A DNA stretch of 64,000 nucleotides, taken from the NCBI GenBank assembly GCA_018693315.1, contig JABHLR010000002.1, positions 1-64,000 of the forward strand, given 5' to 3'. Shown in pieces: positions 1 to 64,000 of this stretch (within the stretch, counting starts at the first letter, position 1; each line of letters starts with the position of its first letter). This DNA is from an archaeon. Lineage in GTDB: Archaea; Nanobdellota; Nanobdellia; Pacearchaeales; GW2011-AR1. Below the pieces are notes generated by a model that was not told where the DNA came from, made no database searches, and saw only the letters and a program-made list of their open reading frames with translations. A program made the translations under genes and the position numbers.

Positions 1-81
1 CCACAAAAATACGTTATTTAAGTCTTGTCGACCACCTACTGGTGACATATCAATTGTAGATATTTTTTGTTTTGTATTCAT
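1..81 (-). CDS. Small ORF (MNTKQKISTIDMSPVGGRQDLNNVFLW...) running off the window edge; paralogous to the leader ORF upstream of the 27.7 kb integrase
   Basis: Reverse-complement translation; shares MSPVGGRQ...FLW and 26 identical nt with 27684-27709. Confidence 0.45.
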   Translation of the reverse strand, partial: MNTKQKISTIDMSPVGGRQDLNNVFLW

Positions 82-131
82 AGCTTTTTCTAAAAAAAAT
101 CTGTCCCCGCGATTGGTCAAAAGGGTGCTAC

Positions 132-203
132 GCTCCCGCCGGGATTTGAACCCGGGTCGCTGCCGTGAAAGGGCAGAATCCTTGGCCACTAGACTACAGG
201 AGC
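132..203 (-). tRNA. tRNA-Glu(TTC)
   Basis: GCTCCTG/CGGGAGC acceptor, TTCAAAT T-loop, anticodon loop CTTTCAC. Confidence 0.95.
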
Positions 204-242
204 ATATGTTTGAATACTGATTTTGATTTTTAAAGGTTGCTA

Positions 243-440
243 CTAGCCTTTATGTTTGAAGAATTCTATTTGTCGGAATCTTTTGAGAACTTTTTCGTAA
301 TTTCCTTTTTCAACTAGGACTTTTGTTTTATCTTTGTTCATGAGGCGGAAATCGTATTTGGATGGTGCGCCCTCAATTTTGTCTTTGCCTGGATAATCTT
401 TCCACCTGGTTGCTGACTTTTCTTTGTACTGCATCACCAT
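243..440 (-). CDS. Small conserved-looking hypothetical protein
   Basis: 65 aa ORF directly downstream of tRNA-Glu. Confidence 0.45.
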   Translation of the reverse strand: MVMQYKEKSATRWKDYPGKDKIEGAPSKYDFRLMNKDKTKVLVEKGNYEKVLKRFRQIEFFKHKG

Positions 441-488
441 AATGTTTAATCACGACAATGCTTAAATAGTTTTGCGATATTTAATTTT

Positions 489-938
489 ATGAAGAAGATA
501 TTTGTTTTGTTGGTTTTGGTTTTTTGTTTTGGCTTGGTGGCTGCGCATTCTGATTATTATGATGTTGATGAGGGTTATGTTTACAAGGAGAAGATTGTTG
601 AGAGTGAATTTTTTCCGGATGATCATTTGACTGTTTCGCGGACGACTTATGTTGATTATGATAATGATAGGAGGTATCCGACTGAGGATTATAAGTATGG
701 GTACACTTATCGTAAGACTAAGGATTATTTGAATAGTCGGTATCGGAAGAAGACGAAGAAGATTGATTATGAGAGATATGAAAAGAAGGGTCGCGGGAAG
801 TATTATGATAAGTATGATCGGTATGATTATGGGAATAAGGATTATTATTTTAGGTATATTCCTTATCTGAAGACGTATGAGAAAGTTGAGTGTTATCACG
901 AGGCGCCGCGGGGACAGTTGTTTTATTTTAAGTGTTAG
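489..938 (+). CDS. Secreted Tyr/Asp/Lys-rich hypothetical protein
   Basis: Signal peptide MKKIFVLLVLVFCFGLVAA followed by Y/D/K/R-rich chain; archaeal TATA-like AT-rich upstream. Confidence 0.7.
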   Translation: MKKIFVLLVLVFCFGLVAAHSDYYDVDEGYVYKEKIVESEFFPDDHLTVSRTTYVDYDNDRRYPTEDYKYGYTYRKTKDYLNSRYRKKTKKIDYERYEKKGRGKYYDKYDRYDYGNKDYYFRYIPYLKTYEKVECYHEAPRGQLFYFKC

Positions 939-995
939 TTTGTTATTTCGGAGTTGTACCTATATATTTATAAAGAATTTTTTTGTTGGTTGTGT

Positions 996-1298
996 ATGGA
1001 AGAAGAAACAGTAACAACTGAAGAAGCTCCTGTAGAAACTACAGAAGCTCCTACGGAAGAAGCTGCTGAGACTCCAGCTGAAGAAGCTCCTGTAGAGGAA
1101 GCTGCTCCAGAAGCTGAGGAAGCTGCTCCAGAAGCAGAAGCTCCGGCTGAAGAAGCACCAGCTGAAGAGGCTGAAGAGGCTGAGGCACCTGCTCCAGAAG
1201 CAGAAGCACCAGCAGAAGAAGCACCAGCAGAAGCTGCACCTGAAGAAGAATCTACTGAAGCTCCGGCTGCAGAAGAAACTTCCGAAGAAGCGGCTTAA
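996..1298 (+). CDS. Low-complexity acidic Glu/Ala/Pro-rich protein
   Basis: ORF from internal ATG; ~100 aa of EEAP/EAP repeats; GC-rich hairpin plus T-run downstream (1332-1370). Confidence 0.65.
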   Translation: MEEETVTTEEAPVETTEAPTEEAAETPAEEAPVEEAAPEAEEAAPEAEAPAEEAPAEEAEEAEAPAPEAEAPAEEAPAEAAPEEESTEAPAAEETSEEAA

Positions 1299-1515
1299 AT
1301 GTGTTAATCACAAAATTTTTTATTTTTGAAGCCGCCGGGCGATAATAATCGCCGGCCTTTGATTTTTTACCATTTCTTTTTTTACCTGCGATTTTGGTGT
1401 AAAAATTTTCTTATGTACACTTGTACGCGTCAAAAAGTTTTACTTTCAAAATCCCTTATTAAAAAAAGAAATGGTTGTTAGTAAGTTTTATATATTTGTT
1501 AGGCCCTGTTATATT

Positions 1516-1944
1516 ATGAAAGATCACGCTGTTATGATGATTCGGGATGATACTGGGCGGATTTTGTTTATCCAGAGGTCGATGAAGAAGAGTACTTTGC
1601 CTGGTGCGTGGAGTTTTCCGTCTGGGACTGTTGAGGAGGGTGAGGATGTTTTGTTGACGGCTGTTCGTGAGTCTATGGAGGAGCTTGGTGTTGATGTTTC
1701 GCCCGAGAGAGTTTTGTCGACTTTGGATTTGGATGAGTTTTCTGTGAGGTTGCATTTTATTTTGTGTTCGCTTGTTAACGGGGAGCCTGTGATTGGTGAG
1801 CCTGATGAGATTGATGCGATTGATTGGATGAGTATGGAGGATTTTTTTGAGAAGTTTTCTGATGATAATATTGGGCACGGTTTGATTTGGTTGAGGAAGA
1901 ATCCTGATGTTTGGGCTGATTTGGGAATCGATAATCTTAAGTAG
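1516..1944 (+). CDS. NUDIX hydrolase
   Basis: Nudix box GTVEEGEDVLLTAVRESMEELGV; upstream TTTTATATATTT. Confidence 0.9.
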   Translation: MKDHAVMMIRDDTGRILFIQRSMKKSTLPGAWSFPSGTVEEGEDVLLTAVRESMEELGVDVSPERVLSTLDLDEFSVRLHFILCSLVNGEPVIGEPDEIDAIDWMSMEDFFEKFSDDNIGHGLIWLRKNPDVWADLGIDNLK

Positions 1945-2067
1945 GGTTGTTTCTATAGTATAATATGGTAAAAGCATGGAGCTGTCGGCATTTCTGATCT
2001 AGTAGATCAACCTAGTTTCAACTTTAACAATAAGCTTTTTATATCTTCAAATTCAATTAAATCTAAT

Positions 2068-2139
2068 GACGGTTGTAGTTCAATGGTAGAACGTTCGGTT
2101 GTGGTCCGAGAGACGCGAGTTCGATTCTCGCCTTCCGTC
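2068..2139 (+). tRNA. tRNA-His(GTG)
   Basis: G-1 present, GTG anticodon, discriminator C73, T-arm GCGAGTTCGATTCTCGC. Confidence 0.9.
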
Positions 2140-2180
2140 TTTTCGCAAAGATTCTTTAATGATGATTTGCTTAGAATAAA

Positions 2181-3323
2181 ATGGTAAAAAGTGGTAATGT
2201 GAAGGGGTTTCAGGATTTTGTTGGTGCTGAGGCTTTGAAGCGGGCGAAGATTCGGAAGATTATTTTGAGGCAGTTTGAGCTTTATGGTTTTGAGCCGGCT
2301 GAGACTCCGACGATTGAGTTTGAGGAATTTGTGAGGGGTGAGAATAGTGATGACGCTGCTGTGAGTGAGATTTTTAGCTTGGAGGATCGTGGGAAAAGGA
2401 AGCTTGCTTTGAAGTATGAGTCGACGTTTCAGCTGAAGAGGGTTGCGAAGAATCAGAAGTTGCCGTATAAGAGGTATGAGATTTGTCGGGTTTTTAGGGA
2501 TGAGCCGGTTTCTGCGAATAGGTTTCGGGAGTTTACTCAGTGTGATGCGGATATTGTTGGAGCGGGCGCTAAGGATGAGGCTGAAATGTTGAGTTTGGTT
2601 AAGAAGATTTTGGATGAGCTTGGAATTGCTTCTGTTATTTATTTTAATAATCGGAAATTGTTGAATGAGATTATGGTTTCGGAGAATGTTGAGGAGCGGA
2701 ATCGGGATAAGGTTATTCGGGAGCTGGATAAGCTGGATAAGCTTTCTAAGAAAGAAGTTGCGGATAATTTGAAGAAGTTGGGGGCTGAGAAAATTTTGAA
2801 GGTTATTGATGGTAAGTTGGATAAGTTTAAGTTTTATGGCGAGATTAAGAATTTGAAAAAGTTGTGTAAGGCTTATGGTGTGAAGTTGGAGTTTTCACCG
2901 ACGCTGGCTAGGGGATTGTCGTATTATAATGGGACCGTTTTCGAGATTAAAGTTAAGGATTCTAAGGATTCGATTTGCGGCGGTGGGGCTTATTTGGTTG
3001 GGGATGTTCAAGCTTTTGGATTTGCGTTTGGGCTTGAGAGATTGAGTGCTTTGTCTAATGTTGATGGAGATGGGACTAAGGTTCAGATTATTTCGATTGA
3101 TGAGGATGAAGCTGCGATTGATTTGGCTTCTAAACTTAGAGAGAAGGGGACTAGTGTTAATTTGATTTTGGATAAATCGATTGGGAAAGCTTTGGATTAT
3201 GCGAATGCTAAGGGTGTTGGGAAAGTTGTTTTTGTTGGGAAGGAAGAAGTTAAGAAAGGGAAGTTTAAGGTTAAGGATATGAAGAGTGGTGAGGAGAAGT
3301 TTGTTTCTGGGGATAAGATTTAG
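2181..3323 (+). CDS. hisS: Histidyl-tRNA synthetase
   Basis: Class II motifs (YEICRVFRDEPVSANRFREFTQCDADIVG; GLERL). Confidence 0.9.
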   Translation: MVKSGNVKGFQDFVGAEALKRAKIRKIILRQFELYGFEPAETPTIEFEEFVRGENSDDAAVSEIFSLEDRGKRKLALKYESTFQLKRVAKNQKLPYKRYEICRVFRDEPVSANRFREFTQCDADIVGAGAKDEAEMLSLVKKILDELGIASVIYFNNRKLLNEIMVSENVEERNRDKVIRELDKLDKLSKKEVADNLKKLGAEKILKVIDGKLDKFKFYGEIKNLKKLCKAYGVKLEFSPTLARGLSYYNGTVFEIKVKDSKDSICGGGAYLVGDVQAFGFAFGLERLSALSNVDGDGTKVQIISIDEDEAAIDLASKLREKGTSVNLILDKSIGKALDYANAKGVGKVVFVGKEEVKKGKFKVKDMKSGEEKFVSGDKI

Positions 3324-3324
3324 T

Positions 3325-3816
3325 TTATCCTCTTCTTTTCCCTATAGGATTTTTTTTATCGTGTTTTACTTTAGAACTTTTTGGTATATGAATTGCGTCT
3401 GGATTTGTGGTTTGCCCTCTTGTTCTTGCCATGACCTCTAGGGCACTTCCTGCATCTGCGGGTAATTCTACTTCTGTTTTTTCTGGTTCGACTATTGATT
3501 CCATGGATGGACTATATTTATGATCATCACTACTTGGTTCAATATAGATAAGCACTGCCCCAAGCCTATTGTAGACAAACTCATCTCTTCGCGTATTGAA
3601 CACTGCCTTTTGATAATCCCTATCAACTAGATCTCTTCTTTTGTGGTCGGCAAACATTTTTGCGACATCTGGATGAACTGGGATTGCTCTTGGTAATGGG
3701 GTGTCTCTTCCGTCTTTGCCGGTTTTGACCCATTTTTTTGGATCATTTGCTGTTCCTCTGAAAGTATAATCTGCTCCTTCTGGGGTATAAATCATAACCT
3801 TATCTTTGTCTGCCAT
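3325..3816 (-). CDS. Hypothetical protein
   Basis: 163 aa ORF, convergent with hisS. Confidence 0.6.
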   Translation of the reverse strand: MADKDKVMIYTPEGADYTFRGTANDPKKWVKTGKDGRDTPLPRAIPVHPDVAKMFADHKRRDLVDRDYQKAVFNTRRDEFVYNRLGAVLIYIEPSSDDHKYSPSMESIVEPEKTEVELPADAGSALEVMARTRGQTTNPDAIHIPKSSKVKHDKKNPIGKRRG

Positions 3817-3847
3817 GCCTTTTTTTGTGAATTGTTCTTTATAAGAA

Positions 3848-4654
3848 TTATTGTGTTTCTATGTCTATGTTTTCTGCCTCTATGAAACCTAGTTCTTGTT
3901 CGAGTTCTTTGAGTTCGTCGTCGTGGATTTTCATTGTTAGGTGGATATCTTGGAAGTGAATTGGCTGTCTTAGGAAAATTTTTCCATTGTTTGAAAGATG
4001 GAGCATTGGGACGAAGCTGCTGAGTTTTTCTTCTTTTGATGGAGCGAGGTGTGTGAATTTCATGTGGGCGTTTCCGTTTTTAATGTGATTGTCTACGATA
4101 CCGAAGATTGATTTTATTCTGACTTTTAATGGGACGAAGGATCCTTTTGGCATAACTGTTAGTGCAGATTTTTGGGCTTGGCGCCCTTTGATTTCTTTTT
4201 TGATTCTTCTGTTTTCTGTGTTGATTGCGTGATCAAGTGCTTTCATTAGTTCTTTTAATGTTACTTTTTTGTGACGTGCCATTGGGGTTCGTGGGGTTAG
4301 TGTTGGCAATTCGTTTTCGTCGATGAATATTTTTTCCATTTCATATCGCTTTTCGTCGCGATTGCCGTAGAGTGCGTCGTTTAAATCTTGGATGTAGGAA
4401 TTGATTAGGATTTCGGATTTTAGTCTTAAGAGGAGTGAGCATGCCAGGAGGACTTTTGATGAGATGAAAAAATCGGCTTCTTCGAGTTGTTGGATTGTTT
4501 CGACATATTTGTCTGCTAGTTTTCCGAGGTCGATGTCCCATGGGTCTAGTTGTTCTGTTTTGATTAGGTCGTAAATTATTCCTTGCCAGCCGAGCTCTTC
4601 GCCTGATATTAGGTTGAAGAACTGGTCTTGGTTAATTCTGTTATCACCTTCCAT
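3848..4654 (-). CDS. scpA: Segregation and condensation protein A-like (kleisin)
   Basis: WQGIIYDLIKTEQLDPWDIDLGKLADKYVE...ISSKVLLACSLLLRLKSEIL typical of ScpA. Confidence 0.85.
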   Translation of the reverse strand: MEGDNRINQDQFFNLISGEELGWQGIIYDLIKTEQLDPWDIDLGKLADKYVETIQQLEEADFFISSKVLLACSLLLRLKSEILINSYIQDLNDALYGNRDEKRYEMEKIFIDENELPTLTPRTPMARHKKVTLKELMKALDHAINTENRRIKKEIKGRQAQKSALTVMPKGSFVPLKVRIKSIFGIVDNHIKNGNAHMKFTHLAPSKEEKLSSFVPMLHLSNNGKIFLRQPIHFQDIHLTMKIHDDELKELEQELGFIEAENIDIETQ

Positions 4655-4687
4655 TATGTGAGGATGGAGATGTAGTTAATAAGATTT

Positions 4688-4761
4688 CCTGTGGTGGAGA
4701 ATAACTTTTCGCGGCCTTAACCTTTTGGTTATCTTGGGTCTTATACGAGATAAGTTACAGG
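4688..4761 (+). repeat. Structured repeat element, copy 1 (nested stems around TAACC-TTTT-GGTTA hairpin)
   Basis: CCTGT/ACAGG, TAACTT/AAGTTA and TAACC/GGTTA pairings; related copy at 5604-5693 with compensatory changes. Confidence 0.6.
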
Positions 4762-4826
4762 AATATGAACCCCGGGAGGTGCGACGAATCACAAAGATTA
4801 TTAAAGATTGGGCTAATTGTTATTCT

Positions 4827-5561
4827 ATGAAAAAGGTGATTGACTTCAATAAAGAACCTCTTGGTCTATATACAGAAGAACAGATAAAAAAGAATTTTGA
4901 CAATCCAAAGATTGCAACAACAAATGTTGGACCAGAAATTGTTAAGGATGGAGAAAGAAAAGTTTTAATGTTGCCATTCAAGAAAGGAAAACATGGTAAA
5001 GAAGACAAAGCAAGTTGGATTATGAAACTTGATAAAAGCTATGAGACCATATATTGCCAATACAAAGTAAAATTTGAGAATGGCTTTGATTGGAAATTGG
5101 GTGGGAAATTGCCAGGATTTGGCGGAGGAGATAAGCCTGCAGGAGGAAGACATTCTGATAAGGGCTTTACTTCAAGAATCATGTGGAGAGAGAAGGGGAC
5201 TATGCACCAGTATGTTTATCATCCAAAAGATGAAGCTCATTATGGCACCGGTTTTTGGTGGCATAATATGATGTCTAAGAAAATGGAAAGATTAAAATTC
5301 ATACCTGGAAAATGGCACACTATAAAAATGAAGATTAAGATGCATAATAATTGGGAAGACCCTGGATATATTGTATGTTGGCTTGATGGAAAATTAGCAC
5401 TTCGTCAAGATGTCAAGTTAAGGGCAAAAAATTCAAAAGAATATGGTATTGAATTGTTCCTATTTACAGTATTTTTCGGTGGAGCTGAGGAACGTTTTGC
5501 ACCTGACAAGGATTCCAAGATTTATTTTGATGATTTTATAATTTCTGATAAAGAGATATAA
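4827..5561 (+). CDS. Polysaccharide lyase family 14-like protein
   Basis: GGKLPGFGGG...GFTSRIMWREKGTMHQYVYH...PGKWHTIKMKIKMH...WLDGKLALRQ...TVFFGG...IYFDDF; the ORF track start at 4725 is a TTG inside the repeat, first good ATG at 4827. Confidence 0.75.
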   Translation: MKKVIDFNKEPLGLYTEEQIKKNFDNPKIATTNVGPEIVKDGERKVLMLPFKKGKHGKEDKASWIMKLDKSYETIYCQYKVKFENGFDWKLGGKLPGFGGGDKPAGGRHSDKGFTSRIMWREKGTMHQYVYHPKDEAHYGTGFWWHNMMSKKMERLKFIPGKWHTIKMKIKMHNNWEDPGYIVCWLDGKLALRQDVKLRAKNSKEYGIELFLFTVFFGGAEERFAPDKDSKIYFDDFIISDKEI

Positions 5562-5603
5562 TTTTTTAATTAGGGCACCACACCGTTCAGTCGCTTCCCG
5601 TTG

Positions 5604-5693
5604 GAGCTTTCTAAAAATATAATAACTCGTTCGTTGCCTTAACCTCTTTGGGTTATCTTCGGGCTTACACGAATTAGAGTTTCATAACAGCTC
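5604..5693 (+). repeat. Structured repeat element, copy 2
   Basis: GAGCT/AGCTC, AACTC/GAGTT, TTCG/CGAA, TAACCT/GGGTTA; same layout as 4688-4761. Confidence 0.6.
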
Positions 5694-5704
5694 ATTCGCC
5701 CTCC

Positions 5705-5858
5705 GCAGGAGTAAACCCTGCCACTTTTTCTTTGAAAAAGTTGAGACGTGAACTTTCGAAGAAATTTCACGTTAGGTTTAGAATTTTCGTAGAAAATTAT
5801 AAACCCTAGGAGCGACAATAAAGCGATATAAATATGTGCCTCATTGTCATCTCCTGGG
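5705..5858 (+). other. Array of five consecutive stem-loops (candidate structured ncRNA or palindromic element cluster)
   Basis: 5705-5721, 5723-5741, 5746-5772, 5775-5805, 5805-5858 inverted repeats with long stems; three have 3-nt loops. Confidence 0.55.
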
Positions 5859-5942
5859 GAAAAAGAGGTGATAGTATAACTAACCAGTAATACTTTTTAA
5901 AGGTTTCGGTTCTGTTGTAATTGGTGAGTGACACCAGTAGAA

Positions 5943-6179
5943 TTACTTTTTAGCTTCTAGTTTGATTTCGACTTCTTTCTTGTCGAATTCTGTGAAGTGG
6001 CATCGTCCGCAGTATGATCTGCCTTTTCCTGTGGATAGAAAAATTCCTGGTCCGCATCTTGGGCAGCTTCGTGCTTTCTTTACTATTTTATCGCCTTCAA
6101 CTGTGTACTTTTTGTATTTTACAGAAGTTGGTTTGTTAACGTGTTTCTTCTTACCTTTGATTTTCGATTTGATTGCCAT
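5943..6179 (-). CDS. rps27ae: 30S ribosomal protein S27ae (eS31)
   Basis: CPRCGPGIFLSTGKGRSYCGRCHFTE zinc ribbon. Confidence 0.92.
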   Translation of the reverse strand: MAIKSKIKGKKKHVNKPTSVKYKKYTVEGDKIVKKARSCPRCGPGIFLSTGKGRSYCGRCHFTEFDKKEVEIKLEAKK

Positions 6180-6631
6180 TATTCTGCTTTCTCCTCTGCT
6201 TTAGGTTCTTCTGCTGGAGCTTCTTCTGGTTTAGGTTCTTCAGTTTTTTCTTCAGTTGGAGCTTCTGCTTCTGGAGTTGGTTCTGCAGCTGCTGCTTCTT
6301 CTGCTGCCTTTGCTTCTGCTGCGGCTTTTTCTTCTTTTGCCTTAGCTTCTGCTGCAGTTTTTTCTTCAGCTTCCATTTTCTTTTTAACTTTTTGTGGGAT
6401 TACTTCTACGTGTTTTTTTGCTTCTGCGTTGTTATAAACTACTGCTTCAGCGACGAAAGTTTGTCTTCCGAAATTTGTGTTGATTTTTTTTACTATTGTT
6501 AATCCTGCGTCTTTCCCGATTGCTTCTTTTACTTCATCGTAAGTTGGCGTAGTTGGATTTTTAATTTCTATTGTAATTTCTTCTCTTTCTAGGAATGGAT
6601 TTTTTGTTTGGGTGATTATTTTGCTTTCCAT
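6179..6631 (-). CDS. rps24e: 30S ribosomal protein S24e with Ala/Glu/Pro-rich C-terminal tail
   Basis: S24e core NPFLEREEITIEIKNPTTPTYDEVKEAIGK...; low-complexity tail. Confidence 0.9.
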   Translation of the reverse strand: MESKIITQTKNPFLEREEITIEIKNPTTPTYDEVKEAIGKDAGLTIVKKINTNFGRQTFVAEAVVYNNAEAKKHVEVIPQKVKKKMEAEEKTAAEAKAKEEKAAAEAKAAEEAAAAEPTPEAEAPTEEKTEEPKPEEAPAEEPKAEEKAE

Positions 6632-6632
6632 T

Positions 6633-6824
6633 TTATTTTGATTTGATTGCGAATTCGCCGTCGCTATTTATTTTCATGTTTTCAGCCATTTCGGATTTCT
6701 CTGAGTCGAAAATGTGAATTCGCCCTTTGAATGATTCGCTTGCTGGAGTTTCTCCGCAGTTTGGGCATTTGTCGCCGAAGTAGATTGTTCTACAATTTAA
6801 ACAGGATTTTTCTTTAGCTGCCAT
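6633..6824 (-). CDS. spt4: Transcription elongation factor Spt4 (RpoE'')
   Basis: CLNCRTIYFGDKCPNCGE, adjacent to rpoE. Confidence 0.88.
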   Translation of the reverse strand: MAAKEKSCLNCRTIYFGDKCPNCGETPASESFKGRIHIFDSEKSEMAENMKINSDGEFAIKSK

Positions 6825-7426
6825 TATTTCTTTGCTACCTTTTTAGCTGCTTTAGCTTCGAGAGCTGCGGATTGCTCGGCTTGTTTTGCGTTTTTAATTT
6901 TTTCTTCTTTTACCCAGTCTAGTTTTCCTAAACCTGGTTGCCTCATTGTTAGACCGATTTTTGGTTCTTCGCCTTTATATGAGATTGCTACTATTCGTGC
7001 TACGCATTTGTCGCCTTGTGTCAAGATTTTCTTTCCGTCTTTTCCTGTTAGAACTCCAGTGTCTGAATATGAAACGAAGTCGTCCATTGTTTGCGATATG
7101 TGGATCATTCCTCTGATCGGGCCCATGGAAATGAAAGCTCCGAAGTTTGTGATTTCTTCTATTGTTCCGTAGATTAATTCTTGTAATTCTGGTTTGAATA
7201 CAATTAGTTTGAAAGTTGATTCGTAGTAAGCTGCGCCGTCGCCTGGGATAATGATACCTTCTTTGACTTCCATGACGTCGAGAACTGATACTACTGTTCC
7301 TATATCCTTGTCTTGGAAACCTGAGTAGGACTCTTCCAACTGTGCTCGGACAGCCGCGTCAGTATCCATGCCAAACTTGTTTGGCTCTACTCTTACATGA
7401 TCAGTTACTAGAACTTCATAGAACAT
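6824..7426 (-). CDS. rpoE: DNA-directed RNA polymerase subunit E' (Rpo7) with S1 domain
   Basis: N-terminal RpoE' plus GTIEEITNFGAFISMGPIRGMIHIS S1 motif. Confidence 0.92.
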   Translation of the reverse strand: MFYEVLVTDHVRVEPNKFGMDTDAAVRAQLEESYSGFQDKDIGTVVSVLDVMEVKEGIIIPGDGAAYYESTFKLIVFKPELQELIYGTIEEITNFGAFISMGPIRGMIHISQTMDDFVSYSDTGVLTGKDGKKILTQGDKCVARIVAISYKGEEPKIGLTMRQPGLGKLDWVKEEKIKNAKQAEQSAALEAKAAKKVAKK

Positions 7427-7463
7427 ATCTTACTGAGAAAAATTTGCTTTAAAAACCTTATGC

Positions 7464-7847
7464 TTAGATTAATTCGAGGTTGTTTTTGCCGCGAATTGTG
7501 AGGATTTTGTTATTTACTCGGGATTTTAGGTTTCTGTCGAGTGTTGCTAGAACGATGTCTGTGCCTAGGATGTAATTTACGATTTTGATGTCGACGTTTG
7601 GGTTTCTTTCTGGGAGCTGAATTACTTCTGGTTTTATTGCTTCTATAATTTCGAAGGCTAATCTTGCGGCATGTCTATTTATTCTTTTCATTCCGTGTCT
7701 ATCTTTTAGTGCGCCGAGTTCGTTGAGGACATCTTGTGGGACTATCCATTCTATTTCTTTGTCGATGACTTGCTCGGCTATGTTTGGGAAGTCGATTTTT
7801 TGTTTCGCGCATGTTAGGACGAAGTTTGTGTCGAGTAGGATTTTCAT
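7464..7847 (-). CDS. PIN-domain protein (Fcf1/VapC9-like)
   Basis: MKILLDTNFVLTCAK ... DIVLATLDRNLKSR. Confidence 0.8.
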   Translation of the reverse strand: MKILLDTNFVLTCAKQKIDFPNIAEQVIDKEIEWIVPQDVLNELGALKDRHGMKRINRHAARLAFEIIEAIKPEVIQLPERNPNVDIKIVNYILGTDIVLATLDRNLKSRVNNKILTIRGKNNLELI

Positions 7848-7897
7848 AATGTTGTTAGTTTGACAAGATTTATATAAGTTAGCTTCTTGAGTTGAAT

Positions 7898-8461
7898 ATG
7901 AAAGAGGTTGGTAATGTTCTTCGGATACTGAAAGAGACGAAGCGACTTGTTGAGGAGGATAATTCGCATGCGTTGAAGGCTTTGTCGAATCAGACGATTC
8001 ATTCTGCTATGGTTGCGCAGGATGGGGATAATATTGTTGTTGCGGTTTTGGTTTATTCTTTGGGGAAGGTTTTGGAGCGTGGGCATTATCGTGAGCTTGA
8101 GGGTTGGGCTGAGTTTTATGATGTTGTGAATAAGAATTTGAATTTGGCGATTAAGGCTCTTGAAAAAAATAATGTTGATAATGTGCGTGTTTATTTGGGG
8201 AGAATTAGAAATTCTTTGAATAAGTTTGATGGATATTTGGGTGAGTATATTAAGGATGTTTTTAAGAAGGCCGAGGTTAATAAGGCGTTTAAGATGTATG
8301 AGCATGGTTTGTCGACGGAGGCTACGGCGAATTTGTTGGGAGTGAGTCTTTGGGATTTGTCTTCGTATATTGGGCAGTCGCATATTGGTGATGCTCATGT
8401 TGCGATTACGATGCCAGTTGCTGAGAGGGTGAAAATTGCGGAGGGGATTTTTGAAGAATGA
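7898..8461 (+). CDS. Helical hypothetical protein, first gene of an overlapping pair
   Basis: ORF with ATGA overlap to the next gene; TATA-like TTTATATAAG upstream. Confidence 0.7.
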   Translation: MKEVGNVLRILKETKRLVEEDNSHALKALSNQTIHSAMVAQDGDNIVVAVLVYSLGKVLERGHYRELEGWAEFYDVVNKNLNLAIKALEKNNVDNVRVYLGRIRNSLNKFDGYLGEYIKDVFKKAEVNKAFKMYEHGLSTEATANLLGVSLWDLSSYIGQSHIGDAHVAITMPVAERVKIAEGIFEE

Positions 8462-9132
8462 AATACCTAATTTTTGATGCGGGGCCGATAATTTCTTTGA
8501 CGATGAATGGGATGTTGCCGATTATTGAGAAGTTGAAAAGCGTTTTCCTGGGTGAGTTTATTTTGACGCCGCAGGTTAAGAAAGAGGTTGTTGATAAGCC
8601 GATGAAGATTAAGAAATTTAAGTTGGAGGCTGTGAGGGTTCGGGATATGATTGAGCGCGGTGTGTTTAAGATGTCGTCTGATGTTATTCCTGATGATAGG
8701 TTGAATAATGAGACGAAGCGGATTTTGAAAACTGTGAATGGGGTTTTGAGGACGACGGCGACTGGGGAGAAGATGAAGATTATTCAGGATGGTGAGGCTG
8801 CGTGTATGGCGTTTGCGAAATTGTGTAAGTGTGATAATGTGATTGTGATTGATGAGAGGACTGCGAGGATGTTGGTTGAGGCGCCGCATGATTTGGAGAA
8901 GTTGATGGAGAAGAAATTGCATACGCCGTTGGATGCTGAGTTGAGTTTGTTGGATGGGTTTAAGGGGATTAAGTTTATTCGGTCGGCTGAGCTTTTGTTT
9001 GTTGCTTTTAAGAAGGGTTTGATTCCGATTAAGAAGAGTGCGGATTTGTTGGATGGGTTGCTTTATGGTGTGAAGTTTAAGGGTTGTGCGATTAGTTCTG
9101 GTGAGATTGAAGAAATGAAAAAACTAATTTAA
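8458..9132 (+). CDS. PIN-like nuclease-fold hypothetical protein
   Basis: N-terminal MKYLIFDAGPIISL and DNVIVIDERTARML acidic motifs. Confidence 0.65.
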   Translation: MKYLIFDAGPIISLTMNGMLPIIEKLKSVFLGEFILTPQVKKEVVDKPMKIKKFKLEAVRVRDMIERGVFKMSSDVIPDDRLNNETKRILKTVNGVLRTTATGEKMKIIQDGEAACMAFAKLCKCDNVIVIDERTARMLVEAPHDLEKLMEKKLHTPLDAELSLLDGFKGIKFIRSAELLFVAFKKGLIPIKKSADLLDGLLYGVKFKGCAISSGEIEEMKKLI

Positions 9133-9237
9133 GTGTCAATTTCTTGATAAAATTCTCCTTATGTATAAACATACACTGCGTCGAATTTTATGCTTCGAAA
9201 TTGCCTGCTTAAATTAATTTTTTGAAGTTGGTTTAAA

Positions 9238-9260
9238 TTAAATGGGCGCAGGAGGAATTT
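9238..9260. repeat. Direct repeat of tRNA-Trp 3' end (distal copy)
   Basis: TTAAATGGGCGCAGGAGGAATTT identical to 9343-9365. Confidence 0.9.
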
Positions 9261-9263
9261 TTT

Positions 9264-9323
9264 ATTCGCAATTTGCATTTCGTAAAATATTAATTAATTA
9301 ATTTTACTCAAAGCGAATTGCTC
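9264..9323 (-). other. Hairpin element between the tRNA-Trp 3'-end duplications (homologous to 34239-34297)
   Basis: Reverse complement GAGCAATTCGCTTTGAGTAAAA...ATTTTACGAAATGCAAATTGCGAAT aligns with GAGCGATTCGCTTTGAGGAAAA...ATTTTTCCGAGATGCAAATTGCGAAT. Confidence 0.7.
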
Positions 9324-9347
9324 ACCCCCACCGAGGTATGCGTTAAA

Positions 9348-9418
9348 TGGGCGCAGGAGGAATTTAACCCCCACCTCCCGGGCTGGAGCCGGGTAGACTA
9401 ACATTATCCGATGCACCC
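9348..9418 (-). tRNA. tRNA-Trp(CCA), no intron
   Basis: Acceptor GGGTGCA/TGCGCCC, loop CTCCAGC, T-arm GGGGGTTAAATTCCTCC. Confidence 0.85.
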
Positions 9419-9505
9419 AATAAAGAAGATAGAGTCTTTCCGTTTTTAAAGTTAAGTACTTTCTTTTCCCAATACTTTTATAAATAAGTTTATCTTAACT
9501 TTAGC

Positions 9506-9991
9506 ATGGTGAAAAAGGTGGTGAAGAAGACTGTCACTGAAACTATCAATGATGATGGTTCCAGGAAGACTGTTGTTAAGGAGCATGCGCCGAAGGAAGT
9601 TGTGAAGAAGAAGCCTGCTGTGAAAAAAAAGAAGATGACGGCGAGGGAGCGGGAAGAGTTATTGATTGAGAATTTTGTTGGGCTTCAGCATGCTATGACG
9701 AATATGTCGATTAAGTTTGGTTCTTTGTCTGATAATATTAGTAAGTTGTTGCAGGTTTTTGAGGAGTCGGCGAAGAATTTTGTTTCTGGTGGAAAGAGTG
9801 ATGATAGGGATATGTTGAAGAAGATTGATTCATTGTTGAACCAAAATAAGACGATTGCTAAGGGTTTGGTTTTGATGGAGGGGAAGTTGAGGGGGAGATC
9901 TGAGGAGCCGAAGGCGATACCACCTAGGGTGGAAATGAAGCCTAGGACGGAAGCACCTCAAATGAGACCCAGGCCACTTCCAAGCGCATGA
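9506..9991 (+). CDS. Lys-rich hypothetical protein
   Basis: 161 aa; overlaps next gene by ATGA. Confidence 0.65.
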   Translation: MVKKVVKKTVTETINDDGSRKTVVKEHAPKEVVKKKPAVKKKKMTAREREELLIENFVGLQHAMTNMSIKFGSLSDNISKLLQVFEESAKNFVSGGKSDDRDMLKKIDSLLNQNKTIAKGLVLMEGKLRGRSEEPKAIPPRVEMKPRTEAPQMRPRPLPSA

Positions 9992-10665
9992 GTTCTGTAG
10001 ATGTTTCTATGATAGCCGCTGATCCATTTATTAGTAAATTTGTTTTTGCGATTATCCAAAATATTCGTGCCAAGAATTTTGATTATGATGACCGGCATGT
10101 GATTCACGCTGACATGGTTCCGAGAGCTTCTGAGAGGGTCATACATGCTTCGCTTGGGGAAAAGATCACTAGAAGGGTTCCTGCTATGGCTCCTGCTGTT
10201 CGGAAGAGAGATATGAGTGCTTTGGTCGCTCCGATTGCTAGGCCGAGGATGAGAGCGCCGATTCAGCAAGTTGCTCCCCCTGTTCAGGCTCAGACGATGG
10301 CTCCACCTATTCAGCAAGCTGCCCCAATTGTTCCGCAGGGTATGCCGCCTGGGTTGACTCAGGATTATGGGAAGATTACTCCTTTGTTGAATGATCCTTC
10401 GATTTCTACGATTGAGTGTCAGGGTCCAGGAAAGCCGGTGATGATTATTCGGGCTGGGCAGAAGCAGGTGACGAAGATTGTTTTGAGCGGGAAAGATATT
10501 AAGGAAGTTTTGGATAAGGTTTCGGATGCTGCGCATATTCCTTTGCTTGAGGGTGTGTTTCGTGCGGCTGTTGATAATTTTTCTATTAATGCTGTGATTT
10601 CTGAGATGATTGGTTCGCGGTTTGTGATTAAGAAGCAGACGGCTTATGCAATGCTGGAGCGGTAG
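9988..10665 (+). CDS. Stand-alone domain resembling the N-domain of archaeal type II/IV secretion ATPases, with Pro/Gln linker
   Basis: ITPLLNDPSISTIECQGPGKPVMI...SEMIGSRFVIKKQ; no Walker motifs. Confidence 0.55.
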   Translation: MSSVDVSMIAADPFISKFVFAIIQNIRAKNFDYDDRHVIHADMVPRASERVIHASLGEKITRRVPAMAPAVRKRDMSALVAPIARPRMRAPIQQVAPPVQAQTMAPPIQQAAPIVPQGMPPGLTQDYGKITPLLNDPSISTIECQGPGKPVMIIRAGQKQVTKIVLSGKDIKEVLDKVSDAAHIPLLEGVFRAAVDNFSINAVISEMIGSRFVIKKQTAYAMLER

Positions 10666-10695
10666 GCTTAAAAGATATAATTTGATTATTTATTT

Positions 10696-10977
10696 ATGGA
10701 AGATAAGATTACGCCCGAGAAGCTTGAGAAATATTTTGATTTGACTAGTCGGGCTTTGGCTGAGGTTAAAGAGAATATAATTTCTGGAAGAGAGGTTGAT
10801 GCTAAAGAGATTGTTGATATGGTTTCTAATTATTTGTCAGATGCTAAGCACTTTGAGGGTAAGGGGGATTTTATTAATGCTTTTGCGGCTTTGAATTATG
10901 CGCATGGGTGGTTAGATTCTGGGGTTCGATTGAAGGTTTTTGATGTTACGGACGATAAGTTATTTACAGTCTGTTGA
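10696..10977 (+). CDS. DUF357-like protein
   Basis: FEGKGDFINAFAALNYAHGWLDSGVRLKVF typical of archaeal DUF357. Confidence 0.75.
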   Translation: MEDKITPEKLEKYFDLTSRALAEVKENIISGREVDAKEIVDMVSNYLSDAKHFEGKGDFINAFAALNYAHGWLDSGVRLKVFDVTDDKLFTVC

Positions 10978-11301
10978 TACTGATAGAACTCTTTTTAGAA
11001 AGTTTACATAGAGTTCTTGTGGAACTTCCTCTGGGCTTTTTCCCTTAAATTCTGGAACTAGTCTAGAAAGCTCCTTCCATCCTTTTGTGCCTCCGTCGTT
11101 TGCTAGTTTTTCTAATACTGCTTGTGGACCTGCGCCGTTTCCTTGATATTCTAAAGAATAATGCTCTCCTCTGTATTCGAACGTAACTTTCCCATCTTTT
11201 GCTTCGGCCAAGAAATTAAAGCCATGTAGTCCTCCGAACGTATTGAATTCTTCCGCTGTTCTTTGGGCGTAGCGCTCTGAATCTTGTTGGGCTTGACTCA
11301 T
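10960..11301 (-). CDS. Hypothetical protein
   Basis: 113 aa, convergent overlap with DUF357. Confidence 0.55.
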   Translation of the reverse strand: MSQAQQDSERYAQRTAEEFNTFGGLHGFNFLAEAKDGKVTFEYRGEHYSLEYQGNGAGPQAVLEKLANDGGTKGWKELSRLVPEFKGKSPEEVPQELYVNFLKRVLSVSTDCK

Positions 11302-11376
11302 ATAATTATAGGTTTTTGAAGTTAATAATATTTACTATACCAGAATGTATATAAATTGGGTTTGTCTTTTTGGGTT

Positions 11377-12057
11377 ATGGAAAAAACTTGGGTGATAAGT
11401 TTGGGTGGTTCGCGGATTGTGCCGGATGATGTTGACGATAAGTTTCTTGCGAGGTTTAAGAAATTGATTGATGCGCATCGTGGTGTGAGATTTGTGGTTG
11501 TGACTGGTGGAGGTTCTACGGCGAGAAGATATATGTCGGCCTTGAGGAAATTGGGCAAGAAGACGCAGACTCAGTCGAGGGAAGGGATCGCGGTTACGAG
11601 ATTACATGCTGGATTTATGGCGAGGTTTTTTGGGAAGTCGGCTAATAGTAGTGTGCCGTTGAATATGAAGGAAGTTAAAAATTCGCTTGGGAAAAATCGT
11701 GTTGTGTTTTGTGGGGCGTTGAGATATGGGACGAAGCTTACGACTGATGGTGTGGCGGCGAGGGTTGCTGGATATTTGAAGAGTCCGTTTATTAATTTGA
11801 CTAATGTGAAGGGGTTGTATAGTGCGAATCCGGCGACTCATAAGAATGCGAAGTTTATTGGGAAGATTGGTTGGAAGAAGTTTTATGATATTGCGAAGGG
11901 AATTAAGTTTGCGGCTGGGCAGCATTTTGTTTTGGATCAGTCGGCGGCGAATGTGATTATGAAGAAGAAGATTGTGACTTATATTGTTGGGTCGCTTTCT
12001 GCGATTGATAATATTCTTAAGGGGAAGAAGTTTGTTGGGACGAGGATTGGGGGATGA
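11377..12057 (+). CDS. pyrH: Uridylate kinase (archaeal type)
   Basis: WVISLGGSRIVPDD...VVVTGGGSTARRY...TNVKGLYSANP. Confidence 0.85.
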   Translation: MEKTWVISLGGSRIVPDDVDDKFLARFKKLIDAHRGVRFVVVTGGGSTARRYMSALRKLGKKTQTQSREGIAVTRLHAGFMARFFGKSANSSVPLNMKEVKNSLGKNRVVFCGALRYGTKLTTDGVAARVAGYLKSPFINLTNVKGLYSANPATHKNAKFIGKIGWKKFYDIAKGIKFAAGQHFVLDQSAANVIMKKKIVTYIVGSLSAIDNILKGKKFVGTRIGG

Positions 12058-12566
12058 AACTGAAAAAAATTAAATCTAAGGCTGGGATTGTTGATGGTTG
12101 TGATGGGTATTTGATTGATGCTGATGAGAAAGTTGCTCGGGCTATTGTTGCGTCGCTTAAGGATAAGAAATTTGGTGGGGTTGTTGCTGTGCTTGGTCGG
12201 AGTGGTGGATTTAACAGGAGAGTTGTTGAGAGTTTGAAGATTGATTGTTTGGTTTCTCCTGAGTCGGGGGATAGGAAGGATAGTTTGAAGCAGAGGGATT
12301 CGGGTTTGAATCATGTTGTTGCTAAGGCTGCTAAGGCTAAGGGTATTGAGGTTGTTATTGATTTTGATTCTTTGGTTGAGATGAAAGGTAAAGAGAAGGC
12401 TTTGGGGTTGGCGAGAATTATGCAGAATGTTAAGATTTGTCGGCGGGCTAAGTGTGGGATTAAGATTTGGGGAAGTGTCGATGAAAAGGCTTTGAGGAGT
12501 TTTGGGTTTAGTGTTGGAATGTCGAGTGTTGAGGTTAGGAAGGCTGTTGCTGCGGAGATTTTATAA
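12054..12566 (+). CDS. rnp3: Ribonuclease P protein component p30
   Basis: FDSLVEMKGKEKALGLARIMQNVKICRRAKCGIKI. Confidence 0.8.
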   Translation: MKLKKIKSKAGIVDGCDGYLIDADEKVARAIVASLKDKKFGGVVAVLGRSGGFNRRVVESLKIDCLVSPESGDRKDSLKQRDSGLNHVVAKAAKAKGIEVVIDFDSLVEMKGKEKALGLARIMQNVKICRRAKCGIKIWGSVDEKALRSFGFSVGMSSVEVRKAVAAEIL

Positions 12567-12586
12567 AGAGTTTTGTCTTAGGTTTT

Positions 12587-14335
12587 TTGATGGTGAGTAT
12601 TACTGGTTATGCTGTGGATGTTGTGAGTGGGATTGGGAATCATATCGCGAAATTGCCGGCGAGTGAGGCGATTATTTTTGATATTGCTGTGATCTTGATT
12701 GTTGCTGCGATACTTGCTTTTATTGCTAAGTTTTTGAGGCAGCCCTTAATTCCTGCTTATGTTTTAACTGGTTTGATTATTGGTCCGCTTGTTTTCGGAT
12801 TTGTTAGGAATTTGGATTTGATTTATGCGTTCTCTGAGATTGGAATTGCTTTCCTGTTGTTTACGGCGGGGCTTGAGATTTCGTTTAAGAAGATTAAGGA
12901 GGCTGGGCTGAAGAAGATTGTTTTGATTGGGTTGTTGCAGGTTGGTGTGATTTTTGCGTCTGTGTTTTTTCTTGCTGACTTTATGGGGTTGACTAGTTTG
13001 CAGGCTGCTTATATTGGTATTATTTTGGCGTTTGGTTCTACGATGGTTGATATTAAATTGTTGGCTGATCGTGGTGAGTTGGTGACTTTACATGGGCGTT
13101 TGGTTTTGGGTATTTTGTTGTTTCAGGATTTGATTGCTATTATTGCGATTGTTGTTTTTACTTCTGGTAATTTTGCTGTTGGTCCTCTGTTTATTGCTTT
13201 TGCTAAGCTTGCGACGATTTTGATTGTGGCGATAGTTTTGCAGAAATATGTTTTGAATAAGTTGTTTAGGTTTGCTGCTAGATCTAATGAGTTGTTATTT
13301 TTGTCGTCGCTGGCTGTGCTTTTCTTCTTTATTATTTTGACCTATGTTTCTGAGTTGTCGATTGTGATTGGTGCTTTTATTGCTGGGGTTTCTTTGGCTA
13401 ATTCGCCGTTTAAGATGGAGTTGGAATCTCGTGTTGCTCCGCTGAGGGATTTCTTTGCTATTTTGTTTTTTGTCGCTCTGGGTATGCAAATTGTGTTTAG
13501 TGGGATTGGTGAGAGGATGGTTTTGTTGTGGGTGCTTTTGGCTGGTGCTTTTTTGATTAAGCCGATTATTACTTTGATTCTTTTGAGGGTTACTTGTTAT
13601 CGTTCTCGGACTAGTTTCTTTACTGCGATTTCGCTTGCTCAGCTTTCTGAGTTCTCTTTGATTATTGGTGCGATTGGTGTTTCGATGGGTGCTTTGGATG
13701 TTTCGATTTTTTCGACTGTGATTTTGGCGACGATTATTACGATGTCTGTTACTCCTTACTTTATTAATTTGAAGGATGGGTTGTATCGGGTTTTTAAGTA
13801 TCCTGTTAGGATGTTGCGGTTTTTGCCGATGAGAGATGATTTGAAATATGAGCGTGGGGACGATAAGGATGTTTTGTTGATTGGGTCGCATAGGATGGGT
13901 GGAGCTTTGATGGAGGAGTTGCTGGGTAAGAAAGATAAGTTGTTGGTTGTTGATTATAATCCTGAGGTGATTGGGATTTTGAAGAAGAAGAAGGTTTCTT
14001 GTATTTATGGTGATGTTACTAGCCCTGAACTCCTGGACAAGATTAATCTTAAGAAATTGAGGTTGGTAATTTCGACTATTCCTGATTATGGTGAGACTCT
14101 GCATTTGTTGAAGAAAATTAAGAGGGTTGCGCCGAAGGTTAAGGTTGTTGTGACGGGGTCGAGGATTAGTGAGGCTTTGAGATTGTATAAGGCTGGGGCT
14201 GATTTTGTTGTGACGCCGAAGATTATTGCTGGCCAGGAGTTGGCTGAAGTTATACACGGCAGTAAGATGGATCTGAAGAAGGAGAAGAGGAAGCATTTGA
14301 AGCATTTGAGTGAGATACATAAGTTGCTTTACTAA
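12587..14335 (+). CDS. Kef-type cation:proton antiporter with TrkA-N domain
   Basis: 12-TM CPA2 region plus VLLIGSHRMGGALMEELLGKKDKLLVVDYNPE. Confidence 0.88.
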   Translation: MMVSITGYAVDVVSGIGNHIAKLPASEAIIFDIAVILIVAAILAFIAKFLRQPLIPAYVLTGLIIGPLVFGFVRNLDLIYAFSEIGIAFLLFTAGLEISFKKIKEAGLKKIVLIGLLQVGVIFASVFFLADFMGLTSLQAAYIGIILAFGSTMVDIKLLADRGELVTLHGRLVLGILLFQDLIAIIAIVVFTSGNFAVGPLFIAFAKLATILIVAIVLQKYVLNKLFRFAARSNELLFLSSLAVLFFFIILTYVSELSIVIGAFIAGVSLANSPFKMELESRVAPLRDFFAILFFVALGMQIVFSGIGERMVLLWVLLAGAFLIKPIITLILLRVTCYRSRTSFFTAISLAQLSEFSLIIGAIGVSMGALDVSIFSTVILATIITMSVTPYFINLKDGLYRVFKYPVRMLRFLPMRDDLKYERGDDKDVLLIGSHRMGGALMEELLGKKDKLLVVDYNPEVIGILKKKKVSCIYGDVTSPELLDKINLKKLRLVISTIPDYGETLHLLKKIKRVAPKVKVVVTGSRISEALRLYKAGADFVVTPKIIAGQELAEVIHGSKMDLKKEKRKHLKHLSEIHKLLY

Positions 14336-14366
14336 ACCTTAAAAATGCGTTAATCTATGGAGCTAT

Positions 14367-15884
14367 ATGGAAGATAAATTGATTATTGAGTCGTTGTCGC
14401 CGATGGAGCGGAGCGTTTTGCCGAAGTTGAGTGGAGATTTTTTGAGTATTGAGGATGTTTCTGAGAACGCTGATTTGGATAAAACTACTGCCCTGAGAGC
14501 TGTTGGGTTTTTGAAGAATAAGGAGCTGGTTGAAGTTGAGAGCGCTGAGAAGAAAGTTGTGATTCTTGGGATTTTGGGTGTTAATTACTTGAAGAAGGAG
14601 TTGCCTGAGCGGGTTTTGTTGAATAAGTTGTCGGAGAAGAAATCTATTTTGATTGGGGAGATTCGAAATGTTTGTGGGTTGAATGAGAATGAGGCGAAGA
14701 TTGCGTTGGGGACTTTGAAGAAGAAGGCGCTGATTGGTATTGATGGCGGGAAGTTAGTTTTGAATGCGAAGTCGAGTGAGGTTTCTAGCAAGATGGTCGA
14801 GGAGTTGTTTCTTGAGAAGTTGCCGATGGAGGTTGGGGAGGTTAAGGACTTGGATGCTTTGGCTTTTGAGAATTTGAAGAAGCGAAAGGATATTGTCGAG
14901 GTTGAGGAGCAGAAGTCTATGAGTGTTAAGTTGACTGGGTTGGGGGTGAAGATTTCTAAGATGAATTTGGATGATAATTTGCTGGAGGCTTTGACGCCGA
15001 AGATTTTGAAGCAGAACGCGTGGAAGGGAAAGAAGTTTAGGCGGTATGATTTGTCGTCGCCAGTTCCGAGGATTTATGGGGGGAAGAGGCATTTTACGAA
15101 TCAAGCTAAGGATCATGCGAAATCGATTTGGTTGGAGATGGGTTTTAAGGAGATGAGTGGGAATTTGGTCGAGACTGGGTTTTGGGTTTTTGATGCTTTG
15201 TTTACGGCTCAGGATCATCCGGTTCGGGAGATGCAGGATACGTTTTATTTAAAGGACATGAAGGGTGAGCTGCCGGCTAAAGATATTGTTAGCGGGGTTA
15301 AGAAGGCTCATGAGGGTGGAATTGATGGGTCTAAGGGTTGGCAGTATAAATGGGAGGAGGAGAAGGCAAAGAAGGTTTTGCTTAGGACGCATACTACTAA
15401 TTTGTCGGCTAGGAAGTTGAAAGAGATTGCGGATACTAAAGAATTTCCTGCTAAGTACTTTTCAATTGGAAAATGTTTTAGGAATGAGACTGTGGATTGG
15501 TCGCATGGTTTTGAGTTTAATCAGACTGAAGGGATTGTGGTTGATGAGAATGCTAATTTTAGGCAGTTGATTGGATATTTGACTCAGTTCTTTAATAAGA
15601 TGGGATTTGATAAGCTTAGAATTAGGCCTGCTTATTTTGCGTATACCGAGCCGTCGTTGGAGATGGATTACTTTCATCCTGTGCATAAGAAGTGGGTTGA
15701 GCTCGGGGCGGCGGGGATGTTTAGGCCTGAGGTTACGATTCCTATGTTTGGGAAGCATGTTCCTGTGTTGGCTTGGGGTCCTGGATTTGATAGAATTATG
15801 ACTCAGTTTTTTGAGATTAATGATTTGAGGGAATTGTATAAGAATGATATTAGTAAATTACGGGAGACTAAGGTTTGGAGATAA
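14367..15884 (+). CDS. pheS: Phenylalanyl-tRNA synthetase alpha subunit
   Basis: Class II core ARKLKEIADTKEFPAKYFSIGKCFRNETVDWSHGFEFNQTEG. Confidence 0.93.
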   Translation: MEDKLIIESLSPMERSVLPKLSGDFLSIEDVSENADLDKTTALRAVGFLKNKELVEVESAEKKVVILGILGVNYLKKELPERVLLNKLSEKKSILIGEIRNVCGLNENEAKIALGTLKKKALIGIDGGKLVLNAKSSEVSSKMVEELFLEKLPMEVGEVKDLDALAFENLKKRKDIVEVEEQKSMSVKLTGLGVKISKMNLDDNLLEALTPKILKQNAWKGKKFRRYDLSSPVPRIYGGKRHFTNQAKDHAKSIWLEMGFKEMSGNLVETGFWVFDALFTAQDHPVREMQDTFYLKDMKGELPAKDIVSGVKKAHEGGIDGSKGWQYKWEEEKAKKVLLRTHTTNLSARKLKEIADTKEFPAKYFSIGKCFRNETVDWSHGFEFNQTEGIVVDENANFRQLIGYLTQFFNKMGFDKLRIRPAYFAYTEPSLEMDYFHPVHKKWVELGAAGMFRPEVTIPMFGKHVPVLAWGPGFDRIMTQFFEINDLRELYKNDISKLRETKVWR

Positions 15885-15885
15885 G

Positions 15886-17532
15886 ATGACTATATTAACA
15901 GTTGATAGGAAAGAGTTTGAGAAGAAGGCTGGGAAGGTTACTAAGGAGCTTGAAGATAAGATTACGATGATGGGGACGCCGATTGAGGAAGTTAGTGATG
16001 CTGAGGTTAGTGTTGAGGTTTTTCCTAATAGGCCTGATTTGTTGTCGATGGGGAATTTTGCTAGGGCTGTGAATCAATTTAACGGGAAAGGAAAGGTTGC
16101 TAGTTTTAAGATTAATAAGCCAGAGAGTGATTTTGTTGTGACGATTGATAAGAGTGTTAAATCGGTTAGGCCTCATACGGTTTGTGCAATTGTTAAGGGA
16201 TTGAAGTTTGATGACGCTAAGATTAAAGAGATTGTTGATATTCAGGAGAAGTTGCATAATTCGCTTGGGCGGAAGAGGAAGAAGTTGGCGATTGGGATTT
16301 ACCCGCTTGATAAGATTAAGTTGCCGATTAGGTTTATTGGACGGAAGCCTGAGGATATTAAATTCTTGCCGTTGGAGGCTAAGGCTGAGATGACAGGTAG
16401 GCAGATTTTGAGAGGTCACCCCGCTGGTCGTGAGTATGCTGATTTGTTGAAAGACATGGAAGTGTTTCCGATTTTTGTTGACGCTAATGATGAGATTCTT
16501 TCGATGCCGCCGATTATTAATTCTGAGAAAACTGGCAGGATTGATGAATCTACTAAGGAAATTTTTATTGAGTGCTCTGGGTATAATTTGGTTTATTTGA
16601 AGAAGTGTTTGAATATTATTGTTGCGGCTTTGGATTCTATGGGCGGAAAGGTTTATGCTATGGATGTTAAGGATTCCAAGGACAAGGATTTTGTGTCGCC
16701 TGATATGAGCGCTGAGGAGTTGAGTTTTAAGATCGAGGATATTGAGAAGACGCTTGGGATTTCATTGAAGGAGAAGGATGTTGTTGGTTATTTGGCTAGG
16801 ATGGGGATTGGTTATGATGTTAAGAAAAAGGTTGCTTTAATTCCTGCTTATCGTGCTGATATTTTGCATTGGGTTGATTTGGCTGAGGAGGTTGCGATTG
16901 CTTATGGTTATGATAAGTTTGTGCCTGAGATTCCTGAGATTTCTACGATTGCCGAGGAGAATCCTGTTGATAAATTAAAAAGGACGATTGGAAATGTTTT
17001 GGCTGGTGTTGGGTTACTGGAGACTTCTAGTTATCATTTGACGACTAAGAAGAATGTGAAGAGAATGCATTATGAGTTTAATGATTTTATTGAGGTTGAG
17101 GATTCGAAGACTGAGCGGGATGTTTTGAGGATTGATTTGTTGACGAATCTTTTACAAATAGCTTCGGAGAATAGTGATGCTTCCTACCCGCAGAAAGTTT
17201 TTGAGATGGGGACGGTCTTTGCTCGGGATGAGAATAGCTCAACAGGTGTTTTTGAAAAAGAGAGATTAGCGATTGCTTTAGCTGATGAGAATATTAGGTT
17301 TACGGAGATGAAACAGATCTTGGATTATTTGTTTAAAATGTTGGACGTTGAGTACTCGATTGAGGCAGTGGATAATTCGAATTATATTATTGGTAGGTGC
17401 GGAAAGATTGTTGTTAAGGGGAAAGAAGTTGGGCTTGTTGGTGAGATTGCGCCTAGGGTTTTAAAGAATTGGAAGATTAAGATGCCTGTTGTTGCGTGTG
17501 AGATGGGGCTTGGGTTTTTGATGGAAGAATAA
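15886..17532 (+). CDS. pheT: Phenylalanyl-tRNA synthetase beta subunit
   Basis: VSVEVFPNRPDLLS..., adjacent to pheS. Confidence 0.93.
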   Translation: MTILTVDRKEFEKKAGKVTKELEDKITMMGTPIEEVSDAEVSVEVFPNRPDLLSMGNFARAVNQFNGKGKVASFKINKPESDFVVTIDKSVKSVRPHTVCAIVKGLKFDDAKIKEIVDIQEKLHNSLGRKRKKLAIGIYPLDKIKLPIRFIGRKPEDIKFLPLEAKAEMTGRQILRGHPAGREYADLLKDMEVFPIFVDANDEILSMPPIINSEKTGRIDESTKEIFIECSGYNLVYLKKCLNIIVAALDSMGGKVYAMDVKDSKDKDFVSPDMSAEELSFKIEDIEKTLGISLKEKDVVGYLARMGIGYDVKKKVALIPAYRADILHWVDLAEEVAIAYGYDKFVPEIPEISTIAEENPVDKLKRTIGNVLAGVGLLETSSYHLTTKKNVKRMHYEFNDFIEVEDSKTERDVLRIDLLTNLLQIASENSDASYPQKVFEMGTVFARDENSSTGVFEKERLAIALADENIRFTEMKQILDYLFKMLDVEYSIEAVDNSNYIIGRCGKIVVKGKEVGLVGEIAPRVLKNWKIKMPVVACEMGLGFLMEE

Positions 17533-17627
17533 TTGCGAATATGTTAGTTTTAAGAATTTGTGTATGTTGTATCTTTTAAGGAGTAACATGTAGTAACCTT
17601 TATAAGTTAAATAATTTCTAATAAGAT

Positions 17628-18263
17628 ATGGAAGGGAATTATCTTGAGGCAGAGAAATTGCTGCGAAAATCTATTGAAGCTAATGGGGATGTTAGTTGGG
17701 CAGCTGTTGACAATAAGAAAATGGGGAAAGCTTATGGAAAGCTGGTTGATATCTTCGGGAATGAATTGAGCTCTGGAAATAGACAGGAAATAGTTCAAAC
17801 AATGATAAGGAATTCTGGGTATTCTGAGACTGCAGAAAGTCCTGAAACAATCTTCACGACAGCGGTGGATGGTGAAAATCAATATGATGTGGCTGCATGT
17901 GTTTATTTACCCGGAGCGGATCTTCCAGTATTTGTTCATGAAGGAACTCACTTTTTAGCTCATTACGGTCCGAAGGCAGAAAGAATAATTCAAAAAGATA
18001 TACCTCTTGCAAATGTCTTGGAGTATTTTTTCAGGTTAAGACAAGATCCTTCTCGCTTGGAAGAAATTACTGGAGGAGTAGATTTAAAGACGCTAAGAAG
18101 TGTTGCGGCTAATCCATTTTTAGATGACTCGGTAGAACATTCTAATGGGGAAACTAGGGAGGCAATTATAACTGCGGTGAATGCTTATGCTGAATCTGAG
18201 CGGCATGGGGAGCAAGCGGGAATTGCTTATATAAGAAATTTGATGGTGGAATCAAATGCCTAG
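17628..18263 (+). CDS. Putative zincin-like metallopeptidase
   Basis: HEXXH motif VHEGTHFLAHYG. Confidence 0.55.
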   Translation: MEGNYLEAEKLLRKSIEANGDVSWAAVDNKKMGKAYGKLVDIFGNELSSGNRQEIVQTMIRNSGYSETAESPETIFTTAVDGENQYDVAACVYLPGADLPVFVHEGTHFLAHYGPKAERIIQKDIPLANVLEYFFRLRQDPSRLEEITGGVDLKTLRSVAANPFLDDSVEHSNGETREAIITAVNAYAESERHGEQAGIAYIRNLMVESNA

Positions 18264-18954
18264 GTTTGAGAAAGCAAGAGATGGGATTGAGTATGTGGTT
18301 AGGATTCCTGGAGAAATAACTGTAGATGATCCCGTTGGAGCACATATTCTAAAGAGGGTAGATGCAAATCCTAATATCAGGACAAGGTTTGGTGCGAAAC
18401 AGGTAAGATATGATAAGCTCCTAGAAGACTTTGAGAATAGTGATCTGCCCAAAGAATACTATGATGCTTTAATGAATAGAATGGGTCATATAACAAAACC
18501 TCTTGCGCAAATAAGAGATGAAAGAGTCTTTAGAGGAAATGCGTCAAAAAATGGCCCTCTTTTAAAACAGCTTTTTGGCGAAGAGGACAAACTGTCCGCA
18601 GAACAGATTAAGGAATTGACATATAGACTTGGTGATTTTGGTGGCTTTAAGGGGTATGTCAAGGATTATATTTCGCAGAGATTATCTGACTTGCCAAATG
18701 AATTTTCTGAATATAAAGAAGAAATAAGGGCTTCGAGTCAGTCGGGAAATATGAAAGGCTTAGTAACTGCGCTGACTAATTTGAGAAGAGTGGTGGACTT
18801 TCATGTAGATTATGGACACGGAACTTTTCTTAAATGGCATACCAATAGAGATCTTATGGCAAAATATAGCGAGGCAAACAAGAATGGAAGTATATTTGAA
18901 TTCTTAGATGTTGCTCGAGAAGTTGTAGGGAAACATAATAAAGCTAAGTCTTAA
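18256..18954 (+). CDS. Hypothetical protein, overlapping partner of 17628-18263
   Basis: 232 aa; 8-nt overlap; FHVDYGHGTFLKWHTNRDLMAKY. Confidence 0.6.
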   Translation: MPRFEKARDGIEYVVRIPGEITVDDPVGAHILKRVDANPNIRTRFGAKQVRYDKLLEDFENSDLPKEYYDALMNRMGHITKPLAQIRDERVFRGNASKNGPLLKQLFGEEDKLSAEQIKELTYRLGDFGGFKGYVKDYISQRLSDLPNEFSEYKEEIRASSQSGNMKGLVTALTNLRRVVDFHVDYGHGTFLKWHTNRDLMAKYSEANKNGSIFEFLDVAREVVGKHNKAKS

Positions 18955-18967
18955 TCTTTTGAAATGA

Positions 18968-19447
18968 TTAGCCGAAGTAACTTCGTTTTTTTGATATGTC
19001 ATCAGTTTCGAAATTTGTTTCTAGGTTTTCGATGAGCTTCATTATTGTCGGCTTGAACTCTTGCCAGATTATGAAGGCTTCGTTGATGAATTTTGCTTCT
19101 TCTTTCTCGTTGTAGATTGTGTCGAGTTTCATTATTTCGATTTGGGTTCGTGATAGGGCCTTGTAGATTTTCTTTATTGTTTCTTTGTCTGTTTCGGACA
19201 TATTTCTGATAATTGAAAATACGAACATTGGGGGTGAACTTGGGTTAATTAGAGTTTCAAAAAGATGGAGATATGCTGCGATCTTTTCATTGATTGTTCT
19301 ACGAATTTCCCGGACTAAGAACATTGATTCTTTATCTTGGATCTTCTCGATGTCAAAATCTTCGGCTATTTTTTGGAATTCAGGCAAACTATGTTTTTGT
19401 GCTAGTTCGTTATATACTGCTTCGAAGTCGAAGTCGTCTTTTTCCAT
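18968..19447 (-). CDS. Helical hypothetical protein
   Basis: 159 aa ORF. Confidence 0.6.
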   Translation of the reverse strand: MEKDDFDFEAVYNELAQKHSLPEFQKIAEDFDIEKIQDKESMFLVREIRRTINEKIAAYLHLFETLINPSSPPMFVFSIIRNMSETDKETIKKIYKALSRTQIEIMKLDTIYNEKEEAKFINEAFIIWQEFKPTIMKLIENLETNFETDDISKKRSYFG

Positions 19448-19500
19448 AAAGTAGTTGCGAGGGGAGTGTTTATAAATTTAAGTGGGGAAGAGTTTATGTT

Positions 19501-19621
19501 GCCGCAGTAGCTCAGTTTTGATAGAGCGCGTCATTGGTAAAGTAAGTTCGAAGAACTTTCATGTTTTGAATTTAAAAATCCAAAAATGACGAGGTCACGG
19601 GTTTGATCCCCGTCTGTGGCT
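19501..19621 (+). tRNA. tRNA-Thr(GGT) with 46-nt intron (19540-19585)
   Basis: GCCGCAG/CTGTGGC acceptor; CGTCA-TTGGTA|intron|A-TGACG; T-arm ACGGGTTTGATCCCCGT. Confidence 0.9.
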
Positions 19622-19941
19622 TATCTTCTGGGCTGATCTGTGTCTGTATTGTTTACTTTAATTGCATTTCCGACTAGTCCTACTGTGTCGGATCCTATGT
19701 CCCAGAGGCTTGATGCTGTTTGACCGATCCATCCGAAGTAGATGTAGACTGCGTTGACGACTCCTCGTGGTGATGTTAGATCGACTTGGCTTGATGTGAA
19801 TATGTTTATCATTGAGAAGTATATTAGGGCTCCGATTAGAACTATGATTACGACTTTCATTTTTCGGGAATGGTGCTCCATTTTTAGATACCAGAGGCCG
19901 GCTAGAACGAATACTGCTACTATCACCCATTGGACTATCAT
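19621..19941 (-). CDS. Small membrane protein
   Basis: Two hydrophobic segments; 106 aa. Confidence 0.6.
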   Translation of the reverse strand: MIVQWVIVAVFVLAGLWYLKMEHHSRKMKVVIIVLIGALIYFSMINIFTSSQVDLTSPRGVVNAVYIYFGWIGQTASSLWDIGSDTVGLVGNAIKVNNTDTDQPRR

Positions 19942-20005
19942 GTTATGTTAAAGGGATTGTGTTATAAAAAGTTATCTTTTTATAGTTGAAAATGTTTGGT
20001 TAATT

Positions 20006-20668
20006 ATGAAGAAGAGGCTTAAGGTTTATTTATTTAGACATGGGAAGACGACGTTTAATCGTGATGGGCGCTTCACGGGGCAGTCAGAAGCTAGGTTGAC
20101 GGCGGAGGGTCGGAAGCATGCGAATATTATTGCTAAGAAATTGAGGGGTAAGAAGTTTGAGGTTGCGATTCGTACTCATTTGTCTAGGTCAAAGGATACA
20201 TTGAGGCCTGTTTTGGAGTTTCATCCTGAGTGTAAGATTATTTTGGAGGATGATAGGATGATTGAGAGGAGTTATGGTGATCTTGAGGGGACGACACATG
20301 AGCAGTTTATTGATAGAATTGGTGAGCGGAGTTATGATTTGAGGGTTCATGGGGATGCGATTGAGAATCTTGAGCCGAAGTTGAGGGATAAGGTTGAGGA
20401 GTTTTTGGGGAAGGAGGAGTATAAGGCGATTCATAGAGGGTATAAGGTTGCGGCTCCGGGTGGCGAGTCTTTTAGGGATGTTGAGAAAAGGGTTAAGAAG
20501 TTTATTAAGTGGCTGAAGAAATATATGAGAAAGAATAAGGTTAATGTTGCGATTTCGGCGCATGGGAATTCTATTCGGTTGTTTCGTAAGATAATGGAGA
20601 GGGCCCCGAAGAAAGAGGTTGTTAGTTGGTTCATTCCTTATGATAAGGTTTTTGAGTATTCGATTTAG
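20006..20668 (+). CDS. Histidine phosphatase family protein
   Basis: LFRHGKTTFNRDGRFTGQSEARLTAEG. Confidence 0.88.
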   Translation: MKKRLKVYLFRHGKTTFNRDGRFTGQSEARLTAEGRKHANIIAKKLRGKKFEVAIRTHLSRSKDTLRPVLEFHPECKIILEDDRMIERSYGDLEGTTHEQFIDRIGERSYDLRVHGDAIENLEPKLRDKVEEFLGKEEYKAIHRGYKVAAPGGESFRDVEKRVKKFIKWLKKYMRKNKVNVAISAHGNSIRLFRKIMERAPKKEVVSWFIPYDKVFEYSI

Positions 20669-20671
20669 AAA

Positions 20672-21277
20672 TTATTCTTCGTTTTCATCTGCTTCGTCTG
20701 CTTCTGATGCCATCCATGCCCACCATGGTCTTTTGACTTCTATCTCTTCTCCGGTCTCTGCGTCAATTCTTGTTAGAACATCTTCGTGATTTTTGATGAA
20801 ACCAAAAATTCTGAAAGTCTTTCTTGCTCTGGCTTCGTAGACTGCTTGAGTTCTATTTCCTTCGCCGACTTCTTTGAGTTCGATTGTGCAGTTTCTTGTT
20901 TCGTTGCAATTTTTTAATCTTAATCTTTTAAGTGCTTTTTCTGAAGCTGTGTCTGGCATTATTTTTATTAGGGCGTTTCTTCCGTTGCTTAGTCTTACTC
21001 TTAGTTCGCTTGCGTTGCTTCCATTAGTTAGATTCAATCTTGTTCTGATTCTGGCCTTTTGTGCTCGAAGCTCTATGATTTCAGAATTTATTTTTCTTAA
21101 AATTAGTCTTCTTTCGTCTAGTAATATTTCTTCACCAGCTTGCATTCTTTCCCTTATACCTGCCATGGCTTCTACCTGCAGAGCTCTTCTTTCTTGTGTG
21201 CCATTCTGTGCCGCGACTACGCCTAGCATTGCAATTAGGAATGTCGTTAAAAGTAAAACTGTTATCACCTTTTTCAT
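20672..21277 (-). CDS. Secreted hypothetical protein
   Basis: Signal peptide MKKVITVLLLTTFLIAMLGVVAAQ. Confidence 0.65.
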   Translation of the reverse strand: MKKVITVLLLTTFLIAMLGVVAAQNGTQERRALQVEAMAGIRERMQAGEEILLDERRLILRKINSEIIELRAQKARIRTRLNLTNGSNASELRVRLSNGRNALIKIMPDTASEKALKRLRLKNCNETRNCTIELKEVGEGNRTQAVYEARARKTFRIFGFIKNHEDVLTRIDAETGEEIEVKRPWWAWMASEADEADENEE

Positions 21278-21309
21278 AAGATTAATAAGCTGATTTGATA
21301 TAAAAAGTT

Positions 21310-22230
21310 ATGGTTTATCGAATAGGAAAGTTGAAATTGAAGAATCGGTTTTTGTTGGCGCCGATGCTGGAGCCGAATGATGTTGCGTTTAGGTTGTTGT
21401 GCAAGAAGGCTGGATGTGGCTTGACTTATTGTGGGATGACTTCTCCTTTGTCTAGACAGAAGATGTTCTTGGATGATAAGCCTGCGGTTCAGTTGTTTGG
21501 GAATTCGGCAAAGGGAATTGCGAGCTTTATTAAGAAATATGATTCAAAGGTTTCGCTTTGGGATTTTAATTTGGGGTGTCCGTCGAAGTTGTCGAAGAAG
21601 ATGGGACATGGGGCATATCTATGTATTGATGCATTCGCACCCAAGGGTGTACCTCCTGCCCAGAAGGCATCCGCTGGCGCGGACAAGGGAGGCAATATTG
21701 AGACGATTGAGAAAATTTTGAAAGTGATGTGTGGGGCTACTAAGAAACCTGTGACGATTAAGTTGAGGAAGTCTGGGAAGGCTATTGAGATTGCTAAGAT
21801 GGCTGAGAAATATGTTGATGCGATTGGGATTCATGCTCGGACTGCTTCACAAGGTTATTCTGGTGATGTTGATTATGATTTTGCTTTGAGGCTGAAGAAG
21901 GCCGTTTCGGTTCCTGTTATTTATTCTGGGAACGTTAATGAGAAGAATGTTAAGAAAATTTTGAAGGATTTTGATTTTGTATTTGTTGGGCGAGAAGCGA
22001 TTGGGGATCCTGGGATTTTTGCTCGATTGAATGGTAAGAAATCTAAAATCGGATTTAGGGGTTATTTGAAGTTGGCGAAAAAGTATAAATTGTTTTTTAG
22101 GCAGATCAAATATCAGGCGATGAATTTTACGAAGGGTGTTGTTGGGGCGAAGAAATTGAGGTTGGGTTTGATTGGAGCGAAGAGTATTGGGGATGTCGAG
22201 AGGGTAGTTTTAAATAATAAGTTAGGTTGA
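21310..22230 (+). CDS. dus: tRNA-dihydrouridine synthase-like protein with internal palindromic insert
   Basis: NRFLLAPMLEPNDVAFRLLCKKAG, LWDFNLGCPSKLSKKMGHGAYL; extra CIDAFAPKGVPPAQKASAGADKGGN. Confidence 0.85.
   Translation: MVYRIGKLKLKNRFLLAPMLEPNDVAFRLLCKKAGCGLTYCGMTSPLSRQKMFLDDKPAVQLFGNSAKGIASFIKKYDSKVSLWDFNLGCPSKLSKKMGHGAYLCIDAFAPKGVPPAQKASAGADKGGNIETIEKILKVMCGATKKPVTIKLRKSGKAIEIAKMAEKYVDAIGIHARTASQGYSGDVDYDFALRLKKAVSVPVIYSGNVNEKNVKKILKDFDFVFVGREAIGDPGIFARLNGKKSKIGFRGYLKLAKKYKLFFRQIKYQAMNFTKGVVGAKKLRLGLIGAKSIGDVERVVLNNKLG
21638..21695 (-). repeat. 58-bp palindromic element, copy 1 (inside dus CDS)
   Basis: Aligns without gaps to 38505-38562, 42/58 identical by eye; stem TCCGC/GCGGA vs TTTG/CAAA. 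Confidence 0.8.
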
Positions 22231-22237
22231 GGTTTTT

Positions 22238-23167
22238 ATGATTTGGAAAATAATTGCGGTGATGCTGGTTGTGCTTTTGGTTTTGTTTTCTGCTTCTTAT
22301 GTTTACCAATATATGCCTCATGATGCCGTTGAGTTGAGGCAGGGGAATACTGTGCCCGAGTCTATTGTTATGGTTGAGTATGGCGCGGTTCCTGTGTTTG
22401 CTGAGAACTTGAGGTTTAATCACAATGATATTTCTTATTTTATTGAGAATGACTGTAATGGTGTTCGGAGTGCCGCGATGCGTGAGGCGTTTAATATTTT
22501 TGAACAGAGGATGAAAATTGTTTCGTTTTATGAGGTTAGTGGCGGTGCTGATATTGATGTTGGGTGTTCTGATGATTATATTGAGGTTGGGGAAAGGTTG
22601 TTCGCTGCCGGAGAGGGCGGCCCTTCTAGAATAATTAACACTAGCGTTTTTAAGACGATCGAGAAAGGGAAAATTATTTTGTATGATGAGCCAAGGTGTG
22701 TAACTCCGAATGTTGAGATTCATGAGCTTGGGCATGTTTTTGGGTTTGATCATTCGCCTAATCCTGGAAATATAATGTATAATGTTTCGCGATGCGACCA
22801 GCATATTAGTGAGGATATGGTTGATTTGATTTCTGAGCTTTATTCGATTGAACCTTTGGCGGATGCTTCGATAAGTGATGTTGAGGCTGTGACTCGTGGG
22901 CGATATTTGGATTTTAATATTACTGTTTTGAATGAGGGGTTGCTCGATATTGATGCTATGAATTTAACGATTTTTGTTGATGGCGAGGAGGCTCAGATTA
23001 TGGATCTTGGTAAAATTGGGATTGGTTATGGTAGGACGCTGAAGGCTACAAATGTTATGATGGATTCTAGGGGTTCTGATAAAATTGATTTTGTTCTTGA
23101 TAGCGAAAAGGCTGTTCGGGAATTGAATGAAGGAAATAATGTCGTTGAAATGACTGTTGGTTCTTGA
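22238..23167 (+). CDS. Membrane-anchored matrixin-like metalloprotease with C-terminal CARDB-like domain
   Basis: HELGHVFGFDHSPNPGNIMY metzincin motif; N-terminal hydrophobic segment. Confidence 0.82.
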   Translation: MIWKIIAVMLVVLLVLFSASYVYQYMPHDAVELRQGNTVPESIVMVEYGAVPVFAENLRFNHNDISYFIENDCNGVRSAAMREAFNIFEQRMKIVSFYEVSGGADIDVGCSDDYIEVGERLFAAGEGGPSRIINTSVFKTIEKGKIILYDEPRCVTPNVEIHELGHVFGFDHSPNPGNIMYNVSRCDQHISEDMVDLISELYSIEPLADASISDVEAVTRGRYLDFNITVLNEGLLDIDAMNLTIFVDGEEAQIMDLGKIGIGYGRTLKATNVMMDSRGSDKIDFVLDSEKAVRELNEGNNVVEMTVGS

Positions 23168-23201
23168 TAAAACTTAAAAACCTGTCGTGGGTGGAATTTT
23201 A

Positions 23202-25322
23202 ATGGAAAGAGATGAGTTGGAATATTTGGAGATTTTGAAAGGGTTGATGGAATTGCCGTTTCAGGTTGGCAAAAATTTGTTGATTGATTTTTTGAGTGGG
23301 AACTTGAAGAATAAGTCTGTGATTAAGAATCAGTTGGATGTGTTAAATGGGTTTGGGAGTTTGAATTGGGATTCTGGTAGGATTTCGAATGAGATCGATA
23401 AGTTGATTGTGAGTGGAATGATTGAGATGGTTCAGAGTGATTATAATCGTTTTGTGAAAGTTTTGGGTTTGTCGATTAAAGGTCGGAATGAGATTACGAA
23501 TCCTACTTTGCCTGATAAAAAATTGGCGAAAAGAGCTGAGTTTAAGGAGACTGAAATTAGCGATGAGGATAGGGCTCTGTTTGAAGAGCATGGACAGTTT
23601 TTGAAAAGATTTAATGATGAGCAAAAAAAGGCGATTGTTTCTGGGGCGCCGAATGTGCTTTGTGTTGCTGGGGCTGGATCTGGGAAGACCACAATTTTAA
23701 CGAAGAGGATTGAGTTTTTGGTGAAATGTAAGGGTGTTGATCCGTCGAAGATTTTGGCGATTACTTTTACGAGAAAAGCTAGGAAACAAATGGAAGAGCG
23801 GCTTGCTAAGTTGGGGGTTAGTGGTGTTCTTGTTAATACTTTTAATTCGTTTTGTGAGAAAATTTTGAGAAGACATGAGGCTCAGATTTATGGGCGACCG
23901 ATTCGGGTGCAGAGTTATGGAGATAAGATTCTTGCGATGAATATGGCTTTGGCTTCGTTGGGGATGGATATGCAGGACGTTGTGAATAGTTATTTTAATT
24001 TGTCACAGAAGAAATTTATGACTGGGAGTCAGATGGCGAATAGTTTTATGAATGATTGTTTTTCGGTGATGAATTATTTTAAGGTGACTGGAAGTGAGCA
24101 TGATTTTTCGAAGGATGTTGATATTCGTGATAGGAAAAATGCTGAGAGAATTTTTAGGATTGTGAAATTTTTGAGGGAGCATATGGAGGTTCAGGGCTTG
24201 AGAGATTATAGTGATCAGATAATTGATGCGATTGGTTTTTTGAAAAAGAATGCTGGGGCGATTCCGCAGTTTGAGCATGTTTTGGTTGATGAGTATCAGG
24301 ACGTGAATGCGATGCAGATTGAGTTGTTGGATTTATTGGCGGCTCCTAATTTGTTTGTGGTTGGGGATCCGAGGCAGAGTATTTTTGGATGGAGGGGTTC
24401 TGATATAAAATATATTTTGGACTTTGAAAAGGGGCGAGATAATGTTGAGGTTGTGCATATGACTAAGAATTATCGGAGTGCGCAGGAAATTGTTGGGTTT
24501 ATGAATCATGCGATTTCTGATATGGGGTTGCCGGATTTGGAGCATCAGCAGTTTAAGGTTGGGAAGGATGAGCGGATTGTAAGGATTTTGGATTTTGAAA
24601 ATGAGGAGGCTGAGCGGGCTTTTGTGATTAGGAATATTGTTGATGGAGATGTTCCTAATAATAAGATTTTTGTTTTGGCGAGGACGAATCGGCAGTTGAA
24701 TGAGTTATCTAGGTTGATGAAGACTGCTGGGATTCCGCATTTTGTTAGAGAGGATGATAGGGGTCAGGTTATGAAAGAGGGCGAGGAGGCTGTGACTTTG
24801 GCGACGGTTCATGCGATTAAGGGGCTTGAGGCGAAGAAGGTTTTTGTGATTGGAGCGAACGAGCAGAATTTTCCGTGTAAGGCTAGTGACCATCCTGCTA
24901 TTGAGATGTTGAAGACTGAGGATTATGACCGGGAGGAGGAGGAGCGGCGTTTGTTTTATGTTGCGATTTCTCGGGCGAAGAAAATTTTGTATGTGACTTA
25001 TTCTGGGAAGAAGCCTAGTTATTATATTAATGATGAGATGCGGGCTTTGGCGAATCCTGGTGAATCTGGTGGAAATAAAACTTTGGAGAAAGCTGTTGTT
25101 GATGATGGGGTTGTCGGGGAATTGAAAAGCTGGAGGGCGGCTGTTAGCGGGGAGAGGGGTGTTTCTTCTTTTATGATTTTGACTAATGCTACGATTGATG
25201 AGATTGCTCGGGTGATGCCTAAGGACGCTGATGAGCTGGCGAAGGTGAAGGGAATTGGTCCGGCGAAGTTGGTTGAGCATGGTGGGAAAATTTTGGATAT
25301 TGTGAATGGGGTTTGGGATTAG
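23202..25322 (+). CDS. UvrD/Rep-like superfamily 1 DNA helicase with C-terminal HRDC/HhH-like region
   Basis: CVAGAGSGKTTILTKR, VDEYQDVNAMQ, GDPRQSIFGWRGSD, VATVHAIKGLEAKKVFV. Confidence 0.9.
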   Translation: MERDELEYLEILKGLMELPFQVGKNLLIDFLSGNLKNKSVIKNQLDVLNGFGSLNWDSGRISNEIDKLIVSGMIEMVQSDYNRFVKVLGLSIKGRNEITNPTLPDKKLAKRAEFKETEISDEDRALFEEHGQFLKRFNDEQKKAIVSGAPNVLCVAGAGSGKTTILTKRIEFLVKCKGVDPSKILAITFTRKARKQMEERLAKLGVSGVLVNTFNSFCEKILRRHEAQIYGRPIRVQSYGDKILAMNMALASLGMDMQDVVNSYFNLSQKKFMTGSQMANSFMNDCFSVMNYFKVTGSEHDFSKDVDIRDRKNAERIFRIVKFLREHMEVQGLRDYSDQIIDAIGFLKKNAGAIPQFEHVLVDEYQDVNAMQIELLDLLAAPNLFVVGDPRQSIFGWRGSDIKYILDFEKGRDNVEVVHMTKNYRSAQEIVGFMNHAISDMGLPDLEHQQFKVGKDERIVRILDFENEEAERAFVIRNIVDGDVPNNKIFVLARTNRQLNELSRLMKTAGIPHFVREDDRGQVMKEGEEAVTLATVHAIKGLEAKKVFVIGANEQNFPCKASDHPAIEMLKTEDYDREEEERRLFYVAISRAKKILYVTYSGKKPSYYINDEMRALANPGESGGNKTLEKAVVDDGVVGELKSWRAAVSGERGVSSFMILTNATIDEIARVMPKDADELAKVKGIGPAKLVEHGGKILDIVNGVWD

Positions 25323-25418
25323 TATTCTGTGATGTATATGTTGTAGGACAATAATGTTTTATAAGCTGAGGTATTTAATTTTCTTACCCGGGAAAGAGAG
25401 TTAAGTGATTCAATAAAG

Positions 25419-27386
25419 ATGAATACAAAAAAAATGCTGGGACTCGGGTTGGTTGTTGTTTTCTTAGTTTCAAGTTTTATGATTGTTAGCGCTGAGAGTT
25501 TTAGATGGGATGTTGATTCTACAGCGACGGGCACGCTAACTACTACTACTAATGGTGTAATTATTGTTAGAAATCCTGATGGCGCTGGTGGGCCACACTT
25601 GACTGGAAATGCGGCTTGTACAAAAAATGGGTATACCGGTTGTAATAAAGTTCTTGCTGGAGTTATTGGTTCTCATGATGATCATTATATTCCTTTGAAT
25701 TATAACTGTCATTATATTTTCTTGGATGGGCGACATGATAGGCCGGTTTTGCAGGTGAGTTGTTCTAAAACTACGACAACTAGTTCTGTTGCTTTAGCTG
25801 GTAATGATTTTGGGGATGAAACAATTTCCTTTGCTGATGGAATTAAGAATTTTGGGAAGTTCAGTATTTCTTATCCTGGTTATAGTTCGATTACAAATAA
25901 AGTTCATACTTTGAGTGTTGATTCGAGTGATGTTATGGTTTGGTTTTCAACTGGTGGATCTAGCACTTCTAGCACTTCTGCGAATATTATGGGATGCTTG
26001 GATTTGGATTCTAATGATGTTTGTGATTATCTTGATGACGATAAGGATGGAGATGGATATGATGCGAGTGTTGATGATTGTGATGATAATGATGCTTCGA
26101 TAAATCCTGGGGCAACTGAAGTTTGCGATAGTGTTGATAATGACTGTGATGGTTCTGTCGATGAGGGTTGTGGAGTTTTTGGTACTTACTATAGAGATTT
26201 GGATGGTGATGGGTATGGTAATTTAGGGAATCCTATTATTTCTTTTGGTGCTCCTCTTGGATATGTTGGTAACAATGATGATTGTGACGACTGGCGCGCT
26301 AGTGTGCACCCTGGTGCTGTTGAGATTTGCGGGAATGATATTGATGAAGACTGTGATGGTGTAGCTGACGATGGATGTACCACGCCTGTTGATGATGATA
26401 AAGATGATGATGGGTATAATGCTAGTGTTGATGATTGTGATGATAACGATGCTGCTGTGAATCCTGGGGCGATTGAGATTTGTGATGACGGGGTTGATAA
26501 TAATTGTGATGGGGATATTGATGAGGGTTGTACTACTCCTGTTAATGACGATGTAGATGGTGATGGGTATAATGCTAGTGTTGATGATTGTGATGATAAT
26601 GATGCTGCTGTGAATCCTGGAATGCTAGAAGCTTGTGATGATGGGGTTGATAATAATTGTGATGGAGATATTGATGAGGGTTGCGGGACTACTGATTCAA
26701 ATGCTCCTGTTATTGATTTTTTTGCTCCTTTTGATGGACAGATTTTCTATGGGCTTCCTTTTGTTGTTGATTTTGTGTTTGGAGTAAATGATCAGTCTGA
26801 TGTTTTTGATTGTCATGTGGATATTAATGGGGAGTCGCATACTGTGATTAATGTTAACAAGAGTGAGAATAATAGCCTTGAGGTTAGTTTGGATGAAGGG
26901 AATTATAGCGCGATGGTTTTCTGCGCTGATTCTTTTGGTAATATGGGAAATGGTAGCGAGGTTTTGTTTGGTGTTGAGCAGTTTGGAACTTGTTCTGTTG
27001 ATGCGAATTGTACTGATTATTATGGTGAGCGATATTGCTCCGGAGACGACATCTACCAGACTTTCCACGACTTGAGCTGTGTTGGTGGAAGTTGTGTTGA
27101 AAATGTTAGTGAGGTGTTTGTGAAGGGCTGTAAGGATGATTGCAGGAGTGGGAAGTGCCGAAACGATGACGATGATGACGATGATGACGATGATGAACCT
27201 GTGAATTTTTTTGTTAGTAGAGATACTTTGGTTCCTAGTGTGATTGGGGTTAATGCTTCTGGTGATATTAATCTTGGGACTTATGCTAGTGCTGAGAGCA
27301 ATAGGCTTCCTTGGGTTTGGATTTTTCTGTTGATTGTGGGCGTTGTGGTTTTGTTGTTCGCTATTGTTTGGGCTGGGATGGATTGA
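25419..27386 (+). CDS. Secreted, C-terminally anchored protein with Asp-rich Ca/metal-binding (MopT-like) repeats
   Basis: Repeated DDDKDGDGYDASVDDCDDNDASINPGATEVCD.VDNDCDGSVDEGC; signal peptide; C-terminal TM; poly-Asp tract. Confidence 0.8.
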   Translation: MNTKKMLGLGLVVVFLVSSFMIVSAESFRWDVDSTATGTLTTTTNGVIIVRNPDGAGGPHLTGNAACTKNGYTGCNKVLAGVIGSHDDHYIPLNYNCHYIFLDGRHDRPVLQVSCSKTTTTSSVALAGNDFGDETISFADGIKNFGKFSISYPGYSSITNKVHTLSVDSSDVMVWFSTGGSSTSSTSANIMGCLDLDSNDVCDYLDDDKDGDGYDASVDDCDDNDASINPGATEVCDSVDNDCDGSVDEGCGVFGTYYRDLDGDGYGNLGNPIISFGAPLGYVGNNDDCDDWRASVHPGAVEICGNDIDEDCDGVADDGCTTPVDDDKDDDGYNASVDDCDDNDAAVNPGAIEICDDGVDNNCDGDIDEGCTTPVNDDVDGDGYNASVDDCDDNDAAVNPGMLEACDDGVDNNCDGDIDEGCGTTDSNAPVIDFFAPFDGQIFYGLPFVVDFVFGVNDQSDVFDCHVDINGESHTVINVNKSENNSLEVSLDEGNYSAMVFCADSFGNMGNGSEVLFGVEQFGTCSVDANCTDYYGERYCSGDDIYQTFHDLSCVGGSCVENVSEVFVKGCKDDCRSGKCRNDDDDDDDDDDEPVNFFVSRDTLVPSVIGVNASGDINLGTYASAESNRLPWVWIFLLIVGVVVLLFAIVWAGMD

Positions 27387-27439
27387 TGTTAATCTCGGTG
27401 TCGCAATCTTTAAAAGCTGTTTTATTCTCTTTTTGTTAT

Positions 27440-27598
27440 GCTCCTATAGTCTAGAGGCCAAGGATGCCACCCTCTCAAGAGGTGGGAAACCCTCGTCGAT
27501 GAGACAACGGTTTCATGTTCGCTTGAACAACCACTAAAATCTCTCACGAGATTTTGTTGGAGAACGGTGGTGACCCGGGTTCGAATCCCGGTGGGAGC
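27440..27598 (+). tRNA. tRNA-Glu(CTC) with 97-nt intron (27478-27574)
   Basis: GCTCCTA...GCCACCCTCTCA|intron|CGGTGG...CCGGGTTCGAATCCCGGTGGGAGC. Confidence 0.9.
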
Positions 27599-27609
27599 GT
27601 TATACCCTC

Positions 27610-27709
27610 TTGACCAATCGCGGGGACATATTTTTTGTTTAGAAATAACTAAATGAAAACTAAAAAACAAGAATTTTTGAAAAATATGTCACCAGTAGGT
27701 GGTCGACAA
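27610..27709 (+). promoter_or_regulatory. Conserved post-tRNA-Glu module (putative att/integrase site)
   Basis: 19-nt TTGACCAATCGCGGGGACA and 26-nt ATATGTCACCAGTAGGTGGTCGACAA identical to complement of 102-120 and 25-50. Confidence 0.6.
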
Positions 27710-27744
27710 TTATTATATAGTCTATTTTTGTGGACACTGACACC

Positions 27745-28932
27745 ATGAAAATTGATCCTTACAACCACGAAGGGTCGCTGACCCGTTGGAAAGATAAGGT
27801 GCGGGAATTGGGAGGAATTCCTGACATCTCGAGACAGAACTCGGAGATAATTTTGAAATACATGAGCGACATGGAACTCGGAATTAACACATCCCTATCG
27901 AGTAAAAAAGGAGCGAGAAGTTTTGTTCGAATCAACACAATAAGACAAAGACTTACATTCCTAGCCAAGAAATTCAAAGAAATTCTTGATGTTGATGATA
28001 TGATTCTCCTAACTGAGCAACAAATTTGTTCATTCTTTGTTGACATGCGTAAGGGCGTCATAAAACGGCAGGACGGGCGCAGATATAAGGCGACACGAGA
28101 CTTTGTTAAGATATTTAAGGCATTCTGGCACTGGTGGCAAAAAGTCGCACGTAAGGCGGGACAAACGGTTGAAGACATTACAGTTTACCTAGACTCCTCG
28201 GGAGAGAAACCCGAATGGGTATATCTCAACGAAGAACAAATCAGAATCTTCTGTGATAATTGCAATTTAAAATATAAAGTTCTTACTATGTTTTTGTTTG
28301 ATACAGGCATTAGGGCTCCGACCGAATTACTGAACATGAAAGTTTCTGATTTGTCTAGAGATTGCAAGGAACTAAATATTCGAGATGAAGTTTCGAAAAC
28401 ATTTGGTAGGAGAATTAAGTTAATGCTTTGCTCAGAATTGATTAAGAGATACATCAAAGAGAATAACTTAAGTCAAGACGATTATATATTCAAATTCAGC
28501 CCCTATGTTGCCAATCGTTACCTGAAAAGGTTAGCTAAAAAATTATTTGGCGATGAAAAGAGTTTGGCTGGTCAGAATTATTCTGATTTGACGATGTATG
28601 ATTTTAGGCATTGTAGTTGTTGTTATTGGCTTGTGAGATATAAATCTGAGTCGGCTCTTAAATTTAGATTTGGTTGGAAGAAATCAGATAAGATTCATTA
28701 TTATTCTGAAATGCTTGGAATGAGAGATACGATTAGTGAAGAAGATTTATTGGTCGATGTCACAAAAACGGAATTAGAACAAAGATTAGTCAAATCAGAA
28801 AATAGAAGTGAGCTTCTAGAGGCTCAGGTCGAAGCCATGAAGAGACAGATGGCTGCGATAAAAGTTGATGTGAATAGGGTTCATTGGGGTATTAAGGAGG
28901 CAATAAGATTGAAACTTCTGAAGACTTGTTAA
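27745..28932 (+). CDS. Tyrosine recombinase/integrase
   Basis: FLFDTGIRAPTELLNMKVSDL (Arg box), YDFRHCSC and HYYSEMLG (catalytic Tyr); adjacent to a tRNA 3' end. Confidence 0.85.
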   Translation: MKIDPYNHEGSLTRWKDKVRELGGIPDISRQNSEIILKYMSDMELGINTSLSSKKGARSFVRINTIRQRLTFLAKKFKEILDVDDMILLTEQQICSFFVDMRKGVIKRQDGRRYKATRDFVKIFKAFWHWWQKVARKAGQTVEDITVYLDSSGEKPEWVYLNEEQIRIFCDNCNLKYKVLTMFLFDTGIRAPTELLNMKVSDLSRDCKELNIRDEVSKTFGRRIKLMLCSELIKRYIKENNLSQDDYIFKFSPYVANRYLKRLAKKLFGDEKSLAGQNYSDLTMYDFRHCSCCYWLVRYKSESALKFRFGWKKSDKIHYYSEMLGMRDTISEEDLLVDVTKTELEQRLVKSENRSELLEAQVEAMKRQMAAIKVDVNRVHWGIKEAIRLKLLKTC

Positions 28933-29801
28933 TTCCATTCTTATTATTGGCGATAGCTTTCTCTTTTATTCTTGCCGAACCGATTCATAAGATTGAGAAA
29001 GAAATTCAAGAATTTCCAAGTAAATTAGTATCTTTTTTTACTAATACGATTTTTATTATTTTCATAATTATTTTGTTTTCAGTTGGATTAATTTTTCTAA
29101 TATTCTTCAAATATAAATCACATAGAGAACACAAAAGGATTGAAATAGAGAAAAAAGAAATTAGAAAATCATTCAGCCCTAAGGCTAGAAAAATTTACCT
29201 TAAGGAGAATGAAGATAAAGAAATTAATGAAAAAGAATCAGAAGAAGATGTTGAGGATGAAGAATCATACGAACCTCTACCAATAGGAACCTATCAAAAA
29301 AGTGTGAATATAAAGGTTGATTCAGGTAAAAGATATTTTCACAAGAAGGACATAAGCAAAGATGAAGTTGAATATCTTCTGGATGAAGGTTATCAAATTA
29401 AAAAATATAAAAACCTCTTAAATAGTAGAATGGAAAAATTTCTTTTACAGCCGAGACATAATGAAAGTTTTACTCATTTATTTTTAACCCATAATATTTC
29501 CGAATTTCTAGAAAAAGAAGGTATTGAGACGGAATTATACACAACTAAAAAACCAGATATTGTTTTTGAAATTCGTGGCAAGAGGTTTGCGATTGAAATA
29601 GAGACAGGTTCTATTTTTTCTAAGATTAGTAGGATGAAAGAAAAATTAAAAGTTCTAGAGAATTATGACAAGTGGTTTTTTGTTGTGACTGATAGAAATA
29701 AGGTGAAGAAGTACAAAAGATATGGAGATGCAGTAGATAAAAGATATGTAAAACCTAGGCTAGATAAGCTGATAAAACTCGCTAAAAAAGCCCAAAAATA
29801 G
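28926..29801 (+). CDS. Membrane protein with C-terminal PD-(D/E)XK-like nuclease domain
   Basis: Two N-terminal TM segments; KPDIVFEIRGKRFAIEIETGS; overlaps integrase by 7 nt. Confidence 0.6.
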   Translation: MLIPFLLLAIAFSFILAEPIHKIEKEIQEFPSKLVSFFTNTIFIIFIIILFSVGLIFLIFFKYKSHREHKRIEIEKKEIRKSFSPKARKIYLKENEDKEINEKESEEDVEDEESYEPLPIGTYQKSVNIKVDSGKRYFHKKDISKDEVEYLLDEGYQIKKYKNLLNSRMEKFLLQPRHNESFTHLFLTHNISEFLEKEGIETELYTTKKPDIVFEIRGKRFAIEIETGSIFSKISRMKEKLKVLENYDKWFFVVTDRNKVKKYKRYGDAVDKRYVKPRLDKLIKLAKKAQK

Positions 29802-29932
29802 GACTCTGGATTTTGGGTGTGTAAATGGGGTCCTATCGTCGATAAATATTAGTATAAATTGGCAAAGAGTCAGTCGGCATAATATGTATGTGTAGGGGTA
29901 GTGACTAGGAGGTAAATTATTCTTATTTCTAG

Positions 29933-30511
29933 TTAATTCTCAAACGCTATCAGATAAAAATAATGTCGATGCTTAAATGGGAAAAAATCTGTTCTCTGCT
30001 TAAATTTCTTGTAGATTATTTTCTTATCTAGCTTCTTCAACGTGTCCTTTATATCTAAATCATAAAACTTTTTGTTTTTATCAAGATTTATAATTTTCCG
30101 ATCCAATGTAATTATTCCCAAACCACCCTTTTTTATAACCCTTTTAAATTCCGATAAAACTTTTAGCACATCAGTATAGAATAATGAATTTACGCAATAA
30201 ACAACATCAAAGGAATTATCTTTAAATGGCATTTTCCCCATATCTCCCTTAGTAAACTTTATTTTTGGGTAATCCTTTCTTGCCCTTTTGATAAATTTCA
30301 TATCATAGTCCAACCCCTCTGCGACAATGTTTTTCTGGTTCAATAAATTCGTATGTTCTCCCTGTGCACAACCCACATCAAGAACCTTAACGGACCTCTT
30401 CTTAAAGTACTCATCTATTAACACGACAGTCAACTCCACATCATTTTTTCTATTTGTCCAATGAGATTTTCCCTTATGGATAATCTTTATTGTTTTCTTA
30501 TCAATTCCCAT
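29933..30511 (-). CDS. Class I SAM-dependent methyltransferase
   Basis: VKVLDVGCAQGEHTNLL...GDMGKMPFKDNSFDVVYCVNSLFY. Confidence 0.85.
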   Translation of the reverse strand: MGIDKKTIKIIHKGKSHWTNRKNDVELTVVLIDEYFKKRSVKVLDVGCAQGEHTNLLNQKNIVAEGLDYDMKFIKRARKDYPKIKFTKGDMGKMPFKDNSFDVVYCVNSLFYTDVLKVLSEFKRVIKKGGLGIITLDRKIINLDKNKKFYDLDIKDTLKKLDKKIIYKKFKQRTDFFPFKHRHYFYLIAFEN

Positions 30512-30521
30512 ATTAAAATAA

Positions 30522-31265
30522 TTACAGCTCCTCTCTCCAAAAGACGACCCTCTTCTCAATAAAAACAACAGCAAAATACATAATTAATCCAATCAATACA
30601 ACATATAATAAGCCCGCGAATACCATTGCTGAATCCAACAAAGAAGCTGAATAGCTAATTTGATACCCAAGTCCGACACTAGAACTAATAAACTCCGCTA
30701 CAATTGCCCCTACCGAAGCGAGAGCGATACCTATCTTTAACCCAGTAAACAAATAAGGTAAAGAATATGGGATTTGTACATTCCTTAATATCTCTGTTTT
30801 CGTACTACCCGCAGCTTTCATTATATTAATAAAACCTTTATTCACAGACTCGATCCCTTTATTCAAATTAATAAAAATCGGAAAAAAGCAAACCAAACTA
30901 ACAGTAATTAATTTTGGCAAAATTCCATGGCCAAACCAAATTAATAGAAGAGGTATTAGTGCAATTTTTGGTACAATTTGAACCCCGACAAGCATTGGGT
31001 GTATAATTTCCTTAACGTATCTAGAATATACTCCCAAGATAGCCACAATAAAAGCAAAAATTACGGCGACGAAAAAACCACTTAATATCTCTGACAAAGT
31101 CCAAAATGCATGCTCAGTTAAAATAGAAAAATTTTGTATAAATACTGTAATTATTTCTATTGGTCCTGGAAGCAAAAAAGACGGAATATTAAGAAAACCT
31201 ACCACAAATTCCCAAATAACGAGTAGAAGCAATATCGTTCCAAGTTGATAAATTAGCTTTTTCAA
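30522..31265 (-). CDS. ABC transporter permease (NitT/TauT/ThiX-like)
   Basis: Hydrophobic BPD_transp profile, adjacent SBP and ATPase. Confidence 0.85.
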   Translation of the reverse strand: MKKLIYQLGTILLLLVIWEFVVGFLNIPSFLLPGPIEIITVFIQNFSILTEHAFWTLSEILSGFFVAVIFAFIVAILGVYSRYVKEIIHPMLVGVQIVPKIALIPLLLIWFGHGILPKLITVSLVCFFPIFINLNKGIESVNKGFINIMKAAGSTKTEILRNVQIPYSLPYLFTGLKIGIALASVGAIVAEFISSSVGLGYQISYSASLLDSAMVFAGLLYVVLIGLIMYFAVVFIEKRVVFWREEL

Positions 31266-32935
31266 CTTAACACCTCTTGAATCTCATTAAGAATCTTATT
31301 ATATTTTTTTAATGATTTTATTTTTTTAGTCCTTGGTCGAGGGAAGGGGACATCATAAACTTTCTTTACAATTGCAGGGCTTCCTTTTAAAATAAATATT
31401 CTATCCGACAACAAAATAGCTTCATCTATATTATGGGTAACCATAACAATCGTAATCAAGTGCTTTTTGCACAAATTCATAATCAACTCATTCATCTTGT
31501 ATCTGGTTATATAATCCAAAGCTCCAAAGGGCTCATCCAGAAAAACAATATGTGGCCTAGTTATTAAAGCTCTTGCAATAGCAACCCTTTGTTTCATTCC
31601 ACCAGAAAGCTGATGGGGATAATGATTTTCAAAGCCAGTTAGCCCAACCTCCTCGATCATTTCATCAACATTGACATCATGATTCAATATCTCCGCAAAA
31701 AAGACCACATTCTCCCTCAAAGTCTTCCATGGCAACAAATTCGCAGATTGCGTAACAAAACTAAATTTTTTCTGCAATTCTTTTGTCAATGCCTTACCCT
31801 CGTAATCTACCTTCCCCTCGTAATTCTCATCTAAGCCACTCAGAATATTTAAGAATGTAGACTTCCCACATCCCGATTCTCCAAGAATCGTTACAAATTC
31901 CCCTTCATTTATGCTAAAATTAACATCCTTAAGAATTTTTTGGGGTTTTTGATTCAAACTAAAACTCTTAAAAACTCTTTCTGCAGATATTGTTTTTGGA
32001 ATCTCTTTAGACTTTAGTCCATTGACAAATTTGTTAGTAAAAAACTCTCCAATATCAACATCCCCTTCCAATAGATTAGCAGTAGTTAAAATATCCTTAA
32101 GTCGTATCCAATCATGCTTACTCTGCACACCATTGCTCGCATTTTCAGACAAAGGCAATCTTTCATCAAGCTTCAATCTACTTTCAAACATCTTTTTTTG
32201 ATAATCCTTCTCATCCGCCAATTGAGGATTTTGTTTCATCATTATATCAAAAGACTCTTTTGGATACTTTCTCTCATAACTCATCCCCTTTAGAATTGCA
32301 TTGGTAAACCCCTGGACAATCTTAGGATTCTTTTCCGCATAATCAGAATTAGCAACCAAACAAAGACCATAAGACTTTAAGCCGTAATCATAAAAAAGAA
32401 TATTACTTAGTTTTTTATTTTTCTCTCCTGCCATTAAGAATGGGTATGTCACAAAGTGTTTTACGCCCTTTTTTAAAAATTTATTTCCCAAACCATCTAC
32501 TGGCATCTCAAAAATATTATCTCTATTAATATTATTTTTTAGTAGAAAAGCAGAATACATTTGATAAGAATTACTATTTAAAATCACACCAACCTTTTCA
32601 CCCTCAAGGTTTTTTGGATTTGATATTTTTTTCCAAGAGACTATCCCCGAAGGATTTACCTTACCAACAACAGCTATAACTTTAATTGGCAAACCCTTGC
32701 TCCTTGCTATCATAGCTGTTTCTGCACTCACAATCCCCATAGCATACTCTCCAGACCCTACCTGTTCACTGGTAATCTTCGAGCCTAAATTCTGCACAAT
32801 TGAAACATCCAAGCCCTCTTCTTGAAAAAACTTCTTTTCTTTAGCAACATAGGAAAAAACCCATGAACCACCATGAAACCAGCTAATAGGAAAACTTAGC
32901 TTTTCCATGTTATTCACTCCTCGTAACAAATTCAT
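31262..32935 (-). CDS. Fusion of NMT1/THI5-like substrate-binding domain and ABC ATPase, no signal peptide
   Basis: ISWFHGGSWVFSYVAKEKKFF... then GESGCGKSTFLNIL, LSGGMKQRVAIARAL. Confidence 0.85.
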   Translation of the reverse strand: MNLLRGVNNMEKLSFPISWFHGGSWVFSYVAKEKKFFQEEGLDVSIVQNLGSKITSEQVGSGEYAMGIVSAETAMIARSKGLPIKVIAVVGKVNPSGIVSWKKISNPKNLEGEKVGVILNSNSYQMYSAFLLKNNINRDNIFEMPVDGLGNKFLKKGVKHFVTYPFLMAGEKNKKLSNILFYDYGLKSYGLCLVANSDYAEKNPKIVQGFTNAILKGMSYERKYPKESFDIMMKQNPQLADEKDYQKKMFESRLKLDERLPLSENASNGVQSKHDWIRLKDILTTANLLEGDVDIGEFFTNKFVNGLKSKEIPKTISAERVFKSFSLNQKPQKILKDVNFSINEGEFVTILGESGCGKSTFLNILSGLDENYEGKVDYEGKALTKELQKKFSFVTQSANLLPWKTLRENVVFFAEILNHDVNVDEMIEEVGLTGFENHYPHQLSGGMKQRVAIARALITRPHIVFLDEPFGALDYITRYKMNELIMNLCKKHLITIVMVTHNIDEAILLSDRIFILKGSPAIVKKVYDVPFPRPRTKKIKSLKKYNKILNEIQEVLS

Positions 32936-33926
32936 TCGTAAAAAATTCTTCTAAGTTAACATCAGAATCCAAGAAACCCAGATCATCCATAATATCCTCA
33001 GTATTCTGCCATGTTTCTAAATCTTGTAGCCCATCTGTTGGGTCTGATCCCCCAAATAGCTTATCATTAAACTCATTCCTCATATAAAATAATTTTTCTT
33101 CATATGGAGCATTAAGTTCTGGATTCTCCTCTAGCATTATCCTTAATGCTTCCTCTGGATTTTCTTGCTCATATTTAAAACCCTTTAAAATCGCATTAAC
33201 GACTCTTTGCACAATCTCTGGATTCTCCTCTAGATAATCATCATTAACAACAATACCATGACTATACATATTTAATCCATGATCATAATAAACTAAAGTA
33301 TTCGTCTCAACTCCCTTCAAATCAGCAATTGACTTTGTAACAAAGGGTGATAACGCATGACAATCAACCGCTCCAGCAATAAATTCTTGCCCAGCACCAG
33401 AAATTGGAATCTCCTCAATCTTTGATAAATCTATATCATTCATCTTGGCAAACATTAAAAATTGTTGATAAGTGTTACTTGTACGCGTCACTCCAATCTT
33501 CTTTCCCTCAAGGTTTTTTGGATCACTCAGATTCACATCTGTATGACATGTTAATCCAGCATGTGAAACCTTGTCAATAATAGCGACAACAGTTAAAGGA
33601 ACTCCTTTGCTCTTAGCCATTAAAGCTACATCTGCAGAAACTATACCAATAGGAGATTGTCCAGAGCCAATTAAAGAACTCGTAATAGTAGACCCCTTAT
33701 TTTCATGAAGAGTTACTGACAATCCTTCATCGGCAAAATAACCATTATAATCTGCTACATACGCATATCCCCAAAAACCACCATGAAACCAACTTAATTC
33801 AAAATCTATTTCATTTAAGCCTCCAGTAGATTTTTCATTCGAGAAAAAGATAAAGCCCAATACTAATACCAACACAACGACGACGACTAAGAAAGACCAC
33901 TTTTTCAAACCATTACCCTTTTTCAT
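32910..33926 (-). CDS. NMT1/THI5-like ABC substrate-binding protein (membrane-anchored)
   Basis: N-terminal TM then FELSWFHGGFWGYAYVADYNGYFADEGL. Confidence 0.85.
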   Translation of the reverse strand: MKKGNGLKKWSFLVVVVVLVLVLGFIFFSNEKSTGGLNEIDFELSWFHGGFWGYAYVADYNGYFADEGLSVTLHENKGSTITSSLIGSGQSPIGIVSADVALMAKSKGVPLTVVAIIDKVSHAGLTCHTDVNLSDPKNLEGKKIGVTRTSNTYQQFLMFAKMNDIDLSKIEEIPISGAGQEFIAGAVDCHALSPFVTKSIADLKGVETNTLVYYDHGLNMYSHGIVVNDDYLEENPEIVQRVVNAILKGFKYEQENPEEALRIMLEENPELNAPYEEKLFYMRNEFNDKLFGGSDPTDGLQDLETWQNTEDIMDDLGFLDSDVNLEEFFTNEFVTRSE

Positions 33927-33973
33927 ATCAGAGAGAGGTATTATTCTTTTATAAAGTTTTTCAAATCTTCTAA

Positions 33974-34126
33974 TCACCCTAAACTCTCAGAAAGATAAGT
34001 ACACTTGTGCTCCTCAATCAACTGCACAATTTTCTCGTCAGCAATCAACTCTCCAAACTCATTCGACAACTTTCCGCCACCCATATACTCAACCTCGACA
34101 ATCCTTAAAAACTCTAACCACCAACG
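33974..34126 (-). pseudogene. Truncated coding remnant (...RWWLEFLRIVEVEYMGGGKLSNEFGELIADEKIVQLIEEHKCTYLSESLG*)
   Basis: Open frame with coding-like composition, no upstream start. Confidence 0.35.
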
Positions 34127-34200
34127 ACAATTAAACTAAACAAAGTTCATAAACAAAAAATTTAGTTGTCCCCTCCCGATGCCAAAAAGGTCAGGTCGGC

Positions 34201-34309
34201 GGCGGGAGCGTTTCTGTGATTTGAACGGTTCAAATTGAGCGATTCGCTTTGAGGAAAACAATTTTAAGTATATTTTTCCGAGATGCAAATTGCGAATAGG
34301 CGGGAGCGT
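34201..34309. repeat. Hairpin element flanked by 11-bp direct repeats of a tRNA-Glu-like 3' end (GGCGGGAGCGT)
   Basis: GGCGGGAGCGT at 34201-34211 and 34299-34309; hairpin 34239-34297; palindrome ATTTGAAC-G-GTTCAAAT at 34219-34235. Confidence 0.65.
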
Positions 34310-34408
34310 GAAATGAAAATTTTCTAGAGGCAGGAGAAGTCATGTCGTCCCCGTTACTTCCTGACAATCAATACAAAGACATAAAAAGCAAATTTCATCA
34401 GTAAAGTT

Positions 34409-35371
34409 ATGGTAGCTAAACCAAAAGCGCCGAAGATCAATGATTTAATCTTTAAGGAACTCATTAAAAGAGGCTACTCTCTAGAAGGAAATACGCGAAT
34501 CTGGAACATCGCCGACTCAAAACTCTGGTACCTAACACCTGACCAAGCACAGTCATACCTAGATTTAGAAGACGAAGAGAAATATAAGGAAGAGGTAACA
34601 AACAAAGAGCTAAAACTTATTGATGAAAATATAGACGAAATTTTAAAAGAGGCAGGAGGAGGCCCATTAAATATCATAGACTTAGGATGCGGAGACGGAA
34701 AGAAGGTGGTAAAATTCATCGAAAAACTAAAAGGAAAAGTAAAGTTGAGATATTGCCCAATCGACATAAGCGGCTACATGGTAAGCAAAGCGATCGAAAG
34801 AATAAAGAAACTAAAAGCAGGAGAGATCGTAGAATTTCAATGGAACATATCAGATTTTGAAAATATAGAAAACATAACAGAATTATTGAGACAAGGAGAA
34901 TTCAAGAAACATCTAATTTTATTATTAGGTAACACGCTCGGGAACTTTGAAATCAACGAGCTATTATACGAAATCAGAAGTTCGATGAAGGGAAACGATT
35001 TACTTGTCATCGGCAACGGGATAGATAACGGAAAGGTTGATACTCGTGCGGAATCTTATGAGAAAAATGAAACAGTAGATAGATTCTTAATAAAAATCCC
35101 ATTCCAACTTGGACTTAAGCCAAGCGAAATAGAAATAGGAACGAGATTTAAGAATTCCAGAATAGAATTGTATTATACGATAAAGAAAGACAAAGTAATC
35201 AAATTCCAAGAAAAGGAAATTCAATTTCAAAAAGGAGATCAAATTATAGTAGCAGTTGGATACAAATATCCAAAAGAAGAATTTATGAGCTATTTGAATA
35301 TTCATTTCGATGATGTCAGTGCGAAAACCTCTGAAGATGGAACACAGATTCTAGCCCTCTGCAAAAAATAA
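34409..35371 (+). CDS. EgtD-like (Methyltransf_33) SAM-dependent methyltransferase
   Basis: IIDLGCGDGKKV...LGNTLGNFEINE. Confidence 0.75.
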   Translation: MVAKPKAPKINDLIFKELIKRGYSLEGNTRIWNIADSKLWYLTPDQAQSYLDLEDEEKYKEEVTNKELKLIDENIDEILKEAGGGPLNIIDLGCGDGKKVVKFIEKLKGKVKLRYCPIDISGYMVSKAIERIKKLKAGEIVEFQWNISDFENIENITELLRQGEFKKHLILLLGNTLGNFEINELLYEIRSSMKGNDLLVIGNGIDNGKVDTRAESYEKNETVDRFLIKIPFQLGLKPSEIEIGTRFKNSRIELYYTIKKDKVIKFQEKEIQFQKGDQIIVAVGYKYPKEEFMSYLNIHFDDVSAKTSEDGTQILALCKK

Positions 35372-35437
35372 CTCAAAGATTTAATTCATATTTCTCAACC
35401 CCAATAACTTTTTATATCTATTTTAATCAGTATTACT

Positions 35438-35580
35438 GATCCTGTAGCTCAGTCTGATCAGAGCGCTAGTCTTATATGGCTACAGTTCCTCCGGGAATTG
35501 TAAAAGCTTTCGCTTGAAAATCTTTAGGGATTTTCGCTTGAGAAAGCTAGAGGTCCCGGGTTTAAATCCCGGCAGGATCA
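35438..35580 (+). tRNA. tRNA-Ile(TAT) with 68-nt intron (35477-35544)
   Basis: GATCCTG/CAGGATC acceptor, CTAGT-CTTATA|intron|A-GCTAG, T-arm CCGGGTTTAAATCCCGG. Confidence 0.9.
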
Positions 35581-35691
35581 TCAGATCCGGATTTAAACCC
35601 TGTGTTTATTTTCCCGGCCGAGCGTTTAGGTCTGAACAAATGTAAAAATATTTGCAGACCTGGGCGCGAGTTGGATCATCAGATCCGGATT
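35575..35691 (+). repeat. 19-bp duplication of tRNA-Ile 3' end plus downstream bases flanking a hairpin
   Basis: GGATCATCAGATCCGGATT at 35575-35593 and 35673-35691; GCGTTTAGGTCTG/CAGACCTGGGCGC stem between. Confidence 0.8.
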
Positions 35692-35706
35692 AAAGGATAA
35701 ATTAAA

Positions 35707-36267
35707 ATGATAATAGGAATAGCTGGAAGAATCGCGGCAGGGAAAGAAACACTAACAAAGTTCTTGAGAGACAAAGGAGTTAATTATTTTGAGACTCGAA
35801 GAATCTTATCTGAGACTTTGGAGGAGATGGGACTAGAGGCAAGCAGGTCTAATATGCAAGATCTTGGAGACAGATGGAGAGGAGAGGGGGGCGCAGGCGC
35901 TCTGATGGAAAAGATTCTAGAGAAGATAAACTATAAAGATGAAGACTGGATTATTGACAGTCTTAGAAACGGGGGGGAGGCTGAATTTTTGAGGGAAAAA
36001 TTAGGAAAAGATTTTGTGTTAATATCTGTGGATGCCCCAAGGGAAATCAGATTCAAAAGAATTGTCGATAGAGGGAAAAAAAGCGACATGTTAAATTGGG
36101 ATAATTTTCTGAAAGTAGACGAAAGAGATGATTTCGACAAAGAAAATCCGATGGGACAACAAACGGGAAGGCTTATAGGGATGTCAGACCACGTCATTAT
36201 GAACGACGGCATATTAGAAGACGCAATGTCGGAAATAAAAAAAGCTTGGGAGGAGATTAATAAATAA
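35707..36267 (+). CDS. Dephospho-CoA kinase-like / archaeal UPF0200 nucleotide kinase
   Basis: P-loop GIAGRIAAGKETLTKFL. Confidence 0.75.
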   Translation: MIIGIAGRIAAGKETLTKFLRDKGVNYFETRRILSETLEEMGLEASRSNMQDLGDRWRGEGGAGALMEKILEKINYKDEDWIIDSLRNGGEAEFLREKLGKDFVLISVDAPREIRFKRIVDRGKKSDMLNWDNFLKVDERDDFDKENPMGQQTGRLIGMSDHVIMNDGILEDAMSEIKKAWEEINK

Positions 36268-36268
36268 A

Positions 36269-37450
36269 ATGTTACTAGGATTAGTAGGAAAACCATCATG
36301 CGGAAAATCAACATTCTTCAAGGCAGCGACGCTCTCGGACGTCTTAATAGCCTCATATCCATTCGCAACAATCGAGCCGAACCATGGAATTGGATATGTG
36401 AGAGTCGACGCTTTATGCAAAGAACTCAAAACAAAATGTAATCCGAGAACAGGATTCTGCACAGGCGAAACAAGATTTGTCCCAGTCGAGCTAATGGATG
36501 TAGCAGGTTTAGTCGAAGGCGCCTCTGAGGGTAAAGGACTCGGTAACAAATTTCTAGACTCACTAAGACAAGCCGACATGTTCATCCACATCGTAGACGC
36601 ATCAGGCACAACAGACGCCGAAGGAAAAGAGGGTTCAGGCGATCCAGTCCAAGATGTAAAAATGCTAGAGAACGAACTCAACAAATGGTATCAAGCAATA
36701 TTCAAAAAAACCTGGGACAAACTTTCTAGAACAATACAAACAACAAAACAAGATCTCTCAGTATCCTTAGCAAAACAATTTTCAGGACTAGGAGTTTCAG
36801 AAGACGACATCAAAGACGTCCTAATAAAATTAAAGCTCGATCCACTCAAGCCAACATCATGGTCCGAAACAGATCTAGCAAATTTTACAGAAACACTAAG
36901 GCACCTAACAAAACCAATGCTAATCGCCGCAAATAAAATCGACAAGCCTGGCGCAAAAGAAAATTTAGAAAGACTAAAACAAGAATTCCCAAACATGCAA
37001 ATAATCCCATGCTCAGCCGACGCCGAACTATCCCTAAGGCAAGCTAAAGAACACGGATTAATCGAATACATTCAAGGCGAATCATCATTCAAAATCAACG
37101 AAGACAAAGCAAACGAAAAACAAAAAGCAGCCCTAGAGTCAATCCAAAAAAACGTCCTAGACGAATTCGGCTCAACAGGAGTTCAAGAAGTCCTAGACAA
37201 ATCAGTTTTCGATCTTCTAAACTATATCGCAATTTTCCCAGCAGGAAATAAACTAGCAGACTCCAAAGGCAACATCCTACCAGATTGCTTTCTACTTCCA
37301 GGCGGCTCAACAGCACTAGACTTCGCATATTCACTCCATACAGACATAGGTGACAAATTCGTAAAAGCAATCGACGTCAGAACAAAACAACCGGTCGGAA
37401 AAGATCACGCCCTAAAGCATAGGGACGGAATAGAAATCATGACTTCATAA
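36269..37450 (+). CDS. YchF/Ygr210-family GTPase
   Basis: GLVGKPSCGKSTFFKAAT...DVAGLVEGASEGKGLGNKFLDSLRQAD...C-terminal TGS. Confidence 0.92.
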   Translation: MLLGLVGKPSCGKSTFFKAATLSDVLIASYPFATIEPNHGIGYVRVDALCKELKTKCNPRTGFCTGETRFVPVELMDVAGLVEGASEGKGLGNKFLDSLRQADMFIHIVDASGTTDAEGKEGSGDPVQDVKMLENELNKWYQAIFKKTWDKLSRTIQTTKQDLSVSLAKQFSGLGVSEDDIKDVLIKLKLDPLKPTSWSETDLANFTETLRHLTKPMLIAANKIDKPGAKENLERLKQEFPNMQIIPCSADAELSLRQAKEHGLIEYIQGESSFKINEDKANEKQKAALESIQKNVLDEFGSTGVQEVLDKSVFDLLNYIAIFPAGNKLADSKGNILPDCFLLPGGSTALDFAYSLHTDIGDKFVKAIDVRTKQPVGKDHALKHRDGIEIMTS

Positions 37451-37458
37451 TCGCAATT

Positions 37459-37848
37459 AAATATCACCAAGCCCCAGACATCCAAACAATCGCCGAAGAG
37501 GTAGTAAGAAAGCTAGACTGGAGCCACGTCCTCCTCGAACACGTTTCATTTCTTAGAAGCACAGGATCAAGGGCTAGACGAACAATCGCAAGATGCCACG
37601 CCCTCGGCAAAGCAATGCAAATCGGCATGGGAAGAAAAAAAGGATTCTACCTAATCGAAGTCATCTCAGAAAAATTCGACAGACTCTCAGCAGAAGAACA
37701 ACTAAAAGTAATCATCCACGAACTAATGCACATCCCAAAATCTTTCGGCGGCGGCTTCATCCACCACGACAAAGTCCACGACGCATCAGTCGACCACGTC
37801 TACAACCACTACTGCAATCTAAAAAAAGAAGAGACAGAATGGTTCTAA
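37459..37848 (+). CDS. Putative metallopeptidase (phage-metallopeptidase-like family); start codon unclear
   Basis: IAIKYHQAPDIQTIAEEVV...FLRSTGSRARRTIARCHAL...YLIEVISEKFDRLS...VIIHELMHIPKSFGGGFIHHD. Confidence 0.75.
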   Translation, partial: KYHQAPDIQTIAEEVVRKLDWSHVLLEHVSFLRSTGSRARRTIARCHALGKAMQIGMGRKKGFYLIEVISEKFDRLSAEEQLKVIIHELMHIPKSFGGGFIHHDKVHDASVDHVYNHYCNLKKEETEWF

Positions 37849-38147
37849 AACAAATCACCTACTACATCAACAACAAGCCTCACAAGATAAAAGTAAAACT
37901 CTGCGACACTCCATTAAAAAAAACAACAGGCCTAATGTTCCGAAGCCAAAGCCCGCCACTCCTATTCGTCTTCAATAAAAATAAAACTCTAGCAATTCAC
38001 TCACTCTTTTGCAAACCATTTAGAGCAATCTGGCTCGACGACAAAATGCACGCAACAAAAATTATCGACGTGAAAAACTGGAAACTCAATCTGTCAGGCA
38101 AAGGAAAGTACTTGCTCGAAATACCGACGAGGATTACTAATAAATGA
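37839..38147 (+). CDS. DUF192-like protein
   Basis: LCDTPLKKTTGLMFRS...LAIHSLFCKPFRAIWLD. Confidence 0.7.
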   Translation: MVLKQITYYINNKPHKIKVKLCDTPLKKTTGLMFRSQSPPLLFVFNKNKTLAIHSLFCKPFRAIWLDDKMHATKIIDVKNWKLNLSGKGKYLLEIPTRITNK

Positions 38148-38242
38148 CAAATTCACCTCGACAATTGACCAAAAGGTTTAAATAGAAAATCGAATTAGAA
38201 ACATTAGAACTTGCAAAAGAGGGAAAAAGGAGGTTAAAAAAA

Positions 38243-38419
38243 ATGGGAAAAATAATCGCTAAAAATGTCGTTGAACGAAAATCTGGATTTCTATACTATG
38301 TAGACGGAAAGGGAAACGTTTGCGAGGCTAAGATGGCTCGAGGTGGAAAGAAGAAAAAGAAAGCCGCTAAGAAACCAGCAAAGAAGAAAGCAGCCGCTAA
38401 GAAGAAAAAGAAGAAGTAA
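38243..38419 (+). CDS. Small Lys-rich protein (58 aa, below ORF-track cut-off)
   Basis: MGKIIAKNVVERKSGFLYYVDGKGNVCEAKMARGGKKKKKAAKKPAKKKAAAKKKKKK; AGGAGG-like motif upstream. Confidence 0.75.
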   Translation: MGKIIAKNVVERKSGFLYYVDGKGNVCEAKMARGGKKKKKAAKKPAKKKAAAKKKKKK

Positions 38420-38459
38420 TTCTTCACAACTATTATTAATTTTTTAATTTATCATATTC

Positions 38460-38497
38460 AATGAATCTCCCACGTTAGGGAGCTTGGGAGATTCATT
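38460..38497. terminator. Perfect 13-bp inverted repeat with 12-nt loop downstream of the Lys-rich gene
   Basis: AATGAATCTCCCA ... TGGGAGATTCATT. Confidence 0.5.
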
Positions 38498-38504
38498 ATA
38501 ACTT

Positions 38505-38562
38505 TTGCCGAGCTTGTTTGGTTTATCAAATGCCATCTAGGCACGAGGTACACCATTGGGTG
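38505..38562 (+). repeat. 58-bp palindromic element, copy 2 (intergenic)
   Basis: Gapless alignment with the dus insert at 21638-21695. Confidence 0.8.
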
Positions 38563-38575
38563 TTATTTCCCAGAA

Positions 38576-38947
38576 CTATTTCAAATCCCCAATAGCCTTC
38601 TGCAAAGCATCCGCAGCCAAATTAGAACAATGAACTTTTATCGGAGGCAACTGGCCTAACGCCGCAGCCACATCCTTATTAGTAATCTTCTTCGCCTCAC
38701 TTATTTTCTTACCCTTAACCAAAGTTGTCATCATCGAAGAACTCGCAATCGCTGCCGCACATCCAAAAGTCTGAAACTTCACATCGCTAATCTTGTCACC
38801 ATCAACCTTCAACATAACTTTCAAAACATCGCCACAACTAGGATTCCCAACAGTCCCAACCCCGTCAGCGTCCTCAATCTCACCCATGTTCCGCGGATTC
38901 TGGAAATGATCAAAAACCGCCTTCGTATAATCACAATTACTTCCCAT
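38576..38947 (-). CDS. iscU: Fe-S cluster scaffold IscU/NifU
   Basis: NPRNMGEIEDADGVGTVGNPSCGD...FQTFGCAAAIASSS. Confidence 0.93.
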   Translation of the reverse strand: MGSNCDYTKAVFDHFQNPRNMGEIEDADGVGTVGNPSCGDVLKVMLKVDGDKISDVKFQTFGCAAAIASSSMMTTLVKGKKISEAKKITNKDVAAALGQLPPIKVHCSNLAADALQKAIGDLK

Positions 38948-39143
38948 TATTCAATTCCTTCAACAGCTCGTCAACATCAACACCATGCGCCGCAGCTCCA
39001 TTCTCAATCGTCTCAAACTGCGCCATAGGGCACCCGCCACAAAACAATCCCCGCTCACCCAACTTATTACCAGCCTCAGGATCCAAATCCATCAACTCCA
39101 TAAAAGTCATATCCTTAGTAATTTTCTTCTTCTTAGCTACCAT
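38937..39143 (-). CDS. DUF1858-like protein
   Basis: [46 protein letters not shown]. Confidence 0.8.
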
Positions 39144-39897
39144 TCTTAGTAGCCTCCACCTTCAAACTCTCAAGCGCAATTCCAGTATACTGCCGCTTAC
39201 TAATATCCTTATCCTCGCCCAATATCTTAACACTAAGCCCAGCAGACTCCATCTTCGAAATATAATCATCCTTCTGCAAAGCCCCAGCAACACAACCAAC
39301 CATCAACTCGTCATCATTCTTCTGCTCCTCGCTCAACTCACCCAATAAAACAATATCAGAAACATACATCTTTCCACCATCCTTCAAAACTCGAGCAACC
39401 TCAGAAAAAACCTTATCCTTATCAGGCGCAAGATTCACAACACAATTACTAATCACAATATCAATAGACGCATCATCAACAGGCAACTTTTCAATATCCC
39501 CAAGCCTAAACTCGGTATTCTTATATCCATACTTTTCAGCATTCGCCTCAGCTCGCGCAATCATCTCAGGAGTCATATCAACACCAATCACTTTCCCAGA
39601 TTCTCCAACTTTCTTAGCCGCCAAAAAAACATCAAACCCAGCACCACTTCCCAAATCCAAAACAGTCTGCCCCTCTTTCATATTTCCCAAAGCAATCGGA
39701 TTCCCACAGCCCAAACCAAGATTCGCCTCAGGCACATTATTAATTTCCTCGTCACTATATCCAATCGATTTAGAAATTTCATCATTCAATTTCAAATTCG
39801 CATTCCCAAGACTACATCCACAACTATTACTACAGCCCCCGCTACTCGCTATCTTCGCGTAACCTTCTTTAACAGTTTCTTTTACGTCATTACTCAT
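39133..39897 (-). CDS. ArsM-like arsenite methyltransferase family protein
   Basis: [45 protein letters not shown]. Confidence 0.8.
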
Positions 39898-41029
39898 TTT
39901 CCAACTCCAACTTAAACGGACTTATTTTCCGCAGTTTATTAACTTTCTCCTCAATCTTCCCAACAACAAAATCCTCATTCCCAACAACATCCTCACCAAG
40001 CGTCATCCGAATACTCCCATGAACATACAATTCCTCAGCACCAATCGCCTTCAAAACATAACTCTCCTTCAGCTTTGTAGATGCGCAAGCCGATCCGGTC
40101 GAAACATAAATCCCATCCTTATCCAACATCAACATCAAACTCTCACCTTCAATCCCATAAAACGAAACATTCACATTATTATAAACACGATTCTTCATCG
40201 ACCCATTAATCTTAACACCCTTAATTTTTTTCAAACCAGCAATAATCTTATCACGACTCTTTTTGATTTTCTTTTTATCAACGCTAACATCCAAAGCCGT
40301 AGCCAACCCAACAATCCCAGGAACATTCTCAGTCCCACTCCTCAATCCATTCTCCTGCCCGCCACCATTCAAAATCGGAGAAATCTTAGTCCCATTTTTA
40401 ACATATAAAAATCCAACACCCTTAGGCGCACCAATCTTGTGCCCAGATACACTCATCAAATCAATATTGCCCAAATCCAAATCAACCTTACTAAATCCCT
40501 GAACAGCATCGGTATGAAAATAAACACCCTTCTTCTTACAAACCTTCCCAATTTCCTCAACTGGCTGCACAGTTCCAATCTCATTATTAACATGCATCAC
40601 CGAAACCAAAAGAGTATCATCCCGAATCAACTTCTCAACTTCCTTAACATCAACAATCCCTTCAGAATCAACCCCAACATAATCAATCTCATAACCCCAT
40701 TTTCCCATATACTTACAAGTTTCCAAAACCGACGGATGCTCAACAACAGATGTGACAATATGTTTTTTATCAGGATTCATAGGAGCCAAACCACGAATCG
40801 CCAAATTATTAGACTCAGTCCCTCCAGAAGTAAAAACGATTTCCTTAGAATCACACCCAACAAACTTAGCAATCTCCTCACGCGCTTTCACTAATTCACT
40901 CCGGGCTTCACGACCAACAGAATGTAAACTTGAAGCATTTCCATAACTCTTCAAAAAAATCTCATTAACCTTTTTCGCAACTTCAGGATACACTTTCGTC
41001 GTCGCTGCATTATCTAAATAAATTCTCAT
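39890..41029 (-). CDS. iscS: Cysteine desulfurase
   Basis: [10 protein letters not shown]...[15 protein letters not shown]...VSTGSACAS. Confidence 0.93.
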
Positions 41030-41952
41030 CTTAATTCCTCCATAAATCCTTCATTATTAATTTTTTCAAAATTAATAATTCTATTGTAACTTCTCTCAAT
41101 TCCCTTATTCAATCTCTGTCTCCTTTTGGGATATTTATTAATATACTTAAAATACCAATACAAAATACCAAGAAGCCTGTATTTAATTAAATAATAAATT
41201 GACCTCATTTCTTCATCATTCAACTTAACATATTTCTGATAACCATCCAAAAACAATTTAATTTTATCCCAATAAATTATATCACTTCTGATAAAACTAT
41301 GTGCAATAAATATTGCCAACTCATAAACAAGATAATCATAATCACTATCGTCAAAATCAATAAATGCATTTAGCTTATTCTTGCCGACAATCATATTCAC
41401 CTCAGAAAGATCCCCATGAATTCTTGCCACTTTTAGATCTTTAAAGTTTATTTTGTCCAAATTCTTCAGAAGTTTATTTTGAATATTATTAATAATTTTC
41501 TTATCTACACCATCTCCAAAAGTTCTCTTTTTGTATTTATGTTTCTTAGATTTTGTAAACTCAGAACTCAATAAAACCTTATGCATTTTCCCGATAGCCT
41601 TAGAGATATCTTTAATCAAAGAATTATTAAATCCCTTAGGGTGGACGCCCTCGACGAACTTCTGAATAATAAATTTACTTTTAGAATATTCAACAATCTC
41701 AGAACCCACCTTGTTTTTAATATTCTTAACAACGGGCAATTTCTTATTGTATAAAAAATCAATAAACCCTAACTGTTCTTTAAAATCCTTCAAGTCAATA
41801 TTACTTAAAAATTTCAAAATAAATTTACCTTGCGTTGTAAAAAGAATATAAACATCATTTTCTAAAGTATCTTCCAAATACTTATGGCTCTTATATCTGC
41901 CAATATTGTAACCATCTAATACTTCAATAAAATCCTTTTTCTTGATTCTCAT
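41026..41952 (-). CDS. APH/homoserine-kinase-like phosphotransferase
   Basis: ARIHGDLSEVNMIVGKNKLNAFIDFDDSDYDYLVYELA. Confidence 0.78.
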   Translation of the reverse strand: MRIKKKDFIEVLDGYNIGRYKSHKYLEDTLENDVYILFTTQGKFILKFLSNIDLKDFKEQLGFIDFLYNKKLPVVKNIKNKVGSEIVEYSKSKFIIQKFVEGVHPKGFNNSLIKDISKAIGKMHKVLLSSEFTKSKKHKYKKRTFGDGVDKKIINNIQNKLLKNLDKINFKDLKVARIHGDLSEVNMIVGKNKLNAFIDFDDSDYDYLVYELAIFIAHSFIRSDIIYWDKIKLFLDGYQKYVKLNDEEMRSIYYLIKYRLLGILYWYFKYINKYPKRRQRLNKGIERSYNRIINFEKINNEGFMEELR

Positions 41953-42317
41953 TAATACTTCGGACTACAACCGCAAAAATTTATAACGTCCTTATTATAC
42001 TTCTTACAAACCTCACACGAACACTTATGATCCTTCATAAACTTCAAAATCCTCTGCATTTCAGTCAACGCCAACTTCGGATTCTCAGAAATAACCTTCG
42101 CCGACTTAGCAACCTCCTTCTTAACCTCAGGAGTCAACTTAATCTTATTAGCCCTCTTATTCGACAAATACTGAGAAACCGCAGCCTTACTAATTCCCAA
42201 AATACCACCAGCCTTCTCATAACTCATCTCATACTTCCGAGTCAACAACTTAGCGAGCTCTTTCCTTACTGCAGGTATAATATACCATACTTCTATTTCT
42301 TGTGGTAGCAAATACAT
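41952..42317 (-). CDS. HTH transcriptional regulator with C-terminal Cys cluster
   Basis: YEKAGGILGISKAAVSQYLSNKRANK; CSCEVCKKYNKDVINFCGC. Confidence 0.82.
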   Translation of the reverse strand: MYLLPQEIEVWYIIPAVRKELAKLLTRKYEMSYEKAGGILGISKAAVSQYLSNKRANKIKLTPEVKKEVAKSAKVISENPKLALTEMQRILKFMKDHKCSCEVCKKYNKDVINFCGCSPKY

Positions 42318-42327
42318 AGTTAACTAT
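42316..42327. promoter_or_regulatory. Candidate operator for the HTH/ISC operon
   Basis: Perfect palindrome ATAGTTAACTAT at the start codon, downstream of an AT-rich TTTATAAA box on the minus strand. Confidence 0.35.
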
Positions 42328-42388
42328 AGTGAACATTCCTTTATAAATTTTTTGGAAAACCTTTTAACTAAACTATCCATTAAAGAAT

Positions 42389-42961
42389 ATGGATTACAAG
42401 CAAAAAGCGAGGCTGATATTTGGAATCATACTTATCTTCTTGGCATTCTTTTATTTTCTATCAAGATACAATGTGCTATTTTTAGTCGCCGGAAGCATTT
42501 TTTCGGTCATTATATTCTTCCTAGCAGATTACTTCATGGGCTGGGACTTCAACATCTGGCACTATCTAGCATTCTTCATAATGGTCGTCCAAGGCGTCCT
42601 TCTCATGCCGCTATATTTCATGGGCACATCAATAGACAAGTACCAACACTTCATATTCCCAATCCTAACATGCTTCCTAATCTATCACATAATCAGAAAA
42701 ATGGACCTAAGCAGAAACGACAAATTATGGATCACCCTAACAATTCTAATCTCAACAATAACTCTCTTCGAAATATACGAATATGTAGCAGATTATTTCT
42801 GGAACGTAAAATTCCAAGGGGTTTATTCCGGAAGCTGGGTCGAACAACAATTCACACTTATCATGCCAAGAATAGACGACACAATGGTAGACTTAATGAT
42901 AGGAATAGCAGGCGGAATCACATTTGTTTTAGGTATGATACTCTTTAAGAAATCGAAATAG
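42389..42961 (+). CDS. Membrane protein (DUF2238-like)
   Basis: Multiple TM helices; DTMVDLMIGIAGG. Confidence 0.65.
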   Translation: MDYKQKARLIFGIILIFLAFFYFLSRYNVLFLVAGSIFSVIIFFLADYFMGWDFNIWHYLAFFIMVVQGVLLMPLYFMGTSIDKYQHFIFPILTCFLIYHIIRKMDLSRNDKLWITLTILISTITLFEIYEYVADYFWNVKFQGVYSGSWVEQQFTLIMPRIDDTMVDLMIGIAGGITFVLGMILFKKSK

Positions 42962-43130
42962 CATTAACCGGACATCCGGCCATAGCATCCTTCTCGCACG
43001 TCAACTTCTCAACCTCAGCCTTAACAGCATGCGCCTTCCCATCCTTCATCTCAAAAGAACCCGGACACGTCGCAGAACAAGCCCCACACCCAATACACTT
43101 ATTTTGATCCACTACTATTTTGTGTGTCAT
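42945..43130 (-). CDS. 4Fe-4S ferredoxin
   Basis: CIGCGACSATCPGSF...CPVNAI. Confidence 0.9.
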   Translation of the reverse strand: MTHKIVVDQNKCIGCGACSATCPGSFEMKDGKAHAVKAEVEKLTCEKDAMAGCPVNAISIS

Positions 43131-43308
43131 TCAAATCTTCCTCCACAGGATCATTAATTTCATCAATACGAAACAACTCATTCTCCACAATTTCCTCAGT
43201 CGCAACCGAACCCGTAATAACATTCCCAATCATATTAGTCACAAAGAAAAATCCCAAAGCTACAATTACCAAAACCGCAACGACAATCAAAACATTCCGA
43301 TTAACCAT
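43099..43308 (-). CDS. Small single-TM protein
   Basis: MVNRNVLIVVAVLVIVALGFFFV. Confidence 0.6.
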   Translation of the reverse strand: MVNRNVLIVVAVLVIVALGFFFVTNMIGNVITGSVATEEIVENELFRIDEINDPVEEDLNDTQNSSGSK

Positions 43309-43358
43309 AGAAGAAATAACCCAACAACATTTATAAACTTAATCCATTTAAACATAAT

Positions 43359-43916
43359 ATGGTAGCAACACTAATCTGGGTCCTAATCGTCGCGGTCGTA
43401 GTTATCGTCGCAATCTTCTTTATGTACTACAACCGATTCGTCAGACTATCAGCCCAAATCGACAACTCACTCGCACAAATCTCAGTCCAACTACGAAAAC
43501 GTTCAGACCTAATCCCAAACTTACTATCCTCAGTAAAAGGCTACATGAAACACGAGAAGGGAATAATCAAAGAAGTAACTGACGCAAGAAAAGCTCTAGT
43601 CGGAGCAGAAGGCGTCGAAGCAAAAATGAAAGCCGGCAACAAATTACAATCAGCACTTAAATCAATCTTCGCAATTGCAGAAGGATACCCAGACCTAAAA
43701 GCGAACACAAACTTCCTTCACCTTCAACAAGAACTATCAGCCATCGAGGACAAAGTAGCATATGCACGACAATATTACAACGACGGAATCATGTCCTACA
43801 ACGTCATGACAACAGTAGTCCCAGGCAAATGGTTCGCATCAATGTACGGATTCAATAAAAGAGAATACCTAAAAATCCCAGAAGCAGCAAAGGCAGTTCC
43901 AAAGATTGAATTCTAA
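43359..43916 (+). CDS. lemA: LemA family protein
   Basis: YYNRFVRLSAQIDNSLAQISVQLRKRSDLIPNLLSSVKGYMKHE. Confidence 0.92.
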   Translation: MVATLIWVLIVAVVVIVAIFFMYYNRFVRLSAQIDNSLAQISVQLRKRSDLIPNLLSSVKGYMKHEKGIIKEVTDARKALVGAEGVEAKMKAGNKLQSALKSIFAIAEGYPDLKANTNFLHLQQELSAIEDKVAYARQYYNDGIMSYNVMTTVVPGKWFASMYGFNKREYLKIPEAAKAVPKIEF

Positions 43917-43967
43917 TATACATATTCTAATATACCCTATTACAACATATATGTTACAGTATATAAG

Positions 43968-44345
43968 TTAAAATGGACAATATTCATCAATAACAGCTTT
44001 CGCCTTTTCGGAATAACAAAAAAGGATTGGAGCAGTGACAATCCTACGATCTTTGCCAAGATTTAACCTACCAATAACATAAGAGTTGACTCCATGTGAT
44101 TTCGGGGTTGTGATAATGTCCGAAGAATTATTTATCATTCCAGGGCAATTCGGACCATTATCAAAATACTCTAACATGGCGGGATCAACATCAGACAAGT
44201 CAACATCACAGCCGCGAACAACTAATAGTCCAGAACTAGGAGAGCTACGAACCCTAGAATTTGTTCCAGGAAGAACAAGCCTAGCAAGCTGGTTCTGGAA
44301 TAATATTCGTTGGATATCCTTAGTCACTCTAACATCCCTTCTCAT
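43968..44345 (-). CDS. Hypothetical protein
   Basis: 125 aa ORF. Confidence 0.5.
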   Translation of the reverse strand: MRRDVRVTKDIQRILFQNQLARLVLPGTNSRVRSSPSSGLLVVRGCDVDLSDVDPAMLEYFDNGPNCPGMINNSSDIITTPKSHGVNSYVIGRLNLGKDRRIVTAPILFCYSEKAKAVIDEYCPF

Positions 44346-44422
44346 ATAAATTCATAGATACCAGCTATAAAAACATTATTACATTCCATCACATATAAAA
44401 ACCATTTCAACTTTCCACTACC

Positions 44423-45319
44423 ATGGAACCCTCACGTCTATCATTCCACGAAGAAATCAGAAAAAATAAATTCAGCTCAATCCTCCTAATCGGAGTTGTC
44501 CTAATAATTCTCCTAGCACTAGTCTACTCAATCGGATTCGTAATCGGAGGCGACTACTTCTTCATAATCCTAATCGCCGGAACAATAATCTCAATCCTAT
44601 ACGTCGTCGGCGGATACTACAAATCAGCAGACCTAGCAATCGCATCAGTCAGCGCAAAACGAGCATCAGGACCAGAATATAGACAATACCACAACATCGT
44701 AGAAGGACTTTGCCTAGCGTCAGGATTACCAAAACCAAAACTCTACATAATGAAGAACCAACAAATAAACGCCTTCGCATCAGGCCGAGATCCACAACAT
44801 GCAATAATCTGCATCACAACAGGCACACTAGAAAAACTAACAAAGCAAGAGCTCGAAGGAGTACTAGCTCACGAACTTTCTCACATCGCAAACTACGACA
44901 TCCGATTCATGACACTAACCGCAGTCCTAGTAGGTATGATCGCAATCATTTCTCAAATTTTCCTACGAAGCTTATTTTGGTCATCAATGAGTAACAGAGG
45001 AGGAAACAGCAAAGACAGCAGCGGAACAATCTTCATGATAATCGGAATAGTCTTAGCGATTCTAGCCCCAATAATCGTAGCCCTAGTTCAACTAGCAATC
45101 TCACGAAAACGAGAATACGCAGCCGACTCATCAGCAGTCAAATTCATGCGAACCCCAACGGGACTAATCGGAGCCCTAAAGAAGATCCAACACAACACTC
45201 CGATGAAGGTATCAGGAGCAGTAGCCCCCCTCTTCCTCGCAAAACCAACGAAGACAAAAGAAATGTTCCAAACCCACCCACCCTTATCTAAGAGAATAGC
45301 AAGATTAGAACGAATGTGA
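44423..45319 (+). CDS. htpX: M48 family peptidase HtpX
   Basis: LAHELSHIANYDIRFMTL; downstream of lemA. Confidence 0.92.
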   Translation: MEPSRLSFHEEIRKNKFSSILLIGVVLIILLALVYSIGFVIGGDYFFIILIAGTIISILYVVGGYYKSADLAIASVSAKRASGPEYRQYHNIVEGLCLASGLPKPKLYIMKNQQINAFASGRDPQHAIICITTGTLEKLTKQELEGVLAHELSHIANYDIRFMTLTAVLVGMIAIISQIFLRSLFWSSMSNRGGNSKDSSGTIFMIIGIVLAILAPIIVALVQLAISRKREYAADSSAVKFMRTPTGLIGALKKIQHNTPMKVSGAVAPLFLAKPTKTKEMFQTHPPLSKRIARLERM

Positions 45320-45321
45320 TT

Positions 45322-46068
45322 TTAGACATAATAGAAAGTATAAAATAATTCTGGCAAAAAATTAATAAGTACATGTGCAATTATTGGTGCAACTATTCTT
45401 CGACCCCGAACTAACCATAATGAGGTAAGCAACATTCCTCCAACAAAAGCAGAAAATCCAGAGCCACTAGATTTTGTCAAATGCCAAAATCCAAAAAATA
45501 AAGCACTTATAAAAAATGCGACCCACACACCCCAAGAAGCCTCGGTTTTAATAAAAATAAAAAGCCTAGCTATTTCTTCTGCCGAAATAAAGATAACTAG
45601 TGAAATAAGAAGAATGATAACCTCGAGAAATTTATACGATTGAGAAATATCCTCATCAAGCAATGATGGCTCTTCGGCAATTACCTTCGCCTTAAAATTA
45701 TTAGAAGGATCCAAGGCAAATTCCTTCACATTTTGAGAAGAATAATTATCAAAAAGCATTCCAGAACCAACCGAAACAGGGAGAATAATCAAAAGAGCCA
45801 AAACTGCAAAAATAATGTCCTTACCAATATGTGAAAAATCAAAACCGAGTTTAGAAAATTTGAAATCTGTAGATTCTATTGCCAAGAAAACTAAAAAACC
45901 TATAGAAGAGAAAAAAATCAGGGTAGATAGATGTATTCCCCACGGAAAATAAAAGAAGGGGTCATAGTGTTCCCATAGAAGACCAGGTAGAAGTGTTAAT
46001 ATCAACATTATGAAAATCCAAGCGTATTTACCAAAAAAAGTATCCTTATTCCACCACTTCATACTCAA
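45322..46068 (-). CDS. CPBP-family intramembrane protease
   Basis: EEIAR and FGFWH motifs in multi-TM protein. Confidence 0.75.
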   Translation of the reverse strand: MSMKWWNKDTFFGKYAWIFIMLILTLLPGLLWEHYDPFFYFPWGIHLSTLIFFSSIGFLVFLAIESTDFKFSKLGFDFSHIGKDIIFAVLALLIILPVSVGSGMLFDNYSSQNVKEFALDPSNNFKAKVIAEEPSLLDEDISQSYKFLEVIILLISLVIFISAEEIARLFIFIKTEASWGVWVAFFISALFFGFWHLTKSSGSGFSAFVGGMLLTSLWLVRGRRIVAPIIAHVLINFLPELFYTFYYV

Positions 46069-46113
46069 ATATTGACCATCTAACTATTTAACATTTTCCA
46101 CGGAAACAACTAA

Positions 46114-47148
46114 TCACTTCCCCAACTTAACAAAATTATAAGCAGCCTTAGCCGCCAAAGAACCATCAGCAGCCGCAGTTATCGCTTGCTTAAACGGATT
46201 ATTCGTTCCATCCCCAGCCGCAAACAAACCAGCAACATTCGTCCGCCCCTCTTTATCAACCTTAATATAACCCTTCTCCAACTCAACCCCAAGCCCCTCA
46301 ACAATCTGAGTCAAAGGCGTCGACCCAATCTCAACAAAAACCCCATCAACCTTTAGCAACCTCTCACCACTCTCCGGCGAAGCCGAGCCATCCACAATCT
46401 TCGATTGTGAGCCATCCGACGCAGTCGAGCCATCCACAACCTTTAGTTGCGAACCAGCCGAGTCAACGAGTCGCAGTCCTGTGACTCGCTTGTCTCCGAG
46501 GATTTCTGCAGGCTTCGTATTATAAATTATCTCAATATTTTTAATCCCTTCAATCCTATCCAAATTAATCGGCTCAGCCCTCATCTTTTTCTGACGATAA
46601 CTAACATAAACCTTCTTACAAATACTCGCCAAATAAATCGCAGCCTTAGCAGCAGAATCCGAACCCCCAACAACGGCAACAGTTTTACCCCTAAAAAAAT
46701 TCCCATCACAAGTCGCACAATAACTAACACCTTTCCCCAAAAATTCACTCTCGCCAGGAATCCCCAGCTTCCGATGCTCAGACCCCAAAGCCGCAATCAC
46801 ACTCTTTCCACAAACCTTCCCGCCACCATAATTTACTACAAACTCTTTTGCAGACGCCCCAGCTTCCGACACCCCGACACCCCGACACCCCGACACCCCG
46901 AGTTTCTCAATGTGAACATTGAGAAACTTTGCTCCAAACATCTTCGCCTGCTCCTCAAACTTCTTCATCAAATCAATCCCCGAACCAATAAACCCCGGAT
47001 AATTCTCAATCTCCCCAGCCAAATTCGTCATCCCACCAACCTCTTTTCCAATAACCAAAGTCTTCAAATCATACCGCCCAGCATAAATCGCCGCAGCCAT
47101 CCCAGCCGGCCCAGTCCCAAGCACAATCAAATCATAAACATCTTCCAT
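46114..47148 (-). CDS. trxB: Thioredoxin reductase (FAD/NAD) with repeat-rich insertions
   Basis: GTGPAGMAAAIYAGR, CATCDG, GDGTNNPFKQAITAAADG; extra repeat segments. Confidence 0.9.
   Translation of the reverse strand: MEDVYDLIVLGTGPAGMAAAIYAGRYDLKTLVIGKEVGGMTNLAGEIENYPGFIGSGIDLMKKFEEQAKMFGAKFLNVHIEKLGVSGCRGVGVSEAGASAKEFVVNYGGGKVCGKSVIAALGSEHRKLGIPGESEFLGKGVSYCATCDGNFFRGKTVAVVGGSDSAAKAAIYLASICKKVYVSYRQKKMRAEPINLDRIEGIKNIEIIYNTKPAEILGDKRVTGLRLVDSAGSQLKVVDGSTASDGSQSKIVDGSASPESGERLLKVDGVFVEIGSTPLTQIVEGLGVELEKGYIKVDKEGRTNVAGLFAAGDGTNNPFKQAITAAADGSLAAKAAYNFVKLGK
46385..46470. repeat. 42-bp tandem repeat with small palindromes inside trxB
   Basis: GAGCCATCCACAA at 46385-46397 and 46427-46439; CACAATC-TTC-GATTGTG. 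Confidence 0.75.
46867..46898. repeat. 4 x 8-bp perfect tandem repeat CGACACCC inside trxB
   Basis: CGACACCCCGACACCCCGACACCCCGACACCC read directly. Confidence 0.95.
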
Positions 47149-47234
47149 CTATAAAACAATCCTAAAACCTTTTTATACCTTAGCCATCACTGTTAACCAA
47201 CAACATTTAAATAACTCTCAATCCTCAATCTATC

Positions 47235-48254
47235 ATGACACCAGAAAAAAGATTCGAACTTATAACGCGAAACCTCCAAGAAGTAATTGGCGAAGACGAA
47301 CTCAAGGAAAAACTAAAATCCAAGAAAGAATTCTCAGTATACTGGGGAGCAATGCCAACCGGCAGCATCTCAATCGCATATTTCTTCCCAATGCTAAAAA
47401 TCGCAGACCTACTAAAAGCAGGATGCCGAGTAAAAATTCTTGTCGCAGACCTACACGCCGCACTCGATAGCGTCCCATGGGAAGACCTAGAAAAAAGATA
47501 CAAATACTATAAGGCAGCCATCGAAACAATGCTCGAAACAATCGGAGTCCCATTAGAAAAATTAGAATTTGTAAAAGGAAGCGACTTCCAACTCAAAAAA
47601 GAATTCTTCCACGATGTCCTTAAAATGAGCACAATCACCAGCATAAACGATTGTAAGAAGGCCGCGTCCGAAGTCGTAAAACTTGGAGACAACCCAAAAC
47701 TATCCGGAATAATCTATCCATCAATGCAAGCCCTAGATGAAGAATACCTAAAAGTCGACGCACAGCTCGGCGGAAACGACCAAAGAAAAATCATGGTCTT
47801 CGCAAGAGAGAACCTCCCAAAGATAGGATACAAAGCAAGAATAGAATTACTAAATCCATTAATCAGAGGACTAATCGGAGAAAAGATGAGTTCTTCAATA
47901 AAGGCAACCAAAATAGATTTGATGGAAGATCCAAAAACAGTCATCAAGAAAATAAACAAAGCAGATTGTATAACAGGCGACCCAGACAATGGGATAATGG
48001 CGCTTCTTGAATATTTCCTCTTTATATTAAAAGAAGACAAGAAAGAAAAGTTCATAATTGAGAGGCCAGAGAAATACGGAGGAAATCTTGAGTACGCATC
48101 ATACGAAGAAGTAAAAAAAGATTTCATCGACAAGAAACTACACCCACTAGATTTGAAGAATGCCGTAGCCGCAGAAATCAACAAGCTCCTAAAAATATTC
48201 CAAGCAAACAAAGAGTTACAAAAACTCCACAAAGCCGCTTATCCAGACGAATAA
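47235..48254 (+). CDS. tyrS: Tyrosyl-tRNA synthetase (archaeal)
   Basis: FSVYWGAMPTGSISIAYF...KMSSS. Confidence 0.92.
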   Translation: MTPEKRFELITRNLQEVIGEDELKEKLKSKKEFSVYWGAMPTGSISIAYFFPMLKIADLLKAGCRVKILVADLHAALDSVPWEDLEKRYKYYKAAIETMLETIGVPLEKLEFVKGSDFQLKKEFFHDVLKMSTITSINDCKKAASEVVKLGDNPKLSGIIYPSMQALDEEYLKVDAQLGGNDQRKIMVFARENLPKIGYKARIELLNPLIRGLIGEKMSSSIKATKIDLMEDPKTVIKKINKADCITGDPDNGIMALLEYFLFILKEDKKEKFIIERPEKYGGNLEYASYEEVKKDFIDKKLHPLDLKNAVAAEINKLLKIFQANKELQKLHKAAYPDE

Positions 48255-48406
48255 TTTTCCCCACCAAAACATTTATATAATTCTACTACCATCCATAACC
48301 ATGCAAACGCAAAGAGTGATGTGGTCCCGGAATTCTTATACCTCTCTAGCGTGTGCTCACTGTCTTTTTATTAAGTTCTGTTAAGTACACGACATTTCCC
48401 ATTTCT

Positions 48407-48856
48407 ATGAAAACGAAATTTAATGTCGCTGTACAGACATATAACCTTGAAAAAGTAGCACACCCCAACCTATTTGGAGAAAACATCTGTGAGGGCGAAG
48501 TTAACAACAATTGCATCTCTTGCAATGAAAACATCACTCATCCGCTCTGCCCAAACTGCATCTCAAAAGCATTCAATCAATGGACAAAAAAATTCCCAGA
48601 ACACCACGAGCTAAAAGGAAAACTAAACATCTTCATGCGACACCACAATCACATAAAAGGAAAATCGACAACTTGCGTAGTATGTAACAAAAACGACGTC
48701 CACGTCTGCCCATACTGCTTCACAGAGCACCTATATAAGCTGGTGAAAGAAGCAGGCCTAGGCGTCCGAGCAATGACAGAATTCCTTTTTATATTCAACT
48801 TCGATTTCGAGCACAAAGGGTATTCACAAGAGCTCGAAGCATTCGGTGGCTACTAA
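48407..48856 (+). CDS. Zinc-binding hypothetical protein (multiple CxxC)
   Basis: CISC..HPLCPNC..CVVC..CPYC. Confidence 0.65.
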   Translation: MKTKFNVAVQTYNLEKVAHPNLFGENICEGEVNNNCISCNENITHPLCPNCISKAFNQWTKKFPEHHELKGKLNIFMRHHNHIKGKSTTCVVCNKNDVHVCPYCFTEHLYKLVKEAGLGVRAMTEFLFIFNFDFEHKGYSQELEAFGGY

Positions 48857-48887
48857 AACTTATAAACATCCAGAACATTACATAGTC

Positions 48888-49364
48888 ATGGCAACAGTCT
48901 GGACCTTCACAAATAAAAGAGAACTCAACAAATCAGAATTTCTAAATTACATAGAAAGAAAAGTTTTCAGAACAATCAGAAAATTCGACATGCTACCCAG
49001 AGACAGATCTATCACCCTAAAAAAATCCAACGACCTAAATACAAATGTCCTAAAAAAAATTATAGAAACAAAATTCCCAGTAAAATTTAGTACCAAACCA
49101 AATCTATCATCAGAGAATCTTTCACAAGCAGCCGAAGATATTTTCAAAAACATTCTCAAAGGAAACTACAAAGGGCCATCTCCAAAAAACAAACCATTGT
49201 ATTTTTTATCCGATAAAGAAATCGAACTCTACGCAAAACTTTCAAGCATAAAAGGAGCAAAAAGAAAACAAGATAAAAAAATCCAAACCCTCTTTGAAAA
49301 ATTTCTAAAGAAAAATCAAGACCTAGAATTAAACATTGTCAAAGCGGTAGGGCAATTAGAATGA
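48888..49364 (+). CDS. Hypothetical protein
   Basis: ORF, overlaps next start. Confidence 0.6.
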   Translation: MATVWTFTNKRELNKSEFLNYIERKVFRTIRKFDMLPRDRSITLKKSNDLNTNVLKKIIETKFPVKFSTKPNLSSENLSQAAEDIFKNILKGNYKGPSPKNKPLYFLSDKEIELYAKLSSIKGAKRKQDKKIQTLFEKFLKKNQDLELNIVKAVGQLE

Positions 49365-49894
49365 AAAAAGCAGTAGGAATAATAAGCATTTCTGTAAGTG
49401 TCGTGGTAATAGCTCTGATGATATATGGGCTCATGAACGCTGGGGCAATCAGCGAACAAATGTCATCCCAGATTGAAGATTATGGGGCGATAGCACTTTT
49501 CTTCATGTCGATAATATTCGACTTAATCCCGCAAATAATCTCTCCAGTCGCAGCAATGGTAATGGCAGTAGTAATGGGAGTAGGTCTTTACCCGGCAATA
49601 ATCGCCACAATTCTAGGTTCCACAATAGGTTCCACAATAGGATTTATACTAGGGAAAAAATACATGTTCGACGCTGTAAACGCGATGACCTCAGAAAAAG
49701 CAGTAGAAAGACTAACAAGCCTAACAAACAGGTACGGTAGAATCGTGGTCCCATTGGCAGCAATATCCCCCGTCCCATATCTTCCCGTTCTACTCGGTGC
49801 GATGAACTTCTCAAAAAGAAATTTCATAATCTACGGCCTAATTCCACGAGCGCTAAGTATCATCATACTCAGCTCAATCATCTATCTGTTCTAA
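49361..49894 (+). CDS. VTT/DedA-like (SNARE-associated) membrane protein
   Basis: ILGSTIGSTIGFILGKKY ... LAAISPVPYLPVLLGAMNF. Confidence 0.78.
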   Translation: MKKAVGIISISVSVVVIALMIYGLMNAGAISEQMSSQIEDYGAIALFFMSIIFDLIPQIISPVAAMVMAVVMGVGLYPAIIATILGSTIGSTIGFILGKKYMFDAVNAMTSEKAVERLTSLTNRYGRIVVPLAAISPVPYLPVLLGAMNFSKRNFIIYGLIPRALSIIILSSIIYLF

Positions 49895-50357
49895 CAACGA
49901 GATCTCCAAACTTTGCCTTATCCATATTCGCAAGAGGCCTATATTCACCATCACACATATAAGAAACAGTTTGAGCAACCCCATCCCTAGATCGCCGATA
50001 TAAATCAATATCCTGAACAGGAATAATTATCTTAGGCAATTCAATAACACGAGGAACGCGAATCAACAATCTTTCAATATCATCAAAAAGTTTTCCTTTC
50101 ACATGAGGACGCAAAGCACGCTTAACCCAATACCAAGCAGTAGCACAATTCTCAACAAATCGCGCACCAACATTTTCATCATAAACAATTTTTTGCGCAG
50201 TCGGCCTTCTAAAAAGTTTTCTTGTTCTCTTCCATAATCCATCCTCCAACCTAAAACAAGTACCACAGGTCGGCCGCGCAACCCCACAATTATTCTTATT
50301 AAGAAACTCCACAAAACCCTCAGCTCTCAACCTATGCTTCATAACAAACCACACCAA
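49878..50357 (-). CDS. Hypothetical protein
   Basis: 159 aa ORF. Confidence 0.5.
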   Translation of the reverse strand: MVWFVMKHRLRAEGFVEFLNKNNCGVARPTCGTCFRLEDGLWKRTRKLFRRPTAQKIVYDENVGARFVENCATAWYWVKRALRPHVKGKLFDDIERLLIRVPRVIELPKIIIPVQDIDLYRRSRDGVAQTVSYMCDGEYRPLANMDKAKFGDLVVRTDR

Positions 50358-50366
50358 ACCATCCTT

Positions 50367-51446
50367 TTAAGAATTATTAATCTCCATAACAACCTTCCTC
50401 AATTCCCTAAAATCCCCAATAATATAATCCGGCTTCTCTTTCTTAATCACAGCCAACGAAGACCATGCACATTTATTATTAATCGCAACAGCAACACATC
50501 CAGCCTCTCGCGCAAACTGAACATCTGAAAATCTATCCCCAACATACATCGCCTCCGATGCCTTAATCTTCATCTTTCGAAACAACTTCTCCAACATCTC
50601 GTCTTTAGTCGAAAATTTCTCAGACCCATAAACCCCCCTAAACAAACCCTTCAACTTCAACTTCTTAATCGACGCCCTCAAAAAACTAGTCTTCGAATTC
50701 GAAACAACAATCAACGGCATCTCCTCCTTCAGCTCCCACAACGGCTTCAATGAAACACACGGCTTAATCCCACCATCAATCGCAGCCTTAGTAAAATACT
50801 TATAAAATTTCCTACGGAATTTCTGAAGATCTTTAACATGCAAACCCAACCCCTTCAAAATCAAATGAGTCTTAACTCCCAACAACTTCCTCATCTTCTC
50901 CTTGTCAAATTCATAACCAAACTCGTCCAACGTCCGCACCATAGTATCAAAAGCTATTTTCTTCGCATCACTAATCGTCCCATCAAAATCAAAAAATATA
51001 GCCTTAATCTTCCTATCTCCAGGCGCCCTCCAAGCTTCCCTATCTTTCAAAAACTCCTTCAGCTCCTTCTTGCTAGACTTCCTCCAAAGATGCTTTAAAT
51101 CAGAAACCTTATGCTCTTCAATCTTTATGGGCTTTACTTTTTTCATAGAGAGATATTCATCTTTATGATTTTGTTTAAAATCTTTCGGATCTAATATATG
51201 CAAATAAACAGTTGCTTTCAAATCAGGCCAACCCTCAATAATATTTATCACATGAGTCTTCCGATTCTTAAAAGCAGAAGTCTTAGCCGACCTCGCAGCA
51301 GCCATTCCCAAAGCAACCTTCTTCAAACTCGTCGCATAAACTCCCTTCTTAGAATGCATAGGATCTGAATCGGTAGGTTTCCTCGGCTCCAAAACTTTTA
51401 TTTTCTTCCCACTCCCATGATACAAATATTTCGGTTTTTTCATCAC
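50367..51446 (-). CDS. HAD-family phosphatase with N-terminal putative ADP-ribosyltransferase-like domain
   Basis: N-term YLYHGSGKKIKVLEP...KGVYATS...DEYLSMKKVKPI; C-term IFFDFDGTISD...VVSNSK...YVGDRFSD. Confidence 0.75.
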   Translation of the reverse strand: MMKKPKYLYHGSGKKIKVLEPRKPTDSDPMHSKKGVYATSLKKVALGMAAARSAKTSAFKNRKTHVINIIEGWPDLKATVYLHILDPKDFKQNHKDEYLSMKKVKPIKIEEHKVSDLKHLWRKSSKKELKEFLKDREAWRAPGDRKIKAIFFDFDGTISDAKKIAFDTMVRTLDEFGYEFDKEKMRKLLGVKTHLILKGLGLHVKDLQKFRRKFYKYFTKAAIDGGIKPCVSLKPLWELKEEMPLIVVSNSKTSFLRASIKKLKLKGLFRGVYGSEKFSTKDEMLEKLFRKMKIKASEAMYVGDRFSDVQFAREAGCVAVAINNKCAWSSLAVIKKEKPDYIIGDFRELRKVVMEINNS

Positions 51447-51913
51447 AACCCCCTCCTCATCTTTTGAACGTTAAGCCCAAAAAGCTTACTTATAGAACCA
51501 ACCTTCTTATAATCCATCTTTTCGTAAAAAGGAATAGCGTAAAGCGAAGAATTTATTTTTATAGATTTGCCGCCCATGCCCTTTGCCGTTTTCTCAAACT
51601 TCACAACCAACCCCCTAGCAACACCCCTCTTGTGATATTCCCCAACAACAAACAAATTCACAATCTTATCTTCCCGCCCCCGAACAATTCCAATAATTTT
51701 CTCGCCAGCCACAGCAACATAAAAAATCGAACACTTATCAAAATTTTCCTTTATCCTCGCAAGATTTTTCTTCAGCGGAGTATATGTATCAATATAATTC
51801 TTAACACTCTTTTTGCTACCTTCACCACTATTAAACCGCCCAAAAGTTTTACTAATTAACCTAGCAACATCTTTCAAATCAGAATCTCTATATTTTCTTA
51901 TCCTCATCATCAC
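51443..51913 (-). CDS. GNAT acetyltransferase
   Basis: VGEYHKRGVARGLVVKFEKTAKGMG. Confidence 0.82.
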   Translation of the reverse strand: MMMRIRKYRDSDLKDVARLISKTFGRFNSGEGSKKSVKNYIDTYTPLKKNLARIKENFDKCSIFYVAVAGEKIIGIVRGREDKIVNLFVVGEYHKRGVARGLVVKFEKTAKGMGGKSIKINSSLYAIPFYEKMDYKKVGSISKLFGLNVQKMRRGL

Positions 51914-53100
51914 TCCCTCATCAACAAATAAACAAACGCAGTTAAAAAGACTATCGCACCGCCAACAATTAAAGTATTGGCAATCCCAATCGTAACAATC
52001 CCAATACCAGCCAGAAACACACCAATAGAATCAGCAACATTCCAATTAATACTTCCAATCGAACCAAGCGAAGCTCTGATCTTAGAATCGAATTCATGAT
52101 GAGATGCCGAAGCTTCCGCAACGTCTAAAATCACCTCAAATATTTTCAAGATAGCAAATAATAGAAACGCAAGTATGACCCACCTAGAGAACGCAATACC
52201 AATCATCATAACTCCCGTGACAATCGAGGTCATAAGTAGGGAAAACCTAAAGCCACTTTTCTCAACAACTCTTTCAGCTATAAGAGGAGCACCCAAAGAT
52301 ATGAAAGCAATTACACCAAGAGCTCCAGCATAAAACTCTGGCTTCAGCCCAATAGTTTGAACGAAAAACAATGGAACAGCTAGAGTGAATATACTCCAAC
52401 CGATATTAGCAAGAATGCTATTTCCCATTATAATCCTAAGATTTCGATTCTTCTTGTGAAAGATAAAATTATACGACTCAATAGCCTTAAGCCAAGACTT
52501 TTTCAAATATCCATGCGGAACTTTCTCCGGCGTAAAATTTCTCTCCTCCATATACTTCCAGATCATAATAAATATCAACAAACTAACAATCCCAGACACA
52601 AGCCAAATCAACCTAAAATTAATCGCAATAATAACAAGGCCAATCAGGCCACCAACAATAAGTCCGCCTCTCTCGAAAATATAACCCCTAGAAATTAATC
52701 TAACAATCTGGGATTTTTTCTTCCCAATTCCCAACGCGTCAATAGCCCAAGCCGAACCAGCTCCAGTAGTAAAAGTCCACGCAATATCAGAGATAACCCA
52801 AAACGCAGCAATCACCCAAAAACTATTAGCAAAATATATCCCAAGAAAAGCCACTGTAAACAAAAAGTAAGATATCATCAAAGATTTCTTCCTAGAATCA
52901 TAATCAGCAACAGCCCCAGTAGGAAACTCAAGAAGCATAGTGAAAAGGCTAGACAAAGCAAAGAGCGTTGTAATCCAAACAACACTGAAACCCATCTGAA
53001 CAAAATAAACCAAAGCAAGAGCAACAATCAAAGCCCGCCTTACACCATGACCAAACTCCATTCCATTACGAATCGCCTTCACTCTAGTAGAAAACTTCAT
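51910..53100 (-). CDS. MFS transporter (paralogue of 61013-62236)
   Basis: 12-TM pattern, EFPTGAVADYDSRKKSLM. Confidence 0.87.
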   Translation of the reverse strand: MKFSTRVKAIRNGMEFGHGVRRALIVALALVYFVQMGFSVVWITTLFALSSLFTMLLEFPTGAVADYDSRKKSLMISYFLFTVAFLGIYFANSFWVIAAFWVISDIAWTFTTGAGSAWAIDALGIGKKKSQIVRLISRGYIFERGGLIVGGLIGLVIIAINFRLIWLVSGIVSLLIFIMIWKYMEERNFTPEKVPHGYLKKSWLKAIESYNFIFHKKNRNLRIIMGNSILANIGWSIFTLAVPLFFVQTIGLKPEFYAGALGVIAFISLGAPLIAERVVEKSGFRFSLLMTSIVTGVMMIGIAFSRWVILAFLLFAILKIFEVILDVAEASASHHEFDSKIRASLGSIGSINWNVADSIGVFLAGIGIVTIGIANTLIVGGAIVFLTAFVYLLMRE

Positions 53101-54902
53101 TTAATATACCCACCCTTCTGCAAATTCCACAATTTCTTATATTCGCCAGCCTGATTAATCAACTGCCTATGAGTCCCCGACTGAACAATCTTCCCCCGCT
53201 TCATCACAATAATCTTATCTGCATGCATGATAGTCGACAACCTGTGAGCAATAATAATCGACGTACGCCCCTCCATAAGCCGCGCAAGGTCCTTCTGAAT
53301 CTCATGCTCAGTCTCGCTGTCCAAAGCCGAAGTAGCCTCATCCAAAACCAAAATCTTCTTATTCGCCAACAAAGCCCTAGCTATCGAAACCCTCTGCTTC
53401 TCCCCTCCACTCAACTTCACGCCACGCTCACCAACAATAGTCCTCTCCTTCTGTGGCATCTCATCAATAACCTTATCCAACTGCGCAAACTTAATCGCCT
53501 TCCAAACGACATCTTTCTTCGCCGAAGGATTCGAGAACTTAATATTATTCCAAATAGTATCATCAAACAAAACAGCTTCCTGCGGCACAATCGCCATCTC
53601 ACTCCGAACGCTCTCCTGTTTGAAATCCTTAATGTTCTTTCCATCAATCAAAACTTCTCCGCCTTCAATATCATATAACCGATAAAGCAAATTCACCAAA
53701 GTCGACTTTCCACATCCCGAGTGCCCAACAAAAGCAACCTTCTTATTCTTAGGAATTTTCAAACTAAACCCATCAAAAAGTTTTCTCTTCGAATATCTAA
53801 ACTCAACATCCTTAAACTCAATATCTCCATGCTTAATCTCCATCGCCTTAGCCCCAGGCTTATCCTTAATGCTATTCTCGATTTTCCCATACTCGAACAA
53901 ATCCTGGAAATCAATCATCGACCTATAATACATTCGAATCCCATGAACGAATCCAAACAAAGGCCCAACTACATTTCCATAAATCGTGTAGATAAATACA
54001 ATCGCACCAATCGTCAACTCGCCATTCAAGAAACTAACCATAGGAAAATAAAGCAAGAAGAAAACACCAAGTCCTAAAATCGTAGCCTCGCCAACATCAA
54101 GCCACTTGAAAAATTGCCAAAACTTCTCAAACGCATTCTTAGTCTCTTCGCTCAACCTATGAAACCTTTTCTTAACAGCGTCTTCCTTTCCAAAATACTT
54201 AACCGAATTAATATTAGTCAAAAAGTCCGCAACGTTCCCTTTCTCTCTATCTTCCTTCCGATTCGCATAACCACCATAAGGCTTCGAGTAATTCTGCAAA
54301 ATAATATTATATCCAATAAAAACGACAACAGTAATAATCAAAACAATAGCCGCAGACATATTAAAGAAAAGCAAAGAACCAACGACCGCAATCATCGAAA
54401 AAACCAAAGGCGCGATATTCCAAACAATTACATCAGTCATTCTATCAATGGCACCCGCCCCCCGACCAATCCTCGAAATCAAACTTCCAGTTTTATGCGT
54501 CGTGTGAAAATCGTGCGAAAGTCCAACAATATGATTAAAATATTTCCTTTTCAAATCCGCAATCATATCATTAGAAAGAACAATCAAGAAAACCTGCGAA
54601 GCCCACTTAAAGAAAACCCTCGAAATCAATACCACAAAAAACACCAAAATCAATACCCAAAGAACATTCACAAAAGCTGATTTCGCCAATAATCCATCAG
54701 CAAAAAGAGTTCCGCTATCAATCAATTCCTTAAACAAATACTTGTCAACAACATAAGTAAGGGCAGTCAAGAACCCTATAATCATCAACATGGTCAATTT
54801 TACCTTGTACCTACTAAGAAAGCTCCAATACTCCTTGAAATTGTACCCGAAATTGATATCTCGCTTGTACTTTTTCTTATCTATCTTAATTTTCTTTACC
54901 AT
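53097..54902 (-). CDS. ABC transporter, fused permease/ATPase
   Basis: GHSGCGKSTLVNLLYR, LSGGEKQRVSIARALL, LVLDEATSALD. Confidence 0.92.
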   Translation of the reverse strand: MVKKIKIDKKKYKRDINFGYNFKEYWSFLSRYKVKLTMLMIIGFLTALTYVVDKYLFKELIDSGTLFADGLLAKSAFVNVLWVLILVFFVVLISRVFFKWASQVFLIVLSNDMIADLKRKYFNHIVGLSHDFHTTHKTGSLISRIGRGAGAIDRMTDVIVWNIAPLVFSMIAVVGSLLFFNMSAAIVLIITVVVFIGYNIILQNYSKPYGGYANRKEDREKGNVADFLTNINSVKYFGKEDAVKKRFHRLSEETKNAFEKFWQFFKWLDVGEATILGLGVFFLLYFPMVSFLNGELTIGAIVFIYTIYGNVVGPLFGFVHGIRMYYRSMIDFQDLFEYGKIENSIKDKPGAKAMEIKHGDIEFKDVEFRYSKRKLFDGFSLKIPKNKKVAFVGHSGCGKSTLVNLLYRLYDIEGGEVLIDGKNIKDFKQESVRSEMAIVPQEAVLFDDTIWNNIKFSNPSAKKDVVWKAIKFAQLDKVIDEMPQKERTIVGERGVKLSGGEKQRVSIARALLANKKILVLDEATSALDSETEHEIQKDLARLMEGRTSIIIAHRLSTIMHADKIIVMKRGKIVQSGTHRQLINQAGEYKKLWNLQKGGYIK

Positions 54903-54934
54903 ACTGTTATATACCTCAACACCCTCATATTCTC

Positions 54935-55024
54935 ATGCAGGAAGACACACGATACGCATCATACACAAAGTACAAAAATATAATCGGCGGCGAGCCAGCT
55001 GAAGAGGACGAAGACACGGAGTAA
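54935..55024 (+). CDS. Possible 29-aa small ORF MQEDTRYASYTKYKNIIGGEPAEEDEDTE
   Basis: TTATATA box upstream; small ORF. Confidence 0.3.
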   Translation: MQEDTRYASYTKYKNIIGGEPAEEDEDTE

Positions 55025-55075
55025 ACACTGTTTATAAATTTTTGCTTAATTCTATCATAATTCATTCAAATTCCT

Positions 55076-57151
55076 CTATTTTTGCCTCTTCAACAAATCA
55101 TCTAACCTAGCCTTATCACCAGACCTATCCTTTATCGCAGAAACCTCAAAAGTCTGATTCTCCCCAATCTCCTTCGCCTTCGTAACCTTCAAATCCCGAA
55201 TCAACTTCTTCCTAATCGGATCCGAAACAATTAGCTTCCCACTAGCAGAATCCGAAATCCTCTTCGCCAAAGAAATCGTATTCCCAATACTCGTATATTT
55301 CAACTTCCCACCAGTCTTCGACGCGATTAGCTCACCAACATGCACACCAAGATTAAACGTAATCTTATCCTTAAACTTCTTATTATAAGCATTCAACTCA
55401 TCCAAAATCTCCATACCAACCTTCGCAGCCAAAGCCTCATTCTTATAAGTCTTAGTCACAAGTGGAGAGAACACAATAAAAACATAATCACCCCTCCAAT
55501 CAACAAGCCCCTTCTTTTTCTGCGCACTATTAACAGCCCCATGCAAAGCACTCTTGGCAGCTTCTCCAAGCTCGCCAAAATTCTTAACACTCAAAGAAAC
55601 AACAGCCGACACATATTTCTCACCCTTCAAAACCAAAGTAGACTCAGCAATCCCAACCTTATTCTTAGTCAAATCAACCATAGTTTTATCTTCATGGCTA
55701 TAGTTCTTATCATCAAGCCCCTGAACCGCAGGCGACTTTTTCGTAAAATTCATACTATCTCCAACACTCGACTTAACTTTCCCAGGAACTTTATCCCGAA
55801 CCTTTCCAACCATTTTCTTAACAACACCATCCTTACCCAGCGTCCTCGTTTTCCGGTATCTCATAAACAGAACAGTACCAACCCCACCAAGCACAATTAT
55901 CAAGAAAATCCAAACGATAGAATACCCCTTAAATATACCAACCTCTTTCAAGCTCTCAACAGAAATAGCATTTCCAGTTAACAAAACCCTTCGACTAATA
56001 GAACTGTCGCCATCATTAATAACAACATCATACGCGCCGCTCGGAGCATTAATATTAAATTTCCTAATTTCCCCAATATCAATATTCAAATCAAGATTCA
56101 GCGTCTCTTCCCCGATCTGAATATCAAGAGTCTTATTGTAAACAACATTCCCAATATTCGTAACAGTCAAAATAGAATCCTCAAAACCAAGATCAACCTT
56201 TTGAACACCAAGCATTTCAAATTCACGCTCCACAGCCATATCATTAAAAGAGCTAGCAATCTTCCAAGTCCCAACACTAGAATTAAAGGCAAAATCAAAC
56301 TCACCAAACTCACCAGCCTGGACAGATATTTCAGTTTCAACATTCTCAGGCGAAATAATTTTCAAAGAAACACTACCTTCCATCGCTTTCCCAGACTGAT
56401 CAAAAATTTCAGCACCAACAGAAAAATTCTCCCCAGGTGTAGCAACCTCATTCGACAAACTCAAAATTATCGACGACGCAACCTGGTTAACAACATACGA
56501 AACACTGCCAGTACCCTCATTCAAAATACCACCACCAGCGGTATCATAAGCCCGAATACTCAAACTATAAGTTCCAGCCTCAGCAGTTTCACCAACAGAA
56601 AAAATCTCACTAACAAAACCCTCTTCAACGGCCTTACTAAAAGAAGTCCCATTCGAACTCTCCACAAAACCATTCAACAAAACACCATTAGCCTTCGTAG
56701 CCTCGATACTAACAGTCACAGCCTCGCCAGGATTATATGTAGTCTTATCCAAAGAAGCCACAACAGAAACATCACTACTCACACTAAACGCCTTCGTCAA
56801 AGCCTCATTCGCACCAAGGACCAAACGAACCTGACACTCTCCAACAATATCACTCAACCAATCAATTTCCAAATCTTCTTTATTCAAAAATTTATATGGC
56901 AAACTATATGGAAACGCCTCACCAGGACTATATCTCCTCGCCGACATCTTCTCTAAATTTATTGTTCTATTCCCACAAATCAAATCAACATTCAAATTTC
57001 CACTCTCAGCCCCGACCAAACCCTCGGCGCTAACATACAATCTATCACCCAAATTATACACATCCAACGGCTCAGAAATCGTAATTCCAGCCAAAACAAA
57101 CGAACTCGCGAAAACAAGCATCAAAATAAATATACATCCAATTTTTTTCAT
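55076..57151 (-). CDS. Extracellular Ig-like/S-layer-type protein with TM and cytosolic class III nucleotide cyclase homology domain
   Basis: Signal peptide MKKIGCIFILMLVFASSFVLAG; TM near aa 470; LGVHVGELIASKTGGKLKYTSIGNTISLAKRISD. Confidence 0.75.
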   Translation of the reverse strand: MKKIGCIFILMLVFASSFVLAGITISEPLDVYNLGDRLYVSAEGLVGAESGNLNVDLICGNRTINLEKMSARRYSPGEAFPYSLPYKFLNKEDLEIDWLSDIVGECQVRLVLGANEALTKAFSVSSDVSVVASLDKTTYNPGEAVTVSIEATKANGVLLNGFVESSNGTSFSKAVEEGFVSEIFSVGETAEAGTYSLSIRAYDTAGGGILNEGTGSVSYVVNQVASSIILSLSNEVATPGENFSVGAEIFDQSGKAMEGSVSLKIISPENVETEISVQAGEFGEFDFAFNSSVGTWKIASSFNDMAVEREFEMLGVQKVDLGFEDSILTVTNIGNVVYNKTLDIQIGEETLNLDLNIDIGEIRKFNINAPSGAYDVVINDGDSSISRRVLLTGNAISVESLKEVGIFKGYSIVWIFLIIVLGGVGTVLFMRYRKTRTLGKDGVVKKMVGKVRDKVPGKVKSSVGDSMNFTKKSPAVQGLDDKNYSHEDKTMVDLTKNKVGIAESTLVLKGEKYVSAVVSLSVKNFGELGEAAKSALHGAVNSAQKKKGLVDWRGDYVFIVFSPLVTKTYKNEALAAKVGMEILDELNAYNKKFKDKITFNLGVHVGELIASKTGGKLKYTSIGNTISLAKRISDSASGKLIVSDPIRKKLIRDLKVTKAKEIGENQTFEVSAIKDRSGDKARLDDLLKRQK

Positions 57152-57222
57152 ATACACCACACGAACTTTTACTATATAAATATTATCCATAAATATAAAA
57201 ACAACTTTCAGCAATATTATAC

Positions 57223-58326
57223 ATGACAAAGATGAAGGTGAACCCGTGGGAGGTCGAAGGAAGCGTCGATTACGAAAAACTAACCAAAAAATTCGGCACG
57301 ACAAAAATCCCAGATTCAATCTACAAAGAATTACAAGACTGCCATCCCCTATTAAGAAGAGGCATCTACTTCTCCCACAGAGATTTCGACAAATGGCTCA
57401 AAGCTCACGAAGAAGGAAAAAAGGTTTCAGTCATAACAGGAAGAGGCCCATCAGAAAAAATGCACATCGGACATCTGGTCCCATTCCTCGTAGCAAAATC
57501 ACTCCAAGATAAATTCGGATGCGACGTTTACATTCCAATCTCCGACGACGAAAAATTCTTCATCAAGAAAAACCTAACATTCGAAGAATCAATAAAGTAT
57601 TCTGAAGATAATATATTAGACTTAATAGCCCTAGGATTCGATCCAAAGAAAACATTCATCTTCGAAGACTTCGTTTACACAGACATCTACAAGTACGCAG
57701 CGCAAATCTCAAAACGAATCACATACTCAATGGCAAAAGCAATCTTTGGACTAACTCCAGAAAAAAACATCGGATGGTCATTCTACCCAGCAATGCAAGC
57801 AGCCCACATCCTATTCCCACAATTTCACTCGAAGAAACATATATCAGTCGTACCAGTCGCCATCGACCAAGATCCATTTATCAGACTAACCAGAGACATT
57901 GCTTCACAAAAAGATATTGCATTAACAAAGCCAGCAGCACTCCACGCAAAATTCCTACCATCACTCCACGGCGAGGCAAAAATGTCATCATCGGGCACAG
58001 GACTAATCTTTCTATCAGACGACGCAAAAACAGTAAAGAAAAAAATAAACAAGTACGCATTTTCCGGCGGACAAAAAACAACAGAAGAACACAGAGAAAA
58101 AGGCGGCAACACCGAAGTCGACGTCTCATTCCAATACCTAAGAATGCTATTTGAAGAATCGGATGAAAAACTAGAAGAAATAAAAACCAAATACGAATCA
58201 GGCGAACTACTAACTGGCGAACTTAAAGCGATCCTAATAGAAAAAATAAGCGCATTCCTAAAAGATCACCAAAAAAGAAAGCAAGAAGCAAAAAAGAATA
58301 TCGATAAATTTATCCTAAAAAACTAA
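57223..58326 (+). CDS. trpS: Tryptophanyl-tRNA synthetase
   Basis: GRGPSEKMHIGHL...AKMSSSG. Confidence 0.93.
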   Translation: MTKMKVNPWEVEGSVDYEKLTKKFGTTKIPDSIYKELQDCHPLLRRGIYFSHRDFDKWLKAHEEGKKVSVITGRGPSEKMHIGHLVPFLVAKSLQDKFGCDVYIPISDDEKFFIKKNLTFEESIKYSEDNILDLIALGFDPKKTFIFEDFVYTDIYKYAAQISKRITYSMAKAIFGLTPEKNIGWSFYPAMQAAHILFPQFHSKKHISVVPVAIDQDPFIRLTRDIASQKDIALTKPAALHAKFLPSLHGEAKMSSSGTGLIFLSDDAKTVKKKINKYAFSGGQKTTEEHREKGGNTEVDVSFQYLRMLFEESDEKLEEIKTKYESGELLTGELKAILIEKISAFLKDHQKRKQEAKKNIDKFILKN

Positions 58327-58493
58327 GCAACGCGAGCGACAGAAACAACTTTTTCCCATTCTTGAAACGATTTAAAACAGGGCCTATCTTCAGTATCCGA
58401 ACCATTGCAAATTTCACGCTGAAACTCAGAATTAGTCATATTAACACAGGCCTCATACGCATCACACCGACCAACATATTTACACGGACTCAT
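58323..58493 (-). CDS. Small Cys-containing protein (56 aa, below ORF-track cut-off)
   Basis: MSPCKYVGRCDAYEACVNMTNSEFQREICNGSDTEDRPCFKSFQEWEKVVSVARVA. Confidence 0.55.
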   Translation of the reverse strand: MSPCKYVGRCDAYEACVNMTNSEFQREICNGSDTEDRPCFKSFQEWEKVVSVARVA

Positions 58494-58534
58494 CACATCA
58501 TATGAAATTCCTCATTTAAAACTATTATTGTTCT

Positions 58535-59227
58535 TCACTTGCGCCGTGCAGGCCTGTAAAAAGTATGTGGGCCACGATTAACCCGGCCAGTACTTTCCAT
58601 ATTCTTTGCCCATTTGGGAGTTTTATCAGTAAAGTAATTAGTCGCTCCATTGGTCGGGTCCGAAAACTTTCCGCTAAGAACACCGCCAGCAATATCCAAA
58701 CATCCATTCCATTCCTTCGGAGAATAATCTTTATGCTCAGGATTCATCAGCTTTTCTCTATTAGGATTGCCAAGATTAAAACAAGCATATTGCGACGGAG
58801 TCAATATAACATCCTGAACAGTTTCCCCATTCCACTTTTTCCCATCGCCAATCCGATTAAGGACAGTGTAAGCAATAGCAACTCTTTCACTCCTGGATTC
58901 GCTCCTAGCCTCGCCATAAATCATTCTCGCAAGCAAAACCTTATCGCTATCCCCAGAAAAACTACCATCATTAGTTTTGTAAGAAACAGGAACTCTTTCA
59001 ACTTTCTTTAACACAGGCGGAGATACAGGCACTGGAGCAGAAGCAACCTTCTCCAATTGTCCATCTTCAACATCTCTCAATACAAGTTCCGGACTGGTAT
59101 TATCTTGCACAAAAGCGTCACCAGCCTCACTTTTTCTATCAAGATTTCCAGATAGGCCAAGCCACAAAGCACCAGCCAAAATTGCCGGACCAAATGCGAA
59201 AACTGGATTAAATTTTTCTTTTTCCAT
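58535..59227 (-). CDS. SleB-type cell wall hydrolase-like protein
   Basis: LLARMIYGEARSESRSERVAIAYTVLNRIGDGKKW...VILTPSQYACFN; N-terminal hydrophobic segment. Confidence 0.82.
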   Translation of the reverse strand: MEKEKFNPVFAFGPAILAGALWLGLSGNLDRKSEAGDAFVQDNTSPELVLRDVEDGQLEKVASAPVPVSPPVLKKVERVPVSYKTNDGSFSGDSDKVLLARMIYGEARSESRSERVAIAYTVLNRIGDGKKWNGETVQDVILTPSQYACFNLGNPNREKLMNPEHKDYSPKEWNGCLDIAGGVLSGKFSDPTNGATNYFTDKTPKWAKNMESTGRVNRGPHTFYRPARRK

Positions 59228-59268
59228 TAAAATAAATCCAAAAAACCGTTCTTAAACCTTTCTCCCTG

Positions 59269-60000
59269 TTATTGTGATTCGGTAGCAACTTCCCCAGCAG
59301 CTTCAAGAACCTCAACACCCTTAGAAGTAATATTCATCCCAACAGCCTTCCTCTCGTGCGCAGTCCTTCTCATCTTCGCAATCCGCACAGCCCTATCTCC
59401 AACTCCAGCAACTCCACTCTCATAAAACACAGTAACAGAATCAGAAAGAAATCTCAAAATATCAGTCTTCGTCCAATCACCATCACTAGTCGCCCCCATC
59501 TCTCCCTCCAAACTCTCATCAACAAAAACCGTCGTAACCTTCAACCTCTTCATCAGCGACGACAAATCAAAAATCACCTGCCGAATTTTCCCCTTATCAC
59601 TCAAACTCAAAGCCAAAACAGAAATCGGATCAAAACAAATTCTCTTAATTTGATTCGACGCAATCATCTTCGTCAACTCAGACTTCAACTCCTCAATCGA
59701 CGTCTGCGGCGAAAACCTCATAAACTTAATTTTACCCTCAGCACTCAACTTCGAAAAATCCCAACCATAAGCCATCGCATCATTCAACGTCTCAACAATA
59801 TCCGGCTCAAACGAACAATACAAACCATTCTCCTGAAACATCGTCACCCCATTCCAAAGAAACTGCATCAAAAAAGTACTCTTCCCAGACCCCGGCCCAC
59901 CCACAATCAAATTATCAGAATTACGCACAAATCCCCCCTGACAAATCTTATCGAACCCAACGATTCCCGTAGGACACCTATCTATCACATCACCCACCAT
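59269..60000 (-). CDS. KaiC/RadA-like ATPase
   Basis: GIVGFDKICQGGF...VGGPGSGKSTFLMQFLWNG. Confidence 0.88.
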   Translation of the reverse strand: MVGDVIDRCPTGIVGFDKICQGGFVRNSDNLIVGGPGSGKSTFLMQFLWNGVTMFQENGLYCSFEPDIVETLNDAMAYGWDFSKLSAEGKIKFMRFSPQTSIEELKSELTKMIASNQIKRICFDPISVLALSLSDKGKIRQVIFDLSSLMKRLKVTTVFVDESLEGEMGATSDGDWTKTDILRFLSDSVTVFYESGVAGVGDRAVRIAKMRRTAHERKAVGMNITSKGVEVLEAAGEVATESQ

Positions 60001-60096
60001 AAAAGACTACACCCACAAATCTTTATAAATTCTCTTATTGTATAATTTTCTTTTAGATGGCTTACACGTCAGCCCATCAACAAAAGATTTATATAG

Positions 60097-60114
60097 TAAT
60101 ATCAATTGATATTA
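60097..60114. promoter_or_regulatory. 18-bp perfect palindrome, candidate operator
   Basis: TAATATCAATTGATATTA directly after TTTATATA box. Confidence 0.6.
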
Positions 60115-60133
60115 TCAGAAATCAGGAGTTAAA

Positions 60134-60412
60134 ATGCAATTATTACATAAAAGAAATTCTAACGCAAGGTCACCAACATTACAAACAGTACTAATGGTAG
60201 AAAAATTTATTGACGACAATAGCGGAGAGTACAAGAAAACAGAACTATTCAAAAAACTACCAAAAAAAGTAATGTGGCAAACATTCCAAATAATCATGGA
60301 ATATTTAGCAAGTATATTTAAGATTGTTTATGATAGCGAAGGTTACGTAGTTTATATTTGGAATCCAGAATTAGCCGACAAAGTCAAGGACATGCCAGAG
60401 ATTAAACTATGA
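60134..60412 (+). CDS. Putative antitoxin (winged-helix-like)
   Basis: First gene of ATGA-overlapping pair, operator-like palindrome upstream. Confidence 0.55.
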   Translation: MQLLHKRNSNARSPTLQTVLMVEKFIDDNSGEYKKTELFKKLPKKVMWQTFQIIMEYLASIFKIVYDSEGYVVYIWNPELADKVKDMPEIKL

Positions 60413-60732
60413 AACCCAATAAGACAAAATTTATAGATAGAAGTCTAGAAGAAGCTTTCAATATCATTGATAATAACGATCCAACAAAGAAAGCATTAAT
60501 TAGAGCGATTAAAGATATAAAAGAAAATTGTTATTGCGGAAGAAATGTAAGAAAGAAATTAATCCCAAGAAGATTAATCGACAAATACAAAATTAATAAT
60601 TTATGGATTTACAACCTCCCTTCTGCCTGGAGGTTATTATATTCCCTAACTAATTCAGGAGAAGTCAAACTAGTGGCAGTAGTTTTAGACTGGATGAATC
60701 ACAAGGATTATGAAAAATTATTCAAGTTTTAA
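60409..60732 (+). CDS. RelE/ParE-like toxin family protein
   Basis: LPSAWRLLYSLTNSGEVKLVAVVLDWMNHKDYEKLFKF. Confidence 0.65.
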   Translation: MKPNKTKFIDRSLEEAFNIIDNNDPTKKALIRAIKDIKENCYCGRNVRKKLIPRRLIDKYKINNLWIYNLPSAWRLLYSLTNSGEVKLVAVVLDWMNHKDYEKLFKF

Positions 60733-60810
60733 ATCAAATAAAAAAGAGTAGTAAACACAGAATGCGAAGGAATGTTCTTCGTAAGGGTCTGCCCCAACCA
60801 AATTAAATTA

Positions 60811-60994
60811 TATTAGTGAGGGTATTTCAGGCTCAGGAACAATCCACTCCGAAAAAGGCGACTTCCAAATCAACGAAGGCGACTCATACTCTTTAGAACA
60901 AGGGGAGAAATATTATATTGAAGGTAATAAGTTACTCTTATCCTTGATTAATGCACCGAAGTGGACGCCTGAACAGCAGAAGGTTGTTGAGTAG
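60811..60994 (+). pseudogene. Truncated cupin-like remnant
   Basis: ISEGISGSGTIHSEKGDFQINEGDSYSLEQGEKYYIEGNKLLLSLINAPKWTPEQQKVVE* with no start. Confidence 0.6.
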
Positions 60995-61012
60995 GTTTTA
61001 AGCCTTTCAGCC

Positions 61013-62236
61013 CTAATCACCCTTCATCCATAAATAAACAATTCCCTGAATAAAGACTAGAGCACCACTAACAACAATTCCCGCAGGAATACCATATTGA
61101 GTAAACAAAACTCCCGCAACAAAAATACCAATAGCATTAGCAACATAACCATTTATACTACCAATCGAACCAAGAGACGCCCGAATCTTTGAATCTGAAA
61201 CATAATGCGAAGCACTATCTCCAATAACCTCAGCAATCCCTAAAACAAATATAACAGCTCCTAGTAATATTATCGCATAAGTCAAACTTGAAGAAAGTCC
61301 AAACAAGACAATAAAAACCGCAGTAATCGAATAGATAAAAAACAGATAAGATCCAAATCCCTTAGACAATTTCATTTTCTTTGCCATAAAAGGAATACTC
61401 AACGTGATTAACGCAAAGACTGACTGAAACCCAGATAAATGTTCTGGAAGAAGTTTTAGGCTCTCGACAATCATTAGGGGCATCCCAATCCAAAAGATTC
61501 CCCCAGCAATTGCTCCAACAAAACCCCCAAGCATCATAATTTTCTTATTCCTCCCAGCTTTACTAAAAAGAAATTTATAAGATTCTCCAGCCTTCAAAAA
61601 AGATTTTTTAAGATATCCTGCAGGAATTTTTTCTGGCTTAAAGTTCCTCTCTTCTCCAAACCTCCACATTAAAAACAAAAGCACTAAATATAACACCGCC
61701 CCAACTAACCAAATTAATCTAAAGTTAATAGCAATAACAAACAGCCCTACAAGACCCCCAACCAAAAACCCTCCTTTTTGAAACAAGAATCCCTTAGAAA
61801 TCAATCTCACTATTCCCTTCTTCTCCTTTCCAACTTTTAGATTATCAACAACCCAAGCCCCACCAGCACCAGTATTAAACGTCCAAGCAACTTCACCCAT
61901 AATCCAAAAAAATGAAATCAGCCAAAAATTACTAACAAGAAAAATCCCAAAATAAGCAAAGGCAAGAAGGAAGAATGAAATCATCAAAGATTTTCTTCTA
62001 GAATCATAGTCTGCAACAGCTCCAGTTGGGAACTCCATAAAAACCGCAATTAAACTAGCAACAGCAAACAGTGTCGTAATCCAAAAAACTGGAATCCCAA
62101 TAGAAACAAAATAAATAAGAGCCATTGACATAATTAATACTCGCCTGATTCCTACGACAAACTTCATGCTCGCCCAAACACCAACAGTCTTTCTCTGAAA
62201 GCTCTTTGAAGTATCTTGATCGTTTAACTTCTTCAT
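61013..62236 (-). CDS. MFS transporter (paralogue of 51910-53100)
   Basis: EFPTGAVADYDSRRKSLMIS, TFNTGAGGAWVVD. Confidence 0.87.
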   Translation of the reverse strand: MKKLNDQDTSKSFQRKTVGVWASMKFVVGIRRVLIMSMALIYFVSIGIPVFWITTLFAVASLIAVFMEFPTGAVADYDSRRKSLMISFFLLAFAYFGIFLVSNFWLISFFWIMGEVAWTFNTGAGGAWVVDNLKVGKEKKGIVRLISKGFLFQKGGFLVGGLVGLFVIAINFRLIWLVGAVLYLVLLFLMWRFGEERNFKPEKIPAGYLKKSFLKAGESYKFLFSKAGRNKKIMMLGGFVGAIAGGIFWIGMPLMIVESLKLLPEHLSGFQSVFALITLSIPFMAKKMKLSKGFGSYLFFIYSITAVFIVLFGLSSSLTYAIILLGAVIFVLGIAEVIGDSASHYVSDSKIRASLGSIGSINGYVANAIGIFVAGVLFTQYGIPAGIVVSGALVFIQGIVYLWMKGD

Positions 62237-63261
62237 CTCAACGCCCTCACAACATCAAAATCCTTATACTTCTTGTCAATAATTCCAAACTTCAAACATC
62301 TCTTAAACATAGTATTAACATATTTCATATCCCCTTTGATATCATTTTTTTCAATAAAAGCAGAATGCAGTTCTTTATCTCTAACCCTCAACAAATGCCA
62401 AACAGACCACAAAAATACAGAAAAGGTCTCAATCGGAATACGAATATTAATTCTTTCAATCAAATCTTCTTCGTCAACATCTATGTTTTTAAAATATTCA
62501 TCCAAAAATAATTTCTTTTGATCTTCTTTAAATGGCTTACCAAAATCAGAAAAAATATTCGCCAAACTTGTTGCCCTATCGGTAATTTTCAAATCTTCAA
62601 AATCAATCAATCTATATTCGCCCCTATTCACAACTATATTTTCTTCATGAAAATCACCTTGATCCAAAACGATATCAGGAACGTATTTTTTAAATGGAGT
62701 TTTTGAATGCAAATTAGAAAAAGATTCATCAATTATTTTCATCAATTTTTTACCACCCAATTTTTTACCCAGATCATTAAGATAATATTTCTTTAACATA
62801 AAAACCTGCTCCTTATATCCACATAAAAATTCCTTCTTCAACTTCTTCAACCCTCCATCGATTTTAATTCCATGTAATTCCCCGCATAATTTCCCAAGTT
62901 TATGAAACATTTTTGGTTTATAGTATTCAGATATATTATTAAGAGTCTTCCCATGAATATACGAGATAATAATAAATTCACTATCAAAATATTTTTTTGA
63001 TTCATCCAGTGTCCATGCCTTAGGGCTAATATCATAAGGCTCAAGAGATTTCAGAGCATCAAATTCTTTTCTAGATTTATTCTTTTTATCGGGCTCCATA
63101 TTCATTCTAAATATGAAACTCTTATTATTTGCTTTAACTAAATAATTTAAATTAGAAGCTCCCATCCCAAGCTTAGAAACAGAATTAACCTTAACTTTAT
63201 TCCTTAACCCCAGTTTCTTAGGATTTAATTTTTCAAAATATTTTTCAATTTCTTTATTCAT
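62233..63261 (-). CDS. APH-like kinase (choline/aminoglycoside phosphotransferase family)
   Basis: DIVLDQGDFHEENIVVNRGEYRLIDFEDLKI. Confidence 0.85.
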   Translation of the reverse strand: MNKEIEKYFEKLNPKKLGLRNKVKVNSVSKLGMGASNLNYLVKANNKSFIFRMNMEPDKKNKSRKEFDALKSLEPYDISPKAWTLDESKKYFDSEFIIISYIHGKTLNNISEYYKPKMFHKLGKLCGELHGIKIDGGLKKLKKEFLCGYKEQVFMLKKYYLNDLGKKLGGKKLMKIIDESFSNLHSKTPFKKYVPDIVLDQGDFHEENIVVNRGEYRLIDFEDLKITDRATSLANIFSDFGKPFKEDQKKLFLDEYFKNIDVDEEDLIERINIRIPIETFSVFLWSVWHLLRVRDKELHSAFIEKNDIKGDMKYVNTMFKRCLKFGIIDKKYKDFDVVRALR

Positions 63262-63728
63262 CCCAAAACCTTCCCCATTAAAATATAATTACCATCATAC
63301 TTTGGACTTATTTTCTTAAATCCAAACTTCCCATAAAACTTTGGCTTATTCGTAGAAAGTGTCACCATCTTCGCAACAGGCTTCCCAAGTTTCCCAATTT
63401 CTTCAATCAAACCTTCAATTAATTTACTCCCAATCCCATTCCCCTGATATTCAGACTTAACATTAATCCAAAAAATATTAACTACATTATTATCAATCCA
63501 AGACCTAACAAAACCTCCAAGCCCGATAACTTCTTTCTTATCTTCCATAACCAAATAAATAGGTTTGTGCAATGCCCCAGAAAACATTTCCATAATCTCT
63601 TTCCTTGCCACGCTTACAGGATATTTCGGATTATTAACTCCTATAATTTTTAACATTTGAGAAACATCTTTCTTAGTCGCATGCCTAATAATGAACTTTG
63701 GCTTATTTGATTTTAATATCTTTTTCAT
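63258..63728 (-). CDS. GNAT acetyltransferase
   Basis: NVKSEYQGNGIGSKLIEGLIEEIGKLG. Confidence 0.82.
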   Translation of the reverse strand: MKKILKSNKPKFIIRHATKKDVSQMLKIIGVNNPKYPVSVARKEIMEMFSGALHKPIYLVMEDKKEVIGLGGFVRSWIDNNVVNIFWINVKSEYQGNGIGSKLIEGLIEEIGKLGKPVAKMVTLSTNKPKFYGKFGFKKISPKYDGNYILMGKVLG

Positions 63729-64000
63729 CTAGCCTTCACATAATACAAGTTATCATAAAACTTGCCATTCTTTTGCGCCTCCTTTTTATGTCTACTCTCA
63801 AAAACAAAATCACATTTCTCCATCAACTTCACAGATGCCTTATTAAAACCTCTACATCTTCCAGAAATCTTTCCCAATTTATATTTCTTAAAAACATAAT
63901 CAACAAACAACTTAGTGGCTCTTCTTGCAATTCCCTTCCCTCTAAATTCTTTCTGCAAACCAACCCCAATAATTCCTACTGCTTTTTTCCTGTCAAGAGA
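63725..64000 (-). CDS. GNAT acetyltransferase, N-terminus off the window edge
   Basis: GIIGVGLQKEFRGKGIARRATKLFVDYVF; open frame continues to 64000. Confidence 0.72.
   Translation of the reverse strand, partial: SLDRKKAVGIIGVGLQKEFRGKGIARRATKLFVDYVFKKYKLGKISGRCRGFNKASVKLMEKCDFVFESRHKKEAQKNGKFYDNLYYVKAR

What the first reader, a model, noticed from the sequence alone, without database searches (positions are those of the whole stretch)
21638..21695. In-frame palindromic element inside a tRNA-dihydrouridine synthase gene, with an intergenic sister copy
Between dus residues KMGHGAYL and IETIEKILKVM there are ~25 extra residues (CIDAFAPKGVPPAQKASAGADKGGN) whose C-rich codons contrast with the G/T-rich gene. 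The DNA holds consecutive hairpins TGCC-TTCTG-GGCA, TCCGC-GCCA-GCGGA and CACCC-TT-GGGTG. A gapless 58-bp homologue (42/58 identical) is intergenic at 38505-38562. The variable hairpin TCCGC/GCGGA became TTTG/CAAA, including two C-G to T-A pair replacements, while TGCC/GGCA and GAGGTACACC are retained. This resembles in principle the Rickettsia palindromic elements that insert in ORFs, but in an archaeon.
Basis: partly seen in the sequence, partly recalled or inferred. Interest (0 to 1): 0.85.

Follow-up and report, generated by a model that had tools for sequence, protein, structure and literature searches.

The report
Translated palindromic hairpin insertions in Pacearchaeota genes
A very short hairpin-forming DNA element has spread into dozens of essential genes of tiny DPANN archaea, almost always so that the gene stays in frame and the protein simply gains about 10-30 extra residues; this resembles the 'selfish' palindromes of Rickettsia, here in a new archaeal family with a modular, nested build.

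Summary
Window 21637-21695 (minus strand) is a 59-nt hairpin element inside a dus gene. A diverged sister lies at 38505-38563 (+), 42/59 identical. The genome holds two more copies (86-93% identical).

All nine genus Dus orthologues aligned lack the insert. Ten of 17 genus genomes and 22 of 191 family genomes carry the family by covariance model. None of 20 genomes from other families of the order has the 3' signature. Named hits are Pacearchaeota/Nanoarchaeota MAGs.

About 90 copies were examined. About 81 lie inside ORFs, all in one orientation. Hosts include uL3, uS17, ABCE1, MetRS, LeuRS, GatB/E, RNase Z and TatD. The build is TTGCC-[variable hairpins]-GGTACACCCTTGGGTGC. Paired bases covary inside coding copies, changing amino acids to keep pairing. 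Orthologous sites carry different interiors, and in-frame hairpin units are nested inside others.

Best reading: a non-autonomous mobile palindrome family whose genic copies persist because they are translated as flexible surface insertions. It works like Rickettsia palindromic elements but is not shown to be homologous. In-ORF palindromes were already reported in one archaeon (M. jannaschii), so this is a new variant of a known kind. The mobilising enzyme is unknown. Y1 transposases show no association (p=0.82).

The parts
21310..22230 (+). host gene: tRNA-dihydrouridine synthase (Dus), 306 aa, carrying a 22-aa insertion
   Evidence: ORF; Pfam PF01207 E=1.8e-28 in two stretches, the best at residues 118-273; orthologues lack the insertion
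21637..21695 (-). palindromic element, type A, 59 nt, read on the + strand as APKGVPPAQKASAGADKGG(N)
   Evidence: CM R1 E=6e-22, bits 83.5 (this copy is in the training set); BLAST 93% and 86% to two other genic copies in the genome
21670..21683 (-). hairpin 1, TCCGC-GCCA-GCGGA, the strongly covarying stem
   Evidence: 3 of 5 pairs with changes on both sides among coding copies only; 4 of 5 with intergenic copies
21657..21669 (-). hairpin 2, TGCC-TTCTG-GGCA
21638..21649 (-). 3' hairpin, CACC-CTTG-GGTG (near-invariant tail)
   Evidence: 17-mer GGTACACCCTTGGGTGC shared across 12 genera, control pattern 0
21691..21694 (-). 5' half of outer stem (TGCC), pairs with GGTA at 21650-21653
   Evidence: 100% of cells paired in coding copies, with G.U wobble in 12 of 15
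   Evidence: CM E=3.9e-20 (in the training set); identical 59/59 at the orthologous place in G004 and also present in G016
38460..38497 (+). adjacent perfect 13-bp inverted repeat, conserved together with the intergenic copy; relation to the element unknown
   Evidence: conserved in G004 and G016

Best explanation
This is a family of very short (about 29-111 nt), non-autonomous, mobile palindromic elements of one family-level lineage of Pacearchaeota/Nanoarchaeota. Each copy has fixed ends, TTGCC...GGTACACCCTTGGGTGC, around a variable set of hairpins. New copies insert at many places in a gene-dense genome. Copies survive in genes when the insertion keeps the reading frame and adds a tolerable hydrophilic loop (APKGVP...GK) to the protein, so the insert is translated, not spliced out or bypassed. 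Genic copies then persist, because only in-frame losses are allowed. The element's interior keeps changing by compensatory substitution and by nested insertion of further hairpin units of 18-42 nt, often at the GGTA/GG junction. Shown: repetition, absence in orthologues, orientation and frame constraint, covariation, nesting. Inferred: mobilisation in trans as a hairpin substrate by an unidentified enzyme, and near-neutrality for the host protein.
For: Four copies in this genome; CM R1 hits in 10/17 genus genomes and 22/191 family genomes; 17-mer in 20/191 genomes and 12/88 genera with 0 control matches, none in 20 genomes of other families of the order; about 37 of 43 exact hits in 85,488 species genomes are from DPANN MAGs. 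Dus insert absent from nine aligned orthologues. About 81 of 90 copies in ORFs, all in one orientation, with host frame open through the element; Pfam domains run across the insert in uL3, ABCE1, PfkB, TatD and a thioredoxin-reductase-like protein. Covariation within coding copies only: 9 double-changed cells against 1.2 in shuffles, 98% paired. Nested in-frame growth seen directly at orthologous sites, B to D +42 nt (L235/L227) and Dph2 +33 nt. Insert predicted disordered between two helices (pLDDT below 50 at residues 98-128). Intergenic type-A copies carry TAG in the genic frame (4 of 4 independent sites) but 0 of 15 genic copies do (p=2.6e-4).
Against: No transposition event, target-site duplication or mobilising enzyme was identified. 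Clean empty sites are rare: at the GyrA, TrmY and GatB/E sites the empty allele differs by more than the element. No target motif was seen in the 3' flank. 'In ORF' was judged by long open frames, which partly selects for openness, although copies outside ORFs were few and positioned intergenically. No RNA or protein data were available.
Confidence: 0.85

Rival explanations
1. The elements are removed from the mRNA (archaeal bulge-helix-bulge splicing) or skipped by ribosome bypassing, so proteins are unaffected.
For: The hairpins are strong, and the host lineage has intron-containing tRNA genes (three long tRNA matches in the window), so a splicing endonuclease should be present.
Against: Removal would free the element from frame and stop constraints, yet genic copies keep the frame and lack stops. 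Length variants (53, 54, 55 nt) are entered in different frames as needed to stay in frame. Intergenic copies do carry stops in that frame. Nested insertions noted are all multiples of 3.
Confidence: 0.06
2. The insertions are REP- or MITE-like elements moved by a resident Y1 (HUH, IS200/IS605 or RAYT-type) transposase acting on hairpins as single strands.
For: Hairpins with a bulge and wobble next to a 3' tail hairpin, and nesting at a tetranucleotide-like GGTA, resemble single-strand transposon ends; Y1 genes occur in 73 of 191 family genomes.
Against: Y1 presence is not associated with the element (9/22 against 64/169, p=0.82), the window's own genome has no Y1 match, and about 36 Y1 loci examined are not flanked by the element. 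The search used PF01797 only, on incomplete MAGs.
Confidence: 0.25
3. The peptide is what is selected: a protein-level module (linker, sorting or protease motif) that happens to be encoded by palindromic DNA.
For: The same peptide APKGVP...GK recurs in many proteins and in one frame per subtype.
Against: Paired bases change together at the cost of amino-acid changes (AEA, DES, TEV, SKE in the same place). Subtype C is read as GTQGCTP and once as HPRVYP, so the peptide is not conserved. Intergenic copies exist.
Confidence: 0.04
4. The intergenic copy (38505) is a functional non-coding RNA or 3'-UTR element, and genic copies are dead retro-like descendants of it.
For: The intergenic copy is 59/59 identical in G004 while genes further upstream are much more diverged; structure and neighbouring hairpin are conserved in G016. 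G.U wobble pairs sit on this strand.
Against: The short gene just upstream of it is equally conserved, so the whole cassette may be constrained or recently exchanged. The genic copies are more similar to each other than to the intergenic copy. No Rfam match.
Confidence: 0.08

Closest known systems
Rickettsia palindromic elements (RPE; Ogata 2000, 2002) and the Wolbachia counterparts
   Same: Dispersed palindromic repeats inserted in frame in unrelated conserved genes and also intergenic; hairpin-forming; translated as a conserved peptide in tolerant regions (PMC2229807, PMC10969869, PMC2996958).
   Different: RPEs are about 105-150 bp in alphaproteobacteria, and about half of the R. conorii copies lie in genes. 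Here units are 29-111 nt, archaeal, about 90% genic, share invariant ends across genera, and grow by nested hairpin insertion. No sequence comparison with RPEs was run.
MJRE palindromic repeats with coding potential in Methanocaldococcus jannaschii (Suyama 2005)
   Same: Archaeal palindromic repeats, some fused in frame into protein genes (cited in PMC2229807 and PMC2996958).
   Different: From memory, only three of about 141 MJRE elements are in coding regions; here nearly all are. Sequence relationship not tested.
REP sequences and REP-associated tyrosine transposases (RAYT)
   Same: Short hairpins in many copies; possible single-strand hairpin substrate.
   Different: REPs are mostly extragenic and carry GTAG or CGTC tags (PMC3733652); this family has neither tag, is genic, and is not linked to Y1 genes.
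PARCEL palindromic coding repeats of Mollicutes
   Same: Palindromic DNA that encodes a protein segment (PMC2996958).
   Different: PARCELs are amphipathic repeats in tandem arrays in surface proteins; these are single insertions in housekeeping proteins.

Membership tests
Rickettsia palindromic element (RPE) | palindromic, hairpin-forming dispersed repeat | tested here: met
Rickettsia palindromic element (RPE) | inserted in frame in unrelated protein-coding genes as well as intergenic | tested here: met
Rickettsia palindromic element (RPE) | length about 105-150 bp | tested here: not met
   29-111 nt
Rickettsia palindromic element (RPE) | sequence homology to a described RPE family | not tested
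   exact 17-mer scan of 85,488 species genomes gave no Rickettsia hit, which is not a homology test
MITE | terminal inverted repeats, target-site duplication and ends shared with an autonomous transposon | tested here: inconclusive
   TGCC/GGTA stem is present; no clear duplication at empty sites; no parent transposon found
REP/RAYT | GTAG/CGTC-tagged, extragenic, linked to a Y1 tyrosine transposase | tested here: not met
   about 90% genic; Y1 not associated or adjacent
Archaeal bulge-helix-bulge intron or bypass element | removed or skipped, so free of frame and stop constraint | tested here: not met
   frame kept and stops absent in genic copies
Known RNA family (Rfam 15) | match above gathering score | tested here: not met
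   only tRNAs in the window
M. jannaschii MJRE | sequence similarity to MJRE1-3 | not tested
   MJRE sequences not available here

The most novel reading that the evidence does not exclude
A modular mobile-hairpin system: very small hairpin units (18-42 nt) serially insert into one another at a GGTA/GG junction and into genes, with a bias that leaves the exit codon phase almost constant (GGC|AAx), driven by an undescribed hairpin-mobilising enzyme or a hairpin-templated replication process. It would keep diversifying surface loops of essential proteins in DPANN archaea.
Probability: 0.2. Interest if true: 0.85.

Novelty: new variant of a known kind. Interest (0 to 1): 0.66.

Why it matters
Protein-coding palindromes were known mainly from two obligately intracellular bacterial genera and one methanogen. 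This family puts them in DPANN archaea with small genomes, inside ribosomal proteins, aminoacyl-tRNA synthetases and tRNA-modification enzymes. Orthologous filled, empty and nested sites in sister genomes make the long-open question of how such elements move and grow testable by comparison. Unrecognised inserts also affect annotation, alignment and phylogenetic markers (uS17, uL3, MetRS, GyrA) in these MAGs.

Tried and rejected
Rfam: no family. Y1/HUH transposase as mobiliser: no association and no flanking copies. Longer autonomous copy with the same ends: none seen among fetched loci. Viral spread: 3 exact 17-mer hits in IMG/VR, judged chance; their ORFs look like those of bacterial phages, and the element's stems are not evident around the match, though one (L322) has a TTGCC upstream and encodes APKGVPGGGGK. 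Non-DPANN genome hits (Corynebacterium, Falsigemmobacter, Holophagae, Dehalococcoidia, Neomarinimicrobiota) also look like chance coding of APKGVP or its complement; one Patescibacteria MAG contig has a type-B copy but may be mis-binned. Precise target site: 3' flank is uninformative, and empty-site alignments give a G^A-like junction at MetRS only.

Full report
OBSERVATION. The dus gene (21310-22230, +) contains the described sequence. On the minus strand the repeat runs 21695 to 21637 and reads TTGCCTCCCTTGTCCGCGCCAGCGGATGCCTTCTGGGCAGGAGGTACACCCTTGGGTGC. The sister copy is 38505-38563 (+). The best gapless match of the element elsewhere in the window is 42 identities; 100 shuffled queries never exceeded 32. 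The sub-motif GAGGTACACCNTTGGGTG occurs twice, with 0.03 expected.

REPETITION AND RANGE. The whole genome (674 kb, 8 contigs) has two more strong copies, 93% and 86% identical to the dus copy, making four with the intergenic one. A covariance model built from 16 copies finds the family in 10 of 17 genus genomes and in 22 of 191 genomes and 12 of 88 genera of the family. The 16 training copies are among these hits by construction. The 17-nt 3' signature, allowing one mismatch, has 60 hits in 20 of 191 genomes; the reversed control pattern has none. It is absent from 20 genomes of other families of the order. In one genome for each of 85,488 species, 43 stretches hold the exact 17-mer, and about 37 belong to MAGs titled Pacearchaeota, Nanoarchaeota or archaeon. 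The host is therefore a Pacearchaeota-like DPANN archaeon.

ANATOMY. In the orientation opposite to the host gene every copy runs from T(T/A)GCC or a near variant to GGTACACCCTTGGGTGC. In type A an outer stem TGCC/GGTA encloses two hairpins, followed by the CACC..GGTG tail hairpin (folding single molecules gives a shifted outer stem). In coding copies alone, 98% of pair cells are standard pairs, 5 pairs show changes on both sides, and 9 cells are double-changed against 1.2 in shuffles; slid controls fall to 31-45% paired. Shuffle counts ignore relatedness. The covarying stem translates as S-AEA-D, S-DES-D, S-TEV-D or S-SKE-D, so pairing was kept while amino acids changed. Other interiors share the same ends: B (SVKGDINTE, one long hairpin), C (TTAGTAAAAATATTC..., another frame), minimal 29-32 nt forms, and composites.

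GENIC POSITION AND FRAME. Of about 90 copies, 77 were automatically placed in an ORF of at least 85 aa, 66 of them in the APKGVP frame; four more were placed by eye. All genic copies have one orientation (chance about 10^-24 at even odds, ignoring shared descent). Subtype C, with other lengths, is read as GTQGCTP, and once as HPRVYP in TruB, so the host frame stays open at each length. Hosts, by Pfam, include Dus, uL3, ABCE1, MetRS, a thioredoxin-reductase-like protein, a radical-SAM Elp3-like protein, an RNase Z-like protein, GatB/E, PfkB and TatD; by my reading of the sequence they also include uS17, uS11, LeuRS, ThrRS, GyrA and Dph2. Pfam domains run across the insert in uL3, ABCE1, PfkB and TatD. 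The ORF criterion is partly circular, but very few copies lie outside ORFs and those are intergenic. With type A, intergenic copies have CTAGGCA, a TAG stop in the genic frame, at 4 of 4 independent sites; genic copies have it at 0 of 15 (p=2.6e-4). This argues that genic copies are translated, and against splicing or bypass.

ABSENCE IN ORTHOLOGUES. Nine Dus orthologues from the genus (58-74% identical) all lack the 22-residue insertion. AlphaFold2 on that alignment gives a confident core (mean pLDDT 84) with residues 98-128 below 50, between two helices. Elsewhere, sister genomes G147 and G148 give filled and empty pairs at MetRS, TrmY-like, GyrA, ThrRS and GatB/E. MetRS is close to a clean insertion; the others differ by additional codons, so exact boundaries are not fixed.

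MODULAR GROWTH. The same orthologous site can carry different interiors: uS17 in G003, G004, G011 and G015, LeuRS in G147 and G148, and an Elp3-like site in three genera. In L235 against L227 a type-B element differs from type D by 42 nt placed after GGTA. A 30-nt unit CCTCGGAGAGGTTCTCGCACCTCCTTGGTG or a close variant is inserted at GG^TACACC in both type A (G015) and type C (L236, L260). Dph2 shows a 33-nt nested unit. Nested lengths noted (18, 30, 33, 42) are multiples of three.

MECHANISM. I infer a non-autonomous mobile palindrome moved in trans. About 90% of copies are genic. If only one of six orientation and frame combinations were tolerated, a larger intergenic share would be expected; I suggest that genic copies last longer because their loss must be in frame. 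This is inference. No enzyme was identified: PF01797 occurs in 9 of 22 positive and 64 of 169 negative genomes (p=0.82), not in this genome, and the loci examined are not flanked by the element.

COMPARISON. Rickettsia palindromic elements are the nearest functional parallel (PMC2229807, PMC10969869). Both PMC2229807 and PMC2996958 cite palindromic repeats within protein genes of M. jannaschii, so the archaeal setting alone is not new. Differences are size, genic share, shared ends across genera, nesting and lineage. I found no paper on such elements in Pacearchaeota in the held library, which excludes most subscription journals. Verdict: a new variant of a known kind.

Noticed in passing
window 38240-38563: A short lysine-rich ORF (MGKIIAKNVVERKSGFLYYVDGKGNVCEAKMARGG...), a 13-bp inverted repeat and the intergenic element form a block nearly identical in G004 although genes further upstream are much more diverged; conservation stops just past the element's 3' end.
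   Followed up: partly
window 19501-19621, 27440-27599, 35438-35580: Three tRNA matches of 121-160 nt, suggesting intron-containing tRNA genes.
   Followed up: no
L002 (G000:C8), TatD residues about 80-91: The TatD that carries a type-A element also has GAPPQVPSEEGKDG, which looks like a second, diverged minimal element.
   Followed up: no
L144 and L139 (Dus of G007 and G011): Other lineage-specific Dus insertions, e.g. SGQLLKNGTRTNTDEHGLKG in G007, recalling the GTRTSDEV nested unit; other palindrome families may exist in the genus.
   Followed up: no
L219 and L237 (G147 LeuRS, G148 TruB): Further element-like peptides HHGRTPKDFLQKSLQGAK and THQGRTPKDFQRKS, so copy numbers given here are lower bounds.
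   Followed up: no
L083 (JAHJTR010000176.1): A type-B copy in a contig assigned to a Patescibacteria MAG; transfer or mis-binning not resolved.
   Followed up: partly
all genic copies: The exit codon phase is nearly always GGC|AAx, even for subtypes with several open frames; one exception is L231. Not explained.
   Followed up: partly
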